The position numbers and the translations under genes were made by a program. Below are positions 1 through 33,427 of a stretch of DNA of 33,427 bases, in pieces. The notes under the pieces are model-generated. The model had not been told where the DNA came from. It saw only the letters and a list, made by a program, of their open reading frames with translations, and did not search any database. The DNA comes from Nitrospinota bacterium. GTDB lineage: Bacteria; Nitrospinota; Nitrospinia; JACRGO01. Numbering within the stretch: the first letter of the stretch is position 1; each line of letters starts with the position of its first letter. The stretch lies in contig JACRGO010000136.1 of assembly GCA_016212295.1 (NCBI GenBank), positions 1 through 33,427 of the forward strand, in the 5' to 3' direction.

Positions 1-2734
1 CGGCAACGATGTTGTCCGTCAGGTCCAGGAGTCCGCTGATGAAAATCTGGTATTGCTCCCTGAGATATGGCTCCGTCTCCCTGGGATTTTTAAAGTCCTT
101 TTTCCGCAGGACAAAGCCTCCCTTTGACCCGACCGGCACGATGACCGAGTTCTTCACCGTCTGTGTCTTCATGAGGCCAAGGACCTCCTTGCGGAAGTCG
201 TCATACCTGTCGCTCCAGCGCAGCCCTCCTCTGGCGACCTTTCCTCCGCGCAGATGGACCCCTTCCAGCTCCGGGCTGTGGACATAAATTTCGTATAGAG
301 GCCGCGGGGACGGCATCTTCGCCACGGACCGGCAATCGATCTTGAAGGAGATATAATTGACGTCGGGCGATTTATAAAAATTCGTCCTCAGCATATTCTT
401 AGCCACGTCGAATAGTCCGCGGAATATCTGGTCCTCTTGCAGGCTCGCCACCTGGGTAAGCGATTCCAGGAATTTTTGCTCCGAGGCCGCAAGGGCCCTC
501 TCCCTGGCGCTGGTTTCATCCCGCCCTTTCCCTGGCGCGAATTTCGTCTCGAAATAAGAGAAAATATTCACGGTGATGTCCACGAACTTCAGCATTACGT
601 CGTCCATGGAATTCGGGGAATTGGCGTTGTCGATCTGCAGGAGGTAATTCTTGACGGCGCGGAAAAGCTCGATTGCCTTCCAGTTGAAGCCTGCCTTGAG
701 GGCAAGTTGATTGAGGCGGTCATTCATCGTGGTTCCAGCCATTATTCTGAGGAGCATATCGGACAGCAGGGCGCGCCTTTCCATGACGCGGCCCAGGGCC
801 GCCTCGTCCCCGGACGCCTCGAAGATGTGGATATAGGCCGTCTCGCCCGATGTGAGCCGCAGGGGCAGCATCTGCTCCGAGGCTATGTACAGGCCCAGGT
901 TCTTGGCGGTGGGGATGATGGACATCAGGTCGATCTCAACGAACGCGTACAGCTTGATGGCCACGCGCCCGGTTTCGCCCGGAAAAATGTTGATCCGGAC
1001 CTCGCGCTTTTTTTCCAGCTCGTCAAGGCAGAAGACGTCTAGGACCGCGTCTTGAATGCCGGTTATCTCCTTGTACAGGCCCGAAAAGGCGCGCCTGTAT
1101 TTGTTGTAAAGGGAAAAGCCGTCGCGATCGCCATGGGCGTGGACCAGGGCGCGGACAAGATGGTCGTCCCAGGTGGAGATGATGTCCTGGACCTCCGCCT
1201 CGAGCGCGGCAATGTCCAGTGATATTTTGTTTCCCTTTCTCGTGTCGAAATAAAAAACCAGCACGGTGTTCGGGAGACAGTCTATTGTCTCCCACCTGGT
1301 GATGGGATGCCTGCAGGAATCCAGGAGAAAATTTTTGACACGCTCGCGGACCTCGCGCGAGTACTTGCCCCTTGATATGGTTATGAAGAGGGCGAAATAA
1401 TAATCGCGCGGATCGGACTTCACGAAGAGCGCCACGTTTTCATCGCTCTCCACTGAAAGGACCTGTTGAATCAGGTCGCGCAGCTCTGAGCGTTCAAGAT
1501 ACAGCAATTCCCTTTTTGGAAACCGGTTGAAGATGGTGAGGGTCTCCCTTTTGTAGTGGGAGGAAAATTTCCTCTCCGCTGTTTGCAGGAGATAGGCGAT
1601 CTTTCCGGAAAGGATGGGCACGAGGGAGGATTTCTGGAACATGCTTCCCCTGGAGTACCGGCCCAGAAACACGGTCCTGGAAACGGTTTCTCCATCGCCG
1701 TTTAAGGAGTCCACCTGGATGATATCGAGCGGGTCAAAGTGGTAAATGACGCTTGAGCAGGTGTTGTAGTACTCGAAGTGGATGGAAGGGGAATGGCCCG
1801 GTGAATTATTGTTGATTCTCTCTTCCAGTTCCCCGGCCTGGCCTGGAAAGACCGTGTCCATGAGGACCGGGTCCCGGAATACTCCAAGTCCAGTGTCCTC
1901 GTCGCGCGCGAGTTTCATTTTTTTGCCCTTGCCTCGCGGGACGTATTTTTGGGTCCCGATGAAGATGAAATTCTCGGCGGCCAGCCATTTCAGGAAATCA
2001 GCCTGCTCCTCAAGGTCCTTTTTAGCGCCGGCGCCGGCGGGAGGATCAGCCGCCAGCCGCTCCCCGGCCAAGTCCTCAGCGGTCCCCAGCATTTTCCTGA
2101 AATCAATAATGGAGAAAAACAGCGCCTTAAGAACGCTCAGCGCCTCGAATTCTAGGGCCTTGCGGTTCTTGGGGTTCACGATTTTTTCAACGTGGATGTT
2201 CAGCAGGACCTCGCGCTCCCCTTTTTCGTGGCCCTCATGGATCTCAACGATCCCGCCCTTTTCCCTGCGGACTGAGATCACGGGGTGGATGGCGCTGAAC
2301 ACGTGTGTCCCTTTTTTCTTCAGCAGGTTCCAGATGCTCTCGAAGATAAAAGGCCCGTCCTTGGTGTGGATCTGGATTACGGTGGCCTCGAATTCAAGAT
2401 GCTTGGCGATTTCCTTGTACTCGGCTTCCTGGGAGGGATTAAAGACGCGGATGGCGGCGGGCGGCATGTCTTCAAACCGCTCGTCCATCGGCTGAAGGTC
2501 CCGCATGAAAAACTTGTAATAATTAAGGACCGTGCGGTACAGGCCGTCCGCGTCCAATCCACGGATGAAGTGGAAGTCCGAGAAGGACTCGAACACAACG
2601 CCCAGGAAGGCTAGGAGGTCCCTTCCCTCATTGCCTGAATGGCGTTCCTGGATAAGGGACCTCACCTCTTCTTTTTTCTTGCCCTTGAAGTCCCTGAGCG
2701 ATTGGTCCTTTTCGTCCTTGATTTCGAGCAGCAT
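1..2734 (-). CDS. NAD-dependent glutamate dehydrogenase, large (about 180 kDa) type, N-terminal part
   Basis: Reading the minus strand from an ATG at 2734 gives an uninterrupted frame of about 911 codons that leaves the window at base 1, so the C-terminal part is missing. The protein begins MLLEIKDEKDQ. Near residue 826 it reaches the start of the catalytic domain, with HLRGGKVARGGLRWSDR and then VKNSVIVPVGSKGGF, hallmarks of the large bacterial NAD-GDH family. The long region before it corresponds to the regulatory N-terminal part of that family. The enzyme oxidatively deaminates glutamate to 2-oxoglutarate and ammonium with NAD+ in the cytoplasm. The first 911 residues fit the usual length of about 1,600. 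No strong Shine-Dalgarno is visible before the ATG. No frameshift was seen, unlike the chemosensory genes further on. It stands alone after a repeat-rich gap. Confidence 0.92.
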   Translation of the reverse strand, partial: MLLEIKDEKDQSLRDFKGKKKEEVRSLIQERHSGNEGRDLLAFLGVVFESFSDFHFIRGLDADGLYRTVLNYYKFFMRDLQPMDERFEDMPPAAIRVFNPSQEAEYKEIAKHLEFEATVIQIHTKDGPFIFESIWNLLKKKGTHVFSAIHPVISVRREKGGIVEIHEGHEKGEREVLLNIHVEKIVNPKNRKALEFEALSVLKALFFSIIDFRKMLGTAEDLAGERLAADPPAGAGAKKDLEEQADFLKWLAAENFIFIGTQKYVPRGKGKKMKLARDEDTGLGVFRDPVLMDTVFPGQAGELEERINNNSPGHSPSIHFEYYNTCSSVIYHFDPLDIIQVDSLNGDGETVSRTVFLGRYSRGSMFQKSSLVPILSGKIAYLLQTAERKFSSHYKRETLTIFNRFPKRELLYLERSELRDLIQQVLSVESDENVALFVKSDPRDYYFALFITISRGKYSREVRERVKNFLLDSCRHPITRWETIDCLPNTVLVFYFDTRKGNKISLDIAALEAEVQDIISTWDDHLVRALVHAHGDRDGFSLYNKYRRAFSGLYKEITGIQDAVLDVFCLDELEKKREVRINIFPGETGRVAIKLYAFVEIDLMSIIPTAKNLGLYIASEQMLPLRLTSGETAYIHIFEASGDEAALGRVMERRALLSDMLLRIMAGTTMNDRLNQLALKAGFNWKAIELFRAVKNYLLQIDNANSPNSMDDVMLKFVDITVNIFSYFETKFAPGKGRDETSARERALAASEQKFLESLTQVASLQEDQIFRGLFDVAKNMLRTNFYKSPDVNYISFKIDCRSVAKMPSPRPLYEIYVHSPELEGVHLRGGKVARGGLRWSDRYDDFRKEVLGLMKTQTVKNSVIVPVGSKGGFVLRKKDFKNPRETEPYLREQYQIFISGLLDLTDNIVA

Positions 2735-2885
2735 TTTAGCTTTTTAAAAATGTTTACCCATTTATTTGAAAGGATGTCTCACACAAAGCCACTAAGATTT
2801 TTTTGATTAATAACGAATTTCAAATGAAGATACGATCTGGCTTGGATCGCTGACTGTTTGATTCCAACGGCTAAAATTGAATATC

Positions 2886-2966
2886 GAATATCGAACAAGG
2901 AATGTTGAAGGTAAAATTGTTTCAAATCCCGGTCCTTCGACATTCATCATTCCTTGTTCGATATTC
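2886..2966. repeat. Inverted repeat of about 26 bp arms
   Basis: The arms at 2886-2911 and 2934-2966 are reverse complements, except that the right arm carries about 7 extra bases. The core is GAATATCGAACAAGGAATG. Related GAATATCGAATATCG strings occur near 3960 and 7240, so this belongs to a dispersed AT-rich family. Confidence 0.8.
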
Positions 2967-3024
2967 CGCTGTTCTGAAAAAATCAAGGAAAGTTTGACTG
3001 GCCATTAATGGCCATGGACCTAAG

Positions 3025-3131
3025 TTATTAACCGTCTCAAAATAGTATTGATATAACCCACCCCGGCGCTCCGCGCCACCCCTCCAGGGAGGGGAATTTT
3101 TATGTGTGTTCTATTTTAAGACGGTTAATAA
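3025..3131. repeat. 107-bp MITE-like element with 21-bp terminal inverted repeats
   Basis: The 21-bp ends at 3025-3045 and 3111-3131 are inverted copies with one mismatch (TTATTAACCGTCTCAAAATA and its partner). Between them lies a GC-rich palindromic core at about 3060-3102, CCCCGGCGC...GCGCCACCCC followed by CCTCCAGGGAGGGG. The core resembles the arms of the 13003-13311 and 15289-15574 elements. No coding capacity; probably a non-autonomous mobile or structural repeat. Confidence 0.75.
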
Positions 3132-3507
3132 GCTGAAATTGGTTATTAATCAATAAGATTTTTTCTTTGTGCCTTTGTGTCTTCGCGTGAGGCTATCTCT
3201 TAACTGGTTCGCGCATCCCACAGGTCTTTATTATATAGCGGGAGTGTCCAAATTGGAACAGGCTGGAGGGATCAGGAATATTTTAAATTTACTTGGAACA
3301 CGAATGTCGCGAACGGGACTAATTGAAAAATTGGACAAGACGGCGGGATAACGCAAATTCACGGGAGGATCGTTTGAAGTGAACGTTAGCTGCGCTTTGG
3401 CGTATGAAAGTAATGGAGCACGAGAAACATAGCGGTATCGGTAAGCGAGTCGATGCGAAGAAGGATGGTTCCTTGCGGAAAATGTAAATTTCTGAACGTA
3501 ATAATAT
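3132..3507. other. Gap with no recognised gene
   Basis: A short open frame exists here (3169-3351) but has no ribosome binding site and no recognisable motif, and its start overlaps a dispersed string (TTTGTGCCTTTGTGTCTTCG) like those at 6074 and 23867. I see no gene. Confidence 0.55.
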
Positions 3508-3600
3508 AATACCCGGCCTTGACATTACACTCCATTGGAATTATTAATAGTAGAAGATCACGTTACCGGCTTTATTACACTTTCCGGGAAGCCGGGTATT
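3508..3600. repeat. 10-bp inverted repeat framing a putative promoter
   Basis: AATACCCGGC (3508-3517) and GCCGGGTATT (3591-3600) are perfect reverse complements. They frame the promoter and leader of the small gene at 3628. ATTACAC occurs in direct orientation inside (about 3524 and 3574). It could be an operator or a transcript-end stem; which is not decided by sequence. Confidence 0.5.
3519..3547 (+). promoter_or_regulatory. Putative sigma-70 promoter for the 3628 gene
   Basis: TTGACA at 3519-3524, a 17-bp spacer, then TATTAA at 3542-3547. The -35 is a consensus match and the -10 is close. The start codon lies about 80 bases downstream. Confidence 0.5.
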
Positions 3601-3627
3601 AAAAAAATATAGCAGAGGAGTTACTCC

Positions 3628-3912
3628 ATGGCACTAAAGAGCGCGTGGGAAATTTCCCAGGAAAAAGCGGCGGCGATCGACGGCCGCAAGGAGGATGAAA
3701 TAGTCCTCACCGATGGGCAAAAAATTAAAATCAGCGAGGTCCGCAAGGAATACGAGGCGAAGATCGCGGAAAGGGAGGTCATGCTCCGGCAGAGGCTTAG
3801 GATGGCGACGCCGGAAGAGGGCCGCCTATTGCAGGAGGAGTTTCAAAGGGAAAAAAAGGCTTTAACCGGGGAGATGGAGAATAAAATCGAGAAAATAAGA
3901 AAGGGCGGCTGA
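3628..3912 (+). CDS. Small charged coiled-coil protein, hypothetical
   Basis: A 94-residue protein starting at ATG 3628 with GAGGAG (3614-3619) upstream. The sequence is rich in Lys, Glu and Arg. From about residue 30 to the end it is almost certainly helical (KEYEAKIAEREVMLRQRL, then EFQREKKALTGEMENKIEKI), suggesting a coiled coil. There is no signal peptide or membrane segment, so it is probably cytoplasmic. I do not recognise the family. It is a stand-alone gene with its own plausible promoter, flanked by repeats. Its base composition matches the neighbouring real genes, which with the ribosome binding site supports it being expressed. Confidence 0.65.
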   Translation: MALKSAWEISQEKAAAIDGRKEDEIVLTDGQKIKISEVRKEYEAKIAEREVMLRQRLRMATPEEGRLLQEEFQREKKALTGEMENKIEKIRKGG

Positions 3913-3975
3913 GGTTTGAATTTTTATATTCATGGCGCGGCTTCGCCGCAGCCAAAATTCGAATACCGAGTATCG

Positions 3976-4100
3976 AAATTCGAAACAAATCCGAATAACC
4001 AAACTCCAATATCCCAAAACACGCACGTGGCCTAGGTTTTGAAATTTGAATCCTTGAATTTTGATATTGTTTCGGATTTCGTTATTCGGATTTCGAATTT
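3976..4100. repeat. Inverted repeat between convergent genes
   Basis: The arms at 3976-3999 and 4081-4100 (GTTATTCGGATTTCGAATTT on the right) are complementary apart from a 4-base gap. It lies between convergent genes, so it may serve as a transcript end. The same AT-rich family reappears at 7233-7275. Confidence 0.65.
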
Positions 4101-4117
4101 ATTTTTCCGTCAGCGGT

Positions 4118-4750
4118 TCAAATCCCAATAAACATGATCATGCCTCCAGTGACGGCGATGACGAGACCGGCGGCGGAGTGGCTGTATGCCTCCAGTTTTT
4201 TAAACGGCATGAGCGCGGCGGCGCTGTAGCCTATCAGCGCCTGGCCGACCATCATGGCCAGGGTGACAAGCCCGAAGATGACGCACACCAAAGCCACGGC
4301 CAGCCAGCCGTGGGCAGCGGCCAGAAACATCAAGGGAATCAGCGGCTCGCACGGCCCCAAAACGAATATGGCCATCAACGCCCACAATGTAACGGAACGT
4401 TTAGGGTCAACTTCCCCGTGATGGTGGTGTATATGCTTTAGTCCCCACACGGCGTAGGCCAAGCCGGACCCGATGAGGAGCAATCCCGCCACATGCCCCC
4501 TTTGCGACTCCATTCCTTCAAGATTAGCGAGGCTGAATCCGAGGACCAGGCCCACGGTCCCGATGAGCATGGAAGAACCCACATGCCCAAGGCCGCAGAC
4601 AATGGTCATCCACGCCAGCTTGAATTTCGGCCATTTTTGGGCGTGTCCGATGCCGACAAACGGGACCCAGTGGTCCGGCGCAAGGGAATGCAGCACCCCG
4701 ATGGAGACCGTGGAGGCCATTAAAATCCACAGAGAGTTTTGATTTTTCAT
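4118..4750 (-). CDS. NicO/UreH-like membrane transporter
   Basis: A 210-residue integral membrane protein with about six hydrophobic segments. The first helix carries HSLAPDHW (about residues 21-28), the His/Asp signature of the NicO/RcnA and UreH-like families, which move nickel or cobalt. A histidine-rich loop, KHIHHHHGEVDPKR, lies near residues 105-118, and a second conserved stretch, LGPCEPLIPLMFLA, follows. By family knowledge this could be a Ni/Co permease or exporter or a related cytochrome-assembly-like protein; the His loop favours a metal role. It starts at ATG 4750 and lies downstream of the HD-GYP gene on the same strand after a 66-bp repeat-containing gap. The metal and direction of transport cannot be read from sequence. 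Confidence 0.75.
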   Translation of the reverse strand: MKNQNSLWILMASTVSIGVLHSLAPDHWVPFVGIGHAQKWPKFKLAWMTIVCGLGHVGSSMLIGTVGLVLGFSLANLEGMESQRGHVAGLLLIGSGLAYAVWGLKHIHHHHGEVDPKRSVTLWALMAIFVLGPCEPLIPLMFLAAAHGWLAVALVCVIFGLVTLAMMVGQALIGYSAAALMPFKKLEAYSHSAAGLVIAVTGGMIMFIGI

Positions 4751-4760
4751 GCGAAAGTCC

Positions 4761-4800
4761 AGTTCAAAGTGACTAAAGTTTAGAGTGAGCTAAAGTTTAG
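4761..4800. repeat. Dispersed AGTTCAAAGTGACTAAAG repeat, copy 1
   Basis: A short AT-rich unit (GTTCAAAGTGACTAAAGTTT, then GAGTGAGCTAAAG). Related copies lie at 10341-10380, 13320-13345 and 20957-20990, each in a gap between genes. Confidence 0.6.
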
Positions 4801-4816
4801 GAAGTTATTTTTTTTA

Positions 4817-5899
4817 CTACCCCTCGCGATACTTTTTCTGGATAGCCAATACCTCGTCAAAATTCTTAACGAACAGGTCCACCAGCCTGGATTCGAAATG
4901 CCTGCCCGACCCTTCCTTCAGGATTTCCAGGGCCTCCTCATTGGAGAAGGCTTCCTTATAAGGACGCCTGCTGGTAAGGGCGTCAAACACGTCCGCCACG
5001 GCGCATATCCTTCCTTCCAGGGGAATTTCCTCTCTCTTGAGGCCCTTGGGATATCCGCTGCCGTCCCATTTTTCGTGGTGGGACAGGGCTATTATCTCGC
5101 CGGTGCGGAGAAGCTCCGAGGAAGAGCCTCCAAGGATGCGGGCGCCGATGGCCGCATGCTGCATCATGATCTCCCATTCCGGCGCGGTCAATTTATCGGG
5201 TTTGAGAAGAATGCGGTCGGGTATTCCTATCTTGCCCACGTCGTGCATGGGACTCGCGTGCCTTAATGTTTCCACCTCGCCGGGGGGGAGGTGGAGGGTC
5301 TCGGCCAGGAGAACGCAATAACCGCTGATCCGCTGAATATGTGATGAGGTGTCCTCGTCCTTGAATTCCGCGGCCAGGGCAAGGCGGCGGATGGTGTCCA
5401 GATAAGCGCTTTGCGTCTTTCTCTGGGCCGAGGCCATGGCTTCCAGGCTTTGGCGGAGGGCGGACGTCCTCTCCTGCACCTGCTCCTCCAGTTCCGACTT
5501 GTGCTTCTTCAAGGCGTCCTGGGCCTCTTTCATCTTCAAAAGAGACTTTGTGCGGACCTGGAGTTCTATCATATCGATGGGCTTGGAGATGAAATCGTTG
5601 ACCCCGGCCTCCACGGAGCGGAGCCGGTTTTCCTTGCTCGCCATGGAGGTGACCATGATGATGGGGATATCGCAAGAATCCGGGTCCTCGCGAACGCGCC
5701 TGGCCACCTCGAACCCGTCCATTCCAGGCATCATGAGGTCCAGATAGATCAAGTCGATCCCAAGTTTCAGCTTGGCCAATGCCTCGAAACCGTCGCCAGC
5801 CAATTCAAGCTGGTATCCCTGGTTCCCAAGGAAGGACGACAGGATTTCCCTGTTGGCGTCCTCGTCATCAACGATTAAAATTCGTTTAGCGCTTTTCAT
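4817..5899 (-). CDS. Response regulator with HD-GYP c-di-GMP phosphodiesterase domain
   Basis: A 360-residue protein. Residues 1-125 form a receiver domain: acidic pair in ILIVDDEDANRE, phospho-Asp in LIYLDLMMPGMDGF, conserved Lys in FISKPID. A helical coiled-coil linker (about 130-165) follows, then an HD-GYP domain to residue 355 with the metal-binding HDVGKIGIPD, the HHEKWDGSGYP signature, and AVADVFDALTSRRPYK. RpfG-type proteins of this layout hydrolyse cyclic di-GMP in the cytoplasm, controlled by phosphorylation of the receiver. All catalytic residues are present. The cognate kinase is not adjacent. Upstream is a repeat-rich gap of 253 bp shared with the divergent protease gene. Confidence 0.93.
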   Translation of the reverse strand: MKSAKRILIVDDEDANREILSSFLGNQGYQLELAGDGFEALAKLKLGIDLIYLDLMMPGMDGFEVARRVREDPDSCDIPIIMVTSMASKENRLRSVEAGVNDFISKPIDMIELQVRTKSLLKMKEAQDALKKHKSELEEQVQERTSALRQSLEAMASAQRKTQSAYLDTIRRLALAAEFKDEDTSSHIQRISGYCVLLAETLHLPPGEVETLRHASPMHDVGKIGIPDRILLKPDKLTAPEWEIMMQHAAIGARILGGSSSELLRTGEIIALSHHEKWDGSGYPKGLKREEIPLEGRICAVADVFDALTSRRPYKEAFSNEEALEILKEGSGRHFESRLVDLFVKNFDEVLAIQKKYREG

Positions 5900-6039
5900 G
5901 GAAATTTTTTGCAGTGAAAAAGATGGGAATCTTATTATTAAACCAGGCTCTATGATAACATAAAGTTAAAATCAAAGGCGCGTTGTTTGCCACGGAAATT
6001 CATGGCGCGGCTTCCCCGGAACCAAAGGAACCAAAATTA

Positions 6040-6100
6040 ACCGCAAAGTCACAAAGAGCACAAAATTTTTTTCTTTGCGGCCTTTGTGTCTTTGTGGTGA
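6040..6100. repeat. CCGCAAAGTCACAAAG / TTTGTGTCTTTGTGG inverted repeat
   Basis: The arms at about 6040-6064 and 6074-6100 are near reverse complements (ACCGCAAAGTCACAAAG and CTTTGTGTCTTTGTGGTGA). It is the same family as 23737-23892 and the single-arm copies near 3165 and 11912. It sits in the divergent gap between the HD-GYP and PrsW genes. Confidence 0.75.
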
Positions 6101-6152
6101 AGATGTTCTTGCCATTTTGGCGATAATTCAATCAATAGGCCGCTAATAAACA

Positions 6153-7202
6153 ATGCTGAAACTATTCTGCCAGATTTGCGGCGAGCCGCTCAAGGTGGAC
6201 GAAAGCAGGCTTCCGGATTCCGACCGGATCAAAATACGATGTCCAGGCTGCGGGGGGACCTTTCTTTTTCACCTGTCGCCGGGAACGGAGGGAAAGGCAG
6301 GGGAGCCGGACTCCGTGGTGGGAGTGGTCAGGGACGAACTCTTTTCCCTGGACATTCCCGATTTTTGGAAGCTCCTTCAAAGCCAGGTCTTCTGGCTGAT
6401 CCTGATACTGGCCGGCATGCCAATGATCCTTAACATGCTGAACGTGGAAATAGTGCGCGGCATGACAATCTACTTTTCCGTGATCTGGTTCTTCGTCTTC
6501 ATAAAACTTTTTCAATACGAGGGTTCCAACTTCAAGCTCCACCTTGGGGTGTATTTTTTCTCCCTTATATCCCTTTCCCCCGCGTTCCTGTTGATCCATT
6601 CCCCGACCTCTCCCTTCTATTCCTTTATTTCTTCCGAAGGGGCGGTCTTGCGGTTCCTCGGCTTTTTCGCCGGCGTGGGGATAACGGAGGAGCTGACCAA
6701 GGCCGTTCCCATATTCCTTCTTGCCGCGTTTACCAGGCGAAAAAAAGAGCGGCTTTCCGGCATGGATTATCTCCTTTGCGGAATCATGTCCGGCCTGGCC
6801 TTCGCCGGAGTGGAAAATTTCGGGTACATACGCATGGCGGTCATCAGGGACGTATTTGGGGGATCAGTGGGGGACGGCGCGATCACCTCCCTTGCGCGCA
6901 GCACCCTGACTCCGTTCATACACTCGTGCCTTTCCGGGATCTTCGCCTATTTCATAGGACTGCCGACTTTTTATCCCTTGAAAAGCCCCTGGCCCTTTTT
7001 TATTTCCGGACTCCTCGTTTCCGCGTTTCTCCATGCCTTGTACGATTTCGCCGTCACCTTTCCCGTGTTCAATCAGATCCTGGCCTTCCTGGCCCTGGCC
7101 CTGATGTACATTGGACTTTTGATTTGCTGGTTGAATCTCAAGACCAAGTTCAGAAGGGCGCGAAGGGGGGAAATGGACGGTTATATAAAGGACATAATTT
7201 AG
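6153..7202 (+). CDS. PrsW-family intramembrane protease with N-terminal zinc ribbon
   Basis: A 349-residue protein. Residues 1-45 form an MJ0042-type zinc ribbon: CQIC at about 6-9 and CPGC at about 33-36. The rest is an integral membrane domain with about eight hydrophobic segments. It carries the PrsW motifs: GITEELTKAVP (paired Glu and Lys), GLAFAGVENFGYI, FIHSCLSGIF, and LHALYDFAVTF. These His and Glu residues match the proposed metal site of the PrsW/CAAX-protease relatives, which cut membrane-anchored anti-sigma factors or prenylated-type substrates. The zinc ribbon faces the cytoplasm by inference. The start has only weak Shine-Dalgarno support. No anti-sigma factor lies nearby, so the substrate is unknown. 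Confidence 0.82.
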   Translation: MLKLFCQICGEPLKVDESRLPDSDRIKIRCPGCGGTFLFHLSPGTEGKAGEPDSVVGVVRDELFSLDIPDFWKLLQSQVFWLILILAGMPMILNMLNVEIVRGMTIYFSVIWFFVFIKLFQYEGSNFKLHLGVYFFSLISLSPAFLLIHSPTSPFYSFISSEGAVLRFLGFFAGVGITEELTKAVPIFLLAAFTRRKKERLSGMDYLLCGIMSGLAFAGVENFGYIRMAVIRDVFGGSVGDGAITSLARSTLTPFIHSCLSGIFAYFIGLPTFYPLKSPWPFFISGLLVSAFLHALYDFAVTFPVFNQILAFLALALMYIGLLICWLNLKTKFRRARRGEMDGYIKDII

Positions 7203-7203
7203 T

Positions 7204-7229
7204 GCCTGAACGAAAACCCCCGTTCAGGC
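7204..7229. terminator. 9-bp stem hairpin after the PrsW gene
   Basis: GCCTGAACG (7204-7212) pairs perfectly with CGTTCAGGC (7221-7229) across an 8-base loop, two bases after the stop codon. The T-run usual for an intrinsic terminator is missing, so it may be a terminator or an mRNA-stabilising hairpin. Confidence 0.45.
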
Positions 7230-7286
7230 AAAATTCGAATATCGAATATCGAAATACGAAACAAATTCGAATGTCATAAGGCAAAA

Positions 7287-7424
7287 TCACCTGAACCAAA
7301 ACATTGGCAATATATTGAAGGCCGTTTCCACCCGATATCCCATAGCGTCCAAATGCTCCCTTAGCGCATAGCAAACGCTTTTGGGGTCATCCACCACCAG
7401 AATGTTTTCTTTTGTTTTTTCCAT
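7287..7424 (-). pseudogene. Receiver-domain fragment (CheY-like), truncated
   Basis: On the minus strand an ATG at 7424 opens 45 codons: MEKTKENILVVDDPKSV, then CYALREHLDAMGYRVETAF, and then a stop after NILPMFWFR. The first 37 residues are the start of a response-regulator receiver domain, with the acidic pair VVDD, helix 1 and strand 2. The fold stops before the phospho-Asp, so it cannot work. It lies downstream of the broken cheA and is the last remnant of the signalling cluster. The end coincides with the ATTCGAATATCG repeat at 7233-7275. Confidence 0.75.
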
Positions 7425-7439
7425 TGGCTGAATTTAATG

Positions 7440-7506
7440 GTCATTTGTCATTGGTCAATAGTCATTGATAAACAGGAAGACGGCCTAATGGCCAATGGCT
7501 AATGAC
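7440..7506. repeat. GTCATTGGTCAATAGTCATT palindromic repeat, copy 1
   Basis: GTCATTTGTCATTGGTCAAT is followed by its partial inverse, GGCCAATGGCTAATGAC. A second copy is at 16481-16532. It ends next to CTTCGCCCGAAGGGCGATAA, a small palindrome with relatives near 28263 and 31330. Confidence 0.65.
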
Positions 7507-7574
7507 TTCGCCCGAAGGGCGATAATTTAAATCTTAAATTTCAAATCTTAAATTTGAAATCCAAATGTCCCTTC

Positions 7575-8824
7575 TTACCGTTTCTCCTTCAGCAGCCCTT
7601 CAATCAGACGCTCCAACTTGACCACTTGCCCGTTGAAATTATAAAGCCCGTCCAGACTCTTATATCTGATTTCCCTTTCCTTCAAATCGATCACGGCTTC
7701 CACATTTTCAGTGGGGAAGGTGAAGAGTTCCCCGTCCACCCTGACCACCACCGCGTCCTTGGTCACAAGAGTAAGGGCCTGCGGGAGTTTCAGGGTCAGC
7801 CGCGTGCCCGCGCCGAAGGCGGACTCCAGGTCCAGGCGCCCATCGCATTTTTTCAGGTTATGCATGACCACGTCCATCTCCACCCCTCTGCCGGATATAT
7901 CCGTCACCTTCTCGGCCGTGGAAAATCCGGGCCGAAAGATGAGCTTTTGAATCTCTCCGTCCGCCATGGCCTCCGCTTCCGTTTCGGAAAGGATGCCTTT
8001 TTTCATGGCTGTTCTTTTTATTTTCCCGGTATCTATTCCCCTCCCGTCATCCTCTATGTATTATCCGCGCCCATTCCTTGTCAGCCGAAGCGGAGATGGA
8101 TATCCTGCCCTCCGCAGGTTTTCCAGCCTTGCTTCGTTCCCCGTCCGACGCCTCTATTCCATGGTCGATGGAATTTCTAAGTATGGGGACCAGGGGATCC
8201 TCGATCAACTCCACGAGGTTTTTATCCAGCAAGGTGTCTTCTCCCTTGATCTCCAGCCTTATCTGCTTTCCAGCCACCCCGGACACCTCCCTCACCAGGC
8301 GGGGAAATTTCTGAAAGATTTGCCTCAGCACACTCAAAAATAGTCCGCGCCTGCGGGTTGAAATCCCTGCCCTGGAAGACGCAGTCGAAGGAGACCCGCC
8401 TGGTTTTTTTCTTAACGGATATTTCCTTCAGGATGGAATCCATATTCCCGGCGATGGACCTCATAAGGGGGTGCCTGGAAATATCGATATCCGCCTCTTT
8501 CATGCTCTTGGCCAATTGCAGGAATTGATCGACAAGATTTTCTCCTTGCAATAAAAGGTCGCCCTCATCATCCACGCCTTTTCTCTTTTCCTTTATGGCG
8601 GAAAGGATGTTTTCCAATTTATGGGTCAGTTGCGCCACCGCGGCCAGCCCCAAAAAACCGGAACTCCCCTTGATGCTGTGGAAGACGCGGAACACGGAGT
8701 TCACAAGCTCCTCGTTGCCGGGGTCCTCTTCGAGCCTGACGAGGTCCCCCTCGGCGCGCCTTAGATTTTCCCTGCTTTCGTCAAGGAACTCTATCATGAC
8801 CTCCAGCGCCTGCTTTTCTTTCAT
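7575..8824 (-). pseudogene. cheA: cheA-like chemotaxis histidine kinase, two frameshifts
   Basis: Three minus-strand frames follow one another as parts of one CheA. 8824 to about 8340 encodes an Hpt (P1) domain with the phospho-His in FHSIKGSSGFLG. About 8340 to 8047 encodes the start of the ATPase domain (FPRLVREVSG, DPLVPILRNSIDHGIE). About 8046 to 7575 encodes the rest (EDDGRGID, then FRPGFSTAEKVTDISGRG) and a short CheW-like end. Removing one T from the TTTTT run near 8340 and one base near 8057 restores the frame. The usual P3 dimerisation helices seem absent, and the CheW-like domain is only about 65 residues. It is either a pseudogene or carries sequencing errors; the state of the neighbouring genes favours decay. 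Confidence 0.85.
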
Positions 8825-8891
8825 GGAATCACCCGCGAAAAAGCAAATCTGTTCAAGCCATCCGTACTACAAATCCATAAAATTTTGTTTT

Positions 8892-9341
8892 TTAGCAAAG
8901 TTTATGAAGCTCCAAATCACAATTGTCAAACCACAAATAAATCCCAATAACCAAAATTACAAAGAACAAAAACAAGGAAATGGAATCGTTTTGGACATAC
9001 CGCTTTGTTCCCAGCCTGGGTTTTTGAATGATGTCCACTGCCCCGTATTCCAGGGCGTGGAAGGCGGTCTCGGATCCGCTGTACGCCAGGCTTGAGCATA
9101 TAACCACTGGAATGGGATGCCGGGGCATGATCTTTTGCAAGAAGGTAAGCCCGTCCATGCGCGGCATCTCAACGTCAAGGGTGATCACGTCAGGGACCTC
9201 CTCCTTGATCCTGCTTGCCGCGATGTAAGGGTCGGCCGCGACGCCCATCACCTCTATCTCAGGCTCTGAGGAAAGGATTTTCTCCATGGTCTGCCGGACC
9301 ACGGCGGAATCGTCAACTATCAAGACGCGGATTTTTTTCAT
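8892..9341 (-). pseudogene. cheB: cheB truncated after the receiver domain
   Basis: The true start is ATG 9341, [17 protein letters not shown]. Residues 1-118 are the CheB receiver domain, with the phospho-Asp in [14 protein letters not shown] and Lys in DIIQKPRLG. The protein then leaves the family: the last 30 or so residues are encoded by a dispersed repeat (8912-8998), and the methylesterase domain with its Ser/His/Asp catalytic triad is missing altogether. CheB normally removes methyl groups from chemoreceptors, which this product could not do. It lies downstream of cheR, the usual order. A longer frame from 9413 would add a translation of the tandem repeat and is unlikely. Confidence 0.85.
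8912..8998. repeat. Dispersed 90-bp AT-rich repeat, copy 1 (breaks cheB)
   Basis: On the minus strand it reads ATGTCCAAAACGATTCC, then TTTGTAATTTTGGTTATTGG, then TTTGACAATTGTGATTTG. It matches 14718-14813 along most of its length. It replaces the 3' two thirds of cheB. Confidence 0.8.
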
Positions 9342-9351
9342 GGTTTTTTTG

Positions 9352-9447
9352 TTCAATTGGTTCAATTGGTTCAATTGGTTTAATTGGTTATTTAGAAAAA
9401 CCAACCCAACCAATTAAACCAACAAAACTAATCAAACTAATCAAACT
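9352..9447. repeat. 9-bp tandem repeat with an opposing arm
   Basis: Four 9-bp units of TTCAATTGG (the last TTTAATTGG) at 9352-9387. The complementary-type strings CCAATTAAACC and CTAATCAAACTAATCAAAC follow at about 9409-9447. It fills the cheR-cheB gap and could fold as a long AT-rich hairpin. Confidence 0.85.
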
Positions 9448-10258
9448 AAAATTTTTTACATATGGTCGGGGCGGCCATGGACATGGGGACGTCCAGGCTG
9501 CTCAAGGACTCTGAATGCCCTATAAAAAGATACCCTCCAGGCGCAAGACTCCGCCAGAACCTGTTGACAAGCTTTTCTTGCGTGTCCCTGTCGAAATAGA
9601 TTATGACATTCCTGCAAAAAATGATGTCCACTGATTCCCGCAACCCGTAATCCATGTCCATCAGATTCAGCCGGCGAAATTCCACCAAATACCTTAATTC
9701 AGGGGCAATGCGGACCAGTCCTCTTTTCGGGTCCTTGCTTTTCAGGAGGTATTTTTTCTTGAATTCCCACGGAACAGGCCCGGCCCTTTCCATTTCATAC
9801 ACCCCCGATTTCGCGGTTTCCAGGGCATGCCCGGACAGGTCGGTGGCCAGTATGGAGAAAAAAAAACCGCGATGCCTCTCCGCGAATTCGCTCAATACCA
9901 TGGCCAGGGTATAAGGTTCCTCTCCGGTGGAGCATCCAGCGCTCCATAGCCGGACCTTTTTTTTATTGTTCGCGGCCAACTCCGGCAGTGTTTTCTCAAA
10001 CAGATATTCAAAATGCATGGGTTCCCTGAAGAAATCCGTTTTATTGGTTGTCACCAGATCCACCATGGTGGACAATTCCGCCATGCCTTCCTTGAGGCTG
10101 AACACATAATCCCAGTGTTCCGAAAATGACCTCATGGACAATGCCCGCAACCTCTTTTGCAACCGCTATTCCAGCATCACCTTCTTGGCGGGCGGCATTC
10201 TTATGCCGCAACGGCCCTGGATGAATTCGCTGAAGAGCCTGAATTCCCCGCCGGACAT
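9446..10258 (-). pseudogene. cheR: cheR protein-glutamate methyltransferase with in-frame nonsense codon
   Basis: From ATG 10258 (MSGGEFRLFSEFIQGRCGI) the frame runs 30 codons, meets TAG at 10166-10168 in KKVMLE*RLQKRLRAL, and continues in the same frame to 9446. Both sides align naturally to CheR: the N-terminal helical domain, then the SAM site LWSAGCSTGEEPYTLAM and IIFCRNVIIYFDR. CheR methylates chemoreceptor glutamates using S-adenosylmethionine. Only the one TAG separates it from an intact 270-residue protein. A shorter product starting after the stop would lack the N-terminal receptor-binding domain. I see no sign of stop-codon recoding. Confidence 0.88.
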
Positions 10259-10340
10259 ACGGACCACTCCCTCTCCGTTTTTTTTCACGGTCCCCGGCGC
10301 GCTATGCAATTTCCCCAAGCTCCCTTAATAATGAGATACA

Positions 10341-10380
10341 GTTCAAGTTTAAAGTGACTAAAGTGCAGAGTGAACTAAAG
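10341..10380. repeat. Dispersed GTTTAAAGTGACTAAAG repeat, copy 2
   Basis: GTTCAAGTTTAAAGTGACTA followed by GAGTGAACTAAAG. It matches the copy at 4761-4800 and lies in the MCP-cheR gap. Confidence 0.6.
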
Positions 10381-10464
10381 TTGTGGTAGAAAGGCAATTT
10401 TTTGTTTTTAACTTTAGGCGCTTTTAATTTGGTTGCGGCGAAGCCGCGCCGTGTTCCATTAAAA

Positions 10465-11253
10465 TCAGAACTTCTCGAACTCGGCGTCCAGAGGATGGTG
10501 TTCATCCTCGCCTGAATCCAAGACAGCGCCAGCGGTTTTTTTCTCCAACACCCTGCCGGTCTTCTTGCCTTTTTGCCTTCCTGGATGCTCCCTTTCTCCG
10601 GCGGTCAAATGCGCTATATGGAGCTTGGGATGGGAAATCGCCTTATGCTCCATCTTTACCGGGGTCATGATCCTCCTGTCCTTCGCCTGCCCCGCCCCGT
10701 CGACCTTGAAGAAGGAGATGGAGTCCTTGAGTTGGACGGACTGAGCGGACAACTCCTCGGAGGTGGAGGCCATTTCCTCCGATGCCCCGGCGTTCTGCTG
10801 GGTCACTTGGCTCAACTGCTGAATGGCCTTATTGATCTGTTCCGCGCCTGTCGCCTGTTCGCTAGCGCCTTGGGAAATTTGCTCGGAACTGGAGCTCATC
10901 TGCTGCGCCCCTGACGCCACGTTGTCCGTCGCCTCTTTCACGGTCCCCACGATCTCCTTGAGCCTTGCGATATCCTTTTGCGCAAGGGCCTTATGCGGCT
11001 CAAACTCCTCCCTTGTCCTGCGCAAATTCCGGTTGATCACCGCGTCCGCTATCAAAGAGTATAACTCTGTCACACGGTCGGCGATATTTGATATTTCCAT
11101 GGCATCCTTTGCCCGCTTGGCGCCTTCATCCTGAAGATCAGCCAGGACGCGCAATTGAATGATCTGGTAAACAGAGGTCGACCCGAAGATCAGGACAACC
11201 GCCAGAAACCCCAAAATCAACTTGCTCCCTATTTTCCAATCAACAATTTTCAT
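10465..11253 (-). pseudogene. Methyl-accepting chemotaxis protein with internal deletions
   Basis: It starts at ATG 11253 with AGGAGGGG just upstream. One membrane helix lies at residues 11-32 (LILGFLAVVLIFG), followed by part of a four-helix-bundle sensor domain (RVTELYSLIADAVINRNLRR). At about residue 102 (RLKEIVGTVKEATDNVASGA) the rest of the sensor, the second membrane helix and HAMP are missing. At about residue 127 (ISQGASEQATGAEQINK) the descending arm of the signalling hairpin is joined directly to the ascending arm. The universally conserved tip that binds CheA and CheW (QTNLLALNAAIEAARAGE in the family) is absent. The frame stays open for 262 codons, but the protein cannot signal in the known way. 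The C-terminal 70 residues are hydrophilic and low in complexity. Confidence 0.85.
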
Positions 11254-11301
11254 GATTTTCCCCTCCTGAAAATAGTTATGTGTCATGTGTCATGAGTCAT
11301 G

Positions 11302-11380
11302 CGTGAATCGTGAATCGTGAATCGTGGATCGTAATTCGTGGATCGTAATTTGTAATTCGTGGATCGTCAATTGTCAATCC
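11302..11380. repeat. CGTGAATCGTGGATCG short tandem array, copy 1
   Basis: Degenerate 7-8 bp units (GTGAATC, GTGGATC, GTAATTC) repeated about nine times between cheW and the MCP gene. A second array is at 18746-18812. Confidence 0.8.
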
Positions 11381-11390
11381 AAAATCCCCG

Positions 11391-11866
11391 CTACTTTTCC
11401 TTCGCTTCCTCCAGACGCCTCTCTCCGCCGGTCTCCTGGACAAGGGCAAGTTCGTCAGAGGAGAAGATCTTGTCTACGTCCAATATGATGATGAACTGGT
11501 TGTCCCTCTTACCCATGCCCTTGATGAATTCCGTTTTGAGGCGGGCGCCGAAACTTCCCGGACCGAATCCGCCAAGGCGCCGAGGATGGTGGTTTCGCCG
11601 TCCAGGGACACCTCCACTATGATGATGCATGTATTCACGGACCTTTCCGTTTCCGACATCCCGAATTTAAGGCGCATGCCAACCACCGGGACCACGCTCC
11701 CCCGAAGGTTGATCACCCCCTTCATGAAATTCGGGGTGCGGGGCACCTTGGTGACCGCGGTGTAGTCCAGCACCTCGCGGACCTTGTCTATCTCCAAGGC
11801 GAATTCTTCCTCGTCCAGCTTGAAGGACAGATACTGCGTCGACTCGGTTAATGCTGTTTCGCTCAT
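11391..11866 (-). pseudogene. cheW: cheW with an out-of-frame internal deletion
   Basis: The start ATG 11866 has AAAGGAGGG upstream. Residues 1-107 are typical CheW (YLSFKLDEEEFALEIDKVRE, VINLRGSVVPVVGMRLKFGM, ALADSVREV). At about 11553 the family pattern continues only in another frame, as GARLKTEFIKGMGKRDNQF and ILDVDKIFSSDELALVQ, ending at 11391. About 12-15 residues normally between these blocks are missing, so this is a deletion of a length not divisible by three rather than a single-base error. CheW couples receptors to CheA; this product would be truncated. Confidence 0.85.
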
Positions 11867-11905
11867 GACAATCCCTCCTTTCTAAAAAGTTGAAAATTAT
11901 TTTTA

Positions 11906-12974
11906 TTAACCGCAGAGGCACGGAGGAAAATTCTTTAATTTCAATATATTTTTCTCCGCGTCCTTATAGACCTTTCCAAGGGATTTGATCACTGTCTGGC
12001 GCCCTCCCACGATTTCATCAACTACAAGACCCACCTTGCGCCCATCCTGATTGGTGATAACGATTTGCTCGATCTCCGGGGAATCGCCGTCCACCATGAA
12101 AAATTCCCTTAAATTTATATAAGGAATTATTTCCCCTCGCACCATTGCCACCCTGTGGCCATGAGACCGGGCCACGTCCCGGCGGGTCAACTCCACGCAT
12201 TCCTCCACGCTGGAAAGCGGCAGCACGAAATTGCCATTACTGATTTTCACCAGCAAGCCCTCGATGATGGCCAGGGTGAGGGGGAGTCGAAGGGTGATCT
12301 TCGTCCCCTCCCCTTTCCTGCTTTCTATATCAATAGCGCCGCGCAGGGAGTCAATGCCGCTCTTGACCACGTCTATCCCGGCCCCGTCGTCCTTGATTTC
12401 GATCAAAACCCTGGCGCCTGAATGGGCGGCGGAGAGTCGATGCTGTTTCGTATTAGGTGGACCAGGGGGTCATTGAGCCTTTCTATCATGTTCTTGTCCA
12501 ATTCAGTCTCCGCGCCCGAGGTTGACAGTTCCACCTCCTTTCCCAGGTCCCTGGAGAGGTCCCGGACCAGGCGTTTGAGTCTGCCGAAGGCGCCGCCGAT
12601 GGGGAGCATGCGGATGCTCATGGCGTTGTTCGCGCCGCCTCCCGTGGGAAGTCCTCTTCCTCGTTAATGGCGTCGATCCCCTTATCGGTTGTAAGGATAA
12701 CGTCCCAGAAGACGTAGCACGAGCCAGGGGCAAAATCCTCCAAGAAAGGGATTTTGTCCGTATGCGCCACTACCTTGCCGTCTCCCAGGTCCAGGAGCTC
12801 ATTCAAAAGGGACACGGGGTCCGAACCCTTATTTAAAATGTCCTCGAAGGGGCTGAAACGGATGCGGTAGGTGGCCTTGGGTCCGGCGGCAGTTGGAGGG
12901 GATGAGGATAGCGACTGTTTTGGAAGTCCTTCTTTTTTTTCTTTCTGGGCCCAGCCGGTTTGTTTTTTTAGCAA
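11906..12974 (-). pseudogene. cheA: Second cheA-like kinase, several internal deletions
   Basis: It is recoverable only in pieces. 12974-12618: the domain before P3 (RIRFSPFEDILNKGSDPVSL, KVVAHTDKIPFLEDF, SCYVFWDVILTTDKGID), after which P3 is missing. 12621-12403: RMLPIGGAFGRLKRLVRDL to DPLVHLIRNSID, after which HGIE and about 20 residues are missing with a frame change. 12406-11906: IEIKDDGAGID joined directly to VVKSGIDSLRGAIDIESR, omitting the ATP lid, then a full CheW-like P5 domain. The Hpt domain is absent. The 5' end abuts the terminal repeat of the 13003-13311 element. The 3' end (FPPCLCG) is translated from a dispersed repeat. Confidence 0.85.
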
Positions 12975-13002
12975 AGTTTTTTCCAGTTCCAGTTTAAGAA
13001 GC

Positions 13003-13311
13003 TGTCTTGAAAAAATGTTTATACTGAAGCGCGAATATGAGGCTTGAATAAGAAGCCCCTTAACACACCCCGGCCTTCGGCCACCCCTCTCAAGAGGGGA
13101 ATTTTTAAAGGAATAAATTTCTCAGTCACCGCTGGCATGATTTCCAGCGGCTTGCCACGAGTCATAGCCAGTTAATCCCAAAGTCGCTTGTTGAAAAGGC
13201 GCCATCATTTATAAATTCCCCTCTTGAGAGGGGTGGCCGAAGGCCGGGGTGTGTTAAGGATTTCTCCGGCACTTTGCAAGCAAGCCAAACCTTAATGTTT
13301 TTTTCAAGACA
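13003..13311. repeat. 309-bp nested palindromic element, copy A
   Basis: The outer ends TGTCTTGAAAAAA (from 13003) and TTTTTTCAAGACA (to 13311) are inverted. Inside, arms of about 46 bp at 13060-13106 and 13214-13259 are almost perfect inverted copies (CACACCCCGGCCTTCGGCC, then ACCCCTCTCAAGAGGGG). The centre (GTCACCGCTGGCATGATTTC) is less symmetrical. It has no coding content and is related to 15289-15574. Confidence 0.85.
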
Positions 13312-13319
13312 CTTCTAAA

Positions 13320-13345
13320 TTGACTAAAGTTTGAAATGAGCTAAA
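13320..13345. repeat. Dispersed TGACTAAAGTTT repeat, copy 3
   Basis: TTGACTAAAGTTTGAAATGA followed by GCTAAA, similar to 4761-4800 and 10341-10380. Confidence 0.5.
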
Positions 13346-13352
13346 ACCGCGT

Positions 13353-13634
13353 CTACAAGCAACCGGGGCCGCGATCCATGCCGCAGCCTTTTTGGCGCGC
13401 GAATCCGGCCTCGCGGACCGTTTTTGAGAATATTTCCGGTATGGCGCCGGTGATCTCCGCCTTTTTATTCCGGCTAAGCGACGTTTTGCAGGCCGAGCAA
13501 AGAAGTTGCAGGCAGGCAAGGTCCACCCCGGTCACCCTTTCCAGCCGGATGGCGACAGATTCTTCTTGCTCAATGGTTTTCAGGTTTATAAAACTTCCCT
13601 GTTCCCCTGATTTTGATTTTTGTATCTGTAAATT
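13353..13634 (-). pseudogene. STAS-domain protein lacking its start
   Basis: The minus-strand frame from 13634 (just after a stop at 13635-13637) to the stop at 13353 contains VAIRLERVTGVDLACLQLLC, then SACKTSLSRNKKAEI and EAGFARQKGCGMDRGPGCL. This is the second half of the STAS domain found in many chemotaxis gene clusters, where it binds or competes with signalling partners. The first 35-40 residues of the domain are gone, and no ATG, GTG or TTG precedes the conserved part in frame, apart from an internal GTG at 13535 that would give only 60 residues. The 5' half overlaps the end of the Cys-rich gene in another frame, suggesting a deletion that fused the two loci. Confidence 0.7.
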
Positions 13635-13798
13635 TCACATTCCTCGAAATGCCCCCCGCAATAATAAAGGACGATCCATGTCTTTAAGGTCGTGGTTTCC
13701 GCGCAGTAACAATCCTCAAAAGGATCCCGGGTGAAAGGACAAAATTTTTTCTTGCAGGTGTTTCCTTTCAATTCCGCTATTTTTTCCTTATTTTTCAT
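13586..13798 (-). CDS. Small cysteine-rich protein of the chemotaxis cluster, unknown
   Basis: A 70-residue protein from ATG 13798 (MKNKEKIAELKGNTCKKKFC). It has six cysteines: TCKKKFCPF, DCYCAE, YYCGGHFEECEIYR. Cys spacing C-x4-C, C-x-C and C-x6-C suggests a metal or iron-sulphur site. I do not recognise a named family. The position, upstream of a STAS gene in a che cluster, suggests a signalling accessory. A GTG start at 13813 is possible; neither start has a clear ribosome binding site. The last 14 residues (KNQNQGNREVL) run into the broken STAS region, so the true C-terminus may have been lost. Confidence 0.5.
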   Translation of the reverse strand: MKNKEKIAELKGNTCKKKFCPFTRDPFEDCYCAETTTLKTWIVLYYCGGHFEECEIYRYKNQNQGNREVL

Positions 13799-14038
13799 TC
13801 GATTTTTTTTCACGCAAGGCTTGCGTCTCCGCGGCGATAAAAATTTCAAATATCCTTGGATAGGATTCAGGAAAGGAAGCACGCAAATCCCGCGCCATGG
13901 TAAATATCAGGAAAAAAAAAGGAGGAGAAGAGGGAGACGTTTTGTTATTTAAGGGTTTTTAAACAGGACAGAAAAAGGAAGAGCCATCAAAGGCGTAGAA
14001 TTCCGCAATATGGGGATTTCCACAAAGTGGGGAAAAGG

Positions 14039-14711
14039 TCACTCTATTTCATATTTCCTGATTTTATTGTAAAGGGTCTTGCGGTCAATCCCAAGAATCC
14101 GCGCGGCCCCGGACTTGTTCCATGCGGCCTGTCTTATTTTTCACGGCGCCGGTGAGGGCCCCTCTTACATGCCCGAAAAGCTCGCTTTCCAATAAATCAT
14201 CCGAGAGGGCGGAGCAGGCCACCTTGGCCAACGGTCCCTTCTTTCTTTTTCCCCCGTGGTGCAGGGCCTCAGCCGCCAGTTCCTTGCCGGTGCCGCTGGG
14301 TCCGGTTATCAATACGGTGGTGTCCAGGGCCGCCAGTTGACCGATAAGGGAATAAACCTCCTGCATTCTCCTGTTTTTCCCTATCATCCTGTGGAATTTA
14401 TAGTTTTCTTCCGGTCCTTTTTCCAATTGGGACAGCCGGGTTTCATCCTTTATCACCAGGACGCAGCCGGAAAATCCGCCCCGGCGGTCGAGTAGGGGAT
14501 GGGACGCGATGTTAACCACTTTGGGAGAACAGTCCATAAGGTTGCACTCAAGGCGATATTTTTCCAGGGGCTGCTCCCTATTTATTGTTTCCCGGAGTAT
14601 GTCAATGCAGACCTTGGCGCATGGAGAAGAGAGGAGTTGGAAGGATTTCCCTATGGAATCCAGCCGGGAAAAGCCGCAGATATGGCTTGCCGCTTCATTC
14701 ATTTCCACCAC
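14039..14711 (-). pseudogene. PAS/sigma-54 activator lacking most of its AAA+ domain
   Basis: Residues 1-95 are the second half of a PAS domain (AASHICGFSRLDSIGKSF). Next is the beginning of a sigma-54 activator ATPase: Walker A in LITGPSGTGKELAAEAL, and SELFGHVRGALTGAVK, an altered form of the GAFTGA loop. At about 14120 the frame is lost (KNKTGRMEQVRG, stop at 14085). The next frame continues AAWNKSGAARILGIDRKTLY and NKIRKYEIE, a Fis-type helix-turn-helix C-terminus ending at 14039. Walker B, sensor and arginine-finger regions, about 150-200 residues, are absent, so it cannot hydrolyse ATP. Its 5' end abuts the same 90-bp repeat that truncates cheB. Confidence 0.8.
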
Positions 14712-14717
14712 TACTTA

Positions 14718-14813
14718 ATGTCCCAAAACAATCCCATTTCCTTGAGCCACGTTTGTTCTTTGTAATTTTAGTTATTGGGATTTATTTGTTATTTGACAAT
14801 TGAGATTTGAAAT
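14718..14813. repeat. Dispersed 90-bp AT-rich repeat, copy 2
   Basis: It begins ATGTCCCAAAACAATCCCAT and continues TTTGTAATTTTAGTTATTGG and TTTGACAATTGAGATTTG. It is the direct counterpart of the 8912-8998 copy, read on the opposite strand. The gene-side boundary (ATGTCC end) is the same at both sites. Confidence 0.8.
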
Positions 14814-14841
14814 TTTTTTAGTACGTCCTAAGGGCATTGAT

Positions 14842-15272
14842 TTAATTTGGCCGCGGCGGCGCTATGGCAGGCAGTTCCACCACAACCCTTGTAAACTCTC
14901 CTTCCTTGCTCTCCACCTTTATTTCTCCGCCATGCTCCGCAATGATGTCAGCGCAGATGCTTAAACCTATCCCGGTTTCCCCCCCAAATTTCTTCATAAG
15001 CCGGGCTGATGTAGAGCATTTCACCAGTGTCCTGCGACCTTATCCAGAACGCCTCCCGGATATTTTCGACAAGTTGGCGGAATCGTTCTTCGCTGTTCGC
15101 AAGGGCGGCCGCGGCCTTCTTCCTTGCGGCCGGCCTTTTCGCAACTGGCCTTTTTGCCTGTCCCTCGCGAAGCCCGGTTTTTTCCGTTGAGTTTTTTTCA
15201 TTTTTTTGTAATAGCTCACAGGACGAGGCGCCATGGAAAACGATGCCAAAATCGATTACAGAGGATTTGCTT
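14842..15272 (-). pseudogene. PAS-domain histidine kinase, core deleted
   Basis: One frame reads ANSEERFRQLVENIREAFW and SQDTGEMLYISPAYEEIWG, a PAS sensor domain, and stops soon after. The next frame gives ETGIGLSICADIIAEHGGEI and KVESKEG, the last part of a kinase ATPase domain, ending at 14842. The phospho-His helices, N-box and G1 box between them (about 150-200 residues) are missing. No start codon in the PAS frame is visible between the TAA at about 15275 and the PAS domain; an ATG near 15210 lies in another frame. The N-terminal linker is Lys/Ala-rich (KRPVAKRPAARKKAAAALA). Confidence 0.75.
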
Positions 15273-15288
15273 TAATTCCTCCTTAACT

Positions 15289-15574
15289 ATAAGAAGCCCC
15301 TTAACACACCCCGGCCTTCGGCCACCCCTCTCAAGAGGGGAATTTTTCAGAGGAAAAAATTTCAGTCGCCAGCGGTATAATTTTCAACGGATTACCCGAT
15401 ACCTTTGGGTTCCCCGTGGCTTGCCAGGATGCCTTGTCCCTTTATCCACTGTTGAGAGGACAGGCCATCATCAAATTCCCCTCTTGAGAGGGGTGGCCGA
15501 AGGCCGGGGTGTGTTAAGGATTTCCGTGGCTGCTTGCAAGCCGACAGACAGTGGTGCTTTTTTAAAGACAACTT
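15289..15574. repeat. Nested palindromic element, copy B
   Basis: Arms at 15301-15346 and 15473-15518 repeat those of copy A (CACACCCCGGCCTTCGGCC...CCTCTCAAGAGGGG and inverse). Flanking similarity also extends left (AAGAAGCCCC) and right (GCTTGCAAGC). The outer ends are less clearly inverted than in copy A. It lies between trmB and the broken PAS kinase. Confidence 0.8.
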
Positions 15575-15609
15575 CCAGCAACTGGCCTTTCCACGGTTTT
15601 TCATGACAA

Positions 15610-16137
15610 TCAAACGGCTTCGAATAGCAGGTAATAAATCCGGATTCCCTGGGTGAGGTATTTCTTCTCGTATTTGGTGGGGACGCGTCCTTCGATCCGG
15701 CTGAAAAAATTCATGCGTCCGGCCACATTCCGGAAGGAACCGTGGGCCTCGAAATAGCACAGCATCTCTCCGGCATAATCCGCAATGTCCGTGGCCAGAG
15801 CGACCCTGCCTCCTGGCGCCAGGCTCTTGTGGATGAGGTCAACCACCGGGGGCTTTATCAATCGCCTTTTCCTGTGCCTTCTCTTGGGCCAGGGATCCGG
15901 GAAGTTTATAAAAAATTCCGAAACCTTGCCGGGCAGGGATGGGATGATCTCCTTTGCGTCCCCGCAAATGATCTGGATGTTCCTGGTCCCGAAGGTCTCC
16001 ACCTTGTGGAGCAGTTTCTTGATTCCAGGACGGTATATTTCGATTCCGATGAAATCGCATTCAGGCTCGTTCCGCGCCATCTCAATCAAGAAATCACCGG
16101 AGCCGAATCCGATTTCCACCTTTAAAGGTCTTACCAT
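15610..16137 (-). CDS. trmB: tRNA (guanine-46-N7)-methyltransferase
   Basis: A 175-residue protein with the TrmB signature in order: VEIGFGSGDFLIEMAR (SAM-binding), FIGIEIYRPGIKKLL, FFINFPDPWPKRRHRKRRL, LATDIADYAGEM and TKYEKKYLTQG. It methylates N7 of G46 in the variable loop of tRNAs using S-adenosylmethionine. It is shorter than the common 205-240 residues because the basic N-terminal extension is absent; all catalytic parts are present. The ATG at 16137 overlaps the stop codon of the upstream ferredoxin-like gene by 7 bases (ATGGTAA), which indicates translational coupling and supports this start. Confidence 0.93.
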   Translation of the reverse strand: MVRPLKVEIGFGSGDFLIEMARNEPECDFIGIEIYRPGIKKLLHKVETFGTRNIQIICGDAKEIIPSLPGKVSEFFINFPDPWPKRRHRKRRLIKPPVVDLIHKSLAPGGRVALATDIADYAGEMLCYFEAHGSFRNVAGRMNFFSRIEGRVPTKYEKKYLTQGIRIYYLLFEAV

Positions 16138-16448
16138 TTCATGAAAAACTTTTCAACGGGCTTTCCGCCGAGGATGTGCCCGTTAAAAATTTCCCGGGCG
16201 TCTTCCACACTGGAAACCGTGTACCAAATCCCTTCCGGGTACACAACCACGGACGGACCTAAGCGGCAGGCGGCCAGGCAGCCGCATTCGTTGACGCGCA
16301 CCGTGTCCTTTAATCCCGCCTCATACACGGTCTTCTTAAAAAAATCCAGGATGGATTGAGAGCCGCGCTCCTGGCAGCATCCCTTTGGATTCCCGGGTTC
16401 TCTTCTGTTTTGACAGCAGAATATGTGGTATTTATAACGTGAGGCCAT
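16131..16448 (-). CDS. Thioredoxin-fold [2Fe-2S] ferredoxin
   Basis: A 105-residue protein that begins MASRYKYHIFCCQNRREPG. Cysteines in HIFCCQNRR, GCCQERG and NECGCLAACRLGPSVVVYPEG fit the Shethna-type 2Fe-2S ferredoxin family of thioredoxin fold, in which four Cys bind one cluster. VVVYPEGIWYT is a recognised family stretch. The protein probably carries electrons in the cytoplasm; the partner is not evident. It overlaps trmB by 7 bases and so is co-translated with it. The length is normal for the family. Confidence 0.85.
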   Translation of the reverse strand: MASRYKYHIFCCQNRREPGNPKGCCQERGSQSILDFFKKTVYEAGLKDTVRVNECGCLAACRLGPSVVVYPEGIWYTVSSVEDAREIFNGHILGGKPVEKFFMKW

Positions 16449-16480
16449 GAATTTAGCGTCCCGCTGGCGGACTTTAAAGA

Positions 16481-16532
16481 GTCATTGGTCATTAGTCATT
16501 AGGGCAATGGCAAATGACTATTGACCAATGAC
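16481..16532. repeat. GTCATTGGTCATTAGTCATT palindromic repeat, copy 2
   Basis: GTCATTGGTCATTAGTCATT at 16481-16500, then its inverse AATGACTATTGACCAATGAC at 16513-16532, so this copy is a full palindrome. The 7440-7506 copy is the related, less perfect one. It lies between the kinase and the ferredoxin gene. Confidence 0.85.
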
Positions 16533-16534
16533 TA

Positions 16535-18232
16535 TTATTTAACAGGAAACGAAACATGGAAGGAGCTCCCCTGGCCTGGAGAGCTGTCCACCCAGATATT
16601 TCCTCCCATTTTTTTCGCGAGGGTCTTGGCAAGGTCCAACCCCAAGCCCACGCCGCCATGCCTTCGCGTGGGGCTCCCGTCCAATTGCCGGAACCTGTCG
16701 AAAATAATTTCCAGGTCCTTTTTTTCTATCCCTATTCCCTTGTCCTGGACGGTCCCTTCCACTATTTCCCCTTTCCTGGCGGTGAGGACCACAATCTCTC
16801 CCTCAGGCGAAGTGAATTTAACGGCGTTGCTGATTAAATTGGAAAATATTTTTATGGCCTGGCTTCGGTCCAGCCACAAGTCCGGGATGCCTTCCTCCAG
16901 CCGAAGCGCCACGCGGTGTTTTTTTTCGCTGATTTCCCGCTCCAGGGACTGGATGGAGTCTTTTACAACCTGGTTGAGGCCCACCCATGAGAACTGAAAT
17001 GGAAGAGACTCCATCTCCAGTTTGGAGAGGTCCAGGAGATCATTGATCATTGCCAGCAGCTTCCCGCCCTGGTTGCTTATGATTTCCGCGAATTCCCTGA
17101 TTTCGCCGTCGGAGGACCCGTGCTGTTCAATAAGTCTGCTGAAACCTATTATGGAGGTCAGGGGGGTCCTGAGCTCATGTGACATGTTCGCGAGAAACTC
17201 CGTTTTCAGGCGGCTTGACTCCTCCGCCTTTTCCTTGGCGATTTCCAGGTCCTTATTGATGATTTCCAGCATTTCCATCGTGAGCTTGCTCTTTTCCTCG
17301 GCGGCCAGCCTTCCCTCCCGTTCCCTTTCTTTTTCCAGATGAAGCATGTCGAAGAGGTAGGCGTTTTTCAAAGGCGCGGCGGCAAGATGGGAGAGCAGGC
17401 CGCAAAATTTTATTTCCCGATCGGTAAAAGGCGCCTCCCTGCGGGAGGTCCGGAGGATAAGCGTGCCTATGAGAGCGTTTTTGAAGAGTATGGGAAAGGC
17501 CATGATCGACCGGACGTCTATCATGCACAAAATGTCACGCACCTGGAACAGTATGGGGTCCGTGGCGACGTCGTTTATGACCACTGGCTCGCCTGTCTGC
17601 ATGACCGTCCTGATTTCAGGGTATTTTCCCAGGTCTATTTCAAGCTGCTTGACGTCCCTGGAATCGTGGGAAGACATCACGAACCCTTTCTGATGGGAAG
17701 AATCGATGTAGATTATGGAGCAGCGTTTGACTTCTATTACCTCCGCGATCTTAGAGACTATGGTGTACAGGGTGTCGAGCGGGTCCAGGGTGGAGGAAAG
17801 GGAATGGGAAATGTGGAGGAGCGCGGATTTTTCCTGCTCCTCGTTTTTCACCCTGTCATAAAGCTCCTTCATCCTCAGGTGGGACTTCACCCGCGCAAGG
17901 AGTTCCCTGAAATCAAAGGGCTTGGAGATGTAGTCGTCGGCCCCTGCGGAAAGGGCCTTCACCGTGTTTTCCGTGTCTCCCAGGGCGGTCAGCATGACAA
18001 TGGGGATCGATTTATATTCTTCAATGGATTTCAATTCGCGGCATACTTCAATTCCGTTCATTCCGGGCAGCATGATGTCCAACAGAATAATATCAGGCCG
18101 GACCTCGCGAGCCATTGCCAGTCCCGAGAGCCCGTCAGGGGAACTGAAAAATTCAAACCCCTCTTCCTGCAAGGCGAACTCAAGGGCCTTGGCGATTTTC
18201 GGCTCATCTTCTATAAGGACGATTTTTTTCAT
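16535..18232 (-). CDS. Receiver-GAF-histidine kinase hybrid
   Basis: A 565-residue cytoplasmic protein with no membrane helix. Residues 1-122 are a receiver domain (VLIEDEPKIAKAL, phospho-Asp in IILLDIMLPGMNG, Lys in YISKPFDF). A GAF domain spans about 140-295 (VINDVATDPILF, SIMAFPILFKNALIGTLIL). A coiled coil follows, then the dimerisation helix with phospho-His in NMSHELRTPLTSIIGFSRL. The ATPase domain has NLISNAVKF, DKGIGIEKKDLE and GGVGLGLDLAKTLAKKMGG. All catalytic residues are present, in contrast with the broken kinases to its left. The upstream coiled-coil gene ends only 4 bases before its ATG at 18232, so the two are probably co-translated. The input signal is unknown. Confidence 0.93.
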   Translation of the reverse strand: MKKIVLIEDEPKIAKALEFALQEEGFEFFSSPDGLSGLAMAREVRPDIILLDIMLPGMNGIEVCRELKSIEEYKSIPIVMLTALGDTENTVKALSAGADDYISKPFDFRELLARVKSHLRMKELYDRVKNEEQEKSALLHISHSLSSTLDPLDTLYTIVSKIAEVIEVKRCSIIYIDSSHQKGFVMSSHDSRDVKQLEIDLGKYPEIRTVMQTGEPVVINDVATDPILFQVRDILCMIDVRSIMAFPILFKNALIGTLILRTSRREAPFTDREIKFCGLLSHLAAAPLKNAYLFDMLHLEKEREREGRLAAEEKSKLTMEMLEIINKDLEIAKEKAEESSRLKTEFLANMSHELRTPLTSIIGFSRLIEQHGSSDGEIREFAEIISNQGGKLLAMINDLLDLSKLEMESLPFQFSWVGLNQVVKDSIQSLEREISEKKHRVALRLEEGIPDLWLDRSQAIKIFSNLISNAVKFTSPEGEIVVLTARKGEIVEGTVQDKGIGIEKKDLEIIFDRFRQLDGSPTRRHGGVGLGLDLAKTLAKKMGGNIWVDSSPGQGSSFHVSFPVK

Positions 18233-18236
18233 GGTT

Positions 18237-18731
18237 TTAAAATTTAAAAATCTTCTCCATTAATCCAACAAAAGTGGGATTGGCAAGGGTAAGGGCAAGG
18301 AGGGCGATGGCAATGAAAATATTCAACCGGAAATTAAGGGCGTTAAATTTTTCATCAACCATCTTGAACCTCTCGTCAATTACCTTGAATCTTTCGTCAA
18401 CCACCTTGAATTTTTGTTCCATTATGCCTTCGGAATGCTTGAATCTCTCTTCCATCTTATCGTCGAAATATTTAAATCTCTCTTCCATCTTATCTTCGAG
18501 ATACTTGAATCTCTCTTCAAATATTTCCCGGGTAACCAGTTCTTTTTTCAAATCCTCCTTGATCTCTATCTTGACAACCTCCTTCTTATCCAGTATTTCC
18601 TCTTTTGCCTTTTCCCTGATGTCATCTATAGCCGACTCCATGGCCCTGGCGAACTTCTCGGCCTTTCCTCTCTCTCCCAACGCCTCTTCCAGCAAATCAA
18701 AGGTTTCTCTCGGCAATGTATATGGAGCCAT
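18237..18731 (-). CDS. Membrane-anchored coiled-coil protein with hendecad then heptad repeats
   Basis: A 164-residue protein. ATG 18731 (MAPYTLPRETFDLLEEALG) is preferred over 18746 because AAGGGG lies 7 bases upstream. The N-terminal helical region is followed by three 11-residue repeats (EERFKYLEDKM, EERFKYFDDKM, EERFKHSEGIM) and four 7-residue repeats (EQKFKVV, DERFKVI, DERFKMV, DEKFNAL). A C-terminal membrane helix (LNIFIAIALLALTLANPTF) ends the protein. Overall design resembles DUF1640/CCDC90-type coiled-coil membrane proteins, but I do not claim membership. The tail anchor would place the coiled coil in the cytoplasm. The 4-base gap to the receiver-kinase gene suggests that the pair works together, perhaps as a membrane tether or input for the soluble kinase. 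Confidence 0.8.
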   Translation of the reverse strand: MAPYTLPRETFDLLEEALGERGKAEKFARAMESAIDDIREKAKEEILDKKEVVKIEIKEDLKKELVTREIFEERFKYLEDKMEERFKYFDDKMEERFKHSEGIMEQKFKVVDERFKVIDERFKMVDEKFNALNFRLNIFIAIALLALTLANPTFVGLMEKIFKF

Positions 18732-18745
18732 ATTTATCCCCTTCA

Positions 18746-18812
18746 TTCGTTATTCGTGGATCGTTATTCGTTATTCGTGGATCGTGAATCGTGAATCGAA
18801 AATTGTAAATTC
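18746..18812. repeat. TTCGTGGATCGTTATTCG short tandem array, copy 2
   Basis: About seven degenerate units (GTTATTC, GTGGATC, GTGAATC), related to 11302-11380. It lies between cysN and the coiled-coil gene. Confidence 0.8.
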
Positions 18813-20034
18813 AACTTATCCCAGTAACAATACCCCCGGCCAGGGGAAGGCCGCCTGATTCCAGGACAAAACGCCCCATCTCTGGAATATGGGCGAAAAG
18901 GTCAACAGCCGCCTGCCTGTCCAGTTCGATGCGCGCCTCCGCGAAATCCCCATGCGTAATTTTATACGCTTCCGAGGGCTTTGTCACGGTTTTTTCCGCG
19001 CCGGGATCAATTTTTTTCATGGCCTCGGCGATCCTTCCCCCAACTTCCTGCGTGGCGCAGCGGAACAGGAATTTTTCCCCCTCTTGCCAGGGCCTCTCCC
19101 CAAACCAGAAAAGCGTGGCGCGCAGCGAGGAAGCAAGGCTTGCCATTTCCTCTTCCACGAGCACATCCCCGCGACGGATTTCCGGGGCTCCCGTGGAATG
19201 AAAACCGACGCACTCGCCCGCGAAGTAGTTTTCCCTTTCCTTTTCTCCGTGGCGGAAAATTTTTTCCGGCGTGAAGGTCTTTCTGGCTGGAAGGACCATC
19301 AATTGCTTTCCCTGGCAAAGGCGGCCGGACTCTATTCTCCCCATGATGATTTTTTCACCGTCCTTCTCAAAGACGCCTTGGACCGGGAAACGCAGTTCTT
19401 TTTCCTCTGGGGTTGTTAATTCCAACCCCTCCAGGGCCGCCAATAGGGAAGGTCCTTTGTGCCAGGACATTTTACTTGATGTCCTGGTGATGTTTTCACC
19501 CGATTGCGCGGATATAGGCAATATATGCGACGGAGGTCCCATTCCAAACACCTCGAACAATCGCTCTGCCTGGCTGGCAAGTTCCTGAAAAGCCCCCTCG
19601 GCCCAATCCACAAGGTCCATTTTATTAATCGCCACCACGATATGCTTTAACCCCATGAGGGAAAGGATATTGGCGTGCCTCCTTGTCTGGCCACGAACGC
19701 CCTCGGCTGCGTCAATCATGAGAATCGCGGCGTCCGCCTGGCAACAGCCGGTGATCGTGTTCTTGAGGAACTCCTTGTGTCCTGGCGTGTCGATGATTAC
19801 GAACTTTCGCTTTTCTCCCTGGAAAAACACCTGGGAGGTATCGATGGTTATCCTCTTCCGTCTTTCCTCCTCCAGATGGTCGGTGATGAAGGCAAGGTCA
19901 GACTCCTTGCCTGATCCCGACATCTCTTCCCTGAGCGATTCGGGAAGGGAGCCGGTATCGAGCAGCAATCTTCCGATCAGCGTGGATTTTCCGTGGTCCA
20001 CATGGCCTACTATGGCTATATTCAAAGTGTCCAT
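18811..20034 (-). CDS. cysN: Sulfate adenylyltransferase GTPase subunit
   Basis: A 407-residue protein from ATG 20034. GTPase motifs: [14 protein letters not shown] (P-loop), [11 protein letters not shown] (G3), [10 protein letters not shown] (G4). The translation-factor-like beta-barrel domains follow. CysN uses GTP hydrolysis to drive CysD's formation of adenosine 5'-phosphosulfate from ATP and sulfate. There is no APS-kinase (CysC) fusion at the C-terminus. It lies 112 bp downstream of cysD in the normal cysDN order. An upstream in-frame start would add only a few residues not conserved in the family. Confidence 0.93.
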
Positions 20035-20145
20035 ATAATAACCCGGTAAAGCCGGAACCAAATTAGTTTTTCATTTTAGATTTTAGATTTTGGATTTCGG
20101 ATTTTACATCCCAAATCAACAATCCCAAATTTCATTGATAAGTTG

Positions 20146-20949
20146 CTACATATACCCCAATGCCCTCAGCTTCTGCATGGTGTAAACATCCTCCTTGTCC
20201 TGCGACCTGCCCGCGCGCTCGGAAGTGCGGCTGCCCTCCAGCTCTTCAATGATTTCCCCGACGCTCGACGCCTGGGAATCCTCCGGACCGCAGCACGGGG
20301 CGCAGCCTATGCTCCTGTAGCGCTTTCCGCTCCTGCTGAAATACAGCTCGCATACAGGGATGTCCTCGCGTTGGATATAGGCCCAGATGTCCTTCTCCGT
20401 CATGTGGAGCAAGGGATGGATGCGGAAATGGTTCTCCTCCTCCATGGATTTGTATTGGTCCCAAAGCTCTGCTGGCTGGTCCCGGTAATTCCACCTGAAC
20501 GTATCGTCACGCGGGGAGAAATACCTTTCCTTTGCCCTGATTCCGTGCTCATCGCGGCGGATGCCCACCAGGAGGGAGTCAATGCCCCTGGCTGCTATGA
20601 TCTCCTTAAGCGGCGCGGTTTTCAGGAGATTGCAGCATTCAAACTTGGCGCTTTTTTCCGGCCCGGCGCCCTGGCCGATCTTTTCCAGGTTGCTTGCTAC
20701 GATGAGGTCCAGTCCCCATTTCCTTGCGTATTCGTCCCGAAATTTGTATATCTCCGGGAATTTATAGCCGGTGTCGATGTGGATGACCGGAAAAGGGACC
20801 GTTCCGAAGAACGCCTTTTTGCACAGCCACAGGAGCGTGGTTGAGTCCTTGCCTATTGACCACAGGAGGGCGATATTTTTAAATTTGAAATACGCCTCCC
20901 TGATGATGAATATGCTGCGGTTTTCCAGACTTGTAAGATGGTCCATCAT
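20146..20949 (-). CDS. cysD: Sulfate adenylyltransferase subunit 2
   Basis: A 267-residue PP-loop ATPase. LLWSIGKDSTTLLWLCKKAF carries the CysD-type P-loop (SIGKDS). Next come VIHIDTGYKFPEIY, LLVGIRRDEHGIRAKERYFS and the C-terminal SERAGRSQDKED, all standard for CysD. It forms adenosine phosphosulfate with CysN for assimilatory sulfate activation. The ATG at 20949 is followed by a second ATG; either may start. The 112-bp gap to cysN contains only AT-rich repeat. No cysH or cysC is present in the window. Confidence 0.93.
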   Translation of the reverse strand: MMDHLTSLENRSIFIIREAYFKFKNIALLWSIGKDSTTLLWLCKKAFFGTVPFPVIHIDTGYKFPEIYKFRDEYARKWGLDLIVASNLEKIGQGAGPEKSAKFECCNLLKTAPLKEIIAARGIDSLLVGIRRDEHGIRAKERYFSPRDDTFRWNYRDQPAELWDQYKSMEEENHFRIHPLLHMTEKDIWAYIQREDIPVCELYFSRSGKRYRSIGCAPCCGPEDSQASSVGEIIEELEGSRTSERAGRSQDKEDVYTMQKLRALGYM

Positions 20950-20956
20950 TGTAAAT

Positions 20957-21118
20957 TTAATAAAAGTTTCAAGTGAGCTAAAAACTTAAAGTGCCAAATA
21001 ACAAGCATCAAATCACAAATAAGCTCCAAAAACGAAATGCCAAACAAAACCTTTCACTATTGGAATTTTGAGTTTATTTGAGTTTTGTTGTTTGAAATTT
21101 GGAATTTAGTTACTAAAA
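20957..21118. repeat. AT-rich repeat tract upstream of cysD
   Basis: It holds a copy of the dispersed GTGAGCTAAA unit (20957-20990) and then CAAATCACAAATAAG...TTATTTGAGTTTTGTTG, an imperfect inverted repeat. There is no gene. Confidence 0.5.
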
Positions 21119-21143
21119 TATTTCTGGTTTCGGCGTGTCCAGG

Positions 21144-22493
21144 TCAGGCACTCACAAAATAATCCAGTATAACTTTTGCCATGTCCTCAATGCGCGGCTT
21201 CTTCCCGTTTAACGGGACACTATCAGGCAGCACGCAATGGGCGTCGTGTCTCGTGTGCATGCCGGTGAAATGCCTCTTGCCGAAAATTTTCTCTTCCTTT
21301 AAAATACCCTTCAGATCGAAACCGTCATTCGGCAGGAAGAGAAGGTCGGGTCCCCGGTCCTTTTCACCGCCGTTATAAATTTCATCGCCACGGAATACGC
21401 TACTCATGACCTTTTGCCCGCTTTCATCACGCAACGCGAAAAGGGCCCCGGTTATTTCCTCCATGACGGAATCTCTCTTGGCCGCCGCCACAGAGCCCTT
21501 TGGGAATTTACCCTCCATATTAATGTGAATACGGCATGGGTCCAGGGCAAAGGCCCTTGTTCCTTCGTCAATCCTTTCAAAAAACCGGCCCTCCCGCCGG
21601 AGTCTGAGGAAGCCTTCCTTTTGAAGAAAGGCATTAACGTAGACCTCTGATTTAATCTTCGTGAAACCGTGGTCCGAGATGGCCATGAATAGCCCATCCT
21701 TCCCGGCCTTTTCCAGAAACGCTTTGTAAAGCTCACCTAAAAAACGGTCCAGATCCCGGTAAAAGTCCACGAAGATTTCATGAAAGGGGTGGCTCTCATC
21801 CAGGGCGGCGTCATAAAAAAAATGGTGCAGCCTGTCCGTTTCCGTTATGGCCGCGATAAAGAGGTCCCAATCCTCGTTCTGGAAAAAATGCCTGAAGGCC
21901 CTTTTTCTTTTATCGAAGGAACCAAGGAGTTCCTTGAGAAAAATTTCTTTCTGGTCCTTGGCAAGGTCCGAATCCACATCAATGGAATACTCCATGGAGC
22001 TTAAATACTGAAAGGCGGAATCGGGATAAACCGCTTTTTTAAGGTCCAAAGCCACGAAGCCCGCCGCCAGGACTCCGTTCATGGGGACCGCCGGATTTGT
22101 CTGGGGGACATTCAGGACCACTGATCTGCGAGGTTTATGCAGCTTCCCGTTGTATGCCTGGCTTAGGGAGGATTTTTTATCGTCCCCTGTTTTTCCAAGA
22201 ATTTCCCAAAGGGCCGGGGCCTTTATGGAGCTATAGTCCGGGAAATAAATCTGATAGGAGCCGGGTTTAAGATCCATGAATCCGTATATTCCGTGCTCCC
22301 CAGGGTTGGCCCCGGTTATGAAGGAGGCCCAGGAGGTGGAAGAAACGTCGGGCAGGCTGGCGTCCATTTGGGACAGCGCAAACCCATTATTCAAGATCGA
22401 TGCGAGATTGGGGAGTATCCCTTTTTCGATATATTTTTTAAGGAGGGTATAGGGAACGCCGTCCAAACCGGCCACTAAGCATTTTTTTTTCAT
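21144..22493 (-). CDS. Alkaline-phosphatase-superfamily phosphodiesterase/nucleotide pyrophosphatase
   Basis: A 449-residue protein of the type I phosphodiesterase branch. CLVAGLDGVPYTLL holds the first metal-binding Asp, and SSTSWASFITGANPGEHGI the nucleophile and its surroundings. AITETDRLHHFFYD, AISDHGF and FTGMHTRHDAHCVL give the other Asp and His ligands of a two-metal site. It has no signal peptide, so it is probably cytoplasmic. The substrate, a phosphate mono- or diester, cannot be assigned. The start is unusual: GGAGG at 22510-22514 is ideally placed for an out-of-frame ATG at 22503, while the in-frame ATG lies 16 bases from it, with a run of nine A between the two reading possibilities. 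Confidence 0.85.
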   Translation of the reverse strand: MKKKCLVAGLDGVPYTLLKKYIEKGILPNLASILNNGFALSQMDASLPDVSSTSWASFITGANPGEHGIYGFMDLKPGSYQIYFPDYSSIKAPALWEILGKTGDDKKSSLSQAYNGKLHKPRRSVVLNVPQTNPAVPMNGVLAAGFVALDLKKAVYPDSAFQYLSSMEYSIDVDSDLAKDQKEIFLKELLGSFDKRKRAFRHFFQNEDWDLFIAAITETDRLHHFFYDAALDESHPFHEIFVDFYRDLDRFLGELYKAFLEKAGKDGLFMAISDHGFTKIKSEVYVNAFLQKEGFLRLRREGRFFERIDEGTRAFALDPCRIHINMEGKFPKGSVAAAKRDSVMEEITGALFALRDESGQKVMSSVFRGDEIYNGGEKDRGPDLLFLPNDGFDLKGILKEEKIFGKRHFTGMHTRHDAHCVLPDSVPLNGKKPRIEDMAKVILDYFVSA

Positions 22494-22514
22494 TTCTTTT
22501 CATAATAAACCTCC
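22481..22514 (-). promoter_or_regulatory. Start region with out-of-frame ATG and A9 run
   Basis: Reading minus, CCGGAGGTTTATTATG places an ATG (22503) 6 bases after GGAGG. That frame ends after 21 codons. The real coding frame opens at ATG 22493. A9 just after it (22482-22490) would permit slippage from the first frame into the second. Confidence 0.5.
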
Positions 22515-22606
22515 GGCCTGTCCTCTTTCAATTGTTCTTGCCTTTTGTTGGAGGTATTTCCCGCCGCCTTGATATAGGCGCTTAGTTTCATTACACTATT
22601 TGAAAA

Positions 22607-22830
22607 TTTTAAACGTTCACGATAGGCGACATGGAAGCGGCTTCATGCTCAATTGCAGGGGAAACCACATCCCCCTTTGTCCCCCTTTGGTAAGGGGGAA
22701 TATTGGAAACGCCCTTAAAAAGGTCTCCATTTTTAATTCCTCCTTGGCAAGGGGGATTAAGGGGGATGTAAAAAATAGCTGATGAGGCTTTTTCTGGTTT
22801 TCATGACAACCTTGTGAACGGTTGCTAAAA
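22607..22830. repeat. 224-bp MITE-like element, copy 1
   Basis: Imperfect terminal inverted repeats: TTTTAAACGTTCAC at 22607-22620 and GTGAACGGTTGCTAAAA at 22814-22830. Inside, CATCCCCCTTTGTCCCCCTT and AAGGGGGATTAAGGGGGATG form a large inverted repeat. Both the core and the flank ATGAGGCTTTTTCTGG recur in the 24773-24963 copy. Confidence 0.75.
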
Positions 22831-22921
22831 TTTATTTTTTATATTATTAAGTTCCGGGATCTGCGTTTTTCCACGCAATTCTTTTTAAAACGATCGTATA
22901 GCTAGCCATGAGGACTAAAGA

Positions 22922-23695
22922 ATGAAAGTCGGGATTTACGTTGACGCTGAAAATATAGGCCGTTCCGGCGGTTACGGCATGAAATATGACATCCTCCAGC
23001 GGTTCGCCGCAATGGGGGGCGGCATGGTATTGAGGGCCAACGCCTATGTGGTGGTGGACGAAGACAAGGTCAAGGAGAACGCCAATTATCGCGAGAGGAT
23101 GTTCCACTATCACGATCTCCTAAGAAAATTCGGCTTTAAAATCATCAAGAAGAAGGTGCAGAAGTATTACAATGAGTCCGGGGAAATATCCTTTAAGGCC
23201 AACGCGGACATGGACCTGGCCATCGACGCCATTCTCCAGGCGGCCAATCTGGACCGGATCATTCTGGTTTCCGGGGACGGCGATTTCGTGAGGCTGGTTA
23301 CGGCCCTGCAAAATAAAGGGTGCAGGGCCGAGGTCATAGGATTTAAAAACGTAAACCGGGAACTGAAGGAGTCCGCGGACCTTTACTATTCCGGTTTCCT
23401 TATCCCGGATCTGCTGCCCACCTCGGACCCAAAGATAGTCCGGGGCTTTTTGACCTCCTATAATGAAAAAGGATCGTTTGGCTTTTTGAGGACTTATTTT
23501 TTTAACAATGGAAACCTTGAGGAAAAGGACGCCTTCTTCCACCTCTCAAACACTATCAACTGCGAATTTCATTCGCACGAGGTATATGCCCAGGAGCATA
23601 AAATCTACGAATTTCAGCACCAGCCCAGCAAAAAACGGCCAGGAGTATTGGAGGCGTTTGACGTCGCCCTGGCCTTTAAAAACGTCCGCGTATGA
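22922..23695 (+). CDS. NYN-domain ribonuclease-like protein with C-terminal cold-shock-like domain
   Basis: A 257-residue protein. ATG 22922 follows GAGGA at 22910-22914. Residues 1-160 form a NYN/LabA (PIN-like) domain: VGIYVDAENIGRSGG, ADMDLAIDAILQA, IILVSGDGDFVRLVTALQNK and EVIGFKNVNRELKESAD. The acidic residues D8, D102, D104 and D125 region fit the metal-dependent nuclease site. From about 174, VRGFLTSYNEKGSFGFLRTY and EEKDAFFHLSNT resemble a cold-shock/S1-like nucleic-acid-binding fold. The protein probably binds and perhaps cuts RNA in the cytoplasm. I infer the second domain from the pattern only. It is a stand-alone gene between two repeat elements. Confidence 0.8.
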   Translation: MKVGIYVDAENIGRSGGYGMKYDILQRFAAMGGGMVLRANAYVVVDEDKVKENANYRERMFHYHDLLRKFGFKIIKKKVQKYYNESGEISFKANADMDLAIDAILQAANLDRIILVSGDGDFVRLVTALQNKGCRAEVIGFKNVNRELKESADLYYSGFLIPDLLPTSDPKIVRGFLTSYNEKGSFGFLRTYFFNNGNLEEKDAFFHLSNTINCEFHSHEVYAQEHKIYEFQHQPSKKRPGVLEAFDVALAFKNVRV

Positions 23696-23736
23696 CGGCA
23701 AATTGTTCCGCTTAAAAAAAAGTAATAACTCAGCCC

Positions 23737-23892
23737 CACCGCAAAGACGCAAAGAACGCAAAGGAAAATAAATAAATTGTCAAAAAATTCTGATAGAAAA
23801 CCGGTATTTAATGCAACCACTTTAATTCTTTGAAAATGGCGGCATTCCTTTTCAAAAAATTAAAACTTTGCGTCCTTTGCGTCTTTGCGGTG
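23737..23892. repeat. CACCGCAAAGACGCAAAG inverted repeat
   Basis: CACCGCAAAGACGCAAAGAA (23737-) pairs with GCGTCTTTGCGGTG (to 23892). It is the best-preserved copy of the family also seen at 6040-6100. It ends 28 bases before the HU promoter. Confidence 0.8.
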
Positions 23893-23920
23893 AGCTATTA
23901 AAAAAAATTAAAAAAACTCC

Positions 23921-23950
23921 TTGACTTTTTTTCATGATTAATTTTATAAT
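23921..23950 (+). promoter_or_regulatory. Sigma-70 promoter of the HU gene
   Basis: TTGACT at 23921-23926, an 18-bp spacer, and a perfect TATAAT at 23945-23950. Followed by AGGGGAGG at 23987-23994 and the ATG at 24001. Confidence 0.75.
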
Positions 23951-24000
23951 TCTCGGAACTTAACAACGTTTAATAATCAATTTTTTAGGGGAGGTTGGGT

Positions 24001-24276
24001 ATGACTAAAGCGGATCTTATTGAGGCGGCCATTAAAACGGCCAAGGCGGAAATCAGCAAGGCAGGCGCGGGCGAGCTCATTGACGCCGCGTTTGATGCTA
24101 TATCCAAGACCATTAAAAAGGACGGAAGATTTTCCTATCCTGGTTTTGGGACCTTTAACGTAAAGAAGAGAAAGGCCCGGACCGGGAGAAACCCCAAGAC
24201 CGGCGAAAGCATCAAGATCAAGGCTTCCAAGACCGTTGGTTTCAAGCCAACCCCCAAATTCAAAAGCTCTTTATAA
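24001..24276 (+). CDS. hup: HU-family DNA-binding protein
   Basis: A 91-residue HU protein starting at ATG 24001 (MTKADLIEAAIKTAKAE); AGGGGAGG lies 6 bases upstream, so the TTG start six bases earlier is not needed. FSYPGFGTFNVKKRKARTGR and NPKTGESIKIKASKTVGFKP form the beta arms that grip and bend DNA, and the Pro of RNP is preserved. The protein is a nucleoid component acting as a dimer. It has its own strong promoter and a following terminator, so it is a single-gene unit. The gene is intact. Confidence 0.95.
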   Translation: MTKADLIEAAIKTAKAEISKAGAGELIDAAFDAISKTIKKDGRFSYPGFGTFNVKKRKARTGRNPKTGESIKIKASKTVGFKPTPKFKSSL

Positions 24277-24294
24277 TCAGCTAGCCAGGCTCTC

Positions 24295-24351
24295 TTTGCT
24301 TAACTTAGAGCGTCGGGAAAAATTATTTTTGCCGACCCAAGGTTAAGCAAA
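24295..24351. repeat. Nested inverted repeat after the HU gene
   Basis: TTTGCTTAAC (24295-24304) and GTTAAGCAAA (24342-24351) pair perfectly. Inside, GTCGG and CCGAC flank AAAAATTATTTTT. It may help end or protect the HU transcript. Confidence 0.6.
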
Positions 24352-24389
24352 CGAGGGTTCGTGTGCAATTCGATTATTTTATACCTGAA

Positions 24390-24423
24390 AAACCCAAGCC
24401 GGGCAAAACGGCTTGGGTTTTTT
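24390..24423 (+). terminator. Intrinsic terminator
   Basis: AAACCCAAGCC (24390-24400) pairs with GGCTTGGGTTT (24410-24420) across a 9-base loop, followed by a run of six T in total. Very likely the end of the HU transcript. Confidence 0.85.
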
Positions 24424-24473
24424 GTTTTAAACCGTTTTTGCTAAAGGCAATTATTCATTGCCGGGATAATGAA

Positions 24474-24764
24474 ATGCGCGAGATAAATTCCCCGGATAGG
24501 CGAGGTAAGTATCTATCAACCTTTTTAATATGCCTCCTTTTTCTTTTCACCCTGGCGGCCGCATTCCACCATCACAATGATGGAGTCGACCACCCAGACT
24601 GTCCCATCTGCCTTACAACGCGGCAGCAGTCCGCCGCGGAACTGAAAATCTCCTTTTGCCTCATTCATCCGGATTTCAAAGGCGCCGCCTTATTCAGCAA
24701 ACCCCGGATTTTTACTTCCAACGCGGTATTTACTCCCGCCAATAACCGCGCTCCTCCCGCCTGA
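24474..24764 (+). CDS. Small secreted His/Cys protein of the metal-uptake locus
   Basis: A protein of about 96 residues, best started at ATG 24474 (MREINSPDRRGKYL); a longer frame from 24363 would run through the terminator stem and is rejected. A hydrophobic segment (LSTFLICLLFLFTLAAAF) looks like a signal peptide or membrane anchor. It is followed directly by HHHNDGVDHPDCPICLTTR, a possible metal-binding motif. Small proteins of this design often precede metal transport genes; the family resembles DUF2946 in style but I cannot confirm it. It lies upstream of an outer-membrane protein and ABC importer genes, which suggests a zinc- or metal-related role. Confidence 0.6.
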   Translation: MREINSPDRRGKYLSTFLICLLFLFTLAAAFHHHNDGVDHPDCPICLTTRQQSAAELKISFCLIHPDFKGAALFSKPRIFTSNAVFTPANNRAPPA

Positions 24765-24772
24765 AAATTTTC

Positions 24773-24963
24773 AGGCAACTCAATTCTTAACATTATTCAT
24801 CGGCAGAGGGAGCTACATCCCCCTTAATCCCCCTTGTTGAGGGGGAATCCGGTAGCGCCCCTAAAAGAGGCTCTGTTTTAATTCCCCCTTAACAAGGGGG
24901 ATGTAAAAAGTAACGAATGAGGCTTTCCCCGATTTTTCATGCAAACCCCGTGAACAGTTGCCA
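24773..24963. repeat. MITE-like element, copy 2
   Basis: GGCAACTCAATTC at the left and GTGAACAGTTGCC (24950-24962) at the right are imperfect inverted ends. Inside are CATCCCCCTTAATCCCCCTT and CCCCCTTAACAAGGGGGATG. The flank GAATGAGGCTTTCCCC matches copy 1. It ends a few bases before the ribosome binding site of the 24977 gene. Confidence 0.7.
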
Positions 24964-24976
24964 TTTGGAGAAAACC

Positions 24977-26173
24977 ATGAAGCGAATAGTATCCACAGTA
25001 TGCCTGCTTGCCCTCTGCTCATTGGCGGCAACGGCCTTCGGACAGGACGAGGGAATGCCGTCGAGTGCGGGCGGATTTTTTGGCGGCAGTTTCCTGACCA
25101 ATCCGAACCTTTCCTTGATTCTCAACACGTTCGCCTACACATCAAACCTAAAGAATGATGAACTTGGAACTCGTGCCATCCCCGGCTTCACCACCCAAGG
25201 GACCGAGCGCCAAAAGGGATTCAATATCGACGCGGCGGAGTTGGTCATCTTTGCCCCGGTGGACCCCTACTTTAACCTTTATACCAACATCCCCATTACC
25301 GATAACGCCATAAGCCTGGAAGAAGCTTTTGTGGTTACCACCTCCCTCCCTGAAGGATTCCAACTGAAAGGGGGAAAATTTAAAAGCAATTTCAGCCGGT
25401 TGGACGCCCAGCATCCCCACGCCTGGGATTTTGCAGATATCGCCCTGCCGTACCGGGCTTTCCTGGGCGGCGAGGGCCTTGGCGGCGAAAAGGGCATACA
25501 GGCCACCTGGCTCCCGGCCTTTCCCATCTACGCCCAATTCGGAGCGGAGGCCCTGCAAGGGGAAAACGACTTGATGTTCGGCGGAAATGCGCGTTCCGGC
25601 CCGCGCGCCTTCTCCTTTTTCGCCAAAAGCTCGGTTGAAACGGCTGACGACTCGACACTTTATTTCGGTCCTTCAGTATTGTTCGGCAGGACCAGGAACG
25701 CCAATGTCACTGATGGCGCCGAGTTCAGCGGCAACAGCGCGCTCTACGTGATGGAAGCGGTCTGGAAATGGAAACCGTCAAAGCAGCAAGGCTTTATACT
25801 CCAAGGCGAATACCTGTACCTGGCCCAGAACGGGAACCTGACGGATAATATTAACGCAAATGTTGATTCGTTGAAACGGCGGCAGGACGGGTTCTATGCC
25901 CAGGGAATTTACCAGTCGGGCCGCTGGCGGTTCGGCGCCCGTTACGACATGCTGGAAGCGTTCGCCGATTCCTTCAGGCGCTCCGGCGCGCAACAGGATT
26001 CAGGCAATGCTCCCTGGCGGACTACAGGGACCGTGGAATTCAATCCGTCCGAGTTCTCCCGCATCCGGCTCCAGTATTCCAATGACCGGTCAGGACGGGA
26101 TGGAAAGGAAAATAATGAATGGTTCATGCAGTTCATATTCGGCATAGGCGCCCACGCGGCGCACTCGTTTTAG
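24977..26173 (+). CDS. Outer-membrane beta-barrel protein of a metal-uptake locus
   Basis: A 398-residue protein. ATG 24977 has GGAG six bases upstream; the signal peptide is MKRIVSTVCLLALCSLAATA, cut near AFGQ. Repeated amphipathic strands and a C-terminal aromatic stretch (EWFMQFIFGIGAH) indicate an outer-membrane barrel. SLEEAFVVTTSLPEGFQLKG and FSRLDAQHPHAWDFAD match the zinc-regulated TonB-type or porin-like outer-membrane protein family found next to Zn importers. It probably lets metal or metal complexes into the periplasm. It precedes the ZnuA/ZnuB-like genes on the same strand after a 141-bp repeat-containing gap. Confidence 0.7.
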   Translation: MKRIVSTVCLLALCSLAATAFGQDEGMPSSAGGFFGGSFLTNPNLSLILNTFAYTSNLKNDELGTRAIPGFTTQGTERQKGFNIDAAELVIFAPVDPYFNLYTNIPITDNAISLEEAFVVTTSLPEGFQLKGGKFKSNFSRLDAQHPHAWDFADIALPYRAFLGGEGLGGEKGIQATWLPAFPIYAQFGAEALQGENDLMFGGNARSGPRAFSFFAKSSVETADDSTLYFGPSVLFGRTRNANVTDGAEFSGNSALYVMEAVWKWKPSKQQGFILQGEYLYLAQNGNLTDNINANVDSLKRRQDGFYAQGIYQSGRWRFGARYDMLEAFADSFRRSGAQQDSGNAPWRTTGTVEFNPSEFSRIRLQYSNDRSGRDGKENNEWFMQFIFGIGAHAAHSF

Positions 26174-26192
26174 GCTCTAAGAAAAATTCATG

Positions 26193-26275
26193 GAACGCGG
26201 ATTTTCGCTGAAAAAAAGGATTCTCGCTGATGAATTTAAGTTAAATCCGCGTGGTTTCCGCGTTTATCCGCGTTC
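26193..26275. repeat. GAACGCGGAT / ATCCGCGTTC inverted repeat
   Basis: GAACGCGGAT (26193-26202) pairs with ATCCGCGTTC (26266-26275). An inner arm, AAATCCGCGTGG, repeats the theme. It lies between the barrel gene and the binding-protein gene. Confidence 0.75.
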
Positions 26276-26314
26276 TATTTCTTTTACGATTTATTCTTGT
26301 CAGGAGGATTCATA

Positions 26315-27220
26315 ATGCGCAAAATACTTATAGCCATATTTCTTTCGTTGGCATTGGCTTGTCCAGCCTTCGCGGAGCTTAACGTTGCAGCCACTCTCCC
26401 CTGGATAGGCAGTCTGGCGATGGAAATCGGCAAGGACAAGATCACAGTGGCGACCCTTGTGAAGCCGAATCAGGACCCCCATATCATCGAGGCAAGACCG
26501 GGCATGATCCTTGCCGGACGAAAGGCCGGCATAATCATGTACAACGGCCTTGATCTGGAAATAGGTTATCTGCCCCTGATTCTTGAGTCGGCCAGGAACC
26601 CGAAAATCATGCCCGGAGCGCCAGGCAATTTCGACTGCTCCAGGTTCGTAAAGGTCCTTGAAAAAAACACTGCCGTGGATCGAAGCATGGGAGACGTTCA
26701 TCCCCTGGGCAACCCGCACTACCACTTCTCTCCAGCCAACGTTCTCCTTGTCGCGGAGGGAATGTCGAATGCCCTGGCCGCTCTTGACAGGCCCAATGAA
26801 GGCTTCTACATGGAAAATTTAAGGAACTTCACGGAGCGCCTCAAGGAAAGGCAAAAGAAGTGGAGCGCCATATCCCTTAAAGGAAAAAAATTTGTCGCCT
26901 ACCATAAGCTGTTCGAGTATCTTGCCTCCGGGTTCGGGTTTCAGATCACCAATTACGTTGAGCAGAAGCCCGGCATTCCTCCGTCAGCGGCGCACATTGA
27001 GGGCCTTATCGAGGACATGAAGGCCAATAAACCGGACGGCATTCTTACAACGGCCTTTTACGGGAAGAAAGAGGCGGAGTCAATCTCCTCAAAAACCGGG
27101 ATAAAGGTCATTGTACTTCCCGCCGACGTCGGCTCCGAAAAAGGGACCGGCGACTGGTTCGCCTTCATGGACCAGGTTCTCGCTATAGTAAACGCAAGCG
27201 TTGACTATCACCCTCAATAA
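26315..27220 (+). CDS. Metal ABC transporter substrate-binding protein (ZnuA-like)
   Basis: A 301-residue protein. ATG 26315 follows AGGAGG at 26302-26307; the signal peptide is MRKILIAIFLSLALACPAFA. Metal-ligand motifs of cluster A-I binding proteins are present: NQDPHIIEARP, LGNPHYHFSP, FVAYHKLFEYLAS and an Asp in LPADVGSE. Such proteins bind Zn2+ or Mn2+ in the periplasm and hand it to a ZnuB-type permease. GNPHYHFSP with three His favours zinc. The long His-rich loop of classical ZnuA is absent. The permease gene starts 10 bases downstream. Confidence 0.88.
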   Translation: MRKILIAIFLSLALACPAFAELNVAATLPWIGSLAMEIGKDKITVATLVKPNQDPHIIEARPGMILAGRKAGIIMYNGLDLEIGYLPLILESARNPKIMPGAPGNFDCSRFVKVLEKNTAVDRSMGDVHPLGNPHYHFSPANVLLVAEGMSNALAALDRPNEGFYMENLRNFTERLKERQKKWSAISLKGKKFVAYHKLFEYLASGFGFQITNYVEQKPGIPPSAAHIEGLIEDMKANKPDGILTTAFYGKKEAESISSKTGIKVIVLPADVGSEKGTGDWFAFMDQVLAIVNASVDYHPQ

Positions 27221-27230
27221 CGAGGAAATA

Positions 27231-28031
27231 ATGGAAACCATCAATTTCTTGCTGTATCCTTTTCTGGCTTGCCTGCTCCTGATCCTCATTCACACATATT
27301 TCGGGATACACATCCTGGAGCGGGGAATTATCTTTGTTGACCTGGCCCTGGCCCAATTCATCGGCATAGGGATAGCCCTGTCCTTTGTTTTAGGGGAGGA
27401 GCATGGTTTTCTTCTCTCCACTGGCTTCGCCCTTTTCGGCGCCTTCATCCTGTCGTTATCCAAAAAGGCGTCCAGGTATGTGAACATAGAGGCTTTTATC
27501 GGGGTCCTCTACATCTTCTCCTTCTCAGCGAGCATTCTGATTCTGGATAAAAGCCCGCACGGACTGGAAGAGTTCAAGTCCATCATGAACGGCAACATCA
27601 TCTGGGTGACCCCAAAGGACATCCTTTCCACCTTCATGGTCTATGGGGTGGTCGGCGCGTTGCATTTTTTCCTGCGCAAGCAATTTTACGCGCTTACCTT
27701 TGAGGGGAGGGGGAGTTTTTTCATGGAACTTCTCTTCTTTTCCAGCTTTGCCATAGTGCTTGTCAAATCAGTGCATATCGCGGGCATTCTCCAGGTCTTT
27801 TCGTTCCTTGTTATTCCGGCCTTGGCCGGACGCCTCTTCTTCCGGGAGCCGTTCAAGGCCCTCATGGCCGGCTGGCTGGTGGGAGCGCTGGTAAGCATGG
27901 GAGGGATTTTCCTGTCGTTTGAACTGGATATCCCCACCGCGCCGGTCATTGTAGAGGGGCTGTCTCTGTTTTTTTTCGCCCTGCTGGCATTAAAGATTTG
28001 CGGCAAAATGAAAGGAACTGAAAACGTATGA
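27231..28031 (+). CDS. Metal ABC transporter permease (ZnuB-like)
   Basis: A 266-residue ABC-3 family membrane protein. ATG 27231 has GAGG six bases upstream; a longer frame from 27201 overlaps the binding-protein gene and lacks a better site. There are about eight membrane helices. RGIIFVDLALAQFIGIGIAL is the conserved second-helix motif of the family, and ILQVFSFLVIPALAGRLFF the cytoplasmic coupling region. It forms the membrane channel of a zinc or manganese importer. No ATPase subunit (ZnuC) lies before or after it in this window, which is unusual; it may be encoded elsewhere. Confidence 0.88.
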   Translation: METINFLLYPFLACLLLILIHTYFGIHILERGIIFVDLALAQFIGIGIALSFVLGEEHGFLLSTGFALFGAFILSLSKKASRYVNIEAFIGVLYIFSFSASILILDKSPHGLEEFKSIMNGNIIWVTPKDILSTFMVYGVVGALHFFLRKQFYALTFEGRGSFFMELLFFSSFAIVLVKSVHIAGILQVFSFLVIPALAGRLFFREPFKALMAGWLVGALVSMGGIFLSFELDIPTAPVIVEGLSLFFFALLALKICGKMKGTENV

Positions 28032-28108
28032 ACAGGGAAAAAATATTTTTTGTAATGATAGCCTGCTGCGCCATGTTGTCTTACAAATGCCGGGTTCTGG
28101 CCGAATAG
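28028..28108 (+). pseudogene. Signal-peptide stub, truncated secreted gene
   Basis: ATG 28028 overlaps the stop of the permease gene (ATGA). The 26-residue product MNREKIFFVMIACCAMLSYK...LAE ends at TAG 28106. It looks like a signal peptide whose mature protein has been lost. The other strand of the same bases holds the C-terminus of the 28081-28206 gene. Confidence 0.45.
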
Positions 28109-28206
28109 CCGGATACATCACGGATGATGGAAACATAAAGGATAAGGCCTATGATGGAATACGTAATCGCCATTGTCACAAGCAACGCGGCAAATTTTAA
28201 AATCAT
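28081..28206 (-). CDS. Small one-helix membrane protein, hypothetical
   Basis: A 41-residue protein MILKFAALLVTMAITYSIIG, LILYVSIIRDVSGYSA, with one membrane segment. ATG 28206 has GGGG about 9-12 bases upstream. It lies downstream of the tetrahaem cytochrome gene on the same strand. Many small proteins accompany cytochrome complexes, but no family is recognisable. It overlaps the stub at 28028-28108 on the opposite strand; the two are unlikely to be both real. Confidence 0.4.
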   Translation of the reverse strand: MILKFAALLVTMAITYSIIGLILYVSIIRDVSGYSARTRHL

Positions 28207-28290
28207 TTTGGTTTGAACCCCTTTTTGTATAAAATACGTCCCCCTTTTGAATTGTTTTTCACCCTAATGACTTCGCCCTAACGGCGTTAA

Positions 28291-28776
28291 TTATTTATGG
28301 CAAGTCAGGCATAACTCTCCGTTGGCGTTCGCCCTTCTCAGGAAATAGGTTTTGTGTTTTTTCCCCTTCGAGAAAAATCCGCCGAAAAGGGATGAAGAAA
28401 TATATCTGTGCTCGGATTCGCAGGCGCTGTGGGGATAATGACAGGTTACGCAGGTAATCTTGCTATCTTTTAAAGGCAAATCAGCGGGGACCGCGAAATC
28501 CACAAGCACATCCGTGGGATGGCTTCTTTCCCCGTATTCATGGCATTTGGTGCATAGGTTAGTTACATCATCCTTAATGGGAGCGGTTATTTTCCCGGTG
28601 CAAATTTCCCCGGGCTGGACCTCCGGTTTTTCCGTGTGGCATTCCGCGCACTTGGCGGGGTCTCTGAGGTCTTTATGTGAGTCTCCATGCTCGGCGTGTC
28701 CTGCGTCCGCGAAGAGGGCCAATCCAAGAAGCAGGAAGAGCAGGCTTTTTGAACGGGCATTTAAAAGCGTAGCCAT
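28291..28776 (-). CDS. Periplasmic tetrahaem cytochrome c
   Basis: A 161-residue protein. ATG 28776 has AGGAG 9 bases upstream; the longer frame from 28881 is not needed. The signal peptide is about MATLLNARSKSLLFLLLGLA with cleavage near AGHA. Four CxxCH haem-binding sites are visible: CAECH, CTKCH, CVTCH and CLTCH, the last at the very C-terminus (LCLTCHK). The spacing resembles NapC/NrfH-unlike, doubled-motif cytochromes that carry electrons in the periplasm. YPHSACESEH after the third haem may supply distal His ligands. It follows a B12-regulated pair on the same strand but is separated by 189 bases that hold a signal-peptide stub. Confidence 0.85.
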   Translation of the reverse strand: MATLLNARSKSLLFLLLGLALFADAGHAEHGDSHKDLRDPAKCAECHTEKPEVQPGEICTGKITAPIKDDVTNLCTKCHEYGERSHPTDVLVDFAVPADLPLKDSKITCVTCHYPHSACESEHRYISSSLFGGFFSKGKKHKTYFLRRANANGELCLTCHK

Positions 28777-28837
28777 CGCGCTTCTCCTAAAACACAAAAC
28801 CAGTTTTGCCGAGAAGGCATTATCATGCACTTCGCCG

Positions 28838-28945
28838 TCAAAAACGGACAGATCGGAATCGATAAGTACGGGCATGAACAAGAGAAGGCGTTAATAAAAC
28901 AATGGATAAAATGGGCAGCCATTTTCCGGCGAATGATGATTTCAT
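28838..28945 (-). pseudogene. Signal-peptide stub with strong ribosome binding site
   Basis: AGGAGG precedes ATG 28945, which opens MKSSFAGKWLPILSIVLLTP with a signal peptide to SLVHA. The frame ends at TGA 28838 after 35 residues (RTYRFRSVRF). The strong start and the complete signal peptide without a mature domain point to a truncated exported protein. It lies between the cytochrome gene and the 28966 membrane protein. Confidence 0.5.
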
Positions 28946-28965
28946 ATTTCCCTCCTGATATTTTT

Positions 28966-29379
28966 TCAGTTTTGGCTGCTTTGTTTCCAAAGAATTCCAA
29001 GAATCAGGCCAAGCACAAAACTCAGGAAAAAACCCTGAATTGCCTGTTCGCCTTCAAAGTGGTATCTTGCGGGCGCGGCCAAATGGAGGAAGACGCCTCC
29101 CGCAAAAAAAAGCAGCCATATACTTACAGACAAGGCAATCGCGTTTTGAATGATCCCATTGAAGGGAAGTTTATCCCTCAACACTTCCATAAAAGCTCCA
29201 AGAACCAAACCAAAACCAGCCCCGCCCGTAAGAAAAACAGGAAAGTCCTGGAGAAGTCCAAAGTCAAATTCAAAAACTTTTGTGGCGGACGCAAACATTA
29301 GAACAGCAATTCCCCATATCATTCCGGATAAAACGCCAAGAGAAATCCCTTTACGTAAATTAATTGTGTTTGAATGCAT
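28966..29379 (-). CDS. B12-riboswitch-linked membrane protein, unknown
   Basis: A 137-residue protein. ATG 29379 (MHSNTINLRKGISLGVLSG) has GGAG 6 bases upstream, better than the ATG at 29391. There are three or four membrane helices: GMIWGIAVLMFASATKVFEF, FLTGGAGFGLVLGAFMEVL, AIALSVSIWLLFFAGGVFL and FFLSFVLGLILGILW. I do not recognise the family. It starts 17 bases after the cbtB stop and shares the riboswitch-controlled transcript. Its place where cbtA normally stands suggests that it is the membrane partner of CbtB, but it is shorter than the usual CbtA. A cobalt-uptake role is inferred from context only. Confidence 0.6.
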   Translation of the reverse strand: MHSNTINLRKGISLGVLSGMIWGIAVLMFASATKVFEFDFGLLQDFPVFLTGGAGFGLVLGAFMEVLRDKLPFNGIIQNAIALSVSIWLLFFAGGVFLHLAAPARYHFEGEQAIQGFFLSFVLGLILGILWKQSSQN

Positions 29380-29395
29380 TTTTTTCTCCATTCAA

Positions 29396-29572
29396 TTAAT
29401 GGCATGAAATGCCGATAGAATGCCTGAAATCGTGAAACAAATCGTGAACGCCAGGTATAGCCGAGTCAAAGCCATAAACCGCAATACCCATTAAAACCGC
29501 CACGCCCAGGGCCGCAATCGCAAGAACGGCATTTGTTTTATTTACGCCTTCCGGTAATACTGTTTTTTCCAT
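29396..29572 (-). CDS. cbtB: Cobalt transporter subunit CbtB-like
   Basis: A 58-residue protein too short for routine gene calling. ATG 29572 follows AAAGGAGG with 10 bases spacing. One membrane helix lies at TNAVLAIAALGVAVLMGIAV. The C-terminus HDLFHDFRHSIGISCH matches the family's His-rich end (HDxFHDxRH...CH), thought to bind cobalt. It lies directly behind a cobalamin riboswitch and its terminator, the usual control of cbtAB. Function: cobalt supply for B12 synthesis. Confidence 0.85.
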   Translation of the reverse strand: MEKTVLPEGVNKTNAVLAIAALGVAVLMGIAVYGFDSAIPGVHDLFHDFRHSIGISCH

Positions 29573-29592
29573 GCAATTTCACCTCCTTTCCC

Positions 29593-29629
29593 AAAAAAAA
29601 ATCCCCGGCCTTTAAAAAAAAGGCCGGGG
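29593..29629 (-). terminator. Riboswitch expression-platform terminator
   Basis: On the minus strand CCCCGGCCTTT pairs with AAAGGCCGGGG, followed by a T-rich run (29600-29593). It lies between the riboswitch and the cbtB ribosome binding site, as expected if B12 binding stops transcription. Confidence 0.85.
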
Positions 29630-29689
29630 ATTCCGTTTTTAATTCCCGGTTCAAAAGCGCAACCCACCACCACGTAGATCGCATTGAGA

Positions 29690-29860
29690 GTATTTCCATC
29701 AGGCAGGTCTTCTGGCTCCCGGATCATCCTACTTGCCGCGCCTTCCCATCCTTAATGGACAGTGGCATTTTGCGGTGTTCGTCTCCGGTTACAGCGGCGG
29801 GTCCGCAACGGTTTTTCACCGTTTTCCCTAAAAGCCCCTTGGGGCGCCAGTGGATTTTCA
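29690..29860 (-). promoter_or_regulatory. Cobalamin riboswitch
   Basis: The minus-strand RNA contains, in order, GCCGCTGTAACCGG, AATGCCACTG, GGGAAGGCG and AGCCAGAAGACCTGCC. These are the conserved blocks of the adenosylcobalamin riboswitch, ending in the B12 box. Downstream are a terminator and cbtB. When cobalamin is plentiful it should fold to favour the terminator and reduce cobalt-uptake gene expression. Confidence 0.93.
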
Positions 29861-29861
29861 T

Positions 29862-29890
29862 AGATTAAAGTATTACTATTTGTTTGTCAA
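29862..29890 (-). promoter_or_regulatory. Promoter of the riboswitch-cbtB operon
   Basis: TTGACA (29890-29885), a 17-bp spacer and TAATCT (29867-29862) on the minus strand. Transcription would begin close to the first base of the riboswitch. Confidence 0.7.
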
Positions 29891-29985
29891 GTTGCAATCT
29901 TTATGCGGTTATTTTAAAAAAAGGGAAAACCATTCACGACTATATAGGGTTTTTGCCAAAACCGGATATTCCTATTGAAGATGTT

Positions 29986-30294
29986 ATGCTCCAGACAAAA
30001 GATAACATAATCTTAACAATCCAAAGAAATCAAAATCAGATTAGGGGATTCGGAGTTAAAAGACTTGGCCTATTTGGTTCTTTTGTCCGGGAAGAACAAA
30101 ATTCTGAAAGTGATATTGATTTATTAGTTGAATTTGAACCGGGCAAAAAGACTTTTGATAACTTAATGCGCCTTTATTTTGTTTTAAAAGAATTATTTAA
30201 CCAGCCCATTGAATTAGTAACCACTGAATCTCTCAGCCCATATATAAAACCATACATTATAAGTGAGGTTGAATATGCCGATATCACCCCTTGA
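29986..30294 (+). CDS. mntA: MNT-type nucleotidyltransferase antitoxin
   Basis: A 102-residue protein, start ATG 29986 (MLQTKDNIILTIQRNQ) preferred to the unsupported frame from 29884. RLGLFGSFVREEQNSESDID is the minimal nucleotidyltransferase motif (GS..., SDIDLLVEF), with the two catalytic Asp. MntA adenylylates the HEPN toxin beside it and so neutralises it. The toxin gene starts inside the end of this one (20-base overlap). This region is AT-rich compared with its neighbours, suggesting horizontal transfer. Confidence 0.85.
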   Translation: MLQTKDNIILTIQRNQNQIRGFGVKRLGLFGSFVREEQNSESDIDLLVEFEPGKKTFDNLMRLYFVLKELFNQPIELVTTESLSPYIKPYIISEVEYADITP

Positions 30295-30628
30295 ATATTT
30301 ACGGCATATTTTAGATGAAACAAAATATATCATTCCTCATGCTAAAAAGTTGGACAAACATTTATTTAAAAAAGACGAGACATTGAAGAGAGCATTTGTC
30401 CGTTGCCTGGAAATCATTGGAGAGGCTACAAAAAAAGTTCCGTCTGATTTTAAAAGTAAATATCCAAATATTGAATGGAAAGAAATGGCGGGTATGAGAG
30501 ATTTATTGATACATAATTATTTTGGCATAGACTACGACATTGTATGGGATGTTGTTGCTAATAAGATACCTGAACTCCAAGAGAAAATCGAAGAAATTTT
30601 CGGAAATGAATCGAAAGGGGCTAAGTAA
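30275..30628 (+). CDS. hepT: HEPN-domain toxin (HepT)
   Basis: A 117-residue protein from ATG 30275 (MPISPLEYLRHIL). The signature GMRDLLIHNYFGIDYDIVW contains the HEPN ribonuclease motif R-x4-6-H (R...HNY). The overlapping MNT gene and this order define the type VII HEPN-MNT system, in which the MNT protein adenylylates the toxin Tyr. The motif is complete. An alternative start at 30263 adds four residues; the Shine-Dalgarno GAGG at about 30265-30268 fits the internal ATG. Confidence 0.88.
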   Translation: MPISPLEYLRHILDETKYIIPHAKKLDKHLFKKDETLKRAFVRCLEIIGEATKKVPSDFKSKYPNIEWKEMAGMRDLLIHNYFGIDYDIVWDVVANKIPELQEKIEEIFGNESKGAK

Positions 30629-30666
30629 AAATTACTAAAGTCGGATACCTCATGACACTACGGCGC

Positions 30667-30981
30667 ATGACTAAATTAGTTTGTCGTTTACTTTTCATTA
30701 TCCTCACGCTTCAGCTTTCGGGCATCACCTGTATAGGCGAAGAGCTTATTTGCCTGGACAGCATGCACAAGGAAAGCAGTTTGATGAAGGCCGGCGGCGA
30801 CAAAGGCCCGGAGCCGTGCCTCTCAATTCCCCATTGCCCTTGCCATCTCAGCTTCACCGCCGGACCGCCCATGGTCCACGCGCTGTATTCCCCTATTATC
30901 TCGTCTGTCATGCCTTCAAGGCCTCAAACCATCAAAAGCATCGCGTACAGCATCTTTCAACCCCCAAAAACCTTCCTTTAA
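30667..30981 (+). CDS. Small secreted Cys-containing protein of the efflux locus
   Basis: About 104 residues from ATG 30667 (MTKLVCRLLFIILTLQL) or 30652. A signal peptide of about 24 residues ends near TCIG. The mature part has Cys in EELICLDSM, PEPCLSIPHCPCHLSF. The design resembles the small uncharacterised protein that often precedes czc/cus efflux genes, but no named family is recognisable. No clear ribosome binding site. The efflux gene lies 396 bases downstream. Confidence 0.5.
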   Translation: MTKLVCRLLFIILTLQLSGITCIGEELICLDSMHKESSLMKAGGDKGPEPCLSIPHCPCHLSFTAGPPMVHALYSPIISSVMPSRPQTIKSIAYSIFQPPKTFL

Positions 30982-31377
30982 TTCCTCGCTGTTTTATTCG
31001 CGGGCAGAAATTCGCGGGATGCGGCGCCGCTCTCGGCGTCTTATCCTGCTTATTTTGCCCATCCCTGTTTTGACAGTATAGGAATTTCCGTTTTTAATCT
31101 TTAAAAAGTCAAATAGATATATGAATCACACACACCTTGATCCCCCCTTGCCAGCAGGGGGGAATTGAGTCATGCCTTGCCCCGGGGGAATTTTTGAGAT
31201 ATCCCCCCAAGGGGAATTTTTGAAATATTCCCCCTTAAAAAGGGGGCCAGGGGGATGTCAATTCTTTTTGGTTGCGGCGGAGTAAGGAACGGTTTCAAAC
31301 TGTTCCCTACTAAGCGTTCTATTTTCAGTCCGCCCGAAGGGCGATAAGTTACTTCATGCCTTTCAAAAAGGAGGCTT
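30982..31377. repeat. Repeat-bearing gap before the efflux gene
   Basis: No gene seen. CCCCCTTGCCAGCAGGGGGG (from about 31144), then GGGGGAATTTTTGAGATATC and GGGGAATTTTTGAAATATTC form tandem and inverted copies of the CCCCCTTAA...GGGGGA family. CGCCCGAAGGGCGATAAGTT near 31331 is another dispersed palindrome. AAGGAGG at 31368 is the ribosome binding site of the next gene. Confidence 0.65.
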
Positions 31378-33427
31378 ATGTTTTCGCAAATAAAAAGATT
31401 GCCCTTGCTTGCCGCTCTCATGCTTTATGCCGTGTCCGCGTCAGCCGAAGATCGTTATACACTCGATGACCTGATAAAGATGGCGGTGGAGAAGAATCCT
31501 TCGGTTGCAATCTTCAGGGCAAATGTCGAGGCCCGAAAGGGAGTGGTTGTCTCTTCAAGGGCCTATCCAAACCCTGAATTGGGTATCGAGGCTGGAAGGG
31601 GCCGCTCCCTTGACGGCCCTGATTCAGGGGGAGAGTATTCGATAAGCATCGGCCAGCCGATTGAGAGGCCGGCAAAAAGGCATTTCCGCGAGAAGGCCGC
31701 CGAGACCGGGGTCCTATCGTCGGAGAAAGAAAAAGAAGGCTATCTGCTGCTGCTCCGCTCTGATGTAAAGAAGGGGTTTTACCGGTTGCTTTATGACAAG
31801 AGGGCTGTGAAGGCCGCCGGGGAGAACATCGGCATCATGGATGGCCTCTTAAAGACCGCCGAGGTCAGGGTAAAGGCCGGAGAAGCGCCTGAGTTCGAGC
31901 TGGTAAAGGCCCGTGTTGAAAAATTGAGGGTTGATAAAGAGTTAAAGCGGGCGGAGAGCAGGGTCATCACCTCTAAAGCCGCTTTAAATGTCCTCTTCGG
32001 CAACACCCTGCCTGAAAACTTCGATATAGAGGGGGACTTTTTCATGCCGGAAAAGAGATTTGATCTTCAATCCCTTCTGGCAAATGCCGTGGAAAAGCAT
32101 CCTCGTATGCTCAAGGCGAGGAGGGAGGCGGAGGCAAAGGGTTACACCCTCAAGATGGAAGAGGCGTCTGTCTTCCCTGGCATCACACTGAAAGGCTTCG
32201 CAGGCAGGGAACTGGGCAGGGAATGGTATGGAATCGGCCAGGTATTGATATACCCTGACCGCTTGCGAAAATACGACCTTTCCCTTAAAGAAGTCTTTGA
32301 TGCTGTGGCAAGCAACAATGCCAACGCAGGCGGGAACATCATAGAACATGCTTCGGAGCAGTATATAGTCCGTGGAGTCGGTCTCATCAAATCCATCCAG
32401 GATATAGGCGACATCGTTGTCAAGGAGCACGGAGGAACTCCCGTCTTTGTCAAGGACGTGGCCGATGTAAAATTTGGTCCTGATACGAGGCAGGGGGCTG
32501 TTGTAAAAGACGGAAAGGGTGAGGCTGTCGCCGGTATCGTGATGATGATTAAGGGAGGGAACAGCAAAGAGATAGTGGCAGGGGTCAAGGCCAGAGTGGA
32601 TGAGATCAACAGAAGCAACATCCTGCCGGAGGGGTTAAAGATAAAACCATTCTATGACAGGACAGACCTTGTGGAGAAGTGCATCGAGACAGTGACAAAG
32701 GCACTGGAGGAAGGGGCCATCCTTGTTGTGGTGATCCTATACCTCTTTCTGCGAAACTTCAGGGGCGCCCTTGTTGTGGCCCTTACGCTTCCGCTGGCGG
32801 TCCTCTCAACATTCATAATAATGTGGAAGACAGGGCTTTCCGCAAACCTCATGTCCCTTGGCGGTCTTGCCATATCCCTTGGAATGGTAGTTGATGCGGC
32901 AATCATCCAGGTGGAAAATGTCCAGAGACATCTTTCGGAAAGGGGGGCAGAAGAACACAGGCTGCCTGTTATTTTAGAGTCCATTCTTGAAGTTAGGAAA
33001 CCCTCCCTTTTCGGGGAGTTGATCATCGCCATAACATTCATCCCTATCATGACCCTTCAGGGTATGGAGGGGAAGATGTTTGCGCCTCTGGCATTTACAG
33101 TGGTCATTGCCCTTTTTTCATCGCTGATACTTTCCATATTTGTGATACCCGTCCTTTGCTCCTTCATCATGAAGGGCGGGGAAGAGAAGGAAAGTCCGAT
33201 AATCCACTGGCTGAAGATACCGTATATCCCGGTGCTGATATGGGCAATAGGGCGACCCAAGGTAATCACGGCCATTGCCGCAGGACTGCTGGCAGGGAGC
33301 CTGGCCCTCTTCCCTTTCCTTGGGACTGAGTTTATACCCACGCTGGATGAAGGTTCCCTGACCACGCAGGTGATCAGGCTTCCGAGCATCAACCTGACAG
33401 AATCTGTGGAGATAGAGAAGAAGATGC
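31378..33427 (+). CDS. TolC-like N-terminus joined in frame to CusA/CzcA RND pump; right end open
   Basis: ATG 31378 follows AAGGAGG and opens an uninterrupted frame of 683 codons to the window edge. Residues 1-22 are a signal peptide (MFSQIKRLPLLAALMLY...SASA). Residues 25-285 are a TolC-family outer-membrane factor (YTLDDLIKMAVEKNP; YPNPELGIEAGRGRS; GYTLKMEEASVFPGITLKG). At about residue 288, GREWYGIGQVLIYPDRLRKY, the frame enters a heavy-metal RND pump: QGAVVKDGKGEAVAGIVMM, NLMSLGGLAISLGMVVDAAI (proton-relay Asp) and TLQGMEGKMFAPLA. The second half of TolC, a membrane-fusion-protein gene and the first 150-200 residues of the pump are missing. A signal-peptide-led chimera could not build a normal tripartite CusCBA or CzcCBA pump. 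I regard it as the product of a deletion of about 2-3 kb. Confidence 0.85.
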   Translation, partial: MFSQIKRLPLLAALMLYAVSASAEDRYTLDDLIKMAVEKNPSVAIFRANVEARKGVVVSSRAYPNPELGIEAGRGRSLDGPDSGGEYSISIGQPIERPAKRHFREKAAETGVLSSEKEKEGYLLLLRSDVKKGFYRLLYDKRAVKAAGENIGIMDGLLKTAEVRVKAGEAPEFELVKARVEKLRVDKELKRAESRVITSKAALNVLFGNTLPENFDIEGDFFMPEKRFDLQSLLANAVEKHPRMLKARREAEAKGYTLKMEEASVFPGITLKGFAGRELGREWYGIGQVLIYPDRLRKYDLSLKEVFDAVASNNANAGGNIIEHASEQYIVRGVGLIKSIQDIGDIVVKEHGGTPVFVKDVADVKFGPDTRQGAVVKDGKGEAVAGIVMMIKGGNSKEIVAGVKARVDEINRSNILPEGLKIKPFYDRTDLVEKCIETVTKALEEGAILVVVILYLFLRNFRGALVVALTLPLAVLSTFIIMWKTGLSANLMSLGGLAISLGMVVDAAIIQVENVQRHLSERGAEEHRLPVILESILEVRKPSLFGELIIAITFIPIMTLQGMEGKMFAPLAFTVVIALFSSLILSIFVIPVLCSFIMKGGEEKESPIIHWLKIPYIPVLIWAIGRPKVITAIAAGLLAGSLALFPFLGTEFIPTLDEGSLTTQVIRLPSINLTESVEIEKKM

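Follow-up and report, generated by a model that had tools for sequence, protein, structure and literature searches.

A TolC-CusA open frame at the end of a Nitrospinota contig: a probable false join within an ordinary efflux operon

An open frame made of two incomplete efflux genes

The window analysed here (33,427 nucleotides) is the complete contig C90 (JACRGO010000136.1) of a draft Nitrospinota genome that totals 3.74 Mb in 237 contigs and is 90.5% complete. At its 3' end lies a chimeric open reading frame (31378-33426, + strand) that starts with ATG, runs for 683 codons and remains open because the contig ends there. The features of this region are as follows.

31362..31377, + strand: ribosome binding site-like stretch (aaaaaggagg-like) preceding the ATG, read directly from the sequence
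31378..32238, + strand: 5' 287 codons of a TolC/CusC-family outer membrane factor gene, with a signal peptide-like start and the first OEP repeat; the second half is absent
32236..32239, + strand: join, without visible long homology; ~2.2 kb absent relative to intact operons
32239..33427, + strand: internal part of a CusA/CzcA heavy-metal RND pump gene, corresponding to about residues 212-607 of the 1052-aa CusA of the relative L010; cut by the contig end

A first-pass annotation had described a TolC-family protein, with its own signal peptide and ribosome binding site, that reads through in frame into a CusA/CzcA pump near residue 288, and the family searches bear this out for both halves. 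In the TolC half, Pfam identified one complete OEP repeat (PF02321, residues 29-208, E 5.4e-25), i.e. a single repeat where TolC/CusC proteins have two per protomer. In the pump half, ACR_tran (PF00873) matched residues 288-682 over profile positions 185-582 (E 6.7e-108), and the NCBIfam CusA/CzcA model TIGR00914 matched residues 289-682 over model positions 196-592. The score of this last match (400 bits) lies below the curated cut-off of 701 for the full-length model of ~1050 positions, the 5' part of the pump being absent at the join and the 3' part lying past the contig end; the pump half nevertheless belongs to the CusA/CzcA subfamily by a wide margin (best NCBIfam model 400 vs 221 bits). 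No membrane fusion protein (MFP) gene lies between the halves, so that TolC, MFP and RND genes do not stand together here as they do in a tripartite efflux operon.

Other features of the contig were noted in passing. Upstream of the TolC start there are two short dispersed repeats, one (31302-31350) with ~19 matches on other contigs of the genome and one (31227-31262) that is also present in a genome of the same genus, G001; stretches 22667-22772 and 24814-24849 occur in G001 too. A nucleotidyltransferase gene (PF01909) overlaps a HepT-like gene (PF01934) at 29884-30628, as is typical of an MntA/HepT toxin-antitoxin pair. At 26297-28031 a gene for ZnuA (PF01297) directly overlaps one for an ABC-3 permease (PF00950), and the listed open reading frames show no ATPase gene next to them. 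Adjoining these zinc-uptake genes, 24917-26173 encodes a protein of 418 aa that has a signal peptide-like stretch but no match in Pfam and is possibly an outer-membrane porin.

Comparison with the intact operon of relatives

The relative L010 (Hainich-H32-bin143) carries a complete CusCBA/CzcCBA-type operon at 2979-8574, in which TolC (2979-4214), MFP (4211-5413) and CusA (5416-8574) are consecutive genes, and L011 has the same three genes in the same arrangement. The remnant on our contig shares the gene families, order and direction of this operon but lacks ~2.2 kb of it. This stretch takes in the 3' portion of TolC, all of the MFP gene and the first ~211 codons of CusA, which encode its N-terminus, TM1 and first porter subdomain. 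On the L010 layout, homology extends as far as TolC residue ~289 of 411 and resumes at CusA residue ~212 of 1052. The missing length is 2209 bp by this layout and 2178 bp by that of L011. The first-pass annotation was therefore right about the loss of the MFP, whereas its figure of about 3 kb was too high.

The join is sharp, because DNA similarity (BLASTN) to the CusA genes of L009, L010 and L011 begins at one position, 32238/32239, in all three cases. A read error just past it was considered, since the frame reads LIYPDRL where the nearest relatives have LIDPDRL, and was rejected because a class relative (L087, in genome G015) also has Y; the residue at this site varies. The other two reading frames stop 2 and 5 codons past the join, and the long frame therefore shows only that the CusA frame is in phase, which is expected in one case out of three. 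The 396 further open codons after the join reflect this phase and not chance openness.

Both halves are plausibly the remains of a single operon that has lost its middle, as judged from their balanced divergence and equal third-position GC content. The TolC half is 54% identical to its counterpart in L010 (over 284 aa) and 41% to that in L011, with 43% between the L010 and L011 proteins; the corresponding values for the CusA half are 81%, 72% and 67%, and its identity to the CusA of L009 is 89%. GC3 is 0.62 in the TolC half and 0.60 in the CusA half. On the same grounds a chimera of two operons or organisms is not favoured.

We searched the same genome for the parts that are missing from the contig, using the MFP and CusA of L010, and found distant paralogues only, with no close match on other contigs. 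The best paralogues reached 42% identity for the MFP, 37% for the CusA N-terminus and 36% for the CusA C-terminus, the last two both on contig C15. Judged by these matches, the other contigs of the assembly contain neither the missing middle nor the remainder of the pump. Collapse between repeats was also considered. No long shared word was seen at the join, and 31300-33427 has no second copy in the assembly except for the dispersed ~50-bp repeat upstream of TolC; a simple repeat collapse at the join is not demonstrated.

The comparison also bears on the membrane topology of the predicted product. In RND pumps a large periplasmic loop lies between TM1 and TM2. The first-pass annotation had proposed that fusion would place the cytoplasm-facing start of the pump in the periplasm, but the cytoplasmic N-terminus and TM1 are themselves absent and what is left of the pump begins within the first periplasmic loop. 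Export by the TolC signal peptide would thus formally leave the pump part in its normal topology. The oddity that had been suggested disappears, but the chimera does not thereby become functional.

Searches for the fusion and a second join in the assembly

A search of other genomes for the same fusion, as the first-pass annotation had proposed, returned none. No TolC-CusA fusion of this type was found among 40 relatives or among 77 genomes of the phylum. The phylum search used as its query the 101 residues around the join, which a shared fusion would match over both sides; instead, the CusA matches, with one exception, begin at or beside the join position. The exception, a weak match in G047, starts ~20 residues before the join and lies in a frame of 1053 codons, which is the usual length for a pump. 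GTDB contigs likewise contained no fusion, the 21 matching loci aligning from residues 267 or 285-295 onward, and the join peptide had no match in a plasmid collection of 72,556 records. Literature searches on CusA-TolC fusions returned reviews of tripartite pumps and papers merely naming the terms, and those on chimeric contigs returned nothing.

Bacteroidota do have pumps in which a CusA/CzcA-like protein and an OEP/TolC domain share one frame, e.g. the 1458-aa protein at L024:5413-9789; a 1460-aa frame in L022 is a further candidate. In L024 the order is opposite to that on our contig, i.e. a complete pump comes first (residues 12-1040, ACR_tran 1-1020) and the OEP region is C-terminal, with a separate MFP gene after the fusion gene. 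Here the order is reversed and both parts are incomplete. Because of this opposite order and their complete pumps, the Bacteroidota fusions are not precedents for the join described here.

A family search of the genome identified six large RND pumps, the one studied here included. A second pump among them, on contig C17 (G000:C17, L075), passes directly from profile position 701 to 970 at ~2490, where the frame also changes; the site lies 2.5 kb from the start of a contig of 12,979 bases. This join is probably of the same kind as that on C90. Internal losses were therefore present in two of the six pumps, the RND pumps being the only genes from which the frequency of such joins in this genome was judged; each loss lies no more than 2.5 kb from an end of its contig, and one is in frame while the other is out of frame. 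Faulty assembly joins would explain two such losses near contig ends more easily than selection for fusion proteins would, although the numbers are small.

Origin of the join

The leading reading, which the first-pass annotation had itself named as what would refute its proposal, is that the two halves were falsely joined: we consider it likely that an assembly or library step created the join inside an ordinary TolC-MFP-CusA operon and that no new protein is encoded. The join may have arisen when the library was prepared or the reads were assembled, in the final, weakly supported kilobases of a contig, the source genome being a fragmented draft, and such a join would be in frame in one case out of three. 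This reading is favoured because the contig ends 1.19 kb after the join, inside the pump, because no relative has the fusion and because of the similar join on C17, which speaks for a shared technical cause. With two joins near contig ends the sample is, however, small, and pure repeat collapse would need a long shared word, of which none is visible; some chimeric read or real molecule should therefore span the join. A real deletion in the sampled cells is a serious alternative to a false join. On this reading the genome, in all or only some members of the population, recently lost ~2.2 kb by a non-homologous (microhomology-type) event, which cost the organism this metal pump and left the two gene remnants fused in frame as a non-functional, pseudogene-like product. 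We regard this as possible but somewhat doubtful. It accords with the sharp join without long homology, the complete operon in relatives, the want of a close match to the missing parts elsewhere in the assembly and the freedom of both halves from stops and frameshifts, which means that a deletion, if real, would be recent. Against it are the position of the join 1.2 kb from a contig end, the comparable break in the C17 pump, likewise close to the end of its contig, which suggests a shared technical cause, and the fact that no other genome shares it.

That the frame encodes an expressed TolC-CusA fusion active in metal efflux, with the TolC signal peptide replacing TM1 of the pump and no adaptor, seems to us extremely improbable. 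The intact start, the ribosome binding site-like stretch, the signal peptide-like N-terminus and the single open frame would all suit an RND pump that carries half of an outer membrane factor and works without a separate adaptor, and the retained CusA begins at a topologically possible point; yet such a pump is scarcely credible with just one of two OEP repeats kept, with CusA deprived of TM1, PN1 and some of its N-terminal periplasmic domain, with the adaptor gone too, and with no counterpart in any other genome examined. Given how TolC trimers and RND pumps operate, neither retained half could work normally. The first-pass proposal of a meaningful chimera is thus not sustained: it is absent from the relatives, the contig stops 1.2 kb further on, C17 carries a comparable out-of-frame join and both halves lack indispensable parts.

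If real and functional, the fusion would call into question whether an adaptor protein and two TolC repeats are required. As it stands, the locus is a caution that in-frame fusions near the ends of draft contigs can mimic new domain architectures, where comparison with relatives reveals an ordinary operon without its middle.
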